Assembly: GCA_937136395.1 (NCBI GenBank)
Contig: CAKZOI010000021.1
Coordinates: forward strand, 1-64,000
DNA from: an uncultured Opitutia bacterium
GTDB taxonomy: Bacteria; Verrucomicrobiota; Verrucomicrobiia; Opitutales; Coraliomargaritaceae
Direction of reading: 5' to 3'
Length of the DNA: 64,000 bases
In this document: in pieces, positions 1-64,000 of the stretch
Layout of the letters: every line of letters begins with the position of its first letter
Numbering within the stretch: position 1 is the first letter of the stretch
Notes under the pieces: generated by a model
What the model saw: only the letters and a program-made list of their open reading frames with translations
The model's database searches: none
Told to the model about the DNA's origin: nothing
Position numbers and translations under genes: made by a program

Positions 1-1
1 G

Positions 2-208
2 GGACTCCTGCCTAATAATAGCGAGGATGCCGCGCGTATCTACGTGATCGCCGGTAGTTGGGTGAAGTTACGTGATCCGCAAGGCGCGGATCATCTCTAT
101 AAGCAATTAGTGGTACGCTGCCCGCGGACCGAATTAGGACAGGCGGCAATGACGACCAACTGGTTTCCGGAAGTGGATGTGGAAATGATTCAGCCGTTTG
201 TTGACTAG
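2..208 (+). CDS. C-terminal end of a secreted helical-repeat protein, paralogue of the protein at 3952-6015 (partial)
   Basis: The window opens inside this gene; 68 codons and a TAG stop are visible. The translation aligns without gaps to the last 68 residues of the protein at 3952-6015, with 57 identical positions including the blocks GLLPNNSEDAARIYV and AGSWVKLRDPQGA. It is therefore the tail of a close paralogue. No known domain is recognised. The fucose genes and an AraC regulator lie between the two copies on the other strand or downstream. Function is unknown; the repeated occurrence suggests a lineage-specific family. Only the reading frame and the paralogy are firm. Confidence 0.8.
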   Translation, partial: GLLPNNSEDAARIYVIAGSWVKLRDPQGADHLYKQLVVRCPRTELGQAAMTTNWFPEVDVEMIQPFVD

Positions 209-225
209 CTTTTGTGGATTCGGTC

Positions 226-657
226 TCAGACCGGCGTCACTCCTTTTTTGAGGAGGATGTTGCCATATTTAGCGAGTTCGCCGGTCATGACTACGGCGAA
301 GGCGTCTTCGGCGCGGTCGTAAAAGGCAAAACGATCGATGCGCTCGGTTGCGGGGGCACTTGGCACATGCTTTTCGATGGCTGCGCGGTAGTCGGTTTCG
401 ACTTGTGGGTCCAAGGTGTCGCCTTCGACGGCGGCCATCATAAAGAGCGGCGTCGGCACATAGGCGTCTAGCTCGAAGAGTGGTAGAATCGCATCGAGCA
501 GATCGGGGATACGCAGTCCATCGGCGCGGATGACATTGGCATTGAACGATTCAGCCGGGAAGTGCGCATCGGCGAGAATGATTTCATCGCCGTGCCCCAT
601 ACGTGACAGCGTCGCGAGAAGTTCAGGGGAGAGCAGTGGTGAGATTCCTTTAAGCAT
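226..657 (-). CDS. fucU: L-fucose mutarotase (RbsD/FucU family)
   Basis: Interconverts alpha and beta anomers of L-fucose in the cytoplasm so that the isomerase receives its preferred form. The 143-residue length is normal for FucU. The N-terminus reads [14 protein letters not shown], followed by [15 protein letters not shown] with the His and Asp typical of the family, [21 protein letters not shown], and the C-terminal [14 protein letters not shown]. These blocks match E. coli FucU almost word for word. It lies 107 bp downstream of the fucose isomerase gene on the same strand, but a strong hairpin terminator sits between them, so it may depend on read-through or its own promoter. The identification is secure. 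Confidence 0.95.
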
Positions 658-714
658 ATTATTTTATGGTGAAATTTAAACAGTAGATTCTGTAGTAGAT
701 AATGATGAGTTCGA

Positions 715-752
715 CAAAAAAACTCCCGTAATGCAGATGCATTACGGGAGTT
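715..752 (-). terminator. Rho-independent terminator after fucI
   Basis: A 15-bp perfect inverted repeat (AACTCCCGTAATGCA and its complement, 2 bases apart) is followed on the minus strand by a run of T. It ends the fucI transcript and separates it from fucU. Confidence 0.85.
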
Positions 753-764
753 GATTTCAAAAGC

Positions 765-2552
765 TTAGCCATAAAGCGGGCCGTAAGACTTGCAGGCGCG
801 GAAGTCGGCACCTTCCAGATCGGCGGTGCCGAAGGCACGCCATGCGCTTGGGCGGAAGATGCGTTCTTCTTCGACGTTGTGCATGTAGACTGGAATGCGC
901 AGCATGGAAGCGAGGGTGATGTAGAGGTCGCCGACGTGGCCAGCAGTCATGACGCAGTGGTTGGCACCCCAGTTATTCATCACTTCGTAAGTCGAGCGGA
1001 ATGCTCCAGCTCCGTTCAGGCGTGGCGCAAACCATGTGGTTGGCCAGGTCGGGTTGGTGCGCTCATCCAGTGCGTTATGCACGTCCTCGGGGAGCTCGAC
1101 CGTCCAGCCTTCAGCAACTTGGAGGCAAGGCCCTAAGCCTGCGGCCAGATTGAGACGGATCATGGTGGCTTTCATGCCGCCTTTGGTTTTGAAGCGTGTG
1201 CTCAAACCGCCACCAGGGAAGTATTCGGTGATGGATGGGTGCCAAGTGGTGTTCTTCAAGCTGGCAGATACTTCCTCGTCGGTAATTTCCCAGAAGGCCT
1301 TCATCGTCGGGTTGCCATCGGCATCCTTTTGATCACCGGTGCCATCGAGTGCGGCGGGTCCGGAGTTGATCAAGTGCAGCAGGCCGTCCGCTGCGACACC
1401 GTCGAGTTGGTGCCCACCGGCAACGCGTGCGACGGCATCGGGACTCCAATAGGTGCGAAGGTCGGCAAAGATTTGCGCGCTATTGGTCAATAATTGACCG
1501 AAGAGCATCCCTGCGCCGTTCAGTGCGTCGTTTTCGGTGGCGACGATGTAGGGTGGGCGTTTGCCGTTCCAATCGAAAGAGGTGTTCAGGATGGCTTCCA
1601 TGAAATCGCCATTCGGGAAGTGGTCGGTCCATTGGCGTTGACCTTGGAAACCGGCGGCAATGGCGTAGTGGCCTTGGGCTTGTTCGCCGTAGCCCGCTTC
1701 TGCGAGCTTTGGGTTGCCGACCATGAGATCACGTGCGATGAGCGCCATCTTGACGGAGTCTTCCCACTCGCTGTCGATCTGCTCACGACTGCGTTGGGTT
1801 TCCTTGCTATTGTAGTCTTTACCCTCGGGGCAGTTCTCCTTCACCCATGCGAGGGCTTTGGCAAATTCTTCTTGGTCGTAAGTGCCTTTGCTCATACGGC
1901 CAGCGAGTTCGGACATATCGATCGCTTCCACGCGCATACCGAGTGTGCGTTCCCAGAAAGTGGTGTCTACCACTGAGCCGGCGATGCCCATCGATGTGCC
2001 ACCCATGGAGAGGTAGGCTTTGCCGCGCATGTAGGCGACGGCGAGCCCGGCACGTGCAAAATTCAGTAGCTTTTCCACGACGTCTTGCGGCATGGTCTCG
2101 TCGCCTGCTTCCTGCACGTCTTTGCCATAGATGCCAAAGGCGGGAATGCCTTTTTGGGTGTGGCCAGCGAGCACGGCCGCAAGATAAACCGCGCCCGGGC
2201 GCTCGGTGCCATTGAAGCCCCAGATCGCTTTCGGACGATGGGTATCCATGTCCATCGTCTCCGAGCCATAACACCAGCAAGGGGTGACGGTGAGGCTCAG
2301 GCCCACGCCTGCGCGCTGGAATTTTTCTTCGCATGTGGCGGCTTCTTTGACTCCACCGATATTGGAGTCGGCGATGACGCATTCGACCGGGCTGCCGTCG
2401 AGGTTACGTAGATTCTCGGAGAAGAGCTTTGCGACACGCTTCGCCATATTCATGGTGGTGTCTTCGAGCGATTCGCGCACGCCACCAAGGCGGCCGTCTA
2501 TGGTTGGGCGAATGCCAATTTTAGGGAAGGTGAATGGGTGTTGGTTCTTCAT
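765..2552 (-). CDS. fucI: L-fucose isomerase
   Basis: Converts L-fucose to L-fuculose, a Mn-dependent ketol isomerisation that is the first step of the phosphorylative fucose pathway; it also accepts D-arabinose in other bacteria. At 595 residues it matches the usual 590 or so. Expected metal and catalytic residues are visible: Glu340 in ATENDALNG, Asp364 in [10 protein letters not shown] and His532 in NHCVMTAGH. The C-terminus ends in YGPLYG as in E. coli FucI. An AraC-type regulator is divergent from it and a mutarotase gene follows. No fuculokinase or aldolase is present in this window, so the rest of the pathway must be elsewhere. Large antisense reading frames inside it are shadows. Confidence 0.97.
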
Positions 2553-2666
2553 ATTTTAAGCAGTGGTTTAAACAGTCTCGACTATACTGCAGATCAGACT
2601 TGCTGAATAGAGCGATTATTGGCCTAATATGGATATTATTGAATAAAAATCATTTTGGTTAAAGTC

Positions 2667-3518
2667 ATGGAAACGTTCCCTTTAGAGTTGTCATCGCAGG
2701 TAAAGAAGGGGCGCTATGCCAACTTTACCAGAGGGGCGGAGGGGGTTGAGAGGATCTTCATGGTCGGCTATGAGGAGTGTGCGCCTGAATACAGTATTGA
2801 TCGGTCTGACTTTCCGTTCTGGACTTTGGAATTTATTGTCGGCGGTCAGGGATTTTACCAAGAAGGGCATCTTCAGCGACGCGTGACGCACGGAGCGGTA
2901 TTTGCCTACGGGCCAGGTGTTGGGCAACGCTTTTGGAATGAAACGGAGCGTCCTTTTCGCAAGTATTTCATGGTGAGCGGAGGTAGGGAGTTTCCACTTG
3001 CTTGGCAGGAGGCGGGGGTTGAACCTGGACGCCTACTTCAGTTGGGCAATGCAACACCCGTGGTGGCAATTTTTGATCAGATGTTGGATGAAGGAGCGCG
3101 CAGTGATTCGCAGACGCCGTCGATTATTTCCGGATTGGGGGCGGTGCTGCTCGCCCAAGTGAGTCGCTATAAGGGCACGGCACGAGGGGATCGATCACGC
3201 TCGCGCAAAGTATATGACATAAGCATGGAGATCTTGCAGCGCGATTATCGTAGTTTGCATTCACTCGCGGATCTGGCGCAACGTTCCGGTTATAGCAGTG
3301 AGTATCTCTGTCGGATTTTTAAAAAGTATCATGGCGATTCACCGTATCAGGTGCTGCTGCATCGTAAAATGAGCGCGGCATGGCTCCTGTTGCGGGCAGG
3401 TCAATTACAAGTTGGAGCGGTGGCGAAAGAGTTGGGCTATGACGATCCGTTGCACTTCTCCAGAGTCTTTCGTAAAGTCATGGGGTGCGCCCCCAGTTCG
3501 GTGCACGCGCGGGGCTGA
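2667..3518 (+). CDS. AraC-family transcriptional regulator, probably of fucose use
   Basis: The N-terminal ~150 residues look like a cupin-type sugar-sensing domain (WTLEFIVGGQGFYQEG). The C-terminal ~100 residues hold two helix-turn-helix motifs: SLADLAQRSGYSSEYLCRIFKK and VGAVAKELGYDDPLHFSRVFRK, the standard AraC/XylS arrangement. The ATG at 2667 is preferred over a TTG four codons upstream (2655), giving 283 residues. It is divergent from fucI, with 114 bp between the two starts, so control of fucI is likely by position. The effector, presumably fucose or a derivative, is inference. Confidence 0.9.
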   Translation: METFPLELSSQVKKGRYANFTRGAEGVERIFMVGYEECAPEYSIDRSDFPFWTLEFIVGGQGFYQEGHLQRRVTHGAVFAYGPGVGQRFWNETERPFRKYFMVSGGREFPLAWQEAGVEPGRLLQLGNATPVVAIFDQMLDEGARSDSQTPSIISGLGAVLLAQVSRYKGTARGDRSRSRKVYDISMEILQRDYRSLHSLADLAQRSGYSSEYLCRIFKKYHGDSPYQVLLHRKMSAAWLLLRAGQLQVGAVAKELGYDDPLHFSRVFRKVMGCAPSSVHARG

Positions 3519-3578
3519 GGTGCGATTAGGCTTGGATGCTTCGCCACTAAAAGCTGTCAGGGCATCATATGGTATCGG

Positions 3579-3962
3579 ATGCCGATCGGTGATGAACCGC
3601 GCAATTGGGATGTTCACACTTGGCATGCGGTGATGGCGGGCGTTGCGGATCGATCTGATTGGAAGATTTATGCTGTGCCACAAGCTGCTGGTGCAATTGA
3701 ACTGCAGATCGAATCGACTTCCGCAGTCGAGCAAGCGCCTCCATTTCAGGTAACTGTTCGTTGGGCAGGAGCACAGGCTTTGGCGTGGGATGGGCAGCGC
3801 AATTATGTTGTTAAGAGCACTTTAGACCATGGATTAATGTGGCAATGGCCGGAGCAAATGACGCCTCCGCAATTATCGCAAGGGACGCGCTGGACGATTG
3901 GCTGGTTGCGTCTAGATGAAATGGTAGAACTACAGTTGTCACAGTTACAAGATGCAGAATAA
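3579..3962 (+). CDS. Hypothetical protein, translationally coupled to the next gene
   Basis: A 127-residue soluble, Trp- and Gln-rich protein with no recognised domain, signal peptide or membrane segment. Its stop codon lies inside the next gene: the GATGCAGAATAA sequence ends this frame and starts the 3952 frame, an 11-bp overlap that suggests coupled translation. This overlap and the absence of a better frame support it as real. Its role is unknown; it may be a partner of the secreted protein that follows. Confidence 0.55.
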   Translation: MPIGDEPRNWDVHTWHAVMAGVADRSDWKIYAVPQAAGAIELQIESTSAVEQAPPFQVTVRWAGAQALAWDGQRNYVVKSTLDHGLMWQWPEQMTPPQLSQGTRWTIGWLRLDEMVELQLSQLQDAE

Positions 3963-6015
3963 ACTGACAGCTTACATTATTGCTGTTTTTCAGACGGCTA
4001 TTGTCACCCTTTCTAATGCCTGTGGCCCTTGGCTACCCGCATCTTTCGTGTCGAGGAATGATACGATGTTTTATGAACCACCAACGGTGGGTTTTGCTGC
4101 GGAGCTCCGGCATCTACTCCCTGAATCGGTGCCTCATGAAGCCGTATTAACTGTAGACGAAGAGGAGGCCTTAAGTGCCGAGCAGGAATTGGAGGAAGCT
4201 TTGCTAGCAATGGGTGAATCGCTTTTGAAACGTGAACAGATTGTGCAGGAGTTTCGTTTGTTTCGTCTTCAATTAAATAATGCGAAGCGATATTTGGAAA
4301 CGCCAGTTTTTGATTATCATGCGCCGCCAGTGGATAAAGAAGATCGCGCTGAGCAGTTAGCGTTATTGCAGCAATTGTCTGTGCCTGAAGGTTTACCTGT
4401 TGAATTTGAGTTATATTTAAAGGGGGCCTTGGCATACTTCACTTCTGACGTCTCGAAGGCGCGAGCGTATTGGCAATCGGTATTAAATTTGCCTAAGACT
4501 GAGCGACGCTATCGTTCCGTGATGTCGGCATATATGATTGCAAGAACCAGTGGGTATTCGGCGGCGCAAGATTATCAACGTGTGCGAGAGCTCGTTGCAG
4601 AGGGCTTTGTCGATGCGCAGGGTCTAGCTGCCGCGAGCTACGGAAGAGAGGCTCGGCAGCTGTTATATGGTAGTAATGGTCAATCTCCCCATCGATCCAC
4701 GAAGCACTATAAACGAGCGATGGATTTATACTTTAAACAGTGGCGCGCGGGGTATCCTAACGTCTCGTTTAGTTTGCGTGTCACTGCGAGCATGATTTGG
4801 CGAGAAGCATCAGAGCAGGTGATTGCTGAATTGGTGCAAGATGCTCAGAGTCGAGCGGTATTAACTGCGTATCTATTGACAGTTCGTGATGGGAATTCAG
4901 CTCACAATCGTCGGCGTTTGATGAATGCCTTGCCCGATCCGAAGGTCGTCACGGTTGCAGAAGCAGGGCGCTTTGCATTGTTAGAATATCAACAAAATGA
5001 GTTGGTAGCTTCCAAGCTTTGGCTTAATTATGCGGGGCCTTCTGATGCTCTGGCATTATGGGTGCGAAGTAAGTTACTTTTACGCGATGGAAGAATTAAC
5101 GAGGGACGCACTTTGATGATAGCGTTGACCAAGGAAATGGAAGGCAAGGGTGGAGATTGGCGGCGATTGGATACACGACGAGCATGGGCAGAGCTAGGCA
5201 TGTTGATGCTGCGGGAGTCACGCTACTATGAAGCCGCTGGATGTTTCCAACGCTCGGGTAGCTGGGAAGACGAAGCTTATGTGCTAGAGCGTTTACTTGA
5301 GCGTGATTCATTGATAAAATATGCGAGAACTTTTAAAGGCTCTATGAAGTGTAGAATTTACGATAACGACCGATCGGTTTGTGCTTTAGTGGCTCGTCGC
5401 TTAATGCGAGAAGACCAGTTTGAGGCGGCGATCGAGTTTTTTGATGGGACTGTATTGCTCAAAGCCCGAGAGTATGTAAAAGCCATGCAGTTAGCGAGCG
5501 ATCCCGAAACGAGTGCGTATGTGCGTGCACAGTATTACTGGGATGCTGCTAAAATTATGCGCCATCATGGAATGCAATTATTTGGGACCGAGCTGGAACC
5601 TGACTTCGCGCGTTTCGAAGGAACTTTTGAATGGAGTTCAACTTCGGCGGAACGTTTGAAGGGCTATTATTATGGCGTTAGTAGTTCATTTCATGAAATC
5701 AGCTATGTCACAGATGATGAAAGGGAGCGTCTCCAAAAGACTGAGGTTCACCCGAATAAGCGTTTCCATTATCGCTATCGAGCAATTCAGCTTGCTGAGT
5801 TGGCGGCCGGACTTCTGCCAAACAATAGCGAGGATGCCGCGCGAATTTATGTGGTCGCGGGTAGTTGGGTGAAGCTACGCGATCCGCAAGGTGCGAATCA
5901 TTTGTATAAACAGCTCGTAGTTCGCTGTCCGCATACTGAGTTAGGTATGGCTGCGATGAAAGCAAATTGGTTTCCCGCGGTTGATATTGATGTGATTCAA
6001 CCGTTTGGAGATTAG
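3952..6015 (+). CDS. Secreted protein with helical repeats, function unknown
   Basis: A 687-residue protein starting with a hydrophobic signal sequence that ends in LSNACGPWLP; Cys24 might be a lipidation site, although the residue at -3 is not ideal. The rest is rich in Leu, Ala, Arg and Tyr and reads as alpha-helical repeats similar to TPR (for example RYYEAAGCFQRSGSWEDEAYVLERLL and the C-terminal DAARIYVVAGSWVKLRDPQGANHLYKQLV). No catalytic motif is seen. The last 68 residues are 84 percent identical to the fragment at the start of the window, so it belongs to a duplicated family. It probably sits in the periplasm or at the outer membrane. Its function cannot be told from sequence. Confidence 0.75.
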   Translation: MQNKLTAYIIAVFQTAIVTLSNACGPWLPASFVSRNDTMFYEPPTVGFAAELRHLLPESVPHEAVLTVDEEEALSAEQELEEALLAMGESLLKREQIVQEFRLFRLQLNNAKRYLETPVFDYHAPPVDKEDRAEQLALLQQLSVPEGLPVEFELYLKGALAYFTSDVSKARAYWQSVLNLPKTERRYRSVMSAYMIARTSGYSAAQDYQRVRELVAEGFVDAQGLAAASYGREARQLLYGSNGQSPHRSTKHYKRAMDLYFKQWRAGYPNVSFSLRVTASMIWREASEQVIAELVQDAQSRAVLTAYLLTVRDGNSAHNRRRLMNALPDPKVVTVAEAGRFALLEYQQNELVASKLWLNYAGPSDALALWVRSKLLLRDGRINEGRTLMIALTKEMEGKGGDWRRLDTRRAWAELGMLMLRESRYYEAAGCFQRSGSWEDEAYVLERLLERDSLIKYARTFKGSMKCRIYDNDRSVCALVARRLMREDQFEAAIEFFDGTVLLKAREYVKAMQLASDPETSAYVRAQYYWDAAKIMRHHGMQLFGTELEPDFARFEGTFEWSSTSAERLKGYYYGVSSSFHEISYVTDDERERLQKTEVHPNKRFHYRYRAIQLAELAAGLLPNNSEDAARIYVVAGSWVKLRDPQGANHLYKQLVVRCPHTELGMAAMKANWFPAVDIDVIQPFGD

Positions 6016-6022
6016 ATCTAGA

Positions 6023-6059
6023 CAAAAAGCTCGCTACGCGGTTTGCGAAGCGAGCTTTT
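6023..6059. terminator. Bidirectional terminator between the 3952 gene and metY
   Basis: The hairpin AAAAGCTCGCT / AGCGAGCTTTT has an A run before it and a T run after it, so it can serve both converging genes. Confidence 0.85.
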
Positions 6060-6082
6060 GAATGCAAGAGTTGTTAAGCGAC

Positions 6083-7390
6083 TTAGGCTTTCAGTGCTTG
6101 ATCAAGGTCGGCGAGCAGGTCTGCGATATCCTCAATTCCCACGGAGAGGCGAACAAAGTCAGCAGTAACACCTGTGGATTGTTGTTGTGCTTCGTCGAGC
6201 TGCTGGTGCGTAGTGGTGGCTGGGTGAATCGCGAGGGATTTCGCGTCACCTATATTTGCGAGATGGCTGAATAACTGGAGGCTATCGATGAACTTACGGC
6301 CGGCTTCGAGGCCGCCTTTGAGACCAAATCCAACGAGTGCGCCGTATTTACCTTCGTAGAAATACTTTTTAGCAGCGGCATGATGTGGACTGTTTGGAAG
6401 GCCTGGGAAATTTACCCAGCTGACCGCTTCGTGATCTTGCAAAAATTCAGCGACCTTAAGCGCATTCTCGCAATGACGCTCCATTCGTAAGTGAAGTGTT
6501 TCGATGCCTTGAATATGTAAGAAAGAATTAAATGGTGACGTGCAATTTCCGGTGTCACGTAGCCACTGTAGGCGCATCTTCATAATGTAAGCGATATTGG
6601 CGCCACCAGCGGGTGGGAAGGCTTGAAAGGCATCCCAATGGACGAGTCCGTGGTAACTTGGATCTGGTGAAGTGAACTCATCGAACCGGCCGCTGCCCCA
6701 ATCAAAGTTACCGCCATCGATGACGATTCCGCCAATGCTAGTGCCGTGTCCGCCTAGGTATTTTGTGAGGCTATTGACGACGATATTGGCACCGTGCTCA
6801 AGTGGTCGACAGACTGCAGGTGAGGCGACTGTGTTGTCGATGATTAGTGGCAGTTTTTCTGCTTTGCAAAGTGTCGAGACTTCTTCGAAAGGGAAGATGT
6901 TTAGCTTTGGATTGCCGACAGTATCACCATAGATAGCCTTTGTTCTTGAATCGATTAATGGGGCAAAGCTTGATGGATCTTCTGCATCTGCAAAACGCAC
7001 TTCGATGCCGAGTTTTGGCAATGTGTATTTAAAAAGTGTATACGTGCCGCCGTAGAGTTGAGCGGCGGATACAATGTTATCGCCGGCTTGGGCTATGTTT
7101 AAAATAGCACTGGTTATCGCCGCTTGTCCACTCGCGTGTGCGAGAGCTGCGACGCCGCCTTCAAGTGCTGCGACGCGCTTTTCCAATACGTCGGTCGTGG
7201 GGTTCATGATGCGAGTGTAAATATAGCCGAGCTCCTCAAGGCCAAAGAGTTTGGCGGCGTGGTCGGTGTCGCGAAACATGTAGCTAGTGGTTTGATAGAT
7301 TGGAACTGCGCGTGATCCAGTTTCTGCGTCTGGAGTATGCCCTGCGTGGAGAGACAGAGTGCCGAAGCTAGGTGTGTTCTTTTGTGTCAT
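6083..7390 (-). CDS. metY: O-acetylhomoserine sulfhydrylase (PLP-dependent)
   Basis: Makes homocysteine from O-acetylhomoserine and sulfide, the direct sulfhydrylation route to methionine. It belongs to the Cys/Met metabolism PLP family. Visible features are the N-terminal [25 protein letters not shown], the PLP-phosphate region [12 protein letters not shown], and the Schiff-base lysine in [16 protein letters not shown]. The length of 435 residues and the ~30-residue insertions fit the MetY subgroup rather than cystathionine gamma-synthase. It is the third gene behind a DUF192 lipoprotein and a membrane/TPR protein, 35 bp after the latter. No SAM riboswitch is seen in front of it or at the operon head. 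Confidence 0.93.
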
Positions 7391-7425
7391 AATATACTTT
7401 CTAATGTTTAAATCGAGTTATGTGC

Positions 7426-9033
7426 TTAGTTTTGAATACGTTCACGTGCATTTCGTGCATCCCATTGAAGTCCGACTTTGTCATAGAATTTCGCCGCTTC
7501 TTCGAGGAATTCATTATCTGGTTTCGCTTCGCGTAGGATACGTTTATACTCACGCACGGCATTGCTGTTTTGCCCTTCATCACGATAGATTCGCGCTAAG
7601 AGTTTACGTTCTTCAACCAGTTCAGGTCTTGCATCAAGGATCCTATTGAGCATATCAATCTGATCCTCCTCGCTGAGTAGTTCGTTTTCGCCGGTAGCTT
7701 TGATTGTTTCAATAAAGGCTGCCTTTGCTTCCCAAGCGTTTGGCCATTGCTCCGACATCGTTAGCCACATTTGTGAGGGTTGACCAACTTTGTATGCATA
7801 GGTGCCAGTGATGGATAACTGAATGAGCATGAACAGTGAGAATCCCATGATCCAAAGGATTTTACCCGCAGCGCCTAAGCGTCTCATTATTTCGCCTATG
7901 CCACAGAAGATGAGTGCAATGATTGTTGGCAATGCTACGTAGAGCCCATGATCTTCATGCGCGTTTTCACCATTGATAAACTGACCCGTCTGGCTAATGC
8001 CGGCTAGTGATAAAAGTAGAAAGGCAGTTATACCTAGTAAGCCGGCTCTTGCCCAAGATTTGCGGAAATTGATTGCTGTTAGTGCGTAGAAGGGAATGAA
8101 CAGTAGAAATGGTAGCAGGTTTAAGCCGGCTCCAACTTTAAAGTCTTCTGCACTACTGGCCGGGTGAAATAGCCCGACAGTCAACGGGAAGAGTGCCTGT
8201 TTTACAAAGAAAAACATGTTCTCTCCATACATATTGATGGTTTTCGCGGTGTCAGCTGCTTGGGCCGTATTCTGGGTCCAGACACTAATGAATAGCGCAA
8301 TGCAAATCAGTGGTAGCACACGATTGAAGGTGTGGAAGTGTAACTTTTTATTCTGCGTAATAATGATGAAAATCATAATCACTGGAATCGCAATGGCAGC
8401 TGGATGAATCACGCAGGCGACGATTGAGAAGAATAGTGAGGTGAAATAGCCCGAGGCACCACGGTTGCGAATGCCTGCAAGTAGAGCGCATAAGATGAAG
8501 ATGAGGCCGAGGAATTCTGTCCGATAGCCAGGCCAGAATAATGGTTGAAGCACGGCAGGGTGTGTCGCGAAGACTAGGGCGGCTGCAAATGCCGCTGGGG
8601 CTTTCAGGGCTTCTAGGCACTTTAAGAATAAGAATACCGCAATAATATGTAGCAATAGATTGATACCTCGGTGTGCATGTGCTGTGGGTAGCGAAATTGA
8701 TTGTTCCCAGAGATAGCTAGAGGTGGATACGGGATCATGGCTTCGAATCGATTGAATATTCCAAGCGTCTGTCCAGTTTTCCATCGACTGATGCGGCGAG
8801 CGCTCAACGGAATCGTATTTTGTCCAGAGCACATCTGATTGAAACATTGCCGCAAAGGTGCCTATAATAAAAAGAAGTAGGCAAAATTTGGCGAAAAACC
8901 CGACTGGTTTTATCGGCGAGAGATTTGCTCGTTTTCTGCGAGGTGCTGCTCTATCGCGCGGGTCCTCAGGTGGGATGATTAAGTCGCCACGACGAGGTTG
9001 TAGAGGTGTAGGTTCGTAAGTATCTTCCGACAT
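7426..9033 (-). CDS. Polytopic membrane protein with C-terminal TPR region
   Basis: A 535-residue protein with a cytoplasmic Pro/Arg-rich N-terminus, then about nine or ten hydrophobic segments between residues 45 and 400, and a soluble C-terminal region of some 120 residues with TPR-like helices (DARPELVEERKLLARIYRDEGQNSNAVREYKRILREA). The plan resembles bacterial homologues of the TMTC / O-mannosyltransferase-type TPR membrane proteins, but no catalytic motif can be confirmed. Its start shares TAATG with the stop of the upstream DUF192 gene, so the two are cotranscribed. A cell-envelope glycosylation role is only a guess. Confidence 0.75.
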   Translation of the reverse strand: MSEDTYEPTPLQPRRGDLIIPPEDPRDRAAPRRKRANLSPIKPVGFFAKFCLLLFIIGTFAAMFQSDVLWTKYDSVERSPHQSMENWTDAWNIQSIRSHDPVSTSSYLWEQSISLPTAHAHRGINLLLHIIAVFLFLKCLEALKAPAAFAAALVFATHPAVLQPLFWPGYRTEFLGLIFILCALLAGIRNRGASGYFTSLFFSIVACVIHPAAIAIPVIMIFIIITQNKKLHFHTFNRVLPLICIALFISVWTQNTAQAADTAKTINMYGENMFFFVKQALFPLTVGLFHPASSAEDFKVGAGLNLLPFLLFIPFYALTAINFRKSWARAGLLGITAFLLLSLAGISQTGQFINGENAHEDHGLYVALPTIIALIFCGIGEIMRRLGAAGKILWIMGFSLFMLIQLSITGTYAYKVGQPSQMWLTMSEQWPNAWEAKAAFIETIKATGENELLSEEDQIDMLNRILDARPELVEERKLLARIYRDEGQNSNAVREYKRILREAKPDNEFLEEAAKFYDKVGLQWDARNARERIQN

Positions 9034-9551
9034 TAGTTTGCGGGCTTAATTGGGTAATTGCTGAGTTGTTTGTCACGCTGCGTCAGTGCCTCATTTAATT
9101 GGTCTAAATTGATGTGGGCACCAGGTCGGACTTTATTTTTTGCAAACCATCCTTGATTCATCTCTACAGCGATGAGCACTTTACGGCTGTAAGACACAAC
9201 TGGAGTCTCGTCATGTGGATAGAGTGAGCGTATTTCGAGAAGTTTTCCGGAGGCATCAAAGTAACCAATATCTAGCTTGATGAGGGTGTTACGCATCCAA
9301 AATTCCGCTTGCTTCGTTTTAGGAAACAAAAAGAGCATGCCATGATCTGTATCCAAAGATGATCGATGCATAAGTCCAAGCTGCTGTTCAGTAGGTGTGA
9401 GTGCGAGTTGCAAGTGAGCGGTGGCATCGCCGATATTTATAGGGAAGTAAGTATCAGCTGATGCTGGCGTAGTTACTTTAGTTTGTTGAGTGCAAGCAAG
9501 TAAGCAGCAGGCGAGGCTGAAAAGGATAAATATGCGGCAGCAAACTTTCAT
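9033..9551 (-). CDS. DUF192 lipoprotein
   Basis: Contains the compact DUF192 fold, seen as LTPTEQQLGLMHRSSLDTDHGMLFLF, FWMRNTLIKLDIGYFD and VLIAVEMNQGW. The start at 9551 is chosen because it is followed at once by a signal sequence with a lipobox (LACCLLACTQQ). A longer frame from 9602 would put 17 charged residues in front of it. The 172-residue protein should be anchored in the envelope. DUF192 proteins are widespread but without established biochemical function. First gene of the three-gene unit ending in metY; the divergent peptidase gene starts 71 bp away. Confidence 0.85.
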   Translation of the reverse strand: MKVCCRIFILFSLACCLLACTQQTKVTTPASADTYFPINIGDATAHLQLALTPTEQQLGLMHRSSLDTDHGMLFLFPKTKQAEFWMRNTLIKLDIGYFDASGKLLEIRSLYPHDETPVVSYSRKVLIAVEMNQGWFAKNKVRPGAHINLDQLNEALTQRDKQLSNYPIKPAN

Positions 9552-9622
9552 GAAATGGATCTGAATATCAATAGGGCGTGACAGTTCACGAGGTGAAGAC
9601 AAGATTGATAACTCAATCTGTT

Positions 9623-10768
9623 ATGAAGAAAAGTAAATCCTCAATAATCCGCTTCCTTTATGCTGCATCTGAGTATTCCGCAGATGTCTTTTACCTCGGA
9701 GGCGTCTTTGTTCCCGATGCATACTTATCTTTTGTGGTCGAGGGAAAGTCGTATGCAGTTGTCAGTCAGCTGGAATATGGGCGAGTGAAGGCGCAGTCTC
9801 GGTATACAGAGGTCTTATTACTTGCTGAGGAGCAAGAAAAAGCGGCGAAGCGATTAAAGCTAGCGGCGGATGCTGGCCCTGGGGAGCTTATGCAGTATTA
9901 CACCAAGCAATTCAAAGCGAAGCACGTCGAATTACCGGCCAATTTTCCTGCGGTGTATTATGCTCAATTACGTGATGTGGGGCTGAACGTGCATCTAGCT
10001 GAGGAATCCTTCTTCCCTGAACGTGCACTGAAAACTGATACCGAGGCCGCTGCAATTCGTGAAGGCAATGCTGCCAGCGCTGCGGGCATTCGCGCTGCAG
10101 AGCAGGTTTTGCGAGCCAGTAAGATTGTTGGTAAACGGCTGAAATATGAAGGGGCAACGCTCAGCTCGGAGCGTTTACGCACCATCATTGATCAAGCCTG
10201 TCTTGGCAAAGGTGCTGTGGCACATAATACGATTGTTGCCGGCGGCGTGCAGGCGACAGATCCACATGAAGGTGGTCATGGGCCGTTGAAGCCGAATGAA
10301 TTGATCATTGTTGATGTCTTTCCTCGTGTTCAGAAGACTGGCTATCATGGCGATATGACCCGGACCTTTTTGAAGGGAAAGGCAAATGATCAACAACGTG
10401 CATTGGTCGCAGCGGTGCGCGAATCCCAACTCGCTGCTATAGCTAAGATCAAAGCTGGTGTGGGCGGCGCTACGGTGCATGCTGCTGCCGCTAGGGTTTT
10501 TAGCTCACATGGCTATGAGACCAAGCGCGTGGACGATGGTTTTGTTGGTTTCATTCATTCCACAGGTCACGGCCTCGGCTTGGAAGTGCATGAAGAACCT
10601 CGTGTCTCCCCAAAGGCTGGACGTTTACGCAAAGGCCATGTCATTACCGTAGAGCCAGGGCTTTATTACCCCGATATCGGCGGATGTCGTATCGAAGATG
10701 TCGTGCGAGTGACTAAAGACGGCTGTGAGATGCTCTCGTCCTGCCCTTATCGGTGGGAGCTGAAGTAG
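9623..10768 (+). CDS. M24-family aminopeptidase (Xaa-Pro peptidase type)
   Basis: A creatinase/prolidase-type metallopeptidase of 381 residues from the ATG at 9623. A GTG start 15 codons upstream is possible but less likely. The N-terminal ~150 residues form the non-catalytic creatinase-like domain. The C-terminal pita-bread domain carries the dinuclear metal ligands: VDVFPR and GDMTRTF (two Asp), HSTGHGLGLEVHE (His) and VEPGLY (Glu) with RIEDVV (Glu). It would remove N-terminal residues from Pro-containing peptides in the cytoplasm. It ends one base before the converging argS gene, with no terminator visible between them. Confidence 0.9.
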   Translation: MKKSKSSIIRFLYAASEYSADVFYLGGVFVPDAYLSFVVEGKSYAVVSQLEYGRVKAQSRYTEVLLLAEEQEKAAKRLKLAADAGPGELMQYYTKQFKAKHVELPANFPAVYYAQLRDVGLNVHLAEESFFPERALKTDTEAAAIREGNAASAAGIRAAEQVLRASKIVGKRLKYEGATLSSERLRTIIDQACLGKGAVAHNTIVAGGVQATDPHEGGHGPLKPNELIIVDVFPRVQKTGYHGDMTRTFLKGKANDQQRALVAAVRESQLAAIAKIKAGVGGATVHAAAARVFSSHGYETKRVDDGFVGFIHSTGHGLGLEVHEEPRVSPKAGRLRKGHVITVEPGLYYPDIGGCRIEDVVRVTKDGCEMLSSCPYRWELK

Positions 10769-10769
10769 C

Positions 10770-12548
10770 TTACATACGTTCCAACGGCTTGATGCCGAGG
10801 AGTTCGAGACCTGTCTTCAGCACCGTGCGGGTGCGGGCGCAAAGGATTAGGCGGCGTGCTTTGACGGCATCGTCGTCGACCATGACTTTGTCGGCATTGT
10901 AGAAACTGCTGTAGGCGCTGGTGAGCTCATACAAGTATGTGCAGAGAAAATGTGGTCGCAGATCATTGAGCGTGAGCTCGAGCGCGGTGACGAAGCCCAT
11001 GAGTTTTCGGGCGAGGGCTTGTTCGGTATCCGTTTCTAGCTGGCTGGCACCTTCAATTGGTGCTTCCGGATCGACGCCGACCTTGCGGAAGATACTATTG
11101 ATCCGTGCCACTGCGTAGAGCAGGTAGGGCGCCGTATTGCCTTCGAAGCTAAGCAGGCGATCCCAGCTGAAAACGTAGTCCTGTGTGCGGTTGCTGGAGA
11201 GGTCGGCGTATTTCATTGCGCCGACACCGACGGATTCGGCGATTTCGTGACGTTCCGCTTCGCTGAGGTCTGGATTTTTTTCAGTGACCACGTCAAAAGC
11301 GCGGCTGCGCGCTTCGTCGAGCAGCTCTTGAAGTTTGATTGATTCGCCAGACTTGGTTTTGAACGGCTTCTTGTCCGCTCCAAGAATTGTGCCCCAGAAG
11401 ACGTGGCTTAATTCTGGCAACTTGTAGCCCTTCGCCTGAAACCACTTTTTAGTGGTCAAGAAGAGCTGTTGGAAGTGATCTTGCTGACGGGCATCGGTGA
11501 GGTAGATGACTTCGTCTGCATCGAATTCTTCGAGGCGGTAAAGTATTGTGGCGAGGTCCGTCGATGCGTAGTTGGAGGCACCGTCGCTCTTACGAATGTT
11601 GAAGGGGTAGGGCCGCTCGTTGTCGCGAGCGAATTTTTTGACTTCATCGTGCCAGACGACGAGTGCGCCGTCGCTTTCCTCTGCGAGGCCAATCTCGCTG
11701 AGTTCGTCGTAAATACGGTCGACTTTATCCCGGTAGAAGGACTCGCCGAGTGTGATGTCGACTTCGACGCCCATTTGCGCGAAGAGCTTGTCAAAGGCAA
11801 CTTTGGAAATTTCAACGATTTGCTGCCAGATTGCGGTGTTTTCGGGGTCACCGTTTTGTAGCAGCACGAGCTCGTTGCGGGAGATATCGCGTAGTTCTGG
11901 TTGCTCAGTTTCAAGAGCGCTGCCGTCTTTGTAGAGTTGGTCGAGCGTCACCAGTGCGTCGTCGCCTAGCGAAGAGAGGTCGATGCCGTCGCGTTTGATC
12001 TTCATGATCAATGTGCCGAAATTGGTGCCCCAGTCGCCGATATGATTGTCGCGAACGAGGTTGGCTCCGCAAAAATCGAGCAGGCGCGCGATCGCTTGAC
12101 CGATCACCATCGGGCGCAAGTGTCCAATATGTGCTTGCTTAGCAGTGTTGGCGCTGGGGTAATCGATGATGATTTTGCGACCGCCTTTGAGTGCTTTGGC
12201 GCCACTTTGGTAGTCAGCCTTGGTTGAGAAATCGAGTTGCCACTGCCAAATAAAGGCTGGGCTGAGTTTGAAATTGATGAATCCGGGCCCTGCGAGGGAG
12301 AGCTCAACCATTTCCGGGTCGAAGCGACCCGATGTGATCGCAGCATCGATGAGCTTTTGGCCTAGTTCGCGCGGGTTGACACCATTTTTTTTGGCAAATC
12401 CCAGCACACCATTGGCTTGGTAGTCGCCAAATTTGGGATCTGCAGGACGGACACCGGGTGTAAAATCTGCGCCGAAACCCTCGGTTTCGGCTGCGATTGC
12501 ACTCAGTTCACTTTCAATTGCTTTGGATGGGTTAAACCAGACCTTCAT
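10770..12548 (-). CDS. argS: Arginyl-tRNA synthetase
   Basis: A class I aminoacyl-tRNA synthetase that charges tRNA-Arg. It has the N-terminal additional (Add) domain over about the first 100 residues, the HIGH-type signature in PSANTAKQAHIGHLRP (residues ~131-146), the ArgRS-specific RDNHIGDWGTNFG, a KMSKS-like region replaced by KPFKTKSGESIKL as is common in this enzyme, and a C-terminal DALR-type helical domain ending PLERM. Its 592 residues are normal. It is convergent with the peptidase gene and divergent from the phosphorylase homologue. Confidence 0.97.
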   Translation of the reverse strand: MKVWFNPSKAIESELSAIAAETEGFGADFTPGVRPADPKFGDYQANGVLGFAKKNGVNPRELGQKLIDAAITSGRFDPEMVELSLAGPGFINFKLSPAFIWQWQLDFSTKADYQSGAKALKGGRKIIIDYPSANTAKQAHIGHLRPMVIGQAIARLLDFCGANLVRDNHIGDWGTNFGTLIMKIKRDGIDLSSLGDDALVTLDQLYKDGSALETEQPELRDISRNELVLLQNGDPENTAIWQQIVEISKVAFDKLFAQMGVEVDITLGESFYRDKVDRIYDELSEIGLAEESDGALVVWHDEVKKFARDNERPYPFNIRKSDGASNYASTDLATILYRLEEFDADEVIYLTDARQQDHFQQLFLTTKKWFQAKGYKLPELSHVFWGTILGADKKPFKTKSGESIKLQELLDEARSRAFDVVTEKNPDLSEAERHEIAESVGVGAMKYADLSSNRTQDYVFSWDRLLSFEGNTAPYLLYAVARINSIFRKVGVDPEAPIEGASQLETDTEQALARKLMGFVTALELTLNDLRPHFLCTYLYELTSAYSSFYNADKVMVDDDAVKARRLILCARTRTVLKTGLELLGIKPLERM

Positions 12549-12721
12549 GCGAACAGGGAAGATGCTGCATTGAATGGGTCAAGCTATCGTTTTGCGGAAA
12601 ATCGTATTTTAATCGGAGCTAACAGTTGATCCATGACGACTCTCGTGGCGTCTAAAATAGGGCCTTGTCGGCATTTTAGGCTCGACAGGCGAGGCGAAAA
12701 GACTGATACACATAGGTTTAT

Positions 12722-12735
12722 ACCGCTTAAGCGGT
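12722..12735. promoter_or_regulatory. 14-bp perfect palindrome upstream of the phosphorylase homologue
   Basis: ACCGCTTAAGCGGT is a perfect palindrome centred about 36 bp before the ATG at 12765. Its shape resembles operators of LacI-type repressors; no regulator is encoded beside it. Confidence 0.4.
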
Positions 12736-12764
12736 TCACATTAAGTTCACACACAGCTCATTTA

Positions 12765-14099
12765 ATGAGAAAGAAAATTATTAGTGCCCGTAAGTTCATA
12801 AAGCCTTCTTTTAGCTATTTGGTTGAGAAGAAGCGTGATGGCGGCGAATTCTCCGATGAAGAGATTCGTTACATTGTCGACTCTATATTGGACGAAGATC
12901 TTCCTGAATTCCAACAAGCTGCCCTAGCGATGGCGGTCTTTTTCCAGGGCATGTCTGCTCAGGAGACGGCTGTTTTTGCTGAGGAGATGATGCTATCTGG
13001 TGAAGTCATTGATTTGACAGGCATCGCACGCCCTAAAATTGATAAGTATTCAACGGGTGGTGTCGGTGATAAAACGACCTTGGTTCTCGCGCCATTGGCA
13101 GCTGCATGTGGTGTGGTTATGCCGACGATGAATGGTGTCGATGAAGAGCACGTGATCAGTAATCTTGATAAACTTTCATCCATTCCTGGCTTTAATCCAG
13201 TATTGGATTTGAAGGGTTTTAAAGCCCAGTTGAAGAAGGTCGGCTGCACATTTATTCATAAGGACCCTGAGATCGCTCCTGTTGATGAGATTCTCTATAA
13301 GCTTCGTTTGCAAACGGGCACGATTCCTAGTTTACCGCTAATTACAGGTTCTGTATTGAGCCGTAAGCTTGCCGAAGGTGCCGAAGGTTTGGTGATCGAT
13401 GTAAAATGGGGTAATGGTTCCTTTATTAAAGACGTTGAGCAGGCAAAACAGTTGGCGCGTTCGATCACTCGTGTGGGGCGCTCTATGAAGCGTCGTTGTG
13501 TGGCATTGGTTACTGATATGAATCAGCCACTCGGTGATACAGTCGGCACTGCACTTGAAATTAAGGAAGCGATTCAGCTGCTCAGTGGCGAAGGTCCAGA
13601 AGACTTACAGGAGCTGGTTCTCAAGCTCGGTATGGAGATTGTGCGCCTTGCAGGTGTCGCTGGTTCGACATTATCTGCGAAGCAAACCGTTCAGCGTCAC
13701 CTGAGAGATGGCAGTGCGCTTCAGAAATTTAAGGATATGATCGAGGCTCAAGGTGGTGATATCTCTGTGATTGATGATCCAGAAAAATTTCCAACAGCAA
13801 AGCATGTGCGTAAACTTCCGGCTCCAAAGCGTGGCTATGTTCATACGATTAATGCAGGTTTGATTGCTGAAGGTGTGCAAAAACTGGCAATCAAGAAAAA
13901 CGGTAAATATGACCCAGCGGTTGGCGTGTCTGAAATCAAGAAGGTGGGAACGCAAGTTAAGCAGGGTGAACCACTTATGATGATTCATTACAATGATGAA
14001 GCGAAGATGGAAGAGGCTCTTGAATACCTCAAGACAGCGTATCGCTTGGCTCCTAAGCGTCCGAATCCACCCGAGCTCATTGTTGAGCGCGTCGCTTAA
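12765..14099 (+). CDS. Thymidine / pyrimidine-nucleoside phosphorylase homologue with altered active site
   Basis: Belongs to the nucleoside phosphorylase family II (DeoA/Pdp): FSDEEIRYIVDSILDEDLPEFQQAALAMAV, KYSTGGVGDKTTL, SIPGF, LPLITGSVLSRKLAEG, TDMNQPLG. The start at 12765 (444 residues) matches the family; a frame from 12633 adds 44 unrelated residues. The pyrimidine-side residues equivalent to E. coli DeoA Tyr168, Arg171 and Ser186 are kept and Lys190 is Arg. On the phosphate side, His85 is Tyr, Ser95 is Thr, Ser113 is Asn, and the SGRGLGHTGGT segment reads NGVDEEHVISN with no gap, so Thr123 is Asn. Normal phosphorolysis may be lost or changed. It stands alone, without deoC or a transporter. 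Confidence 0.8.
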   Translation: MRKKIISARKFIKPSFSYLVEKKRDGGEFSDEEIRYIVDSILDEDLPEFQQAALAMAVFFQGMSAQETAVFAEEMMLSGEVIDLTGIARPKIDKYSTGGVGDKTTLVLAPLAAACGVVMPTMNGVDEEHVISNLDKLSSIPGFNPVLDLKGFKAQLKKVGCTFIHKDPEIAPVDEILYKLRLQTGTIPSLPLITGSVLSRKLAEGAEGLVIDVKWGNGSFIKDVEQAKQLARSITRVGRSMKRRCVALVTDMNQPLGDTVGTALEIKEAIQLLSGEGPEDLQELVLKLGMEIVRLAGVAGSTLSAKQTVQRHLRDGSALQKFKDMIEAQGGDISVIDDPEKFPTAKHVRKLPAPKRGYVHTINAGLIAEGVQKLAIKKNGKYDPAVGVSEIKKVGTQVKQGEPLMMIHYNDEAKMEEALEYLKTAYRLAPKRPNPPELIVERVA

Positions 14100-14120
14100 T
14101 TCTACAGCTATATCTTTACT

Positions 14121-14155
14121 AAGCTCCGACCGAATTAGGTCGGAGCTTTTTTTTT
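14121..14155 (+). terminator. Rho-independent terminator after the phosphorylase homologue
   Basis: An 11-bp stem AAGCTCCGACC / GGTCGGAGCTT with a GAATTA loop is followed by nine T. Confidence 0.92.
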
Positions 14156-14302
14156 GAAACTTTTAGAAAAAACGCACGATAGCGATCTATAGTCATTCTA
14201 AATTAATCTTTAACCAGTTTAGAAATGCCCTAAATTAACCTAGTAATTTCATAGAGTCATTTTTAGTAAATGCCCTATAAGCCCTTACCCTTTGCCCTAA
14301 CC

Positions 14303-16636
14303 ATGAGAAAAGACACGCTCCCGATACAAAAAATCATTGCTCTCTTAGCGCTCAATCTAATCGCCTATGTCGTTCCTGCGCTGACGGCTTCTGCGCGGAT
14401 TTTTACGAATCTTGAGGGCAAGACAATTGATGCAGAACTCCACTCGTATGAGGGGGATCAAGTCCGTTTTAAAAATTTGGCCGATGGCCGTCTCTATAAG
14501 TTCCCTCTGGAGGCACTATCTTTGAAGGATCAGAGTTTTATTCGGAACGAGCAGAAGTCGGGGCGATTAACGATTACAGGCTACGCAGGCCTAAATGTCC
14601 CATCTGTGGTAGAAGTTAAGAAGGATAAACTGCACATAAATGCGAGCCGGCAGATCGATCAGATGCTGGCTACACATTTAAAGACAAAAGGTGTTCAGCC
14701 TGAGCCCATTGTAGATGACGCGACGTATTTGCGGCGGGCCTATTTGAAAATCATTGGGCGCATTCCGACTCATGCCGAAGCGGTTCATTTTCTGAATAGT
14801 TCGTCGCCAGATAAGCGCCGTCAACTTGTCGACAAGCTGCTAGATTCACCAGGCTATATCAGCCATAACTTTAATCTATGGGCAGATGTGCTTCGTGTAA
14901 AAACTACAGGACGCGAGGGGAGTCGATTTGGTGGTATTTTTTACGCTCAGTGGCTAAAAGATCAGATTCGTGAAAATGTTGCTTATGATGACTTTGTAGC
15001 TTCGTTGATTACTGCAGAGGGCTATCCGTGGGATAATCCAGCGACGGCATACTACCTCCGTGATTTCGGTATGCCCTTAGATAATATGTCGATGACTGCT
15101 CAGATCTTCTTGGGGACCCAGCTTCAGTGCGCGCAATGCCATGATCATCCTACTGATAACTGGACTCAGAAAGAGTTTTATGAGCTTTCTGCATTCACGT
15201 ATGGAATCAACACACGGGTGAATACCAGAGCCGCAAATACAAAGACGCAGTCGATCTATAAGAAAATTACTGAGTTGGCACGCAAGGAAAACGGCGGAAA
15301 GAAAGGTAAAGCCAACAATACCTATGTCATGCGTGCTGCAAAAGAATTTATGCAGCCGCTACAATGGGGGGTTGAGCATACAAAGAGGCCATTGAAATTA
15401 CCTCATGATTATCAATACGACGACGCAGCACCGAAGTCGGTTGTTAAGCCAAGTATTTTATATGGTGAGCTCGATACAACTGAACTGCATGATTCTACGA
15501 CCCGCGTTGCGAGCTATGCGGACTGGATGGTTTCTAAAAACAATGAACGTTTTACTAAGGTCATTGCTAACCGAATGTGGAAGCACGTGATGGGCAAAGG
15601 GCTGATTGAACCTGTTGATAACCTGACAGATGAGAGTGTCGCAGATTCGCCAGAGCTAATGGCCTTTTTAGAATCGCTGATGAAATCGGTGGACTACGAT
15701 TTAAAGCAGTATTTGCGAGTCCTTTACAATACTGATCAATTTCAACGGGCGGCCGTCATTGATAACCCCGACCTCGATGATGACTATAATCTGGAGGGTC
15801 CGGTCTTTCAGCGTATGAGCGCAGAGCAAATTTGGGATTCGATCGCGACTTTGATGACACCAGATATTGATCAGATCTATCAGCAAAGCTATAGGGCGAC
15901 GAATCAAGGCACTGTCTATGAGACAGGAAAGCGACCTGCGGCGGCTGTATTTCTAGAAGAAAAATCATCAGCTGAGTTCGTAGAATATATTAAAGAGTAT
16001 GCTGTTAAATATAAGGCTTACACTGAAATGCGAACCAAGGCCGCGGAGGTTCGTAATGATCCGAAGCGAAAGAATACGAAAGAAGGGAAAGCCATCTTGA
16101 GCGCGATGCGTAAGGCTACTGCCGAGTGGCGTGCTATGTTGAATCCTGATGTTGGCGAAGATTCTGATGATGCGCCAATAGGCATGACCATGATGATGTC
16201 GAACACGCCATTACTGTCAGATAAGCCGAGCAAAGATCAAAGATCACAAGAGAAATGGATGAGGGGGATTCGTCGAGCATCCGAGCTGCAGTCGCCACAG
16301 GCATCTGGTCACTTATTGGAAGTTTTCGGGCAATCAGACCGGATGTTGATCGAAAATGCAGATGATAGTGGAAATGTGTTGCAGGCGTTATTCTTGATGA
16401 ACTCATGGCAAACCAATTGGTTACTCGCCAGTAAATCGGCACCAGTTGTGGAGGCGCGCTTAGCCCAGACAGTCGAAGAAAAAATTGAGACGCTCTATAT
16501 TGGTTTCCTATCACGTAAACCCACTCAAGCAGAAACAGATACTCTTATAGAATACTATAAGAAAGACCCGAAGAAGGCGCGTGAACGCATCATCTGGGCG
16601 ATGATGAATACTCAGCAATTTCTATTTATTCAGTAA
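14303..16636 (+). CDS. SHD1-DUF1549-DUF1553 secreted protein
   Basis: From the ATG at 14303 (an in-frame ATG lies at 14270) this 777-residue protein has a signal sequence (IIALLALNLIAYVVPALTASA), then an SHD1-like beta domain (RIFTNLEGKTIDAELHSYEG ... LSLKDQSFI), then DUF1549 with the YLRRAYLKIIGRIPT start and the CAQCHDHP motif (Cys276, Cys279, His280), and DUF1553 towards the C-terminus (ANRMWKHVMGKGLIEPVDN, LSRKPTQAETDTLIEYY). Such proteins are abundant in Planctomycetes and Verrucomicrobia and of unknown function, usually paired with a DUF1501 protein as here. It lacks the usual N-terminal Planctomycetes cytochrome domain, which is instead found in the protein two genes downstream. Confidence 0.85.
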   Translation: MRKDTLPIQKIIALLALNLIAYVVPALTASARIFTNLEGKTIDAELHSYEGDQVRFKNLADGRLYKFPLEALSLKDQSFIRNEQKSGRLTITGYAGLNVPSVVEVKKDKLHINASRQIDQMLATHLKTKGVQPEPIVDDATYLRRAYLKIIGRIPTHAEAVHFLNSSSPDKRRQLVDKLLDSPGYISHNFNLWADVLRVKTTGREGSRFGGIFYAQWLKDQIRENVAYDDFVASLITAEGYPWDNPATAYYLRDFGMPLDNMSMTAQIFLGTQLQCAQCHDHPTDNWTQKEFYELSAFTYGINTRVNTRAANTKTQSIYKKITELARKENGGKKGKANNTYVMRAAKEFMQPLQWGVEHTKRPLKLPHDYQYDDAAPKSVVKPSILYGELDTTELHDSTTRVASYADWMVSKNNERFTKVIANRMWKHVMGKGLIEPVDNLTDESVADSPELMAFLESLMKSVDYDLKQYLRVLYNTDQFQRAAVIDNPDLDDDYNLEGPVFQRMSAEQIWDSIATLMTPDIDQIYQQSYRATNQGTVYETGKRPAAAVFLEEKSSAEFVEYIKEYAVKYKAYTEMRTKAAEVRNDPKRKNTKEGKAILSAMRKATAEWRAMLNPDVGEDSDDAPIGMTMMMSNTPLLSDKPSKDQRSQEKWMRGIRRASELQSPQASGHLLEVFGQSDRMLIENADDSGNVLQALFLMNSWQTNWLLASKSAPVVEARLAQTVEEKIETLYIGFLSRKPTQAETDTLIEYYKKDPKKARERIIWAMMNTQQFLFIQ

Positions 16637-16661
16637 GTGTATACTCAACCATTTAGACATT

Positions 16662-17945
16662 ATGTATAAAGAATTAAACCAAATGGATGAACTTTCACGT
16701 CGTAAGTTCATACAGTATTCTGCTAAGGCATTACTCGGAGTCGGACTTGCATCCGTCGGACAGACCCCTGTTTGGGCATCTGAGGTCGTGCGAAAAGCAA
16801 CGGCAAAAAATGTGATCTACATTTATCTAAGTGGTGGAATGAGCCATATTGACACTTTCGATCCGAAGCCAGGCTGGAAGGATCAAGGCCCCGTTCAGGC
16901 TATTGATACTAATGTTAGCGGTATACGAATTTCTCAATATTTGCCTAGTTTAGCCCAACGCATGGATAAGTTGGCAATTATTCGATCAATGTATTCGAAT
17001 CAAGGTGCGCATGAACAGGGTGACTATTTCATGCATACGAGCTATGAAAAACGTGGCACAATTCGGCATCCAGGTCTCGGTGCATGGCTGAATAGTATGT
17101 CAGGTAAAACGAATTCAACTTTGCCAGGCAATGTGCGTATTGGAGGGAGTAATAATGCCCAAGGTGGTGCAGGATTTCTCGATTCAAAATATGAGCCTTT
17201 ACACTTAGGTAATCCAGAGGGAGGTTTGCCGCATATAAAGGCTCATCGCAGCGTTGACGATATTGAGATGCAGGAACGTATGGCTCTGGCTGAAATGATG
17301 GATTTGTCGTTTCATCAAAAATATCCTTCCAAAAAAGTGCGTGCTTATAGTGACGTTTACGAAGAGGCGATGAAACTGATGACTAGCAAGGACCTAGAGG
17401 CATTTGATTTGAGCAAAGAGCCATCGCTTTCACGCAAATTATATGGTGACAGTCGATTTGGTAAGAGCTGTCTGTTAGCACGTCGCCTCGTTGAACACGG
17501 TGTGCGTTTCGTGGAGTTGACGCTCGGTGGTTGGGATACTCATAATGACAATCATGACAATGTTGAGCAGTTGACTAATCCACTCGACCAGTCAGTTGCG
17601 GCTTTACTAGATGACTTACATTATAGAGGCCTTTTAGATGAAACCTTAGTCGTTATCGGCACCGAATTTGGGCGCACGCCAGATCTCAATGCCAATGCGG
17701 GCCGTAATCACCACCCAACTGCATTCACATGTGTTCTTGCTGGTGGTGGTATTAAGGGTGGTCAAGTATATGGGGCCACTGATGAGCGAGGGCATTCAAT
17801 TACAGAAAATGGTGTCACTGTTCCGAACTTTAATGCGACCATTGCTTACGCCTTAGGCTTGCCTTTGGATAAGGTTGTTTATTCGCCAAGCGGCCGTCCA
17901 TTTCAAATTGCGCACAAGGGGCAACCTGTTAAAGCACTGTTTTAA
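16662..17945 (+). CDS. DUF1501 protein with Tat signal
   Basis: A 427-residue protein with a twin-arginine export signal (ELSRRKFIQYSAKALLGVGLA); the start may be at 16662 or at the ATG at 16683. The body matches DUF1501, a family in the alkaline phosphatase/sulfatase fold: VIYIYLSGGMSHIDTFDPKPG, EHGVRFVELTLGGWDTHNDN, VIGTEFGRTPDLN and NHHPTAFTCVLAGGGIKGG. The partner SHD1-DUF1549-DUF1553 gene ends 25 bp upstream and the membrane cytochrome gene begins six bases downstream, so the three form an operon. The substrate is unknown. The folded-state Tat export suggests a cofactor or metal. Confidence 0.88.
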   Translation: MYKELNQMDELSRRKFIQYSAKALLGVGLASVGQTPVWASEVVRKATAKNVIYIYLSGGMSHIDTFDPKPGWKDQGPVQAIDTNVSGIRISQYLPSLAQRMDKLAIIRSMYSNQGAHEQGDYFMHTSYEKRGTIRHPGLGAWLNSMSGKTNSTLPGNVRIGGSNNAQGGAGFLDSKYEPLHLGNPEGGLPHIKAHRSVDDIEMQERMALAEMMDLSFHQKYPSKKVRAYSDVYEEAMKLMTSKDLEAFDLSKEPSLSRKLYGDSRFGKSCLLARRLVEHGVRFVELTLGGWDTHNDNHDNVEQLTNPLDQSVAALLDDLHYRGLLDETLVVIGTEFGRTPDLNANAGRNHHPTAFTCVLAGGGIKGGQVYGATDERGHSITENGVTVPNFNATIAYALGLPLDKVVYSPSGRPFQIAHKGQPVKALF

Positions 17946-17951
17946 TTCATT

Positions 17952-19469
17952 GTGACTGTTCCGGATTTTTTACTCCCGTTTGGGCCACTGCATATTGTTT
18001 TTTTACACCTGCCTATTGGCGGACTTGTTGCGATATGGTTCGTTCTTTTTGTGCTTCCGAATCAAGGGCAGAAGCACAAAGAACCCGTCATAGGTCTGCT
18101 ACACCTATTCTTATTGATCGTGACGGTGCTAACAATTGTGCTTGGCCTCGCATATGAGACCTATGGCCAATATGAGGAAGAACTGGAACGACATGAGCTA
18201 TGGGGCTATATTTTTGGAGGCGTCGTGATTGGAAATTTTGTATGCTATTGGCTGCATCGTATCGCTGGTAAGGTTAAAACTAAATATCTGTATTTCTTTA
18301 GTTTGATAGTCGCCACGGTTGCCATGATTGTAACTAGTCATGAAGGAGGCGAGCTTGTGCACGGCAAAGGATTTTTACTAAAGCCTTTTAGGAAGGTTGA
18401 AGAAAAACCAGTTGTTACTCGGCCAGCGGAGGCAACGCAGGTGGTTGAATCAGTTGCAGTCGATAAACAGCCAGGCATCGTTTCAATAGAACAAGGTGGC
18501 ATGGGTATAGACGACTCCATTGTCGAAATCGATGAGTCGAGCACCATGGAAATGGATGATTCAAGTATGGAAATGAGCTCGGCGATGGAAATGAGCATGA
18601 TGGGAGGAACTGTGCCGCCTATGCCTGTTTCTGAGGCATTGGTCAGTGATGAATCAATTAAGCGCTTTGAAGCAGCTGAGCTTGTCTTTAAGAATCATTG
18701 CTACAATTGCCACGGTGCCACAAAGCAGAAGGGTGATTTACGCTTAGATCACGAAGAGGCTGCGTTTGCGGGTGGCGACGCTGGCGCAATCTCAATTGTG
18801 CCACACGATGCGGAGGGCAGTTTGATCGTCGAACGTATGCGCTTACCACGTGAGCATGATGATGCGATGCCGCCAGAAAAGAAGCCAGCAGTATCAGCTG
18901 AAGGTATTGAAGCAGTGGTTGCTTGGATTCAAGCAGGTGCGGTTTGGCCAGATATGCGCGCTCGAGATAAGCGGGAGTTGAACTACGTAGAAATTGATGA
19001 TGAGCAAACCGCTAAGCTGATTGATCAATTGAATGCCACCGGGGCCAAGGCTGAATACAATTCTTGGGATGATGCGCGTGTGCGTGTGGATTTATCATTT
19101 ACAGATGAGGACAAATTGGAGGCCGCAATTTCGCAACTCGGGGCATTCGGCGATAAACTCATATGGTTAGATGCCGGTGGGCTGAAGCTTCCTGAAGCCT
19201 TTTATCAGCAGCTATTGCAGTTCTCGAATTTGGAGCGCTTGCATTTAGATCGTGCTAATGTGACCGATATGGATTTAAAAGGTCTGGTAGGATCATCGAA
19301 ATTATCTTATTTAAATTTATTTGATACAGAGATATCGGATTCATCTCTTGAGGTGCTCCTGAAGCTACCGAATTTGGAGAAAGTTTTCTTAACAGATACT
19401 AAAGTTACGAAAGCGGGTGTCGACAAATTGGTGAAAGAGAAGTCTACCTTAGAGGTGATCCATCGCTAA
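17952..19469 (+). CDS. Membrane protein with Planctomycetes-type cytochrome c domain and leucine-rich repeats
   Basis: A 505-residue protein starting at a GTG. Residues ~1-135 hold four membrane segments resembling DUF2231 and end in TSHEGGELVHG. A low-complexity acidic and Met/Ser-rich linker follows (about residues 180-220, with EMDDSSMEMSSAMEMSMMGG). The next domain is a PSCyt1-like cytochrome with one heme site, CYNCH at residues 250-254, and PPEKKP. The C-terminal ~110 residues are leucine-rich repeats (FSNLERLHLDRANVTDMDL, LSYLNLFDTEISD). It probably anchors an electron-transfer or binding partner for the DUF1549 and DUF1501 proteins in front of it. Function is inferred only. Confidence 0.8.
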   Translation: MTVPDFLLPFGPLHIVFLHLPIGGLVAIWFVLFVLPNQGQKHKEPVIGLLHLFLLIVTVLTIVLGLAYETYGQYEEELERHELWGYIFGGVVIGNFVCYWLHRIAGKVKTKYLYFFSLIVATVAMIVTSHEGGELVHGKGFLLKPFRKVEEKPVVTRPAEATQVVESVAVDKQPGIVSIEQGGMGIDDSIVEIDESSTMEMDDSSMEMSSAMEMSMMGGTVPPMPVSEALVSDESIKRFEAAELVFKNHCYNCHGATKQKGDLRLDHEEAAFAGGDAGAISIVPHDAEGSLIVERMRLPREHDDAMPPEKKPAVSAEGIEAVVAWIQAGAVWPDMRARDKRELNYVEIDDEQTAKLIDQLNATGAKAEYNSWDDARVRVDLSFTDEDKLEAAISQLGAFGDKLIWLDAGGLKLPEAFYQQLLQFSNLERLHLDRANVTDMDLKGLVGSSKLSYLNLFDTEISDSSLEVLLKLPNLEKVFLTDTKVTKAGVDKLVKEKSTLEVIHR

Positions 19470-19576
19470 TCGTATGTAAGGATCATTTTTCGATAGCTAG
19501 AGTCTGTTAATGGGGTTCGTTGATCGAATCTAGCCCCCTGATAGCTCGTAGCAACGAAGTATTGGAATACGAGACG

Positions 19577-19611
19577 ATACAAAAAAGGCGCATGGATCCA
19601 CCATGCGCCTT
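19577..19611 (-). terminator. Rho-independent terminator after efp
   Basis: An 11-bp stem AAGGCGCATGG / CCATGCGCCTT with a 5-base loop is followed by six T on the minus strand. Confidence 0.9.
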
Positions 19612-19636
19612 GTCTAAAATGGGTGATAACTGGAAA

Positions 19637-20194
19637 CTATGCGCGTCCCATGTAAGACTTGTCTGATGTGCTCACTTTTAGCACATCGCCTTCTTTAATA
19701 AAGAGCGGCACTTGAATGATAAGTCCGGTTTCAAGCGTCGCTGGTTTTTGAACGTTGCTTGCGGTGTCACCTTTGACGCCTTCAGCTGATTCGATGACTT
19801 TCATTTCGATCGATGCTGGAAGCTCAATAGAGATCGGTTTGTCGTCGACGTGTAAAATGCTGTAAACTTGATTTTCAACAAGAAAGTCTTTGGCGTCTGA
19901 GACCAGAGATTCATCAAGGACGATATCCTCAAAGGTCTCGGGTTCCATGAAGTGGTATTCTTGGCCGTCGATATAGCTGAACTCAAGTTTCACCATATCT
20001 GTGTGCATGATTTCAACCGAGTCGGTAGTGCGGATTTTAGTGTTGGTGCTCGAGCCGGTATTGAGGTTGCGCATCGTGACTTGCATAAAGCCAGCTTGGC
20101 GACCTTGTGTGCGGTGTTGCACATCTAAAACTAGATGCGGATTATTCTGATAGTTGAGGACCTTGCCTTTGCGAACTACTGTAGGTGATGCCAT
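19637..20194 (-). CDS. efp: Elongation factor P with Arg at the modification site
   Basis: EF-P rescues ribosomes stalled at polyproline stretches. The 185-residue length, the N-terminal KOW-like domain (VVRKGKVLNYQNNPHLVLDVQHRTQGRQAGFMQV), the middle OB domain (EYHFMEPETFEDI) and the C-terminal EGVKGDTASN...LETGLIIQVPLFIKEGDVLKV all fit. The tip of the first-domain loop, where E. coli has Lys34, carries Arg32 (QGRQAG). This recalls EF-Ps that are rhamnosylated on Arg by EarP. No EarP, EpmA, EpmB or YmfI-like gene is seen in this window. Confidence 0.96.
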   Translation of the reverse strand: MASPTVVRKGKVLNYQNNPHLVLDVQHRTQGRQAGFMQVTMRNLNTGSSTNTKIRTTDSVEIMHTDMVKLEFSYIDGQEYHFMEPETFEDIVLDESLVSDAKDFLVENQVYSILHVDDKPISIELPASIEMKVIESAEGVKGDTASNVQKPATLETGLIIQVPLFIKEGDVLKVSTSDKSYMGRA

Positions 20195-20482
20195 GGTATG
20201 TTTTTGAGGTTAAATAGGCTGATGTGTCAGTGTAGGCGTGAACTGTCAAGCTTGGCTCGTTGTTTGTAGTTGTAGTGGGTAGCGACTGGTCGAATGATAT
20301 AGATGCTTTAAGTGGCTATGACGGGGGTTAGGATGTCGACCAAGTGGCGGAGCGAGACTTGGAGAGTCTTGCTGAAATAGCAGACTTATAAGTTGAAAAT
20401 TGTCCTTCAAAAGTTGTGTTTGTCAGATTTTTTTGGGCAATTTATAGTGATGTTTATTTAACTAGTCGGTATGTAATTTGAA

Positions 20483-23400
20483 ATGATCAAAAGGATGATT
20501 AAGATATTAACATTTAGCTTCGGGTTTCTTTTTTATAGCCTTCAAGTATTTGGCACTGTTGCACAAATTGTAGATCTAAAATGCGACTACCGTGATGCTC
20601 CGTTGTCAGTGGATCGTTCGAATCCACTGTTGTCATGGCGTCTAGATGGAGTGCGTCAGGGCTTGGCGCAAACGGCCTATCAGATACAAGCGGCCTCATC
20701 GCTGACTGGGCTGGAAACTCCTGATTTGTGGGACAGTGGTTGGGTAAGAGGAGCTAAATCTACTGGCGTTCAATATACTGGGGCAGCGTTTGTTTCAAAA
20801 CAGCGTGTTTATTGGCGCGTTCGAATTAAGGATGAAACGGGTGCTATAATGGCATGGTCAGAACCGACCTGGTTTGAGGGTGGACTCTTTGTGGATAGTG
20901 ACTGGCTCGGAGCGAAGTGGATTTCTTGCACGCGTGAAATACAGGATGAATACGCTCCCGCCGATGTGATGGGTGATTGGATTGCAGTAAAGGATGCTCC
21001 ACAAAGAGCAAAAGAGCTTACTTACTCACATAAGTTTTCGCTGCCGAATAAGCTCATTGTTTACGCGGGTGCTTGGTGGAACCATGTGGAGACAGGCTCC
21101 ATTGACATTAAAATTAATGGCCAGAAAGGAGCTAGTAGCACTGAAGGCCCGCCGACTGTCTTTTTCAAAGATTTTAGTTTTTTTCTAAAGTCTAGGAATG
21201 AAGTCGTAATCACCTTGTCTGAGGCAGATATTTCTACGCCTGTTTCGTTTGGCATGAGGGTCATATTCGCGGATGGTAGTGAGCAGTTGATACAGTCTTC
21301 TACTGATTGGAACGTAACCCTCGAAGGAAAGGAGCAAACCGTAAAAATGGTTTGTGCGTATGGTGAGTCTCCTTTGGGTGAAGCCAAGATTTCACCGCGT
21401 GCGCCACTTCCGGTAGCATGGTATAAAAAGGATTTTTCGGTAAATAAACAAGTGGCCTCTGCACGCTTGTATATTTGCGGGCTCGGTTATAATGAGCCGT
21501 ATATAAATGGGCATAAAGTGGGGGATCATGTGCTCGATCCGGGGCAAATGGATTATGAAAACCTGGCACACTATCAAACCTTTGATGTTACAGGGCAGCT
21601 TAAGCCAGGTGATAATACGCTGTCGATCCTGTTGGGCGACGGTTGGTATAACAACGACCGCATGTTTTCAAAATCCAAGTATGTTTATGGTAAACCAGGC
21701 TTGCGGGCTTATTTGGACATACGCTATGTGGATGGTTCCAGTGCGAAAGTGATTTCTGGGAAGGACTGGAAATGGAAAGCGTCTGGTATTGCCATGTCTA
21801 GTATCTTCATGGGAGACGATATCGATTATCGTCAGTGGCACTCGGAATGGGAGTCGCCAGGTGCATGCACAAATTGGAAATATGTCCAAGAGGTAAAGCC
21901 ACTTTCACCAACGTTGATCGCTCAAGATTTTCCACCGATTCGAGTCGTGCGTGAGATTGAGCCTATTAAAATTTGGCAGGTTGGTGAAAAGACTTGGATC
22001 GTCGATTTGGGCCAGAATATTAGTGGATGGATCGGGCTCGATTTTAATGAACCCACTGGAACTGAAATCAGGATCCGTTGCACCGAAATGCTAACCGAAA
22101 AGGGTGATAAGTTGGACAATGTTCCCGCATCCTTCGTGAGTTGTCATGCGGCCCCACAACCGCATCGAATTATTGCTGATGGTAAGCCACGTAGCTGGCG
22201 GCCTTATTTTAATTACCAAGGTTTTCGCTTTGCAGAAATCCATGGACTGAGCAAAGCGCCGAGCCCTAGAGAAGTCCGAGGTTTAGTTGTGCATACAGAT
22301 ACACCCGTTACGGCGACTTTTAAGTCGTCTGAACCATTGCTGGATCGTATCTACACAATGGGCATTCAAACACATCTCAATAACATGCATTCGATCCTTG
22401 AAGATTGCCCGCATCGCGAGAAATGCTTGTGGGGAGGAGACGCTCATTCTTCATGGGCTACTGGATTCTACACTTTGGATGCTGCGACATTCTATCGTCA
22501 GCAGGTTCGACTTTTTTACACACCTCCATTTGATCCAAAGGGAATACCTGGGCGGATCGGAGTTGGAAGACGATCGACCAATAAGACATTGGATTTTACG
22601 TGGTCGGTCTCTCCGCTATTTTTGGCGTGGCGTAATTATCAGATTAATGGCGACCTTCAGACACCTCAGGAATTCTATGATCTAATCTTACATTTTCTTA
22701 AATTTACGGAGAAAGATTCGACCAAGCTAATGCCGAATATTCACCGCTACGGCGACCATGCTCCACCAACGATTAAACGAACACCAGCAGACAGTGAACT
22801 GATTGCAGGCATGAATTTCTTCGCTGCGGCGAAACGCTTTGCGGTTTTTGCAGAAAAGCTAGGTGAAACTGCAGATGCCCAATGGAGTCGGGGGCTAGCC
22901 GAGCGTATTCGTAAGTCGATCATTGATAATTATTACAACTCCGAGACTCATAGCTTTGGCAATGGCACGCATGATAGCTTAGCACTTGAGTTCGGTGTGT
23001 TAGGCGCAGGGAATCGAGAAAATCTGGCTGCGACTTTGGTTAGGACTTATCAAAAAAACGGAAAGCAATTCGATGGTGGATTTATGTCTTATTTCATCTA
23101 CACACAGTTGACCGAAAATGGACATGTGGATCTAGCTTTGGAAATGCTTTTGAATGATGATTATCCGGGCATTGCGCAAAGTATTCGTGATTATGACGCG
23201 ACGACGATATATGAACGCTACCGTGACGATTCTAGGACCAGTCAAATGCGTCATTCACTCGCGCATCACGCGATGAACCACCCGACCGCTTGGATGCTTA
23301 ATTATTTAGCAGGTATTCGAATTCACACCGATGAGCCCGGTTCACGTCGTTTATTGCTTCAACCGCACATCCCCAAAAATCTTGAGTGGGTGGAGGCAGA

Positions 23401-23614
23401 AAAAGAGACGCCCTACGGAACCGTAAAAAGTGCATGGAGGCAGAAGGATGGGGCTGTGACATGGACATTTACCATTCCGCCGAATTCGGTCGCGGAAGTT
23501 CGACTGCCAGTGACTGAGAATCTGTATGCTCAAGGTAATAAGGTGCAAAGCCAGAAAGACATCTATGAACTGCCTGCGGGGAATTATGAACTTAAGTGGA
23601 CGCATCCAAAATAA
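20483..23614 (+). CDS. Secreted alpha-L-rhamnosidase, GH78
   Basis: Removes terminal alpha-L-rhamnose by an inverting mechanism. The 1043-residue protein starts with a signal peptide (ILTFSFGFLFYSLQVFGTVA), then a fibronectin-like domain (LRCDYRDAPL-type start, here LKCDYRDAPLSVDRSNPLLSW), the rhamnosidase N-terminal beta domain with ARLYICGLGYNEPYINGHKVGD, and the (alpha/alpha)6 catalytic barrel. Catalytic acids expected from known GH78 structures are in place: Asp641, Glu646 and Asp653 in DCPHREKCLWGGDA and Glu911 in TTIYERY. It stands alone, without a rhamnose catabolic gene nearby. A plausible role is release of rhamnose from algal or plant polysaccharide. Confidence 0.93.
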   Translation: MIKRMIKILTFSFGFLFYSLQVFGTVAQIVDLKCDYRDAPLSVDRSNPLLSWRLDGVRQGLAQTAYQIQAASSLTGLETPDLWDSGWVRGAKSTGVQYTGAAFVSKQRVYWRVRIKDETGAIMAWSEPTWFEGGLFVDSDWLGAKWISCTREIQDEYAPADVMGDWIAVKDAPQRAKELTYSHKFSLPNKLIVYAGAWWNHVETGSIDIKINGQKGASSTEGPPTVFFKDFSFFLKSRNEVVITLSEADISTPVSFGMRVIFADGSEQLIQSSTDWNVTLEGKEQTVKMVCAYGESPLGEAKISPRAPLPVAWYKKDFSVNKQVASARLYICGLGYNEPYINGHKVGDHVLDPGQMDYENLAHYQTFDVTGQLKPGDNTLSILLGDGWYNNDRMFSKSKYVYGKPGLRAYLDIRYVDGSSAKVISGKDWKWKASGIAMSSIFMGDDIDYRQWHSEWESPGACTNWKYVQEVKPLSPTLIAQDFPPIRVVREIEPIKIWQVGEKTWIVDLGQNISGWIGLDFNEPTGTEIRIRCTEMLTEKGDKLDNVPASFVSCHAAPQPHRIIADGKPRSWRPYFNYQGFRFAEIHGLSKAPSPREVRGLVVHTDTPVTATFKSSEPLLDRIYTMGIQTHLNNMHSILEDCPHREKCLWGGDAHSSWATGFYTLDAATFYRQQVRLFYTPPFDPKGIPGRIGVGRRSTNKTLDFTWSVSPLFLAWRNYQINGDLQTPQEFYDLILHFLKFTEKDSTKLMPNIHRYGDHAPPTIKRTPADSELIAGMNFFAAAKRFAVFAEKLGETADAQWSRGLAERIRKSIIDNYYNSETHSFGNGTHDSLALEFGVLGAGNRENLAATLVRTYQKNGKQFDGGFMSYFIYTQLTENGHVDLALEMLLNDDYPGIAQSIRDYDATTIYERYRDDSRTSQMRHSLAHHAMNHPTAWMLNYLAGIRIHTDEPGSRRLLLQPHIPKNLEWVEAEKETPYGTVKSAWRQKDGAVTWTFTIPPNSVAEVRLPVTENLYAQGNKVQSQKDIYELPAGNYELKWTHPK

Positions 23615-24001
23615 GTTTATGGTCAACTTTTGTGACACTGCGTTGAATATTATGGCAACAGATCCCCGTAACTAAAAAAGAAACTTAGTAAGTCTATAAG
23701 ATTGTTTATACATAGCGTTTAAGTCTAGTGAACGATGATTCGAGTGGAGCTGATTTACCACAATGCTTCCTTTGAGTTACAGCTGGTTGCGCTATGGCGA
23801 ATGTTCAGTATGCTACAGGCGCTTACCAATGACTGATACCTTTTTCTAGTATTGTTTGATCTGGTAGCGCAGGCGTTGTCTCACGCCGCACGAAAGTTTG
23901 TGGTGCCACACAGCTTCTATGCGCTTCGAGGGCGGTGTCGCGCTATCCTGTAATTGAGCCGATCTATCATTTTTCGAAAAGGTATCACGAGTCGGCAGGC
24001 G
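23615..24001. other. Gene-free stretch after the rhamnosidase
   Basis: About 390 bases without a convincing reading frame, RNA fold or repeat. No terminator is obvious directly after the rhamnosidase stop. It may hold decayed sequence. Confidence 0.5.
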
Positions 24002-24036
24002 CAAAAAAAAAGCCCCCGCTGGTGGCGGAGGCTTTT
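24002..24036 (-). terminator. Rho-independent terminator after the desaturase
   Basis: A GC-rich stem AGCC-C-CCGC / GCGG-A-GGCT with one mismatch and a TGGTG loop is followed by at least nine T on the minus strand. Confidence 0.88.
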
Positions 24037-24054
24037 GAAAGTGTGTGTAGTTAA

Positions 24055-25164
24055 TTAGTGCGCGTGGTCAAAGTCGAATTGCTTCGTTGCTTTGCGAGTG
24101 AGAGCAACCCACTCATCCCATGTTTCTTTGAGAGATGCGCGCAGTATTTTGGCTTCTTGCTCAAGAGTGGCCTTTTGATCATCTGTGGCTTGCTTTAACT
24201 CACGAACTTTGACCATGACAGCTGCAGCCTTTTCTTCAAAAATAGTCGAAACTTCTTCGAGCTTGGATTTCAATTCTGCTGCGATTTCGCCAGCTTCTTC
24301 ATTTAAGTGCTCTATCATCATTTTCTTATCTTTAAGAACTAGTGACTTTTGCACTGTGACTTCATTGATGGTGCGAAGTTTGTTGACCATGCCGAATTTA
24401 GAAGCGAGCCAAATGGTCCATTTTGATGGGTCGAAATGATACCAGCGGATACCATTACGATAGTCAGCGGCAAATGCGTGGTGATAATTGTGGTAACCTT
24501 CGCCGAAAGTCAGTAGGGCGAGAACGGCATTGTCCACCGCGCTCAGTTCACGGGCATATGTCTTAGATCCGAATGTGTGGCATAGGGAGTTGATAAACCA
24601 TGTGCTGTGGTGAATCATTGCTAAGCGCACAAGGAAACCCATGAAGAAAGATGCTAGTGCGCTACCGAGTAGTGCCCAGCCGATCAAAAAGACGCCCAAA
24701 TTAACCGCGACAACGATTGGTAGGTAGTAGCGATCTTGCAGGACGACGCGTGGGTTTTTGAGAAGATCTGAGACTAAGGTTTTATCGTATTCGCGCTTGT
24801 AGTCGAACAGCCAAAGCACGTGTGCATACCAAAAGCCTTTCTTAATTGAATAAGGATCTTTGTCGGTATCCACATGGTTGTGGTGGATGCGGTGGTCGTG
24901 TGACCACATGAGCGCGGACATCTCGAATGAGAGTGCTGAACCTAGAAGAATAACCCATTCGAAAAATGGATTCGCATTGTAGGCTTTGTGTGCGTAAAGG
25001 CGGTGGTAGCCAACTGTAATGGTCATGCCGCCGATGATGTATGTAATCATGAACAGCCAGAAAGCACCCCAAGATGCGACTGAAATGAATGCTGGCAAGA
25101 GAGCCAAAATTAATAGGTGGTAGATCGCAACGAAGGCGAAGGTATCCCAGTTTTTGATTTTCAT
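24055..25164 (-). CDS. Delta-9-type acyl desaturase with C-terminal coiled coil
   Basis: An integral-membrane fatty-acyl desaturase. The three histidine boxes that bind the di-iron centre are present: HRLYAH (residues ~54-59), HDHRIHHNH and YHNYHHAF. Four hydrophobic segments surround them, as in acyl-CoA/stearoyl desaturases. After about residue 270 comes an unusual ~95-residue charged tail (IEHLNEEAGEIAAELKSKLEE ... KATLEQEAKILRASLKETWDEW) that should form a coiled coil and is not part of the catalytic fold. It would introduce a cis double bond into membrane fatty acids. Electron donor unknown; none is encoded next to it. Confidence 0.9.
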   Translation of the reverse strand: MKIKNWDTFAFVAIYHLLILALLPAFISVASWGAFWLFMITYIIGGMTITVGYHRLYAHKAYNANPFFEWVILLGSALSFEMSALMWSHDHRIHHNHVDTDKDPYSIKKGFWYAHVLWLFDYKREYDKTLVSDLLKNPRVVLQDRYYLPIVVAVNLGVFLIGWALLGSALASFFMGFLVRLAMIHHSTWFINSLCHTFGSKTYARELSAVDNAVLALLTFGEGYHNYHHAFAADYRNGIRWYHFDPSKWTIWLASKFGMVNKLRTINEVTVQKSLVLKDKKMMIEHLNEEAGEIAAELKSKLEEVSTIFEEKAAAVMVKVRELKQATDDQKATLEQEAKILRASLKETWDEWVALTRKATKQFDFDHAH

Positions 25165-25198
25165 GTAGTGAAAGTGTTTAGTGTGTATGTGAGGGTGT

Positions 25199-25344
25199 CC
25201 GTGGTTTACAGGGACGGTGTCAATTTTATTGGATGACGATTTGTTTACTGTTGTAAGCCCGTGGTTTACCGGGTGTTTGATCCAGAGTGGATCATGGTTT
25301 GTTGTTATATTTGTATGTTAAAAAAGCCCGTGGTTTACAGGGGC
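25199..25344. repeat. Three copies of a CCCGTGGTTTACAGGG motif
   Basis: Copies lie at 25199-25213, 25258-25273 and 25328-25344, sharing CCGTGGTTTAC(A/C)GGG, with the GTGGTTTAC cores at 25201, 25261 and 25331. Each can form a short CCC/GGG hairpin. The last is preceded by six A, so on the minus strand it looks like a weak terminator. They lie in the 5' region of the desaturase gene, within a 500-base stretch that otherwise holds no gene. Confidence 0.65.
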
Positions 25345-25621
25345 TAGCAAGCAGTCGTTGAGGACTGCAGTAGTGCTGCACCTTCGGTAGTGAACTGCAA
25401 TGCTCGATGTATCGCAGGTGGTGCAGTAACTAAGCGGCGCAGTATGCCTTGGGATGGATGTTTGTCAAGATAATAGGGAGCCGTTGGTGGATCATTAATT
25501 TCTCTTGGAGTATCTTAACTGTATGTTATTCAGTGCTTTGAGTGCTAGGTTGGGGGAGTAGTGGGTCTGAATTTGATTCAAACTTAGATGAAGTATTTTG
25601 AGAGGAATTGTCGATAGATAC
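25345..25621. other. Gene-free stretch between the repeats and the lipoprotein terminator
   Basis: No credible coding frame. It probably contains part of the desaturase promoter region. Nothing else stands out. Confidence 0.4.
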
Positions 25622-25650
25622 AAAAAAGCCCGCATGGTAAAATGCGGGCT
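25622..25650 (-). terminator. Rho-independent terminator after the discoidin-like lipoprotein
   Basis: A 9-bp perfect stem AGCCCGCAT / ATGCGGGCT with a six-base loop is followed by T on the minus strand. Confidence 0.9.
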
Positions 25651-25671
25651 CTAGTGAAATGAATCGTATGC

Positions 25672-26379
<708 letters not shown>

Positions 26380-26386
26380 AAGAGTT

Positions 26387-27775
26387 TTATGTGTGTAGGT
26401 GTTCGTCGGTGAAAATGATTGTTTCTTTGCTTTCTGCTGCTGGATTCACCCAGTAGATTGGAGCTTCAGATTCTAGTGCATGGCGCGCATCGCAATTGAG
26501 TGTGGCTTTGCCTCGTATACTAGCGATGAAGTTCTCGATGTGATTTGTGTGTGGCTGTTTGCTGAGCCCGCCTGGAAGTGAGTATTCGTCAGGCGGTGCT
26601 GATTCGTAAGATGCAATGGCGTCTGCACCACCTGCGGCTTGACCAGCAGCGACTTTCTTTAGGACGCCGCGGGCTACGAGCTTATCCCACTGATCGGATA
26701 CTGCATCTGTTGTGCCTGACTCTTTATAGATTTTTGTAAAGGCTTCGCGTTCGGATATATTAATAGTGCCCTCGGTGCCCATGAACGACTCGTAATAGCC
26801 TCCGCCAGAACTAGTAGTCGTAAGCACTTGGTAGAATGCGCGAACATTGCCTTCTGGAGTGTCGTAATCGAATACGCACATCACGTTGTCAAAGTGCTCT
26901 CGGTCTTTGAAGTAACTGCGCCCTCCAGAGGCCATGAGTGATGTTGGCTGAACGCCTAGATACCAATTGAAAATGTCAATTTGGTGGGCACCCAGGTCTG
27001 AGATGGGGCCACCAGAAAGTGATTTGTAGAAGCGCCAGTTCAAGAAACGGTGACGTAGTTCCTCGAGTGAGAGCTCGTGATCGGCCCCAGTATTGAACCC
27101 ATATTTACGGAGAACATCAGCTTTGGGCAAAATGTCTGGTTTTGCTGCGATGTCTTGAGAGGAACTGAGTGCTCGGTTCCACTGACCATTGATGTTGATA
27201 ATTTGACCGCAAATTTTATTTTTTTTGATCAATTCTTCTAGAGTGAAGAGGTAGCGCGGGTTACTACGTCGTTGGTGCCCAATTTGGCAGAGTTTTCCTG
27301 TGCGGTCCATCGCTGCGACCATGCTGCGAGCACCTTCAAGTGTATCGGACATCATCTTTTCACAGTAAACGTGGCAGCCAGCTTCGAGTGCCATGATAGT
27401 ATGTGGGGCGTGCCAAAAGTCTGGCGTCGCAACAAAGACGGCATCGAGCTCTTCTTTTTCGAGCATCTCTTCAGCATCGTAGTAACGCTTAATATTGGTA
27501 TCGAACCGAGATTTGATTGCACCAAATGTGCGACCTAGACGGTCTTTCATAATATCTGCAGCGGCAACATAGCGGATACCTGGGATATTAACCATGGCAT
27601 TGAACAAGACTTCGTGCTGTTTGCCACAGCCAATAAAGCCGACGCGTATATCATCTGCGGGTGCGCCCGCTTCTTTAGCTTTTAAAATAGAAGGTGCTCC
27701 GAGAACAAGTCCTGCTCCAAGTGTCGACTTCGATAGGAACTCTCTTCGGGAGAGACTGGGTAGATCAAAATTCAT
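26387..27775 (-). CDS. Gfo/Idh/MocA oxidoreductase with Tat signal
   Basis: The 462-residue protein starts with a twin-arginine signal ([23 protein letters not shown]), so it is probably exported folded with bound NAD(P). The Rossmann domain begins [14 protein letters not shown]; the catalytic motif EKP is represented by VYCEKMMSD, where Pro is replaced by Met. The C-terminal domain contains [20 protein letters not shown], which includes the usual His region. It lies between a DoxX-like membrane protein and a discoidin-like lipoprotein. The family oxidises or epimerises sugars. The substrate is unknown, and the altered EKP motif means activity should not be assumed. Confidence 0.87.
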
Positions 27776-27793
27776 GGCTTGTAAGGGCTATAA

Positions 27794-28318
27794 TTACCAC
27801 TTGTTAAGGATAGCAAACTTGTCGTGTTTCGCAAGCACGAGCGCCATTGCTACCATGATGATGTGTATGCCGAGCCATGCGACACCAGCGTCTTGTTTGA
27901 TTAAGATCAGGCCGATGGTCAGGCTTGTGTAAACAAGTCCCATTGCAAAGAGAGAAATGCGAGTTGCGATACCCAGTAGGATGGTAATACCGAGAAGTAG
28001 GAGGGACGGTCCTAGAATCTTGTCGTAAATAGCGAGGAAGAAATCTGGAATGAGCGGCTCTGCCTTAAACTTGTCTTCTAATGCAGCTGGAACACCCTTG
28101 TAGTAAGACAGTCCATATGCCTTTACCTCGATGCTTCGTGTGAGTTCATAAACATTGGGTGCGCCGTCAATTTCTACCGGCACGTATTCAATTTTCTTTA
28201 TACCAGCAAACTTCTCTAAGCCAGTTTGAATCGCACGTAGACCGAGCCAAATACGGAGTGAAAGCATACCAAGGCTTAATCCGAGGTCGTTGGAACAGGA
28301 GTTTTCTTGTGAAGACAT
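27794..28318 (-). CDS. DoxX-like membrane protein
   Basis: A 174-residue protein with about four hydrophobic segments (LGMLSLRIWLGLRAIQTGLEKFAG, ILGPSLLLLGITILLGIATRISLFAMGLVYTSLTIGL, LGIHIIMVAMALVLA), an arrangement typical of the DoxX/TQO small subunit family. It has a ~60-residue extracytoplasmic loop after the first segment. First gene of the three-gene unit with the exported Gfo/Idh protein, 18 bp upstream of it. DoxX proteins often accompany redox enzymes in the envelope, so it may pass electrons from the oxidoreductase. That link is a guess from position. Confidence 0.72.
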   Translation of the reverse strand: MSSQENSCSNDLGLSLGMLSLRIWLGLRAIQTGLEKFAGIKKIEYVPVEIDGAPNVYELTRSIEVKAYGLSYYKGVPAALEDKFKAEPLIPDFFLAIYDKILGPSLLLLGITILLGIATRISLFAMGLVYTSLTIGLILIKQDAGVAWLGIHIIMVAMALVLAKHDKFAILNKW

Positions 28319-28583
28319 AGTGTGTGTTATTGGGTTAAATGGTGACGATACAGGGCAGGTTTATATGCAGTAAATAGTAAAATATACAAATAAAATTTCA
28401 GCCAATCGCTTGGCGATCTTCATGCGTGTGAGTGTTTTTTAGTGATTTGTTTTTTCTTAAGGGGCTTTATACTAGTTATTTAAGAATTATTATTAGTTTT
28501 AATTTTATGCGGTATGCGCTGTTCTTATTCTCTTTTAAATGACCTAATTTTGACAAATATCGTCACGATTGCTGTGCGTTCTC

Positions 28584-29987
28584 TTATTTTTTGCGCTTAT
28601 CGAGTTGTGCTTTCAGTTTGTCTACAATCTCAGGATGCTTTGCTGCAAGGTTGTTTGTTTCAGCATCCGGCTTGCGGTGGTCGTAAAGTTCCATGTGGCC
28701 GTTTCTATGCTGGATTAAGCGGTAGCGGTCTGTGCGTATGGTTCGGGCTTTGTTGGTATATCCGATTGCGCTGTGGCCTTGTGTGAGTGGGTCTTTGAGT
28801 TGAGGAAGTAGCGAGCGACCGATTGAAAAGTCCGGTTTTTTGAGACCTGCTAAGTCACAGAGGGTGGGGAAAATGTCTACTGTTTCGACAATTGCTGTAG
28901 TTTGCTTGCCCTGTTTGGGCATGTTGGGTGCGTATATTATCAATGGTGAGCGCAGAGACTCTTCAAACAGGGCGTGTTTACCCCAGATGGCATGTTCACC
29001 TAAATGCCAGCCATGGTCGCCCCAGAGTAGAACAATGGTGTTGTCTGCTTGGCCAGAGCTTTCTAAATGCTTTAGGATCTTACCCACTTGCGCGTCGGCA
29101 TAGCTGACACATGCCGCATAGTGTCGGCGAACCATATCTGCAAAATCGGCGTCTTGGCGAGGGTCACGTTGCCAACGATTGTATCTCATGAATTCTCCTG
29201 AGCCATGCCAGGTCGTTGTGTAGCTGGGTTTGTTTGGGTGTGGTATTGGCGGCAATTCGACGCCGTCATAGAGATCCAGATACTTTTTCGGCGCGCCAAA
29301 GGGGAGGTGTGGGCGGATGATTCCGACGGCTAAGAAGAAGGGCTTTTCGGTTTTGGATACTTGGCTAAGCTGCTTGATGACCTCGTCCGTGATGAGGCCG
29401 TCGGGGTAGCTAGAGTCGTCGCCATCAAAGGCTTCAAGCACGTCAAACTGGCTTGGCTTATTGCGTATTTGCCCATTGGAGAGTCCATGCATGATGCCGC
29501 GTGGGTGTTGCCATGCGCCTGAAGGCATTAAGTGGCGATCCCAAGCGTCGGGCATTTCGATTTTAGAAGAATCATCCCAGTCATCTCCGCCACGTCCGCC
29601 TGGGTGGTGTGATACCTTGCCGACCGATACAGTGGTGTAACCATGCTGGCGGAACCACTCCGGCATGCTGGGAGTGACCCCTATGGGGGACTGCTTTAAT
29701 TCGTCTGCGCGCCTGAATAGGGCTTCGTTCGTGTAAGGCCCATACTGACCAGTAAGCAGCGTAAAGCGAGACGCCCCGCAGGTCGGAGCGTTGGTGTAGT
29801 GGCGAGTGAAGACACGACTCTGCGATGCAAGACGGTCGATATTGGGGGAATGAATATATTCAGCACCGAAGCACTTGAGTTCTGGGCGTAAGTCATCGAT
29901 GCAGATGAGTAACACATTGGGCTTTTGGGCAAGGGCAGTGCTTAAGCCTAGTAGGCTAAGTAGGGTGTAACTGAGTAGGCGGCGCAT
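28584..29987 (-). CDS. Secreted sulfatase, iduronate-2-sulfatase-like (family S1)
   Basis: A type I sulfatase that removes sulfate esters from sugars. The signal peptide ([13 protein letters not shown]) is followed by the metal site [18 protein letters not shown]. The formylglycine motif is CGASR, with Cys70 to be oxidised by a maturase. Further on are [21 protein letters not shown] and [19 protein letters not shown], which match iduronate-2-sulfatase-type enzymes (SulfAtlas S1_7-like by eye). It is the last gene of the long minus-strand cluster, 30 bp after the TIM-barrel isomerase. The substrate is presumably a sulfated algal glycan; no sulfatase-maturing enzyme is in this window. Confidence 0.93.
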
Positions 29988-30017
29988 TCTATTGTTGTCG
30001 TGGTTGTATGTGTTAGC

Positions 30018-30896
30018 TTACTCAGTACAGGACTGTGTCAGTGTTTGCTCAAAAGCACGCCCATATTCGACATAGCTGTTGTAGCATTGTTCCTCGTTGA
30101 TGGTTTCGCCTTCTGTTGCATGGAAGACGGTTGCGATGTGCGGCTCGATCGCGTAGGCACCAGTATAGCCATTTGCTTGCAAGGCTTTCAATGTCTCACT
30201 GATTCGGGCTAAGCCTTCGCCGGCAAAGGTATAACGCTCTGGCTCATCGCTGCCTTCTGGCGGATGTAGGCAGTCCTTAATGTGGACATGAGCTACATGC
30301 GCTTGGATCGTTTGGTAGAATTCAAGTGGGTCTTGCCAAGGGTAGGGTTGTGGTTTTGAGCGGTCGCGTTGGAAGACCGGGTTGCCTGTGTCGTAGATTA
30401 GTTTCAAGCCCGGCACTTCCTCAATAAGGCGTAGCGTGTGTTGGGCGGAGAAGCCTCCCCAGTTCATGCAGTTTTCGTGGAGGGCATCAATGCCTGCGTC
30501 GCTAAAGCGTTGCACGATTTCCCTTAGGCGGCGAAAGCGTTCAGCTTCTTGTTGATCCTCGCCCCATGGCTTTTGAGCGTAGGACATGATGCGAATTAGC
30601 TTCGTGCCGAGCTGCTGCATGCGGGGAATCGCACGCTCGATCTCGCCGATAGTGACGGCGAAGTTAGATTCAATTGGCTTTGACCAGCTACCAATTAGGG
30701 AGCCGAACTCGATGACTTGAATGCCCGCTTCGTTGAGTTGAGCCACAGAGTTCTGGAAATCAGCTTCAGATAGGTCGTGTATATTTTGACCATCGATGCT
30801 GCGTGCCGAGAGGTGATTCCAACCTAAGTCCTTGGTGGCTTTGATTTGTGTGGCTAGAGACTGTCCAGCTTCGTCTGTGAATCCTGTTAAGATCAT
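30018..30896 (-). CDS. Sugar isomerase/epimerase, xylose-isomerase-like TIM barrel
   Basis: A 292-residue cytoplasmic protein of the AP-endonuclease-2/xylose isomerase TIM-barrel superfamily. Likely divalent metal ligands are Glu141 (ALHENCMNWGG), Asp169 (IYDTGNP), His205 (HVHIKD) and Glu251 (YAIEPH). It follows the cytosolic Gfo/Idh gene by eight bases and precedes the sulfatase gene. Families of this kind, next to Gfo/Idh and DUF1080 genes, act as epimerases or dehydratases on keto-sugars; a role in processing a 3-keto sugar is inferred from this context. Exact reaction unknown. Confidence 0.85.
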   Translation of the reverse strand: MILTGFTDEAGQSLATQIKATKDLGWNHLSARSIDGQNIHDLSEADFQNSVAQLNEAGIQVIEFGSLIGSWSKPIESNFAVTIGEIERAIPRMQQLGTKLIRIMSYAQKPWGEDQQEAERFRRLREIVQRFSDAGIDALHENCMNWGGFSAQHTLRLIEEVPGLKLIYDTGNPVFQRDRSKPQPYPWQDPLEFYQTIQAHVAHVHIKDCLHPPEGSDEPERYTFAGEGLARISETLKALQANGYTGAYAIEPHIATVFHATEGETINEEQCYNSYVEYGRAFEQTLTQSCTE

Positions 30897-30904
30897 GAAT
30901 ACGT

Positions 30905-31951
30905 TTAGCTTAATTCGACTTTTAGGCCGTTGTTTTGGGCAGACTTGTAAATTGCTTGAATGACTTCAACGCACTTACGAGCCTCGCTTGCGCCAGTGCT
31001 GGGCTCGCGGTTCTCTTTGATGGCGTTGACGACTTCTTCGAAATTACGTTGGTGCTGATAGAAGTTGATTGCAGTCGGGTCGTTTGCGCCGAGGCCAGCT
31101 TCGGCTCCCTGCATGAATTGAGCTCGTATGGCTTCGTCTTCTTCGGTTTCGTTCATGAAATCCCAGGCTTCGAAAGCTTCGTCAGCGAGAAAGACAGAGC
31201 CTTCAGTGCCGGCCAATTGAACACGAGCAGGGTGGCCGTCCTTTGACCAAGTGCAGGTACTGCCTTCGATGATACCGCGGGCACCGTTCTCAAACTCAAC
31301 AATGGCGACGGCAATATCTTCAACCTCAATGTCTGTGTGCGCCAAGCAAGCAGTGTTTGCCTGCACTGATTTGACTGGTCCAGCGAGATAGATCAGTGCA
31401 TCGATGGTGTGAATGGATTGATTCATGAGGGCACCTCCGCCGTCGAGCGCCCATGTGCCGCGCCAACCCGCAGAGTCGTAGTAGGCTTGGTCGCGATACC
31501 ATTTTACATAGGCAGAGGCGGAGGTAAGTTTACCAAAGCGCCCTGCGTCTGCGGCTTTCTTGAAGGCATCCATACCTGGGTGGAAGCGGCGGTTCAATAC
31601 TGCGGCGATGGTGACGCCTTTTGCTTTTGCGGCTGCGACCATTTGGTCAATGCGCTCTGTGGTGATTTCCAGCGGCTTCTCTATCACCACGTGTTTACCA
31701 GCTTCGATGGCTGCCATGGCAGGTTCGAAGTGCGCGCCTGATGGCGTGCCAATGGTGACGATGTCGATCGCTGGGTCTGCGAGCATTTCTTCGACTGAGG
31801 CGTAGGCCTTGGTGTTATATTGCTCAGCAAATGCCTGTGTGCGCTCGAGTATACGATCTGCTGCACCGATTAGTGTGCCGCCTTCCATCGCATCGATGGC
31901 TTTAGCGTGAAAGCCACCGATCATTCCTGTTCCAATAATTCCGAAATTCAT
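30905..31951 (-). CDS. Cytosolic Gfo/Idh/MocA oxidoreductase
   Basis: The 348-residue protein has no export signal. It has the NAD(P)-binding start FGIIGTGMIGGFHAKAI, the EKP motif in HVVIEKPLE, the catalytic-region sequence GGGALMNQSIHTIDALIYLAG with the conserved Asp/His pair, and a C-terminal domain of the inositol/glucose dehydrogenase type. It would oxidise a sugar or sugar acid, probably at C3 or C2. It sits four bases after the Nramp-fold transporter gene, suggesting that the transporter's substrate or a downstream product is what it acts on. The substrate cannot be told. Confidence 0.9.
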   Translation of the reverse strand: MNFGIIGTGMIGGFHAKAIDAMEGGTLIGAADRILERTQAFAEQYNTKAYASVEEMLADPAIDIVTIGTPSGAHFEPAMAAIEAGKHVVIEKPLEITTERIDQMVAAAKAKGVTIAAVLNRRFHPGMDAFKKAADAGRFGKLTSASAYVKWYRDQAYYDSAGWRGTWALDGGGALMNQSIHTIDALIYLAGPVKSVQANTACLAHTDIEVEDIAVAIVEFENGARGIIEGSTCTWSKDGHPARVQLAGTEGSVFLADEAFEAWDFMNETEEDEAIRAQFMQGAEAGLGANDPTAINFYQHQRNFEEVVNAIKENREPSTGASEARKCVEVIQAIYKSAQNNGLKVELS

Positions 31952-31955
31952 ATGT

Positions 31956-33581
31956 TTAACTGGTTGCGTTTTGATTCTTGATAAAGCCTCTAATGCCGAG
32001 TGCCGCGAGGACGATTAGGCAGCCAATGCCAATCATGCCAGGTGTGCCTTTGTTGCAAAGCGCCCAGACTGAGGCGAACGTTGCCACACCTGCAGAGATG
32101 ACCATGAGTGCATTGATGAGTCCTCTGTTCTTCGGTAAATCATCACCAAGTGCGGATCTAGAATTCATCAGTAGCAGAAAGCCTAGGTAAGCAATCGGCA
32201 GTAGGGTGGTGGCAATTACAGATGCTGGGATCGCCATGGCGGCTTTAGCGTCGCCACTCCAGAGAAAGGGTGAAAAGAGTCCGGCGATGGCTGGCATCGC
32301 TGCGCCGAGTATAAAGATCTTTGCACTGCCTACTTTGTTGAATGCTTCACTGATTGCGTAGCCATTCATCATCATATGTACGAGCATTGTAGAAATCGCC
32401 ATGGCAAGCACACCAATTCCGAAAATCGTTTGTGAGTGTTTACCAAGGAATGGCTCTAGTGATTGTGCGAGGTTTACAGAGTCGCGGTTTGAAAGCATTG
32501 CAGCTAGTTGTTTGTCTGCGAGTGGTGCAGAGCTGCGCGCGACATCTTTTGCAGCGTCGTCCAGGGTGACGAAGTCTGCATTGTGATGTGCCAAGCTTTT
32601 GTCTAATACCTTGTAGTAAGCGCTTTGCATTTCTGGGTAAGGAATGCCGTTTTCGTCGAGAACGTCAGCATATTTGGCGTGGAAAGAAGCTGCTGATGCG
32701 ATCACCAGTGCTGAAGCGCCGAGGATGAATGGCACGAAAAGTCCAAGCACGAGATCGAAACGAGAGAGCTCTCTATGTTGTTTGCCCCAGCCCCGTTTCT
32801 TGAGGCTGTAAGGAAGGAGGAAAGTCATGTTGATGCCGACAGCGGTGCCGAAGGCAGCGATGATTTTACCGCGTTGCTCAGAGGTGACGTATTCGGTCCA
32901 GTAGCTGGCACTTTCGCCAGTTGTTGCAATTGCTGATGCAATTAAATCGGTTGGTTTGAAGAGTGCGGTAAAGTCAGGAATCAGCCCTGAGAAAAGGCTG
33001 CCCCATGATACGGCGCCATTTTTAATGAGAGTGACCACTACGCCCATGAAGGCGATTACGATAACTGCGACGAGGCCCTTTAGGATATTATCAATTAATC
33101 GCGATGCGCGCTCATTTTTTTGACCGAGTGCGATGAGTGAGAGTGCCATGATAAAGAGAGAACCTGTGATCACGTAAGGACCAGGATTGAATCCCAGATT
33201 ATCTTCGATGGCACCACGACCGAGCGAAAACTGCGCGGCGCAAAAAACGGTGTCAGCAATCACTGTGGCAATCAGCCATCCCCATGCGAGCGTCGAGGAG
33301 ACTTTTTTTTGCATCACTCGAAATGGTCGCTCTTCGCATGAAAGCGTGACGTAGGAAATGGCGCCGAGCATAATGATACCGCACAGCATCGCTAAAGGTT
33401 GTAACCAGAGGAATTCATATCCTCCGATAATGCCGAGGTAGAGTGCGCCGACAAGGGAGCCGCCTCCAAGGGTCACTGCTGCTTGGACCCAGCCAGGGCC
33501 AGTCATTTTGCCGTAACCAGTTAGCTTGCCTAGAAAGCCGCGCTGCTGGATGGATTCGATCGATTCGATTTGCTTACTCAT
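31956..33581 (-). CDS. Nramp-fold transporter without canonical metal-binding motifs
   Basis: A 541-residue protein with about eleven or twelve membrane segments. The start (GYGKMTGPGWVQAAVTLGGGSLVGALYLG, residues 22-50) aligns with the first segment of Nramp transporters. The metal motif DPGN is replaced by GGGS, and the segment-6 MPH motif corresponds to ATTGESASYW (residues ~219-228). The known manganese/iron ligands Asp, Asn and Met are therefore missing. A large loop at ~300-370 is also unusual. It lies in a sugar-processing operon, directly in front of a Gfo/Idh gene. It may move another ion or an organic solute; the true substrate is unknown. Confidence 0.78.
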   Translation of the reverse strand: MSKQIESIESIQQRGFLGKLTGYGKMTGPGWVQAAVTLGGGSLVGALYLGIIGGYEFLWLQPLAMLCGIIMLGAISYVTLSCEERPFRVMQKKVSSTLAWGWLIATVIADTVFCAAQFSLGRGAIEDNLGFNPGPYVITGSLFIMALSLIALGQKNERASRLIDNILKGLVAVIVIAFMGVVVTLIKNGAVSWGSLFSGLIPDFTALFKPTDLIASAIATTGESASYWTEYVTSEQRGKIIAAFGTAVGINMTFLLPYSLKKRGWGKQHRELSRFDLVLGLFVPFILGASALVIASAASFHAKYADVLDENGIPYPEMQSAYYKVLDKSLAHHNADFVTLDDAAKDVARSSAPLADKQLAAMLSNRDSVNLAQSLEPFLGKHSQTIFGIGVLAMAISTMLVHMMMNGYAISEAFNKVGSAKIFILGAAMPAIAGLFSPFLWSGDAKAAMAIPASVIATTLLPIAYLGFLLLMNSRSALGDDLPKNRGLINALMVISAGVATFASVWALCNKGTPGMIGIGCLIVLAALGIRGFIKNQNATS

Positions 33582-33612
33582 TAGTTAGGGGAGTTGTTGT
33601 CGGTTATGTGTG

Positions 33613-34182
33613 CTAAAGTTCGCGGATCTGAATATTCTTAAACCAGACTTCGTCTAGGTGGTCTTGTAAGAGTATGGGACCGGCTCGATTACCGAAGTCT
33701 TCGTGTTTGGAATATTTACTTTTTTGAAAACGTTTTTTCCAATCGTCGCTCCCATATTCGATTTCGACGATTTTCTTGCCGTTGAGCCAGTGCTCAATTT
33801 GGTTTCCTTTGGCTACAATATGGCTGTGGTTCCATTCTCCTACCGGATTGATTGGTTTATTGTCAGGCGCGGCGACCAATGCATACAGTGACCCCGCGCG
33901 GTGCGTGGGGTCTTTGCTGTCTTTGTGTTTGTGGTCATCGAGAATTTGATATTCAAGGCCTAAGCTGCCGAGCGTTCGATATTTTACTCCGCTATTGCCG
34001 GCTTCGGATATCTTCCAGTTGAAACGTAGCTCAAAGTCTTTGTAGTGTTTGCGAGTGATGATATCTCCAGGCCTAAATCCTGTGCGGTGAACGACACCAC
34101 TTTCAATATGCCAGCCGTTTTTGACAGGTTTACCATTGATACGAGTCCACTCCGAGAAGTCGCCTGTAGCGAAGAGATCCTT
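33613..34182 (-). pseudogene. Second DUF1080 domain, in frame after a TGA stop
   Basis: Reading on in the same frame past the TGA at 34183-34185 gives 189 uninterrupted residues that form a complete DUF1080 (PF06439) domain. It starts KDLFATGDFSEW and continues with NGWHIESGVV, YKDFELRFNWKI, GNSGVKYR, LEYQILDD, PVGEWNHSHIV and IEHWLNGKKIVEIEYG to the end at 33613. There is no ATG, GTG or TTG near its beginning; the first TTG is at 33879, inside the domain. It therefore seems to be the second half of one protein with the upstream domain, cut by a nonsense codon, an error or read-through. Confidence 0.75.
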
Positions 34183-34944
34183 TCAGTGAGCTGCTGCGGC
34201 AAGTTCCTTGACCTTGATATTTCGGAAGTGAATTTCACCGGCCTTACCTGAATGCACTTGGAGACTGAAGTAGCCTTTTTTATATTCTTCGGTTTCCCAG
34301 TTGGCTGCAGGGATGCCATTGATCCAGGTTTTTACGTTGGTGCCGATGGCTTGAATGGTTACGCGATTCCATTGGCCCTTCTTGATAGCATTGCGCGCTT
34401 CTTCGTGTGCGTCTAGCCAGAGTGGGTACGCCCATCCGCCTGCCGATTGGCCATAGATGCCTCCAGACCAGCGACGTGTGCCCACATCGCCTTCCATTTC
34501 GCATTGTGGTCCGTAGACCTTGACTTTACCATTTGTATTAGCTTCTTGCTGGGCACGAAACATGATGCCGGTATTGCCATTCACCGCCCATTTGATCTCC
34601 GCTGTGAAGATGAAGTCTGTATAGTCGTCTTTCACTGTGGATAGGTAAGTGCTCGGCGAGCCTTTAATCGTTGTTCCGACGATCACGTCGTCTTTGACTT
34701 CGAAAGTGCAGTGGCCACCTAAGGGGACCCACCCATCAAGGTTTTTACCATTGAATAGCTCTATAAAGCCCCGGCCAACCAAACTTGGCTCTGGCTCTGT
34801 GTTGATGAGCATGTCTTTTGGGTTGGGCGTGTTTTCCTGCTTTGCATATTTCTGAATGTATCGTTTTTGGCTTTCAGAAACTTGATTGGCGCAGGCCACG
34901 GATAGTGTGGCTAGGCAGAGTGCGAATACTGTGATTGTTTTCAT
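34183..34944 (-). CDS. Secreted DUF1080 protein (3-keto-glycoside hydrolase-like), first domain
   Basis: A 253-residue protein with signal peptide (MKTITVFALCLATLSVACANQ; a Cys near the cleavage point could be lipidated). The DUF1080 domain runs from FIELFNGKNLDGWVPLGGH through YTDFIFTAEIKWAVNGNTGIMFRAQ and CEMEGDVGTRRWSGGIYGQ to FSLQVHSGKAGEIHFRNIKVKEL. DUF1080 proteins include enzymes that cleave 3-keto glycosides made by Gfo/Idh dehydrogenases; such dehydrogenases flank this gene. The frame ends at a TGA, but a second complete DUF1080 domain continues directly in the same frame. Confidence 0.85.
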   Translation of the reverse strand: MKTITVFALCLATLSVACANQVSESQKRYIQKYAKQENTPNPKDMLINTEPEPSLVGRGFIELFNGKNLDGWVPLGGHCTFEVKDDVIVGTTIKGSPSTYLSTVKDDYTDFIFTAEIKWAVNGNTGIMFRAQQEANTNGKVKVYGPQCEMEGDVGTRRWSGGIYGQSAGGWAYPLWLDAHEEARNAIKKGQWNRVTIQAIGTNVKTWINGIPAANWETEEYKKGYFSLQVHSGKAGEIHFRNIKVKELAAAAH

Positions 34945-34971
34945 GTATATGTTTGTGTCGGAATTGTTTTA

Positions 34972-36405
34972 TTAAAGCACGTAGTATTGTTCCCATCCCT
35001 TGCGAGGTACAGGGTCGAGCAGTGTGTTCGCGGCTGTGTTATTGGTGATCTGCTTTCTTTGAGTATCGAACTTGATTGTGCCACCAAAGCGCTGTGTTAG
35101 AACGCCGAGGTTGAATACTTGTGTGAGTGGGCCGCTGACACTGAAAGGTGAGCGTGCTTCCTCTTCCCCCTTGCAGGCGAGTAGGAAATTAGCGTAGTGG
35201 TTCGAGTTCTTTTGTGGGAATCTCGGAAGCTTCCCGCGCATGTCCATATATTTTTCGCGTGGCACGATTTGGAGTGGTTCGCCATGGTGACCTCCCTTGA
35301 ATGTGAGGTCCTTACTGTAGAGGACTTTTCCAGGTCTATCGAGCACGGTCGCTTTGGCAACGGTTTCGCCTTTAGCCGGTTCGCTGAATTCCGCTTCGAG
35401 TTTTGGCTTGTTCTTTACGCCATCATACCAGGTGACTTCGCAGGCAGGTAAATCAGGGCCACGCTCTGGGAAACTAAAGCGAATAGTGGATGAAGCTGGA
35501 TAAATTAAATCGCTCTTATTGATGCCATCTAGGTGAACTGCAGTGACATCAGTTGGTAGACCGAGTTCTAGGAAACGGTGGCAGGTGTCGAGAATATGTG
35601 GACCCCAATCGCCGAAGCATCCACTGCCGTAGTCATACCAACTGCGCCATTCCTGTGGGTGAAGTTTTTTACTGTAGGGGTGTGGTTGTGCGACCACATC
35701 CATCCACTGATCCCAATCGACGCCAGCAGGTAGTGGCTCGCTTGGATATTTGGTCGCTTTGCTGCCCCATCCGTGCCAGCGGCGTCGGCTGTTCATGTGG
35801 GCAGTAATGCGAGTGATATCTTTGATGATACCTGCCTCACGCCATGCTTTGAATTGAAAATAGTTGGCCCCAGAGTGTCCTTGGTTGCCCATCTGTGTTA
35901 CGACATTGGGGTGTTTTGCACTCATACGAATCAAGCGCTCACTCTGCCCAAAGGTGTGTGCGAGGGGCTTTTCAACGAATACGTGCTTGCCCAAGGACAT
36001 CGCTAACATCGTAGCGGCAAAGTGTGAATGGTCGGGGGTTGCAATGAGGACGGCGTCAATCTCGTTTGCCATCTTATCAAACATCACACGGAAGTCTTTG
36101 AATTTACGTGCGGAAGGATGCGCCCTAAGTGAACCTTGAGTATGCTTGCCTTCGAGGTCGATATCACAGAGTGCAACGACATTGCAATGTCCTGATCCAA
36201 AGAGTGTTTTTAGGTCGTTACCGCCTTGGTTGCCAATGCCGATGACGGCTAGGTTGACTTTCTCATTGGGTCCGATCCCAGTTCCAGATTGCTTACCTAA
36301 TGCAACGTATGAAGGCAGGATTGTTAAGGCGCCAAATGCTGCGGATGTTTTGAGGAAATCGCGACGACTGGCTAGGGTGGTTTGCTTCTTATTTATTGGG
36401 TTCAT
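34972..36405 (-). CDS. Gfo/Idh/MocA oxidoreductase with Tat signal, head of catabolic cluster
   Basis: The 477-residue protein has a twin-arginine signal (LASRRDFLKTSAAFGALTILPS), an NAD(P)-binding start VNLAVIGIGNQGGND, the EKP motif in HVFVEKPLAHT, and the long C-terminal domain with SWYDYGSGCFGDWGPHILDTCHRFL typical of exported Gfo/Idh proteins in Planctomycetes, Verrucomicrobia and Bacteroidetes. It is the first gene of the minus-strand run 36405-28584 and faces the ROK repressor. It probably oxidises a glycoside to a 3-keto form in the periplasm for the DUF1080 protein next to it. That reaction is inferred from known DUF1080 systems. Confidence 0.9.
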   Translation of the reverse strand: MNPINKKQTTLASRRDFLKTSAAFGALTILPSYVALGKQSGTGIGPNEKVNLAVIGIGNQGGNDLKTLFGSGHCNVVALCDIDLEGKHTQGSLRAHPSARKFKDFRVMFDKMANEIDAVLIATPDHSHFAATMLAMSLGKHVFVEKPLAHTFGQSERLIRMSAKHPNVVTQMGNQGHSGANYFQFKAWREAGIIKDITRITAHMNSRRRWHGWGSKATKYPSEPLPAGVDWDQWMDVVAQPHPYSKKLHPQEWRSWYDYGSGCFGDWGPHILDTCHRFLELGLPTDVTAVHLDGINKSDLIYPASSTIRFSFPERGPDLPACEVTWYDGVKNKPKLEAEFSEPAKGETVAKATVLDRPGKVLYSKDLTFKGGHHGEPLQIVPREKYMDMRGKLPRFPQKNSNHYANFLLACKGEEEARSPFSVSGPLTQVFNLGVLTQRFGGTIKFDTQRKQITNNTAANTLLDPVPRKGWEQYYVL

Positions 36406-36458
36406 GGAGTATTTAGTTTGCCGAATTGGCAGAGGTTCCTGATTTTTTTGAAATATAA

Positions 36459-36475
36459 AGTTTACTAAGTAAACT
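36459..36475. promoter_or_regulatory. 17-bp palindrome, candidate ROK-repressor operator
   Basis: AGTTTACTAAGTAAACT is a perfect palindrome around a central A. It lies midway between the divergent starts at 36405 and 36531, in an A/T-rich stretch. Position and shape fit an operator for the adjacent ROK regulator. Confidence 0.6.
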
Positions 36476-36530
36476 AATTGAGGTTTAATTACAAACTTAG
36501 CAATATAAAAAAGTCTTTTTTGTCAAAAAT

Positions 36531-37742
36531 ATGCCGAGCCAACAAAAATTTGATCGTGGTGATATCCGTCGCTTGAACGCTGTCAGTGTTTTGAATCAGT
36601 TACGTCTTAAGGGTGCATTATCACGTGCTAACATTGCCTTTGAACTCGGACTGACGCGAGCGACAGTTTCGAATATAATCGCGAATCTAATCGATGCGTC
36701 AATGGTCAGTGAGACAGAGTATGATTCGGGTCGCGCAGGACGCCCAGGTCTGTTGTTGAATTTGAATCCAGCGTTCGGGGCGATGATTGCAGTTGATATT
36801 GATATCGACAGTATAAGCATACTGCTGACTGATTTTGGGCAAGAGGTGCTTTATCGTGCACAAAACCCAATTGATTCAGAGGGATCGTCTGAAGCTACTT
36901 TGGCGATTGCGGTCTCCATGGTTGAGAAGGCAATTCAATTGAGTGAATCGAAGGGCTTGCAGTGTCTCGGTATCTGTGTGACTTGGGCGGGCTTGGTAGA
37001 TCGCGAAGAAGGTCAATTGGCTTTTGGACCTACTACAGGTTGGCAGCGTGTGGCATTGAAGACGACTTGGGAGAAACGTTTCGAAGTGTCGGTCTACGTT
37101 GAGAATGAGGCGCATGCTGGCGCTATCGGTGTGCACCATTTTGGCGAGCGTCCTGGAGTCCGTAATTTAATATATCTCAGTTTGGGGGGCGGGTTGGCCG
37201 CAGGTGTTTTCGTAGATGGAGTGTTGTTGCGTGGTAAACTGGGCTTTGCAGGGCAGGTCGGGCATACTAGCTTTGCTGATAACGGTGTTGTTTGCAGCTG
37301 TGGTAAGCAGGGTTGTTGGGTTACTGAAATTGGTGCGGCAGCTTTATTTAGAAAACTTTCTGAGGCAGGCGTTGATTTTCCGACTAATAATGCTTCGGGC
37401 AATGGGTGGATAGACTGTGTTTTAAATAAAGTGGAATTGGGTGATGAAGTCGTCCTTGGCGTATTGTCTGAAATCGGTGCGAGCGTTGGAGCTGGTCTAG
37501 CCCGTTTAGTTCAGACGTTTAATCCATCGATGGTGGTTGTTGGCGGGCGTCTTTCTGAGCTGCTGAAATATGTCGAACCTGTGATTCGTGAAGCGACTTT
37601 GAATGATACGCTGGCTTATATGACAGATCCTCTTGAATTAATCGTGGGCACTTCTGGTGACGATGCTTTGCGCGGTGGTATTGCTACGGTCTTTGACTCT
37701 GTGATGAAGAATCCAAAGATTGGAGAAATGGCGGGCAATTAG
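36531..37742 (+). CDS. ROK-family transcriptional repressor
   Basis: The 403-residue protein has an N-terminal winged helix-turn-helix (LRLKGALSRANIAFELGLTRATVSNIIANL) and a C-terminal ROK sugar-kinase-like domain with the zinc motif CSCGKQGCW and the ROK signature around LIYLSLGGGLAAGVFVDG. The ATP-binding Asp motif is degenerate (MIAVDIDIDSISILL), as expected for a regulator such as NagC or XylR. It is divergent from the exported Gfo/Idh gene, with a palindrome between them, so it probably represses the 36405-28584 cluster and senses a sugar from it. Confidence 0.92.
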   Translation: MPSQQKFDRGDIRRLNAVSVLNQLRLKGALSRANIAFELGLTRATVSNIIANLIDASMVSETEYDSGRAGRPGLLLNLNPAFGAMIAVDIDIDSISILLTDFGQEVLYRAQNPIDSEGSSEATLAIAVSMVEKAIQLSESKGLQCLGICVTWAGLVDREEGQLAFGPTTGWQRVALKTTWEKRFEVSVYVENEAHAGAIGVHHFGERPGVRNLIYLSLGGGLAAGVFVDGVLLRGKLGFAGQVGHTSFADNGVVCSCGKQGCWVTEIGAAALFRKLSEAGVDFPTNNASGNGWIDCVLNKVELGDEVVLGVLSEIGASVGAGLARLVQTFNPSMVVVGGRLSELLKYVEPVIREATLNDTLAYMTDPLELIVGTSGDDALRGGIATVFDSVMKNPKIGEMAGN

Positions 37743-37770
37743 GTTTTAGAAGTGCTACTTGGGGTCTGTG

Positions 37771-40368
37771 TTATTGGGTGAATGTGGTAGTTTGACTCGA
37801 TAGGACCCACGCGCGGCGTCCGTCGCTGAATTCCACGAAGCTCCAGTTTTCTTGATTCTCGAGGACGATAAACTCAGCACCATCATGAAGTGGCTCATTG
37901 AAGGCGCTGGCATATGCGTGACTCGGCCCTTTTTTTGCGTAGGATACATCTGCGATGATCACTCCAGCAGTTCGGATTTTGTATGCTCGTTGTAGTAAAA
38001 AAACTGATACGAATAGTAGAAATGTCGTGCAAAATGTCGCAAAGATGAGTGCTTGGCGATTCCGATAACGTATCCAAAATAATAGACCGATCCAGAAGAT
38101 AAGGTTGGCGATGACGGTCGTCGCTTTGAGCCATCGTAATGGCACACGTTGCCACCAATGCGTGTTCTCTGGTATTTCGTTTAACGTCATGGCGCGTGCG
38201 GCAGCGAGGTTTTCTGTGAGCTTACTGTCGAAAGGGCGGTAGTTGAGCGCGTTTCGATAGGCCGCGATGGCTCGACCTGTTGCACCTGCTTTAAACCATG
38301 CATTACCAGCATTTACCCAAGATTCACCAGGGTGCTTCTCGATCGTGGCTTCGGCTTGAAATTTTAGTGCCGCTTGTTGGTAGAGTGCGTTTGCTGCCTC
38401 GCTTCCTGGGATTCCATTCTGTGCTTGGGTGAAGAGGTGCTCAGCTTCGCTCCAGTTTGCTGCTGTTGCTTTCGGTGTGAGTGAATGTCCTGCAAGTAGT
38501 AGAATGATCGATAGTTTGCTGATGCTTTTGAGTATTTGTTTCGCGACTGAATCGAGTTGAGAAAAGGTTACCTCATTAGAGCTTGAGCTAAAGTCGCGTG
38601 CATCCAAATCTTTGTGCATACGGACGATATTTTCGATATCAGTGTCGCTTGCATTGATTGTTTTGAGTGCATTTATCGAGTCACTCATTGTCCATGCTTT
38701 GCCAGATTTTTCAAAATTTACAGCCATGAAGTTGAGAAATGTGTTCCATTTTTCAGGTGATTGCTTGGTCGCGCGTTTGAAGCGGTTATAGGCATCCATT
38801 CGGAGTCGATAACTGTGGTCGTAGGCTCGCCGCCGTTGATTGTTTACGATCGGTCGCAGGCAAATGAAAGCAAATGGGCCAAGGGCGATGCAGAGCCAAA
38901 AGTGACGACTGAGTAAGTCGAAGAGCATGTTTAGTATATCATTCATGAGATTAACTTTCAGATTGTGCCAGATGCCTTCTGGCTGATTCGTTAGTGTGAT
39001 GCTTGCACCTTTGTAGTTCTTGAGTGGAATGAAACTGCGTCCTTCACTAGGCAACGTCTTTAGTGGGATGGCCTCAGTCGAGTGAGTTTCATAAACGCCG
39101 CTGTTGGGATTAAGTATAAGAAAATGAAGCGCCGGAAGGGCTTGAATGGTTGTGCTTAGTGGCCGCAGATAAGTGCGAAATAAGGTGCCTTCACTGTGCC
39201 ATATTCGGTTGAGGTCGTTGTCGACGAGGAATCGTTCACGCAGGCCAGCTTGGTGGCTTAGTGTTGGTAATTCGATCATGTTGTGTGGCGTATTTCCACT
39301 GACTTTAATATCCATTTCTAAAATTTGACCGATTTCAAGCTCAGTTGGATTTATGGATACCTCGAAATCAATTGGCGCAACCAATCCCGAGTATTCTAAT
39401 CCACTATCGTTGACGGGGAGAGGTTTTACTATGATATCGATTGCGGGTGCGACGGCGTAGATTCGTGAGTAGAGCTGGTCGGCTTCGACTGCTTCGAACA
39501 ATCCGTTGTTGAAGTGTGCTGCATAGCGAGCGAAGTCGCTGTCTGCCTTTTTAAGGCGAATACATTCCAGCCTTGTTTCGGGCAGTGTATAGTTGCCTGG
39601 TTCTGTGAAGCGTAGATAGAGGACTAGGTCAATCGTGCCGAGCGCCTTCGATTCGTCATTCGGTAGCGTGCGCGTTGCGATCACGCGACGGCCTCCAATA
39701 GGAATCCCTACGTGTGTATTTTCCTCGGAAGTGTTTCTTGGAATGACGACTTCGATCGAAGCGTTATTGAAGAAATCTGGATATAGTTTGAGCGATTTCA
39801 GTTCGGTTGCATTCAACGAACAAGTCCATGATAGCTTTAGTTTTAGTGCTTCACTTACATACACACTTTGCTTCTCTGGTGAGAGTGAGAGCGACATATT
39901 TTCAGAGCGTATTGGTTGGCTAACACTAATCGATATAGGCCGCGTTTTGTAAGTTCTACGATCACTGCTGAAAGTGATCTGGGGGAGTGTGGCTTCGCCA
40001 TTGTGACGTGGTATAAAACGAATGACAGCGGCGTATCTACCCGATTTTGTATTGGGTTCTTTGAGCGTTTTAATTTCTAGAATATTGATGTCACTTAAAG
40101 CACCGAAGCTATCTTCTGCCACTTCGACCGCTTCATCGAACCAGACCACGGCATTGGCTAATCGATCTGTAAACCATGTTTTTTCTGCGAGTTCGTAAGT
40201 GACGACTGAAAACTGTAGAGTGTCATTGTCTGGTGTGATCGCGGTGGTCGACTCCTTATTCGTCAAACGATCAAGCGATGGAGTGCCTTCTTTTGAGTGG
40301 TCACTTTGCTGGGCGTGTAGTCGCAGGCTGAGTAGGGCGATGAGAGTTATATAGAAGCAAGTGCGCAT
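37771..40368 (-). CDS. BatD-BatE-like fusion protein
   Basis: An 865-residue protein with a signal peptide (YITLIALLSLRLHAQ). The N-terminal ~430 residues are BatD-like oxygen-tolerance beta domains (VTYELAEKTWFTDRLANAVVWF, SISVSQPI, IDFEVSINPTELEIGQILEMDIKVSG). A membrane segment follows at ~490, then a helical cytoplasmic part, then a second signal-like segment and TPRs (PGESWVNAGNAWFKAGATGRAIAAYRNALNYRP), two membrane segments and a C-terminal SH3-like domain (YAKKGPSHAYASAFNEPLHDGAEFIVLE). This joins BatD with a BatE-like TPR/SH3 module. It is the last gene of the Bat operon; its start touches the stop of batB. Confidence 0.83.
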   Translation of the reverse strand: MRTCFYITLIALLSLRLHAQQSDHSKEGTPSLDRLTNKESTTAITPDNDTLQFSVVTYELAEKTWFTDRLANAVVWFDEAVEVAEDSFGALSDINILEIKTLKEPNTKSGRYAAVIRFIPRHNGEATLPQITFSSDRRTYKTRPISISVSQPIRSENMSLSLSPEKQSVYVSEALKLKLSWTCSLNATELKSLKLYPDFFNNASIEVVIPRNTSEENTHVGIPIGGRRVIATRTLPNDESKALGTIDLVLYLRFTEPGNYTLPETRLECIRLKKADSDFARYAAHFNNGLFEAVEADQLYSRIYAVAPAIDIIVKPLPVNDSGLEYSGLVAPIDFEVSINPTELEIGQILEMDIKVSGNTPHNMIELPTLSHQAGLRERFLVDNDLNRIWHSEGTLFRTYLRPLSTTIQALPALHFLILNPNSGVYETHSTEAIPLKTLPSEGRSFIPLKNYKGASITLTNQPEGIWHNLKVNLMNDILNMLFDLLSRHFWLCIALGPFAFICLRPIVNNQRRRAYDHSYRLRMDAYNRFKRATKQSPEKWNTFLNFMAVNFEKSGKAWTMSDSINALKTINASDTDIENIVRMHKDLDARDFSSSSNEVTFSQLDSVAKQILKSISKLSIILLLAGHSLTPKATAANWSEAEHLFTQAQNGIPGSEAANALYQQAALKFQAEATIEKHPGESWVNAGNAWFKAGATGRAIAAYRNALNYRPFDSKLTENLAAARAMTLNEIPENTHWWQRVPLRWLKATTVIANLIFWIGLLFWIRYRNRQALIFATFCTTFLLFVSVFLLQRAYKIRTAGVIIADVSYAKKGPSHAYASAFNEPLHDGAEFIVLENQENWSFVEFSDGRRAWVLSSQTTTFTQ

Positions 40369-42422
40369 TAGAAATCCTTCTCTACTTTAGCAGCATTTGC
40401 GCTTGCCCGTTTTTGCTGACGAAATTGTTGGTTGCCGACTTCTTCCATTAGGATGTCTTCAGCCGAGTAGTTCGGAACTGGGAGCTCCTGCATCTCTGAT
40501 GACGCAGCGAAGTCACCCTTCAGTGCTTCAGAACGGTTTGTCGATTGTTGAGATTCTTCGGTGTAATCAAAGTCTTCTTCGAATTCATCCCAGTCTTGGT
40601 TTTCAGACGGATCGTTTTGTGAATCGTTCGCAAGTAATTTTAGGATTTTTTCAATCTGATACTCTGCATCAAGTTGAAGTTGTATACTGATTGGCCATTG
40701 TTCGAACTGCTGCAAATGAGTGGCCGCAGATTTTTGGGAAATTTGAGCTAACTGGATGAGTTGTATAGCTGCTCTCATTGGCGTGTTATGCGACGCGGTG
40801 CCTTTATCTGGAAGCTGTTTCATGGCGTCGACTTTCTGCATGGCCAACTGCACCTCAGCTGTCTCGGTATGCAGCTCGTTTTGATGCTTAATGAATGCTT
40901 TGATTTGTGTCGTTGCGCTAGTTCCCGACGCATGCACTACAAGCGTTTTACGGAGATTTGATTGTGCTTCTAAGAGGGCTTCCAGGCGCTTTATAATGTT
41001 TTCGATCTCTTGGCTTAGTTGATTGTTTTGTGCTTCAGTATTTGCGATCTGTTTTCGCAGCTCAGTCACGATCCTCGCGGTAATTTGTAGGCGGATACCC
41101 GCGCGCTCTAAGTCTGGTGCGCTGCGCTTGGCCGACAAAAATGCGAGTTGCGCTTGCTGTGCATAACTGAGTGCGAGTTGCGGTGATTCTTGTGCATTGG
41201 CTTGACCAATTAGAGCAAGGCCGCGGTTGAATTCTATGGCAGCTAATTGATCGGTTGTTGCGGTGTGCTGTGTGGCTTGTTGATGGAGCTCCGCAAAGAG
41301 TGCCTGGGCTTCTTCAAATGTCTCAGCTTGAAGGCTAGTTATGGCTTGGTTGAAATTTTCCTGAAGGGCTTCGCCTCCATTTGAACGGGGAGCCAGCATG
41401 AATGTCGCGCCAAGAATTAAACCGGCATGGGTAAGTTGTATGCCACGCACACCAACTCGTTCTGATAAGAGTAGAAGGATCAGCGCAGGAATAAGAAAAA
41501 ACACTGCAGCTTCCTTATAGACAAGGATTCCGTTTTCAGTATCAGTGGAGTTGCTCTGTTTATTGTGTGCGTAGTCGCTATATACTTGCCCGAGGTTAAA
41601 GGGACTGATACCCGGAGCAAAATAGTCGATACGCTTGCTCTGGGCGGCAAATTCTCGCAAAGCCGCATCGTCGAGTTTTGTATAAACGGGGCTGCCTTGA
41701 TATTCGAGTAGTCGGGTATTGCCTTCGAGATCTTTAAGTTTGATCGGCGCTCCCTGGTGTGGATTTCCGAGGCCGATGAGTAGAGTGTCGACGCCTTTCT
41801 TATCTAATAGATCAATGGTTTTGGGGATGATGGACCCATGGTCACCACCATCTGTTAGCACAATTAGATCCTGCACGCCTTGTCGACCATCGATGAATAC
41901 TTGATCGACTGCTTTTTCTACAGCTGATTGGAGTGTGGTGCCTCCAAAGTCGACAGTGCGCGTATGGGCGTTGTTCAGCATGTAGCGCACGAAATCGTAA
42001 TCGTAGGTGAGTGGACACTGGATAGATGCACTACCTGCATAGACAACTAGACCAACACGCTCGCTATGGAATATGTTGAGTGCGTCGCGAATGCCTTGTT
42101 TGGCAACCTCTAAGCGGGAAGGTTTCGCATCTTCAGCGAGCATACTTTGTGAAACGTCGATGGCAAAAACAACATCGCGCCCCGAACGAGATGTAGCTTC
42201 GGTGTGTGGTGCGTAGCCTGGTCGTGCGAGTGAGAGTATCAATAGGATGAATGCTGCAATGCGAAGTATGTCGCGCCGTTTACGGTGTGTCGGATGGTTG
42301 CCGTCCATTGCTTGAAGCAGTAGCAATCGTTGTTTACGTGCATGGAGTAGCAGTCCAGCCAGAGGGAACGAAATCAATAGGAGTGCCAATGCTGTAGGCC
42401 ATTGAAAGGTGAACTCGCTCAT
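40368..42422 (-). CDS. BatB-type VWA membrane protein with BatC-like TPR region
   Basis: The ATG at 42422 overlaps the batA stop by four bases (ATGA) and gives 684 residues. Two membrane segments lead to a von Willebrand A domain with an intact metal site (AIDVSQSM, then the Thr of FGGTTLQSA and the Asp of VLTDGGDHG). A third membrane segment at ~305 is followed by a signal-like segment and a long Gln-rich helical TPR region (LFAELHQQATQH, NRGLALIGQANAQ), the part usually found as BatC. The set forms the Bat complex linked to aerotolerance in Bacteroides and Leptospira relatives. Its actual substrate is not established. Confidence 0.87.
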   Translation of the reverse strand: MSEFTFQWPTALALLLISFPLAGLLLHARKQRLLLLQAMDGNHPTHRKRRDILRIAAFILLILSLARPGYAPHTEATSRSGRDVVFAIDVSQSMLAEDAKPSRLEVAKQGIRDALNIFHSERVGLVVYAGSASIQCPLTYDYDFVRYMLNNAHTRTVDFGGTTLQSAVEKAVDQVFIDGRQGVQDLIVLTDGGDHGSIIPKTIDLLDKKGVDTLLIGLGNPHQGAPIKLKDLEGNTRLLEYQGSPVYTKLDDAALREFAAQSKRIDYFAPGISPFNLGQVYSDYAHNKQSNSTDTENGILVYKEAAVFFLIPALILLLLSERVGVRGIQLTHAGLILGATFMLAPRSNGGEALQENFNQAITSLQAETFEEAQALFAELHQQATQHTATTDQLAAIEFNRGLALIGQANAQESPQLALSYAQQAQLAFLSAKRSAPDLERAGIRLQITARIVTELRKQIANTEAQNNQLSQEIENIIKRLEALLEAQSNLRKTLVVHASGTSATTQIKAFIKHQNELHTETAEVQLAMQKVDAMKQLPDKGTASHNTPMRAAIQLIQLAQISQKSAATHLQQFEQWPISIQLQLDAEYQIEKILKLLANDSQNDPSENQDWDEFEEDFDYTEESQQSTNRSEALKGDFAASSEMQELPVPNYSAEDILMEEVGNQQFRQQKRASANAAKVEKDF

Positions 42423-43444
42423 GGCACGATACGCAACCAAGTTGCTTCTAAGGTTAAGGCTAGGAGTAGACTAGAAATGGTGATGGTTAGTGGCAGCCAT
42501 AGCCAATCGGCTGTGCGGTCGAAGCTTTGTGTTGTGATTTGTGAGCGCTCCAATTGGTCGATTTCTTTATAAACCGAGAGTAGTGACTCAAAGTCGTCTG
42601 CTTGTCGGAATAGACCACCTGTTTGCACACTGATATGATTGAGCACTTTCTCAGCAGCAGTGAGCGAACTTACCAGAGTCGGATCGTCGCTGCCTTGGTT
42701 GGGTGTTCCTAGGCTAATTGTATAAATGCGGCAGCCCCATTGCTTCGCGAGACCTGCAGACTCAATGGGCAAGTGGGCGCCAGAATTATTTTCCCCATCT
42801 GTTAGAAGAATAATGACCTTACTTTTGATCTCGTTTGCACTGACTGCTTGTGAGCCGTATTTGAGCGCTTCTGGATTGCGTAAACGTGCGGCAGCGATTG
42901 CTAGGGCATCACCATATGCGGTGCCGTCTTCATTTGGGCGTTCTTGTATCTCTAAGTGTCGAACGATTTGCAGGAGAGCATCATGTCCATAGGTAAGCGG
43001 GCTACGTGTATCGGCATAACGCGCAAAAGTAATTAAGCCGATAAGATCGTGTGGTCTCCCTTTAAGTTGGTCTCCATCACCCGCGATAAAGTGCTCAACT
43101 AGTTTCTTGGCGACTTCTATGCGACTCGTGCTTTGTCCCTCCTGATCTTTGATGCTCATATCCATACTGCTAGAAACATCGACAAGCATTTGTATGGCTA
43201 TACCATCTATGACTTCCAGTGAATAGGTGGACTCTATTTGTGGGCGTGCGATGGCTATAAGTATCCAAATTATGGATACGCAACGAAGGGTGACAGGGAT
43301 CCATAGAAAGCGCGCTTTGCCTGGAGCTTGATTTGCCCAGAGGTTAACTGATGGCACAGGGATCGATGCGCGCTTTCGTTGGCGTTTAAGTAGCCACAGC
43401 AAGATCGGGATCAGCAGCAGCACCCATGGGTAGGCGAAGCTCAT
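42419..43444 (-). CDS. BatA-type VWA membrane protein
   Basis: The 341-residue protein has two N-terminal membrane segments (WVLLLIPILLWLL, VSIIWILIAIARP), a von Willebrand A domain with the MIDAS residues in QMLVDVSSSMDMS, the Thr in NEDGTAYGDA and the Asp in VIILLTDGENNSG, and a last membrane segment near the C-terminus. This is the standard BatA layout. It overlaps its neighbours by four bases at both ends (ATGA), so translation is coupled within the operon. It should act at the membrane with the MoxR ATPase. Confidence 0.9.
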   Translation of the reverse strand: MSFAYPWVLLLIPILLWLLKRQRKRASIPVPSVNLWANQAPGKARFLWIPVTLRCVSIIWILIAIARPQIESTYSLEVIDGIAIQMLVDVSSSMDMSIKDQEGQSTSRIEVAKKLVEHFIAGDGDQLKGRPHDLIGLITFARYADTRSPLTYGHDALLQIVRHLEIQERPNEDGTAYGDALAIAAARLRNPEALKYGSQAVSANEIKSKVIILLTDGENNSGAHLPIESAGLAKQWGCRIYTISLGTPNQGSDDPTLVSSLTAAEKVLNHISVQTGGLFRQADDFESLLSVYKEIDQLERSQITTQSFDRTADWLWLPLTITISSLLLALTLEATWLRIVP

Positions 43445-44256
43445 GCGCGGGGCTCCTTTCGTATGATCGTAAGTAGTGTATTTGCATCGGCGTTTTTTCT
43501 TTTGCTGTAAAGAACGTCCTCAAGGGCGCTTTGAGTCTCTTGAGTGAGTGCGACCTTGGGGTTACTTAATATCGATTCGATGAGCTTTGGCGACCATTCA
43601 CCAGCTTCAAGCGCTGAGATTAAATTCGCGAGAGTGGGTGCACTAGCTCTGCTCGTGTTGTCAGGTTTGTTGCGATTCTTGCGTGCAAAATAGAGGTATA
43701 TCCCAAAGGCGAGTAGTGCCATTCCAGCGATCCATAAGGCCAGAGTTGGCTCATTGTTGTCTTCGGAGGCCCGGGGCGGCAGGGGTAGGGGGGTGCTTGG
43801 GTCCTTTGCAGCAGCGTAACCAACGACGTTTATGGTTTGCGGTGCAATCGTTTGTTCGTGCCTGATTGCACCGCGCTGAATGCTTGCTTTGATATCAGTC
43901 AACTCAATCAAGCCCGAATCCATTGTTTGCATCAGCCAAATTAATTTTTGTCGATAAATCTGACCGTCATAGCTGACAGGTAGTTTTTGTTGGCTCACGA
44001 AATGGAGCGCTTTATGAGAATTAAATTGTAGGGAGAATTCCGCAAACTCTGAGCTTTCGAGTTGCGCGTGTAGAGTCACTAAATCACCAGGCTTACAGCT
44101 TGTTGGCTCTAGCCACACCTGCACGCCTGTAGCATGCAGGAGTGGGTATGCGCATAGGAACGCGACCATCGCTATATTCATTTTTATGTAACGGCCGAGT
44201 GTAGAGCCTAGCGGGGAGCTCCTTCTTTTTTGAAAATACATCACGTAAAGATCCAT
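43441..44256 (-). CDS. Membrane protein of the Bat operon, DUF4381-position
   Basis: A 271-residue protein with a signal peptide best seen from Met26 (MNIAMVAFLCAYPLLHATG), so translation may start at 44181 rather than 44256. An immunoglobulin-like periplasmic domain (EPTSCKPGDLVTLHAQLESSEF) resembling BatD follows, then one membrane segment (LALWIAGMALLAFGIYLYFA) and a short cytoplasmic helical tail. It occupies the place between DUF58 and BatA, where such a single-pass protein is common. Its part in the complex is unknown. Confidence 0.7.
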   Translation of the reverse strand: MDLYVMYFQKRRSSPLGSTLGRYIKMNIAMVAFLCAYPLLHATGVQVWLEPTSCKPGDLVTLHAQLESSEFAEFSLQFNSHKALHFVSQQKLPVSYDGQIYRQKLIWLMQTMDSGLIELTDIKASIQRGAIRHEQTIAPQTINVVGYAAAKDPSTPLPLPPRASEDNNEPTLALWIAGMALLAFGIYLYFARKNRNKPDNTSRASAPTLANLISALEAGEWSPKLIESILSNPKVALTQETQSALEDVLYSKRKNADANTLLTIIRKEPRA

Positions 44257-44259
44257 GCC

Positions 44260-45129
44260 TTAGCCGCCAGTATGATCGGCCACATGTTGGTGGCGCTCGT
44301 GGAAGAAGCCAGCGAGTGCTTCTACGCAATTGTCACCGACGGGTAACTCGAGGAGGCCAACTCCCGCTTCCAGCATTTGTTGATGTAATTTTTGGCTGTG
44401 TGCTTCGCTCGCATGTGTATTTGCTTTAAGGTCGAAGACTTTTTCTATGCCGGTTTCGGCATCGCGCATGCGTAGCAACCCTGAGGCGCTAGTATTTTGT
44501 AATGGATTGTCGCTGATGTGGACGGCGTTTACATCGTGCCTAAAGGCGAGATGTTGGAGCTCACTTGCGTAATCTTCTGTTAGGAAATCAGAGACAACAA
44601 AGACGACTGAATGTTTACGTGCAATATGTCCAAAGCGACCGATTACCTCAGCAAAGTTGGTTCCTTTCTTTTTTGGTTGGAAGTTGACTAGGCTATCCAT
44701 GATACGCATCGCGTGACTTCGCCCTTTCCTGGCGGGCACGATTTGCTCGATCTCATCGCTGAACAGTATGAGACCGACACGATCTTGGTTTTTAATCGCT
44801 GCCATAGTCAGCAGCGCGCAGATTTCAGAGACTGTTTTTGCCTTTTGACCGTGCGTGCCGTGTCGCATTGATGCAGATACATCTACGAGAAGGTAGAAAA
44901 ATTGCTCACGCTCCTCGATATAGCGTTTAATGTGTGGTTCTCCTGTGCGTGCCGTAACCTTCCAGTCCATTGTGCGCACATCATCACCAGGTTGATAAGG
45001 GCGCACGTCTTCAAATTCAATTCCGCGTCCGCGAAAGACCGAGCGATACTCGCCTGCAAGTAAGTGTTCTACCGGACGGCGACATTTCAACTCAATCAAG
45101 TTGAGGCGTTGATCCAATTCGTCTAGCAT
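44260..45129 (-). CDS. DUF58 protein of the MoxR-Bat operon
   Basis: The 289-residue protein has the DUF58 signature: GRGIEFEDVRPYQPGDDVRTMDWKVTART followed by a degenerate VWA domain (FFYLLVDVSASMRHG, VVSDFLTEDY). It is soluble, 11 bp downstream of the moxR gene. DUF58 proteins are thought to be clients or adaptors of MoxR ATPases. Confidence 0.92.
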   Translation of the reverse strand: MLDELDQRLNLIELKCRRPVEHLLAGEYRSVFRGRGIEFEDVRPYQPGDDVRTMDWKVTARTGEPHIKRYIEEREQFFYLLVDVSASMRHGTHGQKAKTVSEICALLTMAAIKNQDRVGLILFSDEIEQIVPARKGRSHAMRIMDSLVNFQPKKKGTNFAEVIGRFGHIARKHSVVFVVSDFLTEDYASELQHLAFRHDVNAVHISDNPLQNTSASGLLRMRDAETGIEKVFDLKANTHASEAHSQKLHQQMLEAGVGLLELPVGDNCVEALAGFFHERHQHVADHTGG

Positions 45130-45140
45130 GACGGTGAGCT

Positions 45141-46112
45141 TTAGTCTGAGATAGGAACTTGGGAAAGTATTTGGTCGATCAGATCGTCGGAAGTAATCGA
45201 CTCGGCCTCCGCTCGGTAAGAGATCGCCATTCGGTGGCGTAAAATATCATGAGAAACGTCTTTCACATCTTGTGGCGTTGTGTAGTCGCGTCCTTGCATT
45301 AGGGCGTTACCGCGTGCGGCTAGAGAGAGGTAGATTGATGCTCGTGGCGAAGCGCCGAAACGTAGATAACGTGCCATGTCGAGGCCGTAGTCTGTTGGGT
45401 GGCGTGTGGCATTAACGAGCCGCAAAATATAGCGCTCTACTTTTTCATCGATAAAGACAGTTTCTAGCTGAGTTCGCATCTCCATCAGGGATTCGATAGA
45501 GAGCACGGGTTCAATTTCAGGCAGCGCCACCGTGCTTGCCATGCGTTGCATGACGAGGTGCTCTTCTTCCATCGTTGGGTAGCTCACCTTCAACTTAAAC
45601 ATAAAGCGGTCCACTTGCGCCTCTGGCAGTGCGTAGGTGCCTTCTTGCTCGATTGGATTTTGCGTAGCCAGCACAAGGAAAGGGCTTGGTAAATTGAAGG
45701 TTTCTTTACCTAGTGTGACTTGCTTCTCTTGCATCGCTTCCAATAGCGCGCTTTGAACTTTGGCAGGAGCTCGATTGACTTCGTCGGCGAGTAAGAGGTT
45801 TGCAAATATTGGGCCTTTCTCAGCCGTGAAAGTGTGCTCGCGCGGATCATACACCAAGGTGCCTGTGAGGTCGCCAGGAAGTAGATCTGGTGTAAATTGT
45901 ATTCGGCTGAACTGCGCATGGATCGCTTTAGCTAGGCTATTGATTGTCAATGTCTTGGCGACACCAGGCACGCCTTCGAGTAGGACGTGCCCGTTGCAGA
46001 GTAAGGCGAGCATCAGTCGATCAATTAGAAGCTCTTGGCCGACCACAACTTGGGCAACGCGTTTGCGCACGGCATGTAAAGTTTCAGAGACGGAAGTAGT
46101 GGAGGAGCTCAT
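45141..46112 (-). CDS. MoxR-family AAA+ ATPase
   Basis: The 323-residue ATPase has Walker A in LLEGVPGVAKT, Walker B in LLADEVNRAPAKVQSALLEAM, sensor 1 in VLATQNPIEQEGTYALPEAQVDRF, and the C-terminal lid with FGASPRASIYLSLAARGNAL. It heads the Bat operon and is expected to act as a chaperone on the VWA-domain partners. An IS element lies 107 bp upstream, beyond its start. Confidence 0.95.
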   Translation of the reverse strand: MSSSTTSVSETLHAVRKRVAQVVVGQELLIDRLMLALLCNGHVLLEGVPGVAKTLTINSLAKAIHAQFSRIQFTPDLLPGDLTGTLVYDPREHTFTAEKGPIFANLLLADEVNRAPAKVQSALLEAMQEKQVTLGKETFNLPSPFLVLATQNPIEQEGTYALPEAQVDRFMFKLKVSYPTMEEEHLVMQRMASTVALPEIEPVLSIESLMEMRTQLETVFIDEKVERYILRLVNATRHPTDYGLDMARYLRFGASPRASIYLSLAARGNALMQGRDYTTPQDVKDVSHDILRHRMAISYRAEAESITSDDLIDQILSQVPISD

Positions 46113-46215
46113 ATACGTAATTTCTATATTTAGTAGAATTGTTCATTGCTAAGAGCACAATCGCAATGTTCGAACCGTAGTCGTGAATTACCACGAGGCA
46201 GAGCAGTTGTAAGAG

Positions 46216-46219
46216 ATAT
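46216..46219. repeat. Left target-site duplication, ATAT
   Basis: ATAT abuts the left end of the IS and recurs at 47513-47516. Four bases is the size expected for the IS407 branch. Confidence 0.6.
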
Positions 46220-46245
46220 TGCCCGAGCCCACCTTTTCGGCCCAC

Positions 46246-47160
46246 TTATTGTGATAGGTTTCCAAGCGGTTGGTTGTTGTTGGATTCTAGTGGTTTAGGT
46301 TGCGGTTGATCGCCTATCTTGCTGAGGGAGGGCGTAGCCCGACCGAGGCCAGATAGGCAGGTAAGTTGTTTGGCATATGCCTTGGGCGTGAGCAAGCCCA
46401 GAGAACGATGTGGCCGTTCATAGTTATGCAGATGCCGGTAATCGGCGAAGATAACGCGGGATTCGCTGAGCGTGTAAATGAGTTCACGGTTGAGACACTC
46501 CCTGCGGAACTTGTCGTTGAAGCTTTCCATATAGCCGTTCTGCCAGGGACAGCCCGGATCAATGTAGATGGTCTTGATGCCCTTTTCTCTGAGCCATTGC
46601 TGAATGGCTGTCGCGATAAACTCCGGGCCGTTGTCTGAGCGGATATACTCGGGTGCCCCGTGTTCCTTGATCGCTTCTTCGAGCACGGCCAGCACGTCTG
46701 TTGCCTTGATCGCTCGGTCGGAATGGATGCAGTGACACTCCTTAGTAAACTCGTCGATCATGTTAAACACCCTAAGCTTGCCTCCGAGCACCGTATGATC
46801 GCTGACGAAGTCCCAAGCCCAGACGTGATTACGATGCTTCGCCTGTTGGGGAAGCCCTGTGGAGAGCCCCTGGCGCCGTTTACGCGGTTTGGGAGGAGGA
46901 ACCTTTAATCCCTCCTCCAGCCGTACACGTTGGACCAGTTTCTTGCCCACGGCCCAGCCCTGCTCGACCAGCTTGCGCGTGATCTTGCGGTAACCGAAAC
47001 AGGGATACTTCTTGGACATCTTTACGATCTCTGCTTCAAGCAGCTTCTTCTTGTCCGGCACCGGTCTGGGGACGTAACGCAGCGTGCTGCGGTTCAATCC
47101 CAACCAGCGGCAGACACTCCGCCCGGAACACGACAACGTCTGCTGTACCTTCATAGCCAT
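46246..47160 (-). CDS. IS3-family transposase OrfB (DDE integrase)
   Basis: The 304-residue product has a helical N-terminal part with FGYRKITRKLVEQGW and a retroviral-type integrase core. The catalytic triad is visible as Asp in WAWDFVSD, Asp in IRSDNGPEFI and Glu in GYMESFNDKFRREC. The frame is open upstream of the ATG at 47160 through the slippery site, so the active form should be an OrfAB fusion. The stop lies inside the left inverted repeat. Confidence 0.93.
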   Translation of the reverse strand: MAMKVQQTLSCSGRSVCRWLGLNRSTLRYVPRPVPDKKKLLEAEIVKMSKKYPCFGYRKITRKLVEQGWAVGKKLVQRVRLEEGLKVPPPKPRKRRQGLSTGLPQQAKHRNHVWAWDFVSDHTVLGGKLRVFNMIDEFTKECHCIHSDRAIKATDVLAVLEEAIKEHGAPEYIRSDNGPEFIATAIQQWLREKGIKTIYIDPGCPWQNGYMESFNDKFRRECLNRELIYTLSESRVIFADYRHLHNYERPHRSLGLLTPKAYAKQLTCLSGLGRATPSLSKIGDQPQPKPLESNNNQPLGNLSQ

Positions 47161-47180
47161 GCGACGCCGGCGCTCCGGGC

Positions 47181-47444
47181 TCAGAGGTTTTTTTCCAAAG
47201 CGATCTCAAGAGCCTTCGCCTTGAGCATCTGGTCAGCCAGTAGCTTCTTCAGCTCAGAGTTCTCTTTCTCAAGATCCTTCAGACGCTGGGCTTCCTTGAT
47301 GCCCATACCTCCAAACTTCGCTTTCCAGCGGTGGTAGGTCGGGGCGCTGATCTCGTGCTTGCGGTAGGCTTCATCTACACTCAGCCCCTCGCTCTCGCGC
47401 AGGATGCGGATGATCTGTTCGGTTGTTCTACGTGTCTTTTTCAT
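47181..47444 (-). CDS. IS3-family OrfA (DNA-binding)
   Basis: The 87-residue product has a helix-turn-helix (TTEQIIRILRESEGLSVDEAYRKHEISAPTYHRWK) and a leucine-zipper-like helix (LKDLEKENSELKKLLADQML). It binds the IS ends and regulates transposition. Its last codons contain the slippery A AAA AAC (47187-47193 on this strand), where a -1 shift joins it to OrfB. Confidence 0.93.
   Translation of the reverse strand: MKKTRRTTEQIIRILRESEGLSVDEAYRKHEISAPTYHRWKAKFGGMGIKEAQRLKDLEKENSELKKLLADQMLKAKALEIALEKNL
47187..47193 (-). promoter_or_regulatory. -1 ribosomal frameshift site, A AAA AAC
   Basis: The OrfA codons GAA AAA AAC include the heptamer A_AAA_AAC. A -1 shift there continues as KPLSPERRRRMAMKV in the OrfB frame without a stop. 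Confidence 0.7.
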
Positions 47445-47512
47445 CAGGATTTTCCTTTCTTAGCCGGAAAATCCTATCACTCAAGTTGGACTTAATTCAG
47501 GGGACCCTGGCA

Positions 47513-47516
47513 ATAT
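47513..47516. repeat. Right target-site duplication, ATAT
   Basis: ATAT follows the right end of the IS directly and matches 46216-46219. Confidence 0.6.
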
Positions 47517-47623
47517 AAATACGTCTTTGCAGGTTCGAGCGTTGTTTTTTTTCTAGCTTATGGCAATTTATGGTGGTTTCTTCGGAGCTCGATTTGACAC
47601 AATTATCAGCAAAGGTTGAAACT

Positions 47624-48604
47624 ATGAAAGTATTTGTAACAGGAGGTGCCGGTTATATTGGCAGTGTCGCCGTAGAGCAGCTCGTTCTCGCAGGGCACGA
47701 TGTAATGGTTTTCGACAATCTTTCACTCGGTCATCGTGCGGCAGTTCATCCATCTGCAGAGCTCGTCGTTGGCGATCTGGCTAATGTTGCCGAAATAAGA
47801 GAGGCGATGGGCCGTTTTCAGCCTGAAGCAATTATGCACTTCGCCGCGAAGTCATTGGTCGGCGAATCGATGGAAGACCCTTTCTTATACTTAGGAGATA
47901 ATGTTTCCAATGCGTTGAATCTCTTGAAGTGCGTCGTCGAATTTGAAGTGCCACGTTTCATTCTGTCATCGACTGCAAACCTATTTGACGATCCCGAGCG
48001 CATCCCGATTGCGGAGGATGAGCGTATTGTTCCTGGTAGCCCGTATGGAGAATCAAAGTATATCATTGAGCGCTATCTTTATTGGATGTCTCGAGTGTAT
48101 CCGTTTTTTAATTACGCTGCCTTGCGTTACTTTAATGCCGCAGGGGCCAGTGAAGCGCGAGGCGAAGACCATACTCCAGAACTTCACCTGATTCCATTGG
48201 TGCTACAAGTGGCCCTAGGTAAGCGTGATCAGATTTTTATGTTTGGTGACGACTACGATACACCAGATGGAACTTGTATCCGTGACTATATTCATGTGGT
48301 CGACCTTGCGCAGGCTCATATTCTTGCGCTTGGTGCGATTGAATCCGAGAATAGGGTGTATAATTTGGGTAATGGCAAAGGCTACTCGGTTAAAGAAGTC
48401 ATCGAAACTGCCCGTGAAGTCACTGGACACGCGATTCCAGCTGATGTGATGCCACGTCGTGCTGGCGACCCAGCAACCTTGATTGCCGCTAGCGATACGA
48501 TCATGAACGAACTTGGCTGGAGGCCGGAATACCCTCAGCTCAAATCTATTGTTTCATCAGCTTGGAACTGGCACGTCGCTAACCCAGATGGTTACAAAGA
48601 CTAG
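47624..48604 (+). CDS. galE: UDP-glucose 4-epimerase
   Basis: Interconverts UDP-glucose and UDP-galactose for cell-surface glycans and galactose use. The start at 47624 puts [14 protein letters not shown] at the N-terminus; the frame from 47570 would add 18 residues in front of the NAD site. The NAD-binding GxxGxxG is clear, the catalytic Ser/Thr lies in [12 protein letters not shown], and the Tyr/Lys pair is in [35 protein letters not shown] and [13 protein letters not shown] complete the family pattern. The 326-residue length is normal. The IS end is 111 bp upstream of its start, so the IS may have changed its promoter. Confidence 0.93.
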
Positions 48605-48664
48605 GCGTGAGATGTCTGCTCTATTCGAAGTCGCTGATGAATCAGCGCCGTGAACTAACTTGTT

Positions 48665-48979
48665 ATGATCGAAGTATATAGGGATTTAGATTTTACCAAG
48701 GTTGGACTCTACCAAGGGCTCTTAGAGAGTGCAGGGATTCAAACTGTCTTGCGGAACCGAAATTCTGTATCGATGACCACCTCTATTCCAATTCCTACGA
48801 TGTATCCGAACATTTGTGTGTATACGGAAGAAGATGCGATGATGGCAAAAGAGATCTTTGAAGCTTATGAGAGTGGTGTCCAAGGGCAAACTACCGTTGA
48901 TTGGGTGTGTCAAAAGTGTGGCGAAAAAAATGAGGGGAATTTTTCTGAGTGTTGGTTTTGTCAGACCAGAGCACCCTAA
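48665..48979 (+). CDS. DUF2007 protein with C-terminal zinc ribbon
   Basis: A 104-residue protein. Residues 1-70 match DUF2007, a small alpha/beta ACT-like domain (EVYRDLDFTKVGLYQGLLESAGIQTVLRN ... ICVYTEEDAMMAKEIFEAY). The last 30 residues form a RanBP2-like zinc finger, CQKCGEKNEGNFSECWFC, with spacing Cx2C-x10-Cx2C. Possibly a signalling or protein-binding module. Partners are unknown. Confidence 0.85.
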   Translation: MIEVYRDLDFTKVGLYQGLLESAGIQTVLRNRNSVSMTTSIPIPTMYPNICVYTEEDAMMAKEIFEAYESGVQGQTTVDWVCQKCGEKNEGNFSECWFCQTRAP

Positions 48980-49112
48980 ATTGAGAGGTCGATGCTTGAG
49001 CTGTATTCATAAAGTTAGGAGATGATTCGGTCGTAGGCTTGATTATTATATTTTTGGCAGCAAACTTATATCCTTATTTTCCCTAATTATTACACCCCCC
49101 ACAATAAATCCT

Positions 49113-50480
49113 ATGCTTTCGGATACTCATTGGTTACTTCACTTTTGCTACGAAAATTCGCTCTTAACTGTAGGGCAAGTCACTGGAATGATGTCCAACT
49201 TGGACGCATCGACAGACGCTCAGGCGTGCGCCAATATGCTTTTGAAAAGCGGTTGGGTGAGTGATCAAAATTTTTTGGACGATGCGATACGTGCAGCTCA
49301 GACAAATGCGCGTGAAGGCTACGAATTACCAGCACTCCCAAATGCGTCTAGCGAGGTTGAGATCGCTGGATTTGGCGTGTTCCCTTCGCTGGTTGAACTT
49401 GAGGGAATGGGAGATGATGAATTATTAAGTGAGGTGAAAGCACTTTTCATGACTTGCCAAAAAGTTGGAGTGAGTGACTTGCACTTAACTGGTGGCTCTC
49501 GCCCACGTGTGCGCCACCACAGAAAGATCGTGTATTTGTCAGATGAGGTTTTACCCGACTCATTAGCTCGCAGAATGAATTTACTTCTTTTGAAGCCAGA
49601 GCAGCGCAAAGAGTATCAAGACAATCTCGATCTTGACTATGCGCTGACTCTGAGTGGTGCCGAAGGGGGCTGCCATATGCGTTTTCGCGCAAACTTGATG
49701 GAACAGTCTAAAGGTATTTCAGGGGTATATCGTATTGTTGCGGATCATTTGCTGACTATTGAGGAGCTGGGTTTTCCAAATGCAGATGAAATTAGAAAAC
49801 TATTGAGTTATCATAACGGAATTATCTTAGTCACTGGCCCTGTTGGTAGTGGTAAAACAACAACCCTAGCGAGCCTCGTCCATGAACTGAATGTAACAAG
49901 AAAAGAGCATATTATTACGGTCGAAGATCCGATTGAGGTGATGCAGAATTCTGAGAATTCGATCGTTACTCAACGGGCAGTGGGAGAGCATACTAATTCA
50001 TTCCAAACCGCGCTGAAATCAGCACTGCGTGAAGACCCTGATATTATTGTAATCGGTGAGATGCGTGATTTGGCCACGATTGAAATGGCAGTCACTGCAG
50101 CAGAGACAGGCCACTTGGTGATTGCTACGATGCATACGCGCGATGCGCAAGCGACCTTGAATCGTTTGTTGGATGTGTTTCCAGCGACGCAGCAAAATCA
50201 AATTCGTGCGATGACTGCTGGGTCGTTGCGCGGGATCTTATGTCAGCGCTTAATACCATCTGTTAATGATGGGGTGGTGCTCGCTTGTGAGCTAATGGTG
50301 AATACCAACGCTGTGGCGAGTATTATACGCGATGGCAAGGAGACTGGCCTGGAAGCAGCGATGCAGTCGGGGCGTAAGCAAGGCATGCGAACAATGAATG
50401 AATCAATTGAAACCTTGCTCGCTGAAGGTCGTATTACTGAAGAAGTTGCCGCGGCAAACCTAGTGAACCCAGAAAACTAA
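49113..50480 (+). CDS. PilT/PilU-like ATPase with extra N-terminal domain
   Basis: A 455-residue type IV pilus retraction-type ATPase. The C-terminal ~340 residues contain Walker A GPVGSGKTTT (Val replaces the usual Thr), the Asp box region IITVEDPIEV, Walker B IIVIGEMRD, and the His box ATMHTRDAQATLNRL. The first ~110 residues are not part of standard PilT and include WLLHFCYENSLLTVGQV and an acidic stretch; they are unlike the pilus ATPases I know. It is 20 bp upstream of a standard PilT. No other pilus gene is in the window. Confidence 0.88.
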   Translation: MLSDTHWLLHFCYENSLLTVGQVTGMMSNLDASTDAQACANMLLKSGWVSDQNFLDDAIRAAQTNAREGYELPALPNASSEVEIAGFGVFPSLVELEGMGDDELLSEVKALFMTCQKVGVSDLHLTGGSRPRVRHHRKIVYLSDEVLPDSLARRMNLLLLKPEQRKEYQDNLDLDYALTLSGAEGGCHMRFRANLMEQSKGISGVYRIVADHLLTIEELGFPNADEIRKLLSYHNGIILVTGPVGSGKTTTLASLVHELNVTRKEHIITVEDPIEVMQNSENSIVTQRAVGEHTNSFQTALKSALREDPDIIVIGEMRDLATIEMAVTAAETGHLVIATMHTRDAQATLNRLLDVFPATQQNQIRAMTAGSLRGILCQRLIPSVNDGVVLACELMVNTNAVASIIRDGKETGLEAAMQSGRKQGMRTMNESIETLLAEGRITEEVAAANLVNPEN

Positions 50481-50500
50481 GCGAATAGAGATAGACTAAT

Positions 50501-51553
50501 ATGGAAACATTAGACCAAATTTTGATAGAGATGCTCGCTCGTGGGGGCTCAGACTTGCACCTAGCCGTTGGAACCGTGCCTAAAATCCGCATTGATGGGG
50601 AGATTTGCCCCTTGGGCGAAACTGTGATCGGTGCGGAAAAACTTGAGACGATGCTACGTGCGGTGACACCGGTTAATCGTTGGGCGATTTTTGAGGAAAA
50701 GAATGATGCAGACTTGGCATATGAGATACCTGGAAGCGCGCGTTTTCGGATGAATTTATTTCGTAATAGTCATGGAATCGCAACGGTATTGCGTCAAATC
50801 CCCTCTCGTATCGCGAGTATCGACGAGCTTGGTTTACCACAAGCGCTGAAAGACGTAGCAGCCTATAGTGATGGCTTAGTATTGGTTACTGGTCCAACGG
50901 GAAGTGGTAAGTCTACGACGCTTGCAGGGATTATTAATCATATTAATGAGAATTTTCAAAAGCAGATCATTACTCTAGAAGACCCAGTCGAGTTTACACA
51001 CACGGATAAGCGTAGCACCATAATACACCGCGAAGTTAGCGAGCACACCAAGAGTTTTGCGCGTGGACTACGAGGGGCAATTCGAGCAGATCCGGATGTT
51101 ATTCTAATTGGCGAGATGCGTGATATGGAAACGATTCGCTTGGCGCTGAACTGTGCGGCAATGGGTATGCTTGTGTTTGCTACAGTGCATACCAATAACG
51201 CGACTAAAACAATTGACCGAATTATTGATGCCTTCCCCGATGCGGAGCAAAATCAAACACGTATCATGCTTGCGGACTGCTTGCGTGGTGTTGTCTCGCA
51301 ATTGCTTTGTCAGAAGTCTGATGGCGGGCGTATCGCTGTTCATGAGATCTTGTTGATGCACAGCTCTTTACCGAACTGTATTCGTAAGGGCTCCTTGTCG
51401 AATATTCGCAACATCATCGAACAAAATCGCGACAGAGGAATGATTTCAATGGATGCGTCTTTGACCGAGTTGGTCAATCAAGGGCAGATTACTAAGCATG
51501 AAGCGTATATGAAAGCGATTGATAAGTCTCGTTTCCAGTCGCGGGATAAGTAA
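50501..51553 (+). CDS. pilT: Type IV pilus retraction ATPase PilT
   Basis: At 350 residues it has the length and motifs of PilT: LARGGSDLHLAVG at the N-terminus, Walker A GPTGSGKSTTLA, Asp box IITLEDPVEF, Walker B VILIGEMRD, His box ATVHTNNATKTIDRIIDAFP and the region LCQKSDGGRIAVHEIL. It powers pilus disassembly for twitching. The tandem arrangement with the longer paralogue recalls pilT-pilU, in the order long gene then pilT. Confidence 0.93.
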   Translation: METLDQILIEMLARGGSDLHLAVGTVPKIRIDGEICPLGETVIGAEKLETMLRAVTPVNRWAIFEEKNDADLAYEIPGSARFRMNLFRNSHGIATVLRQIPSRIASIDELGLPQALKDVAAYSDGLVLVTGPTGSGKSTTLAGIINHINENFQKQIITLEDPVEFTHTDKRSTIIHREVSEHTKSFARGLRGAIRADPDVILIGEMRDMETIRLALNCAAMGMLVFATVHTNNATKTIDRIIDAFPDAEQNQTRIMLADCLRGVVSQLLCQKSDGGRIAVHEILLMHSSLPNCIRKGSLSNIRNIIEQNRDRGMISMDASLTELVNQGQITKHEAYMKAIDKSRFQSRDK

Positions 51554-51576
51554 TTCTGGAAACAATGTTTTACATG

Positions 51577-51606
51577 AAAAAGCCCTCACGATTTGTGAGG
51601 GCTTTT
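51577..51606. terminator. Bidirectional terminator between pilT and exbD
   Basis: The 12-bp stem AAAGCCCTCAC / GTGAGGGCTTT with a GATTT loop and flanking A and T runs can serve both converging operons. Confidence 0.9.
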
Positions 51607-51637
51607 GTTTGCTGAAATGATTTCTGTTTGCTCGTTA

Positions 51638-52069
51638 CTAGAGGCCGTAAGAGGCAAAGGAAACTTTTGTGATATCAGATTTAGCGCACGCGTTCAATAC
51701 ATCAATCGATCGTTGGTGAGGTGAATCAGGGTCCGCCTGAATCTTTACCACTGTGTCGATACCTGCGCGGTCCGAGGACATGCGTAGGCGAGTGAGCGTA
51801 TTGGTTAACTTTGCCATGTCGCGATCATTGGTAGAATCCATAGGTGCACCGTTTAGAAGCACTAACCCATTGGGGAAGACTTCTACAATATGTTCACTTG
51901 GGAGTTGTAGATCTTGAGCAGGGGGCGCATCGCTAGGAAGTTTTATTCCGACATCCGCTTCTTGTTGTAGCGGCAAGAACATGAAATAAATCAGTAGGAG
52001 GAAGACGACGTCGATCATCGGTGTGATGTCCACTTTATCTTCGGACTCTAAAATTTTATTTACAGCCAT
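51638..52069 (-). CDS. ExbD/TolR-type transport protein (second copy)
   Basis: The 143-residue protein has a short cytoplasmic start, one membrane helix with the essential Asp in VDITPMIDVVFLLLIYFMFLPL, and a periplasmic domain (LPSEHIVEVFPNGLVLLNGAPM ... ADPDSPHQRSIDVLNACA). It forms the proton channel together with ExbB. Its start is four bases from the stop of the preceding ExbD gene. Confidence 0.92.
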   Translation of the reverse strand: MAVNKILESEDKVDITPMIDVVFLLLIYFMFLPLQQEADVGIKLPSDAPPAQDLQLPSEHIVEVFPNGLVLLNGAPMDSTNDRDMAKLTNTLTRLRMSSDRAGIDTVVKIQADPDSPHQRSIDVLNACAKSDITKVSFASYGL

Positions 52070-52072
52070 GAT

Positions 52073-52477
52073 TTAGTCCTTTGCTGAGGCGAATATGAGG
52101 TCGTAAATGCCTGCTTGTGCACAAGCAGCCATGACGCGATTCACATGACGATGCTGAGTAACAGAATCGGCACGGAGAAAGACTTTCAGTGTAGGTAGTT
52201 CAGCTCGCTTGTTAGCGAGATAGGGACCTAAGTCTTCGTATGCAACAGGTGTGGCGCCCAGATAGACGTCGCCGGCTGCATCGATTGAAATGTATTGGCG
52301 TTCACCCGGTTCTTCTGGGATGCTGGCCTGTTCCGCTTCCGGAAGTTCCAAATCAATCAATTCCGCGCTGATAAAGCTGATCAGCGTCATGAAAAAAGCG
52401 ATGAGCAGGAACACGACGTCGATCATCGGAGTGAGTTCAAACTCCGGGTCAACCTCGTCTGGGGTCCATGTTTTCAT
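52073..52477 (-). CDS. ExbD/TolR-type transport protein (first copy)
   Basis: The 134-residue protein has the membrane Asp in FELTPMIDVVFLLIAFFMTLISF and the periplasmic domain (YISIDAAGDVYLGATPV ... VFLRADSVTQHRHVNRVMAACAQAG). Having two different ExbD genes in series is common where the system energises more than one outer-membrane partner. Confidence 0.92.
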   Translation of the reverse strand: MKTWTPDEVDPEFELTPMIDVVFLLIAFFMTLISFISAELIDLELPEAEQASIPEEPGERQYISIDAAGDVYLGATPVAYEDLGPYLANKRAELPTLKVFLRADSVTQHRHVNRVMAACAQAGIYDLIFASAKD

Positions 52478-52500
52478 CGTTGTAGTAGTTTACGATTGGA

Positions 52501-53283
52501 TTAGCGGCTTTTAAGCGCAGTTGCCAATGTGAATTGAAGGTCGCCGACCATACGACCGACACGTGATGTGATCTTGCCGTAGCGATTCTTGAAGAAGAAG
52601 AAGAAGAACATGGCAGGGATACCAACAATCATACCCGTAGCTGTAGTAATCAAGGCCTCAGAAATGTTACCTGCCAGCGCTTGAGCACTTCCAGCTCCTT
52701 CTGCTTCGATCACGTTGAAGGCTTTGACCATACCGGAGACCGTTCCGAGGAGTCCAACCATTGGAGATAGAGAGCCGACAACGGACAAATAGTTGATCAA
52801 AATGTATGGGCCAGCGAGCTCTTCTGCGGAGGCTTCCTCTACGGCCTCCTTAACTTGTTCTGGATCGAAGTCGTTTGTATCCACACGAACGAGTCCTGCG
52901 CCGATAATATTGGTCATAGGAGCGGGGTTTTCTTCGCAGAGCTGTTTCGCTTTGGCGACATCTGCACCTTGAAGGGCTTCATCGATTTGCGCGGCGACGT
53001 CAGTCTTAAGGATGGGACCTGGCTTCACTGCCATGAAGTTGTAAACGATTAGGCCAAAACCACTAATGGAGAGTAGTCCGAGTGGATACATTGCCCAACC
53101 ACCAGCTTTGAACATGTCGAAGAGTGATTTCTCGCCACCTGCTGGCTGGACTTCCTCTTGAGCAGCGGCTTCGTCTGTAGTGTCTTGCGCATGCAAGCTT
53201 TGTGTCAGCGTCCATTGCGCAACGCCAACAAATAGCGCGATCGCAAAAAAGGAGGGTAGTAGTGGGAACTTTGTTTTTTTCAT
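52501..53283 (-). CDS. ExbB/TolQ/MotA-family proton channel protein
   Basis: The 260-residue protein begins with a signal-like segment and an Ala/Glu-rich periplasmic stretch, then FKAGGWAMYPLGLLSISGFGLIVYNF, and the conserved pair of membrane helices YLSVVGSLSPMVGLLGTVSGMVKAF and EALITTATGMIVGIPAMFFFFFFKNRYG. The GLLGTVxGM motif is diagnostic. It works with the two ExbD proteins encoded next in the operon. No TonB is seen; the TPR proteins upstream may take the partner role. Confidence 0.93.
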   Translation of the reverse strand: MKKTKFPLLPSFFAIALFVGVAQWTLTQSLHAQDTTDEAAAQEEVQPAGGEKSLFDMFKAGGWAMYPLGLLSISGFGLIVYNFMAVKPGPILKTDVAAQIDEALQGADVAKAKQLCEENPAPMTNIIGAGLVRVDTNDFDPEQVKEAVEEASAEELAGPYILINYLSVVGSLSPMVGLLGTVSGMVKAFNVIEAEGAGSAQALAGNISEALITTATGMIVGIPAMFFFFFFKNRYGKITSRVGRMVGDLQFTLATALKSR

Positions 53284-53335
53284 ATCGGTTGTGTTGATTT
53301 TTTAGAAAGTGAATCAGATTGTCGGGAGAAGTGAT

Positions 53336-54463
53336 TTAATTTGTAGATGTTTTGGGGAGTGTATCGAGTGACTTTTGGGCACTGTCTGCCCATGGTGAAG
53401 AGGGGTAGAGGATGACGATTTCGGTCCAAACATTGCGAGCGGCAATGTTGTCATTTAAGTTTGAGTAGCAGTCACCAATTAGGTAAAGTGTTTCAGGCAC
53501 CCAAGCATAGGAGGTTTGTGCGCGGACGAAGCCACGGGTCAGTAAATCAATGGCTTCAAGGTAGTTCTTTTCGCGGTGTGCTTTTGAACCTTCGAGGAGC
53601 TTGTAGAGGGAGAATAGTCGTTCCTTAGGCTCTGGCTCCTGTAGGGTTTCTAGGATGGAAGTGGCTTCGTCTAGTTTGTCTGCAAGCACGAGGCTGTATG
53701 CTAACCACATTTGAACGTTGGCGCGAGATTCTTCGGGCACCGCTGCTTCAATGGCGCGATAAAGGGGGATCACTGCATCGAATTTTCCAGCTCCACGAAG
53801 GGCATCTGCCGCATCAATTAAAGGAGCAATATTCACTGCATAATCTCCTGTGACTGGGAGGATTTTAGCGATGCGTGCTGCATCCTCATACATCTCAGAG
53901 TAAATCATTGCATTCATTAAGCGAATGACACTTTCGCTGTATTTGATGCCGACCTTATCGAGTTGAAGGCGCATGACTACATCTTCTGCCTCTGCAAATT
54001 CTTCAGCATCCACTAATGTGTCGATGAGTAGACGAAGTGGGCCGTGTAGTTGCACGAGCATGTCAGGCACTTGGTGAAACTTAATCAGTGGATAGACTTC
54101 CGGTCTCAATAATTTGAGTGCGCCCGTATAGTTCTCGCGTTCGATCATGGTCGTTGCTTTTTGAGTATCGACTGCTAGGCGAAGTGATTTAGCCATCGAT
54201 TCAGTAATGGGGAGCGAGGCCTCGCCGATACCGCCATCAAGTTCGGCGACGAGCATGCCGTCTTTAAAGGCAACGAACTTGAGCGTCTGTTTAGCGCCGT
54301 TGTTATTTTGCTGCATCAATACTGGCAGTTTGCCGTATTGATCCCAATATTGATTTTGTGCGATTGCAGCTTGGCTGATGCCAATTGAAATCGTTGCGAT
54401 CAAGAGGGCTTTTAGTGTGAAGTATCGCATAATGCGTGATTTAGTGAAAATGGAGTGGCTCAT
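53336..54463 (-). CDS. Secreted TPR protein of the ExbB/ExbD operon
   Basis: A 375-residue protein whose start overlaps the preceding stop (TAATG at 54463); a start at 54430 would give a cleaner signal peptide, MRYFTLKALLIATISIGISQAAIAQ. The remainder is made of TPR-like repeats (LKLLRPEVYPLIKFHQV, IPLYRAIEAAVPEESRANVQMWLAYSL, AIDLLTRGFVRAQTSYAWVPETLYLIGDCY, ARNVWTEIVILYPSSPWADSAQKSLD). The last repeats are of the YbgF/BamD outer-membrane scaffold type. Probably periplasmic. Confidence 0.82.
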   Translation of the reverse strand: MSHSIFTKSRIMRYFTLKALLIATISIGISQAAIAQNQYWDQYGKLPVLMQQNNNGAKQTLKFVAFKDGMLVAELDGGIGEASLPITESMAKSLRLAVDTQKATTMIERENYTGALKLLRPEVYPLIKFHQVPDMLVQLHGPLRLLIDTLVDAEEFAEAEDVVMRLQLDKVGIKYSESVIRLMNAMIYSEMYEDAARIAKILPVTGDYAVNIAPLIDAADALRGAGKFDAVIPLYRAIEAAVPEESRANVQMWLAYSLVLADKLDEATSILETLQEPEPKERLFSLYKLLEGSKAHREKNYLEAIDLLTRGFVRAQTSYAWVPETLYLIGDCYSNLNDNIAARNVWTEIVILYPSSPWADSAQKSLDTLPKTSTN

Positions 54464-57400
54464 TATTCTAACTCCTTCAGTTTTGCTTCGATTGATGCCA
54501 TGAGCTCCTTCGGAGCTACTTCGCTTAGGAGGTCGACTGCTTCTTGTAGGGTCGCTTTTGCGCTGTCTCGCTCACCCATACCTATGAGTGCTTCTGCATC
54601 CCCGAGGTATGCTTTTGCAGCGAGCTCATGGAACTGAGAATACCCGAGGAATGTGCGTTCGTAAAATCCATGTGCTTCGGCGTAAGCTTTTTCTTCCATG
54701 AAGGACTCGCCGGTTTGGAAGAGTGCCTTGGCATGTAGGATTCCGCGCCAGTCTGGAACGCGTAGAATGTATTGGTATTTTTCGCGTGCATCTGCACCAC
54801 GATTCATTGAAGAGAGCAGCTCTCCTTGGCGGAGAATAATGGCTGGCTGTTGTGGTGAACCAGGGAACTTGGTGATAATGGCCTCTAAGTAATTCAATGC
54901 ACCATCCTTATCGCCACTTTCTGCGGTGACATCTGCTAGGCGCAGGTAGGCGACGATGGTTGCATCGTCCTGAGGGTATTTATTTATAATATGGTTCCAT
55001 GCTTTGATGGCGAAATCTCTGCGTTTCAGGCGTTCGTAGTCGGCTATATACAGCACAACGCGTGGTGTTACTTGAGTGAGTAGGGCTTCGTCAAACATCT
55101 CTCGAGGGGAGACTTCTACGTCGAGGCGGTAAAGCCCCATCAATGCACGCGCTTCGGCAATTCGGCTGGAGCCAGCATGTTTAGCTAATAGGCCGCGGAA
55201 GAAGTCTTCAGGGGATTGTGCAGGAAATTGGCTCCCTTCATCTCTGTAGATACTAGTGATATCGCTAATTGGGCTTAGGTCTGTAAGTAAGCCCTCATGA
55301 AAGCTTGGATGCGTCCGCAGCTTATTGTAGAGCGATTGCTCCAAGCTTGGATTATTGTAGAACTCTTCAAATAGGAAGCCGCGGTCGGTCACGATCTTGG
55401 TGCGGAACTCTATGTCGTTGTCGAGTGAATGAAGAAATTGAATTGTGCGCGTCAGCATCTTCTCGTTGCTGACGTATTTTTCGGCGTAACCTTCGATCAG
55501 CGCATCGACACCTTTATTGCTAGGGGATGTGATATACCGCTCTATGCTTTCTCGATACAGTGTGAGCATCTTGGTGACTTCAAGATTGTATTCGTAAGCG
55601 CGACCGAGCTCGAAAATGGCGTCGGTTAAGCGTCCAATTTCACCGTATTTTTCGATGTAAGCTTCAAAGTGTGTGGCCATTTCGGTATATTGACCGAGTA
55701 TTTCGTAAATATTACCAATCTTGAAAGCAGAGCTGTCGTGGATATCTTGCTGGTCTGTGATGGCATCCGCTGTTTGAAAGTAATCCATCGATAGCTGATA
55801 ATTTTCCGCGAGGAGTTCAATTTCACCGAGGAAGAAGTTGGCTTGATCGAGGCTGTTGCTGTTTGGATACTTTTCCAGATAGAGCAGAAGCGTTTCACGT
55901 GCGGCCTCAAAGGTTTGTGCGTAATATTGTGCAGTGCCCTTGCGAAGGAGTGCATCTTCAGCGTAGATGCTTGTGGGGAACTTAATCAAAACTTGGTCAA
56001 AGCTATCGACTGCTGGAAAGAAGTCGGAGATTTGAAGTTCGCCGAGGCCTTTCCAGTAGTGAAGACCATCTTCGAAGGAGCTGTTGGCGTGCATACTTAA
56101 CCATTTGGTGCATTGCTCAACGACTTCTTCAAAGGCTTCTTCACCAAATTTGTAGGCACCCCATTGCGCGAGCAGGTTCGCTGAAACTGGGTCGACTGGG
56201 TTTGTGTTCAAGAAATCGATAACTATTTCAGAGAATTCAGCAAATTTGCCAGTATTCTTGAGCTCTGTCGCCAGTACGGCAGTTACATCGGAGTAATAAT
56301 CACCTTGTGGGAATTTTTGGCGATAGGAACGTCCGAGTTTTATGACGGTAGGGATCTTACCGATTTGTCGGGCATTCGCGAACGATGCGTAGTGGTAAAA
56401 CTCATTGCGCTCATCATTTGGGTTTTCGGCTCGAAGGTCGTCAAACATCCAGAAGGCTTCGAAACGACGACCTGTTTGTGTGTAATTGCGCGCGCGGCGC
56501 ACGAGCAGTTCATTACGTAGTGTCGGTAGTTTGCGCAGGTTGACTAGATTCTTTTCGATCGTGGCAATTTCTTGTTCCAACTTATCGGTGACCTCTGCCG
56601 ACGCTCCAAATGCAACGCGTTGTTCCAGTTTTGCGGTGGTTTTGGCGAGCTTTTCTTCGTTGTATTCGATAATGATGTCGGTCGTCTTGATTAAGTTTAG
56701 AAGTATCGCGGCATCATTAATTCGCCCGAGTTCTACGACGGCATCACTGGCTTTTAGTAGCGCGACATTCAAGCGTGGGCGATAGCGCGTTTCCGATTCA
56801 ATCGCGAGGTGAGATACGAGTTTCATCGCTTCGTCGAATTTTTTGTCGTTGGCGTAGGCTTCGAAACTCGCTGCGGCCCCAAGGGCTCGATCTTCTGGGT
56901 CGCGTGATTCGGCTGTCAGTTGAGCAAAGTATGGAATGCCTTCTGTGAGGTTGCCGGTTCCATAATAGGTGATGACTAAGTCACGGAGGATTTTTTGACT
57001 TTCTTTGTAGTTTAGAGTAAAATTAAAGTCGCCTGATAGCATTTTAATCATCAATTGCGTGGCGGCAGAGTTTTCGCCTAGCGTTCTAAGCACATCGATC
57101 CGCTTGAGGCACGCATCTTTAATTTTCGGCGAGCGTGGGAAGTCCTCCTCAAGTTTATCATACCAAGTTAGGCATTGTTGGAGGTCGGACTTGTCGCCAC
57201 TTTGTAGGTAGATCTGAATGTAGCCAGTGCCCACTAAGAAGATGGGGAAATCGAGTTTGATTTTTTCGGCACCGGTCTCCGACATGCCTTCGACGCGGGA
57301 GATGAGTTCCTTCAGTAGTGGCATGGCTTCTATTAACTTGCCGTGCTCCACGAGGAGATTTGCTTGAATTTGTAGGTTGCTGAAACTGAGTTGGCTCGCT

Positions 57401-57498
57401 GGCCCCGCTTCGTCTTGTGCGACAGTGGGGAGTGAGCTGACTGCCAAAGCGAGGGCAGCAAAGAGCGACTTCTTGAAGGTAAATCGATTAAGCATCAT
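54463..57498 (-). CDS. Large secreted TPR protein, head of the ExbB/ExbD operon
   Basis: A 1011-residue protein with a signal peptide (FKKSLFAALALAVSSLPTVAQ), then TPR-like helices over nearly the whole length. Many are of the tol-pal YbgF type (FPRSPKIKDACLKRIDVL, FPTSIYAEDALLRKGTAQYYAQTF, YPNSNSLDQANFFLGEIELL, FPGSPQQPAIILRQGELL). It is the first gene of the five-gene unit with ExbB and two ExbD proteins. A periplasmic scaffold linking the proton channel with the outer membrane is a reasonable inference; no enzyme motif is seen. Confidence 0.85.
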   Translation of the reverse strand: MMLNRFTFKKSLFAALALAVSSLPTVAQDEAGPASQLSFSNLQIQANLLVEHGKLIEAMPLLKELISRVEGMSETGAEKIKLDFPIFLVGTGYIQIYLQSGDKSDLQQCLTWYDKLEEDFPRSPKIKDACLKRIDVLRTLGENSAATQLMIKMLSGDFNFTLNYKESQKILRDLVITYYGTGNLTEGIPYFAQLTAESRDPEDRALGAAASFEAYANDKKFDEAMKLVSHLAIESETRYRPRLNVALLKASDAVVELGRINDAAILLNLIKTTDIIIEYNEEKLAKTTAKLEQRVAFGASAEVTDKLEQEIATIEKNLVNLRKLPTLRNELLVRRARNYTQTGRRFEAFWMFDDLRAENPNDERNEFYHYASFANARQIGKIPTVIKLGRSYRQKFPQGDYYSDVTAVLATELKNTGKFAEFSEIVIDFLNTNPVDPVSANLLAQWGAYKFGEEAFEEVVEQCTKWLSMHANSSFEDGLHYWKGLGELQISDFFPAVDSFDQVLIKFPTSIYAEDALLRKGTAQYYAQTFEAARETLLLYLEKYPNSNSLDQANFFLGEIELLAENYQLSMDYFQTADAITDQQDIHDSSAFKIGNIYEILGQYTEMATHFEAYIEKYGEIGRLTDAIFELGRAYEYNLEVTKMLTLYRESIERYITSPSNKGVDALIEGYAEKYVSNEKMLTRTIQFLHSLDNDIEFRTKIVTDRGFLFEEFYNNPSLEQSLYNKLRTHPSFHEGLLTDLSPISDITSIYRDEGSQFPAQSPEDFFRGLLAKHAGSSRIAEARALMGLYRLDVEVSPREMFDEALLTQVTPRVVLYIADYERLKRRDFAIKAWNHIINKYPQDDATIVAYLRLADVTAESGDKDGALNYLEAIITKFPGSPQQPAIILRQGELLSSMNRGADAREKYQYILRVPDWRGILHAKALFQTGESFMEEKAYAEAHGFYERTFLGYSQFHELAAKAYLGDAEALIGMGERDSAKATLQEAVDLLSEVAPKELMASIEAKLKELE

Positions 57499-57597
57499 GC
57501 TAATATAATGAAGAATACTGTTGGGATAAGCTTTAAGGTCGGTTTCGAGGGGGGGATTGTAAAGCGCAAACAGGTCATTTAGTGTGTTTGAGCAATG

Positions 57598-59535
57598 TCA
57601 TTGACTGATTGAGCTGAGCGCTTCGGCTGCAGATTCCCACTCGTAATTTTTTTCATCAAGATATTTGGAAAGGCGTGCTGCTTTGATATTCAGTTCTTTA
57701 GCAAGTTCGGGGTCGCTATATGAGCTAGGGTCTTCGAGTTGTTTTGAAACCTCGGCTTGCTCTGTTTCCAGCTGCAAGATGGCTTCTTCGAGCTCAGCTA
57801 CACGCTTTTCGAGTTTTTTGCGTCCAGCCGAGTCTTTCTTGCGCTCTTCAGCAGCTTTGCGGCGCCGATCTTTAGCGCTCATTTTATCGCGTTTCCCTTG
57901 ATTCTCGTTGCTGCCATCTGGACGCGCGTTCTTGAGTCCAGCAACCAAGCCACTTTGCTCTGAACTGGCGCCAGACTTGCGCAAATAGTAGTCGTAGTCA
58001 CCAGCGTAAGGGGTTATAGAGCCCGCTTGTATTTGGATCGTGGTTTTGGCTATTGCTCGAATGAAGTGCACGTCGTGGCTGACGAAGACTAAAGTGCCTG
58101 TATATTCTTTAATTGCACCGATGAGTGCATCGATACTTGGCATGTCTAAGTGAGTCGTTGGCTCGTCGAGGAGCAGGAAGTTCGGCGGAGCAAGCAGTAG
58201 TTTCACTAGAGCAAGGCGACTTTTTTCACCTCCACTGAGCACCTTAACCTTTTTGAAGACGTCATCACCGCGAAACAGAAAGGCCCCGAGTATGCCGCGC
58301 ACTTTTTGCTCGTTCATGCCGTTTTCAATACGTTCCATTGCTTCGTCGAGGACAGTTCGCTCTACGTTGAGCACCTCGACTCGCTGCTGAGAGAAGTAGC
58401 CAACGCTCACATTGTGCCCAAGCTCACGGCTGCCGCCTTGTATCTCGATCGCGCCAGAGAGAATTTTCAAAAGTGTGGATTTACCTGCGCCATTTGGTCC
58501 GACGAGAACGATACGTTGACCTTTTTCAATTTGCAGGCTAATGTCCGTGTAAACGATATGGTCATCGTAGGCTTGGTCTACGTGCTCTAGTGTGGCGACT
58601 CGTTGTCCGCTACGCATGGGCTGTGGGAAAGAGAAAGAAATGGTATCGGCATCGTTGACTGGAGCTTCGATGCGTTCCATTTTCTCTAGAGTTTTAAGTC
58701 GAGCTTGTGCCTGCGAGGCTTTGCTCGCCTTAGCTCGGAAGCGACGCACGAAATCTTCAAGGTGGGCGATTTCTCGTTGTTGGTTCGTATAGGCAGCTAG
58801 GTGTTGTGCTTCACGCTCCGCTTTTTGTTTGAGATAGTCTTCGTAATTACCGTGGTAGCGGTTCAGCTTCCCGTGCGCGATCTCGATGATTCCGTCGCAG
58901 ATCGCGTTGAGGAACTCGCGGTCGTGTGAGATGGTCAAAATTGCTCCAGAGTAGCGAGTTAGTTGACTTTGAAACCAACTGAGTGTCTCCAAATCTAAGT
59001 GATTGGTCGGCTCATCCAGCATTAACAGATCTGGTTCCATGACTAAGAGGCGGGCGAGATGGGCGCGCATAATCCATCCTCCGCTGAGCGTGTGAGCAGG
59101 GATGTCGTAGTCCTCAGGGCGGAAGGCAAGGCCAGCTAGAATACGTTTCGCCTTAGCTTCTAGATTGTAGCCATCCAGTTCGACGAATTGCTCCATTGCA
59201 TCGATGCGCGCGGAATCGTCAGGGTCTGGGTGCTCGCGAAGTGTTTTGTAGATAGCCGTCATCTTCGGCGAAATGGATGTCGCAAGTTCTGCTACGGTTT
59301 CGTCTCCAGTGGGTGCACTTTCCTGAGGCAAAAAACCGATCTGTATGTCGCGCTCCAGTTCAATCAAGCCGCTGTCGGCCTCGGCATCGCCTAGTATGAT
59401 CGAAAAGAGGGTAGTTTTGCCGGCACCGTTGGGACCGACGAGGCCGAAGCGCTCGCCACGCAGTAAGCGGAGCGAAATGTCGGTGAAGAGTGTCTTTTGG
59501 CCGAAGCCTTTGCTGATTTTGGAAACAGTAAGCAT
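57598..59535 (-). CDS. ABC-F family ATPase
   Basis: A 645-residue soluble protein with two ABC domains. The first has GPNGAGKTT, LSGGW and LMLDEPTNHLDLE; the second GPNGAGKST, LSGGEKSR and LLLDEPTTHLDMPS. The linker between them is the charged helical P-site tRNA-interaction motif region (ERIEAPVNDADTISFSFPQP at its end). The C-terminal ~90 residues are a coiled coil (KKLEKRVAELEEAILQLETE) as in Uup and YheS. ABC-F proteins act on ribosomes as translation factors or, in some cases, give antibiotic resistance; a housekeeping role is likelier here. Confidence 0.93.
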   Translation of the reverse strand: MLTVSKISKGFGQKTLFTDISLRLLRGERFGLVGPNGAGKTTLFSIILGDAEADSGLIELERDIQIGFLPQESAPTGDETVAELATSISPKMTAIYKTLREHPDPDDSARIDAMEQFVELDGYNLEAKAKRILAGLAFRPEDYDIPAHTLSGGWIMRAHLARLLVMEPDLLMLDEPTNHLDLETLSWFQSQLTRYSGAILTISHDREFLNAICDGIIEIAHGKLNRYHGNYEDYLKQKAEREAQHLAAYTNQQREIAHLEDFVRRFRAKASKASQAQARLKTLEKMERIEAPVNDADTISFSFPQPMRSGQRVATLEHVDQAYDDHIVYTDISLQIEKGQRIVLVGPNGAGKSTLLKILSGAIEIQGGSRELGHNVSVGYFSQQRVEVLNVERTVLDEAMERIENGMNEQKVRGILGAFLFRGDDVFKKVKVLSGGEKSRLALVKLLLAPPNFLLLDEPTTHLDMPSIDALIGAIKEYTGTLVFVSHDVHFIRAIAKTTIQIQAGSITPYAGDYDYYLRKSGASSEQSGLVAGLKNARPDGSNENQGKRDKMSAKDRRRKAAEERKKDSAGRKKLEKRVAELEEAILQLETEQAEVSKQLEDPSSYSDPELAKELNIKAARLSKYLDEKNYEWESAAEALSSISQ

Positions 59536-59636
59536 ATGCGAGCCGGAGGAATACCGATAAGTGCAGGCTTTTAAAGTCTTCTTTTCGAGTCAGACTTGCG
59601 CCCCGCCTCGCTTCTGTTTTCTGTCCAAGTGTTATT

Positions 59637-60212
59637 ATGTCTGAAATATCTGCTCAACCGTATCTTTTAAAATTCTGGTATCGCCCTGGAACTGTTGTCC
59701 GTGCCTTAGTTGAAGCAAAGCAAGGCCACAATCTAGCGCTTGTTTGTGCGCTTGCTTTTGGAACAATGCAAGCGTTGCCGGTGTATATGTCCGATGAAAC
59801 GGTTTCACCGTTAATATTAGTTTTTGGTGCTGCGGTTGGCTTATTTGGACTGTATTTATTTTCCTGGCTGTTGCGAAATTTCGGCCGCTGGTTTGGTGCA
59901 CAAGCCCGTTTGTATGAAATGCGTGTTGCCTTAGGATGGGGCTTGATGCCGTGGACTGTTTTATTCGTTCTGCTGACGGCAATGGTTCGTGTCGAAGGCG
60001 CTGAATCTGCAGTCACTATAGCTCCCATTCTCTTTGCTGGTTTTATTTATGGCTATGTATTGATTCTGCTCTCGATTTCAGCGGCTCTTCGACTTTCAGT
60101 ATTAAAAGCATTCCTTTGCTTAGTTGTTACCTGCGCGGTTTCGATATTTCCTCTGATTTTATTGGGTCAGTTCGTCGCGCAAGCATTTGGTGTGGCTCCG
60201 GTAGGTTCGTGA
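59637..60212 (+). CDS. Yip1-domain membrane protein
   Basis: A 191-residue protein with five hydrophobic segments and the Yip1 pattern: YRPGTVVRALVEAKQGHN at the start, LLRNFGRWFGAQARLYEMRVALGWGLMPWTV in the middle. Function unknown. It ends one base before the recN ATG, so the two are probably cotranscribed. Confidence 0.8.
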   Translation: MSEISAQPYLLKFWYRPGTVVRALVEAKQGHNLALVCALAFGTMQALPVYMSDETVSPLILVFGAAVGLFGLYLFSWLLRNFGRWFGAQARLYEMRVALGWGLMPWTVLFVLLTAMVRVEGAESAVTIAPILFAGFIYGYVLILLSISAALRLSVLKAFLCLVVTCAVSIFPLILLGQFVAQAFGVAPVGS

Positions 60213-60213
60213 T

Positions 60214-61872
60214 ATGTTACAGTATTTAAAAATAAAAGACTTGGCCTTACTTGATGAGGTCACACTTGAATTTGAGGCTGGTTTTACTTCTGTGACTGGT
60301 GAAACAGGCGCAGGTAAGAGTGTTTTGTTGGGAGCCCTTGGGTTGCTTGCTGGTGCACGCACAGACAAGACGCTCATCCGTCAGGGTGCAGATGCGGTTG
60401 AGGTGGAAGCAGCTTTGTATTTTGAAGCGTCTGCGGAGATCGATGCTATATTAGATGCTGCAGGGCTGCCGCAATGTGATGATGGAGTGCTGCTGTTGCA
60501 GCGTAGTATTCACAGGACGAAAATGCCGCGCATTCAAATTAATGGCAGCATGGCTACGTTGACCCAATTACAGAACCTCGGAGAGTCTTGGATCGATTTT
60601 CACGGACCTGGTGAGCCGCAAAAACTCTTCCAGGAGAAGCGTCAGTTACAGATGTTGGACATCTATGCAGGAAATGAAAAAGCACTGGAGGAATATTCAA
60701 GCGCCTTTGGAGCATGGCGTAAGGCTTTACAGGAAATTGCGGATCTTGAAACAGGCGAACGTCTAGATGACGATGAGATTGATTTTGTGCAAAAGCAGTT
60801 AAATAAAATTGATTCTGCCGATGTGAGTGAGGCTTCCATTGAAGCTTTGAATTTGGATTATTCACGCATGTCGAGTGCGCAAGAATTGGCTAGTTTGGCA
60901 TCCGTTTGTGCTGAGGGCGTCGCCGGGGATGCAGGCGTGTGTGAACAGTTGTCTACTCTGGTCGCGCATTTTGAAACTTTAGCTGAATTAGATCCTAGCT
61001 CTGAGCCACTTCTAGAGCGCATCCGTAGCTTGTTGATAGAGCTTCAGGATGTAGGCGATGAGGTGGGGCGCTTAGCCAGTGATTTTGATTTTGATCCAGA
61101 TGCCATTGAGGCGACCACAGAGCGCATGGATTTATGGCAAGAGTTACGTCGAAAGTATGGTGGTAGTGTGGAGGCGGTTTTATCTAGGCGCGACGAGTTG
61201 GCGCAGAAATTAGCCGTGCAAGGAGATATCGAAGGGGTGCTCAAGAAGAAGCGAGCCAGTGCTGCTAAGCAAGAGGTGGCTTTGGGGAAGCTTGCACAAA
61301 AAATTACCAAAGCTCGAGTTCAAGCGGCTAACACATTGTCGAGTAAAGCTGCGGAATTACTCAAGGCCTTGGGATTTAAAAAAGCACGTTTAGAGATTGA
61401 GGTCGTTCAGCTAAAGACGCTTTCTGATACGGGTGATAGTAGCTGTCGTTTCTTGTTCGCGCCGAATGCGGGGCAGTCACTTTTGCCTTTGAATAAGATT
61501 GCCTCAAGTGGTGAAACGGCCCGCGTGATGCTCGCTTTGAAAACAGTGTTAGCCGAGGCTGATGCGACACCGCTGCTGGTCTTTGATGAAGTGGATGCAA
61601 ATGTAGGAGGCGAGGTCGGTCGTTCTGTGGGGGCCGAATTAGCGCGGCTAGCGGGAAAGCATCAAGTGCTTTGTGTGACGCATTTGCCCCAGGTGGCGTC
61701 GCTTGCGAAGAATCATTTTGTTGTCACTAAATCGCAGGGCGAGGATTCGACCAATGTATCAATCTTTCCAATACATGATTCACGTGAGTCGCGCCTCGAA
61801 GAGTTGGCGCGCATGTTGGGTGATCGCAAGTCTGCTTCCGCCATAGCGCATGCGTCTGAACTACTTGGTTAA
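60214..61872 (+). CDS. recN: DNA repair protein RecN
   Basis: An SMC-like ATPase in double-strand break repair. The N-terminal ATPase half has LQYLKIKDLALLDEVTLEFEAGFTSVTGETGAGKSVLLGALGLL; the middle is coiled coil; the C-terminal half has SSGETARVMLALKTVL and the Walker B VFDEVDANVGGEVG, then QVLCVTHLPQVASLAKNHF. 552 residues is standard. Its stop overlaps that of the converging DUF721 gene by four bases. Confidence 0.97.
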   Translation: MLQYLKIKDLALLDEVTLEFEAGFTSVTGETGAGKSVLLGALGLLAGARTDKTLIRQGADAVEVEAALYFEASAEIDAILDAAGLPQCDDGVLLLQRSIHRTKMPRIQINGSMATLTQLQNLGESWIDFHGPGEPQKLFQEKRQLQMLDIYAGNEKALEEYSSAFGAWRKALQEIADLETGERLDDDEIDFVQKQLNKIDSADVSEASIEALNLDYSRMSSAQELASLASVCAEGVAGDAGVCEQLSTLVAHFETLAELDPSSEPLLERIRSLLIELQDVGDEVGRLASDFDFDPDAIEATTERMDLWQELRRKYGGSVEAVLSRRDELAQKLAVQGDIEGVLKKKRASAAKQEVALGKLAQKITKARVQAANTLSSKAAELLKALGFKKARLEIEVVQLKTLSDTGDSSCRFLFAPNAGQSLLPLNKIASSGETARVMLALKTVLAEADATPLLVFDEVDANVGGEVGRSVGAELARLAGKHQVLCVTHLPQVASLAKNHFVVTKSQGEDSTNVSIFPIHDSRESRLEELARMLGDRKSASAIAHASELLG

Positions 61873-62234
61873 CTCCTCATTACGATATCCATAATATCGC
61901 TGCAGTTTTCGAGAGCGTGGATCTTCTTGAGAATGGCTCTTTTCTGAAATTGTAATTCGGAGCGCAAGGTTTGATTCGTCACTGATAGGACCAGTGTGCG
62001 CCCATCTTTGATTCGAACGGGGTTGCAACGACCGGCAAGCTTGGGGCCAAAAATGGCTTCCCAGTTTTCAACTAGAGTTCGTTCTGGGCTTGGTTGTTCA
62101 AGTTTATATTGCTCCTGTAAAACCACCAATAAGCTATCGAGTGCCATGGGGTCCTTGCACGCGGAAGTTGTCACTGTTCGCGGGAGTCCGCGAAAGTCGG
62201 CGATGATATCTTCGGTGCTTTTGGTAAATTTCAT
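61869..62234 (-). CDS. DUF721 protein (DciA-like)
   Basis: A 121-residue protein of the DUF721 family, whose members include DciA, the helicase loader partner in bacteria without DnaC. Visible blocks are VENWEAIFGPKLAGRCNPVRIKDGRTLVLSV and NQTLRSELQFQKRAILKKI. It is convergent with recN, sharing TTAA at the stops. Confidence 0.87.
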   Translation of the reverse strand: MKFTKSTEDIIADFRGLPRTVTTSACKDPMALDSLLVVLQEQYKLEQPSPERTLVENWEAIFGPKLAGRCNPVRIKDGRTLVLSVTNQTLRSELQFQKRAILKKIHALENCSDIMDIVMRS

Positions 62235-62347
62235 ACTCTGTATCTAGATGTGTTATTCGGATAGTCTATTTTTTGCAAATATTTGAGCAAAAATGGATCC
62301 TTTTTCCTAGTTGGCATACTTAGTGTTATATTTGTTGTGTATTGTTT
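62235..62347. other. Leader of the RNA region
   Basis: A/T-rich sequence between the DUF721 start and the first RNA candidate. It must hold the DUF721 promoter. Promoter boxes for the RNA could not be picked with confidence. Confidence 0.35.
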
Positions 62348-62427
62348 CTCCCGTGTATGGGAGTTGAGGTAATAAGACAAAGCAGAAAACAGTGTGGCGC
62401 GGGGTTTAGGGGTAGGCCTCGCGCCAC
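62348..62427 (+). ncRNA. Structured RNA candidate, copy 1
   Basis: The 5' hairpin is CTCCC-GTGTAT-GGGAG. It is followed by TTGAGGTAATAAGACAAAG, related to the block in copies 2 and 3. The 3' hairpin has an 11-bp stem GTGGCGCGGGG / CCTCGCGCCAC (one G-U pair) and a TTTAGGGGTAGG loop. The stem sequence differs from the other copies but stays paired, while the loop stays TTAGGGGTAG. Unlike the other two, no T run directly follows. Confidence 0.55.
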
Positions 62428-62490
62428 TAATGTTTTACCAGAGAGGGTGTAAATGAATAGCTGTTGTATTATTAAAACTTATTCTAAGAA

Positions 62491-62505
62491 TAAGTAAATT
62501 AAGTA
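62491..62505 (+). promoter_or_regulatory. Upstream element of RNA copy 2, TAAGTAAATTAAGTA
   Basis: The same 15-mer with one change (TAAGTGAATTAAGTA) lies at 62846. Each is 86-87 bases before the CCCG of the following RNA. It may be a regulator site or part of a promoter. Confidence 0.45.
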
Positions 62506-62573
62506 TTTTAACGGTTTTCTCTAAATGCACTTGAAAATACTTAATAAGTGTGAATTGTATGTGAAATCAGTTT

Positions 62574-62655
62574 TTTCCCGCATGGGAAATTGGGGTAACA
62601 AATAAAGTAGACAATGGTTGGCGCACTTCTTAGGGGTAGGAAGTGCGCCTTTTTG
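62574..62655 (+). ncRNA. Structured RNA candidate, copy 2
   Basis: The 5' hairpin is TTTCCC-GCAT-GGGAAA. The block TTGGGGTAACAAATAAAGTAG-ACAATGGT is identical with copy 3. The 3' hairpin has a perfect 10-bp stem GGCGCACTTC / GAAGTGCGCC with a TTAGGGGTAG loop and five T after it, so it doubles as a terminator. No reading frame explains the conservation. Confidence 0.65.
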
Positions 62656-62845
62656 TGCGCAAAAGTTCCTGCGCACCAATCGCCTAGGTAAATGATTCAC
62701 ACGTTCTATGTCGGAGAGCATCCCTTTACACGTGTCGCTTCGATGTCTCGACGGACCCGGTAATTCATCGAATTGTATCCGCTGCTCGTAGTTCTTTTTG
62801 TCGCTAAATTCTCGCCTTTGTGATTAGGTGAACTAATTCTAGTTA

Positions 62846-62860
62846 TAAGTGAATTAAGTA
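62846..62860 (+). promoter_or_regulatory. Upstream element of RNA copy 3, TAAGTGAATTAAGTA
   Basis: Counterpart of 62491-62505 at the same distance from its RNA. Between the element and the RNA both copies also have ATGCA and a TTG-like box. Confidence 0.45.
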
Positions 62861-62930
62861 AGTGCTCATCTTTATGCAAATGGGCTTGTCTGCATTTTAT
62901 TTTTGTGGATTGTTATTTTCATCAACATTT

Positions 62931-63010
62931 CTCCCGCAAGGGAGTTTGGGGTAACAAATAAAGTAGACAATGGTGGCGCACTTCTTAGGGGTAGGAAGTG
63001 CGCCTTTTTT
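62931..63010 (+). ncRNA. Structured RNA candidate, copy 3
   Basis: The 5' hairpin is CTCCC-GCAA-GGGAG, closed by a GNRA tetraloop. The middle block and the 3' hairpin (GGCGCACTTC, loop TTAGGGGTAG, GAAGTGCGCC) are the same as in copy 2, followed by six T. About 185 bases separate its end from the next gene. Confidence 0.65.
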
Positions 63011-63195
63011 GTGCAGAATTCTTGGAAGTTTTACGGCTTGAAGAGCACCTTATCGCTTAGTGATAGAGCGATTAAGCACCCACGCTAGCGGCTATTTCAT
63101 TCTGCGTGCGTTCTAGATTCTTGTTTAAGGTAAACAGGAACCTTGCGCAGTTCTACATTTCCAATAGCTTACATTCTATACCCGTAAATCTATTT

Positions 63196-64000
63196 ATGAA
63201 GACACTGTTCCGTATCTGTTTAATCTGCTTCGTCCTGTTAGTTGTTATCTTGGGTGCAGGCTATTTAGTCCTCACAAATGCCGGTTTTCAGAAGCGGATA
63301 TTGGAAGGTAAATTGCCCGCAGGTAGTTCGGTAAAGCATGTTCACGTGACTACCGGCGCCCTTAAGTTGTCTGAGCTGATTCTCGTTTTGCCAGACGGCA
63401 CACGTGTGAAAGTGGAGGGTGTGGATACATCATTTTCGCCACTAGCTGCGCTTTTTGAGAACACGATTCAACTAGGGGCTTTGGAAGTTGATGGGTTGAT
63501 GGTGCAATTGCCAAGTGCCGCAGTCGTTGGGGGTGAGCCCAGTTCTGTGTCGACTGATAGAGTCGTCGCAACTGGAGCAGATCAACCGATGGTCCCTCGG
63601 GGGGCTGTGGAAGTTCAGCCCGCAGGGAATCCATGGGACCTGGTGAATGCGATCGGTAATTTAGAATGGTTGCTGGATATTGAAACGATTCAGTTTAACG
63701 GCCAGATCAAGGATGCCGCGGGCACGACTTATGCCTTTGATGTCAAATCCGGAGCGATACGCCCAAGTGCTGAGACAGTAGTTGATGCATCTTTGCAGTT
63801 AATTTCCAGCGATCCTATTCAGTCTGGTTTGAAAGAGTTTGATTCAAGCGTTTTGTTGCGCTTTACGCAGAAGACCCATGGGGGCTTTGAGCAAATTCAT
63901 TTCGCGTCGAAGACTTCAGGTAAAGATGCCCGCGGTCGCGAGGTCTTATCGCTCGGCAACGAAGTGGATTTGGTATTCGACGGATTTCAAGAGACTGCAA
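63196..64000 (+). CDS. Membrane-anchored protein, AsmA-like (partial, runs off the window)
   Basis: The frame opens at the ATG at 63196 and stays open for 268 codons to the window end. It starts with an N-terminal membrane anchor (TLFRICLICFVLLVVILGAGYLVL), followed by beta-rich periplasmic sequence (VKHVHVTTGALKLSELILVLPDGTRVKVEGVDTSFSPLAALF, TIQLGALEVDGLMVQL). This start is typical of AsmA/DUF748-type envelope proteins, whose long bodies bridge the membranes. With only the N-terminal part visible the family call is tentative. Confidence 0.7.
   Translation, partial: MKTLFRICLICFVLLVVILGAGYLVLTNAGFQKRILEGKLPAGSSVKHVHVTTGALKLSELILVLPDGTRVKVEGVDTSFSPLAALFENTIQLGALEVDGLMVQLPSAAVVGGEPSSVSTDRVVATGADQPMVPRGAVEVQPAGNPWDLVNAIGNLEWLLDIETIQFNGQIKDAAGTTYAFDVKSGAIRPSAETVVDASLQLISSDPIQSGLKEFDSSVLLRFTQKTHGGFEQIHFASKTSGKDARGREVLSLGNEVDLVFDGFQETA

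Follow-up and report, generated by a model that had tools for sequence, protein, structure and literature searches.

Proteins of the PF06439 family (formerly DUF1080, 3-keto-disaccharide hydrolase) whose functions are known or have been proposed act on 3-keto-disaccharides (PMC9007349). Two of these, the 3-ketotrehalose hydrolase BT2157 and the putative 3'-ketolactose hydrolase CCNA_01705, resemble the putative hydrolase described here both in their PF06439 domain and in their association with sugar 3-dehydrogenases, but each has a single domain where our gene encodes a tandem (PMC9007349). The tandem architecture itself is found in PDB 4jqt (431 aa, a putative glycosyl hydrolase), whose one chain holds two PF06439 domains and is matched by both halves of our gene (E 2.9e-73, in two stretches). 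However, PDB 4jqt has no stop between its domains, and its linker is longer and different.

Uninterrupted homologues from Opitutales (G350, G081, G360 and G001) share with our locus the same two domains in the same order and the same upstream dehydrogenase gene, at 60-64% identity, but carry a Phe, Trp or Tyr codon where a TGA stop is found in the window, by which we mean the whole stretch of 64,000 nucleotides analysed from an uncultured Opitutia bacterium. Bacterial stop codon read-through and UGA-to-Trp decoding likewise feature an in-frame UGA in a place suited to Trp and followed by an intact frame (PMC13092985, PMC9481147). Unlike those systems, the stop in the window is not conserved, and it is accompanied neither by a suppressor or 4-bp-stem tRNA-Trp nor by a stimulatory structure.

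Layout of the interrupted gene

The gene occupies positions 34944-33613 on the minus strand; the preliminary description had given these coordinates correctly and left the strand unstated. On translation, a single frame runs from ATG through 253 codons in all, TGA, 189 further codons and TAG, which makes 443 positions with the internal stop counted, and reads MKTITV...VKELAAAAH, stop, KDLFATGDFSEW...IREL, stop. The first half (34186..34944, minus strand) begins at its own ATG and comprises 253 aa, with a signal peptide-like N-terminus followed by a complete PF06439 domain. The TGA (34183..34185, minus strand) lies in the inter-domain linker, and the second half (33616..34182, minus strand), a complete PF06439 domain of 189 aa, is closed by the TAG (33613-33615, minus strand). 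Against the Pfam profile for PF06439, which has a cut-off of 26.8 bits, the first half scores 125.9 bits over profile positions 1-187 and the second half 151.8 bits over positions 4-187. Two significant matches that abut in one frame are not a chance occurrence. Translation and profile matches thus agree with the earlier claim of two DUF1080 domains in one frame with a single TGA between them, and the chain that is uninterrupted in homologues is broken in the window gene at 34185-34183.

The second half was also said to have no usable start codon, and this holds: there is no ATG, GTG or TTG before codon 102 of its 189 codons, which is a TTG. A separate start was rejected even when rarer start codons were included, as the first ATC is codon 15 and the first TTG is codon 102. 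A genome search listed a stop-free open frame of 451 aa for the second half despite the TGA immediately in front of it; this seems to be a miscount that arises when a match begins just behind a stop, and a second search gave 189 for this position. When the stop is read as Trp, the structure is predicted as two domains rich in beta strands, whose cores are modelled with confidence (mean pLDDT 82.6, pTM 0.56) and whose strands fall within residues 72-247 and 266-442. The linker between them is predicted to be short, with residue 254, the position of the stop, as its last residue ahead of the second domain.

Fused homologues and conservation of the second domain

Our homologue search covered 57 relatives, 43 genomes from the family and 372 from the order, together with a scan of named genomes. 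The same two domains are fused without a stop in seven distinct other Opitutales genomes (G350, G360, G081, G001, G060, G352 and G130), and a stop between the two domains occurs in no genome searched except that of the window. The fused gene of G350 is the same gene as that of Pelagicoccus sp. SDUM812005 (L066), and G001 is the metagenome-assembled genome HE327_NSB101 (L067), which belongs to the same genus as the window. Over their whole length, the fused homologues are about 50 to 64% identical to the window gene, with the nearest at 60-64%.

At the column occupied by the stop, four of the seven fused homologues have Trp (G081, G352, G130 and G060), two have Phe (G350 and G360) and one has Tyr (G001). 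The same column is Trp, coded TGG, or Tyr in genes that carry the second domain behind another first domain (G014, G015, G018 and others). G081 comes closest, with GAG TGG AAA GAT at the junction against CAC TGA AAG GAT in the window. The window gene's linker from KEL to DLF, with the stop counted, is equal in length to that of G001. The TGG found in most homologues is one base from TGA, whereas at least two changes would be needed from the Tyr or Phe codons that also occur. The preliminary description had read the region as one two-domain protein with a premature stop and proposed a comparison with orthologues for a sense codon; the fused homologues do carry such a codon, for Phe, Tyr or Trp, exactly at the stop and so support that reading. 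Because the nearest of them are just 60-64% identical to the window gene, we can only infer the ancestral codon, which would have been TGG.

The second domain gives no sign of decay, as had been claimed at the outset. All other fused homologues agree at 54 columns in the second half and 64 in the first; the window departs at two and one of these, respectively, and the intact genes at 2-6 and 1-9. In a wider set of 21 second domains, 35 columns are otherwise invariant; the window departs at one of them, where H replaces R near EWN, and 0-2 departures are found in all but one outlier. Differences between the second domain and its nearest relative amount to 0.21, 0.12 and 0.57 at first, second and third codon positions, a pattern in agreement with the column counts that points to purifying selection on this domain over most of its history. 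It follows that, measured against the split from these relatives, the stop is recent, unless it is bypassed or is not real.

Possible origins of the stop codon

The best explanation in our view, and probably the correct one, is that a nonsense mutation arose very recently in a tandem hydrolase gene. The locus would encode a secreted tandem PF06439 protein of the 3-keto-glycoside hydrolase type within a conserved operon of 3-keto-sugar type, and an aromatic codon just ahead of the second domain would have become TGA, most simply by one G to A transition from TGG. Translation would then end after the first domain and yield a secreted protein of 253 aa with one domain, resembling the stand-alone homologues that related genomes encode, and the second domain would be lost save for what basal mis-reading of UGA by tRNA-Trp restores. 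The loss of function may be partial, because this first product retains the signal peptide together with one entire domain and is like those stand-alone homologues. We suppose that the change is real and recent and that the truncated product is active. Of the three options originally offered, the nonsense mutation is thus favoured, a sequencing error is possible, and programmed read-through finds no support beyond the open and undecayed frame.

The TGA is read from one assembly of the organism, and a consensus or assembly error would mean that the living cell carries a sense codon at this site, TGG or another, and produces the ordinary two-domain protein of 443 aa. A single substitution would be enough, and a second domain free of decay is what such an error would leave. 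Substitution errors are rare in a deep consensus, however, and the contig is long (270 kb), the genome is scored as 99.96% complete, and the window's 42 large frames show no other evident split gene. An error of this kind is unlikely, if still worth serious consideration.

It is less probable again that decoding of UGA as Trp is frequent enough to be functional, with one- and two-domain enzyme made side by side. In favour of this, homologues have Trp at the site more often than any other residue, the second domain is intact, and one study that used reporter tests in three bacteria measured UGA read-through of 0.04 to 12%, presumably through ordinary tRNA-Trp (PMC9481147). Because basal read-through spans this range, a trace of full-length protein seems plausible without any special signal. 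Low-level read-through as Trp is possible, and nothing at this locus singles it out. Against a functional role, the arrangement is not conserved: programmed read-through would be expected to leave a stop conserved among homologues ahead of a coding extension, and this stop exists in the window's genome only. The RNA 3' of the stop folds no better than shuffled sequences (z = 1.05), and no Rfam family matches at the stop. Changes in tRNA-Trp to a 4-bp anticodon stem, and A9C or G24A, have been linked to UGA reading (PMC13092985), but the single tRNA-Trp found in this genome has the anticodon CCA, a 5-bp anticodon stem, A9 and G24, so we rejected a suppressor-like tRNA-Trp. All 40 tRNAs found in the genome have sense anticodons, with no UCA-anticodon tRNA among them, and neither tRNA-Sec nor SelB was found above cut-off. 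Other genes nearby also end in TGA, which closes 6 of the 42 large frames of the window (the tandem gene's own included). A related proposal, that the TGA is maintained as a leaky stop, read by ordinary tRNA-Trp often enough to add a little two-domain enzyme to the single-domain form, strikes us as improbable.

An equally doubtful account takes the TGA as the native stop of a stand-alone first-domain gene, behind which a two-domain gene has lost its start, signal peptide and first domain by deletion. Exactly such a gene pair, in the same order, exists in G015, where a stand-alone first-domain gene (64% identical) ends in TAG and the next gene combines another first domain with the nearest relative of the window's second domain, at 76% identity. 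G002 and G010 have variants of this arrangement, and stand-alone first-domain genes end in short tails such as AAAAH. However, such a deletion would need an in-frame end point lying precisely on the domain boundary. We rank this account lower because the stop would also have to fall on a column that is aromatic in every fused gene, in a linker of the length found in G001, and because uninterrupted fused genes stand beside the same operon neighbours in seven other genomes from several families. G015, G002 and G010 also bear on a finding that was expected to speak against a single interrupted protein, namely that orthologues encode the two domains as separate genes with their own starts. In part this is so, as these three have a first-domain-type gene alone and a relative of the second domain in another gene, but that relative is joined to another kind of N-terminal domain, and in no case does it start right after the stop of the first gene.

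Two further proposals were rejected: a selenoprotein, for which tRNA-Sec and SelB fall short of the cut-off and the site is aromatic in homologues where Cys or Sec would be expected, and a UGA-to-Trp genetic code, given that RF2 is present in the genome, TGA ends other window genes and tRNA-Trp carries only the CCA anticodon.

Operon setting and domain exchange

The tandem gene is surrounded by conserved neighbours. Upstream on the same strand is a Gfo/Idh/MocA oxidoreductase with a TAT signal (34972..36405, minus strand), and beyond it a divergent ROK-family regulator (36531..37742, plus strand). Downstream are an Nramp-like membrane protein (31956..33581), a second Gfo/Idh/MocA oxidoreductase (30905..31951) and a xylose isomerase-like TIM barrel (30018..30896), all on the minus strand. 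G001 has this same order, from the ROK regulator through to the TIM barrel, as do G002 and G015, both of which contain extra genes, and the remaining genomes keep it in part; all seven fused homologues adjoin conserved operon neighbours. The best NCBIfam match of the upstream dehydrogenase is the glycoside 3-dehydrogenase BT_2158_fam, far below its cut-off (285 of 750 bits). Because of this match and the known or proposed action of PF06439 proteins on 3-keto-disaccharides, the window protein and its operon likely have a role in the breakdown of 3-keto-glycosides.

The Nramp-like protein (31956-33581) is 85-90% identical to its counterparts in other genera (G015 and G010) and just 61% identical to those of its own genus (G001 and G002), a pattern that suggests horizontal exchange or replacement by a paralogue. 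It scores weakly against the NCBIfam Nramp model (26 bits, cut-off 50), yet is matched by Pfam PF01566. Given its setting in a sugar-type operon, it may act on something other than a metal.

The PF06439 domains of this group are arranged in several ways at L041 (G015), L040 (G002), L043 (G010), L045 (G004) and L039 (G001), mostly at one conserved locus. These include the first domain alone, another first domain joined to the second, the second alone with its own signal peptide, and fusions of first and second; this variety amounts to extensive domain shuffling. A first-domain-type PF06439 protein also lies in a 712-aa frame at L049 1643-3781 (G022), a further part of which resembles, by eye, a PhoD-like phosphatase. 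One gene in G002 appeared to have an in-frame TGA with a match beyond it, but this proved to be alignment run-over with no second domain behind. Plasmid records yielded distant relatives only. The domain trees give no resolution on whether the fusions in the window and in G001 are the same event; the first-domain tree speaks weakly against uniting four fused genes in one clade (p 0.035).

The locus mainly calls for caution: through a change of one base, a known tandem enzyme can pass for an intact single-domain gene with a headless remnant behind it, which is how automatic annotation would enter it. More broadly, the locus illustrates how readily PF06439 domains are joined, separated and swapped within a conserved operon of 3-keto-sugar type in Opitutales.
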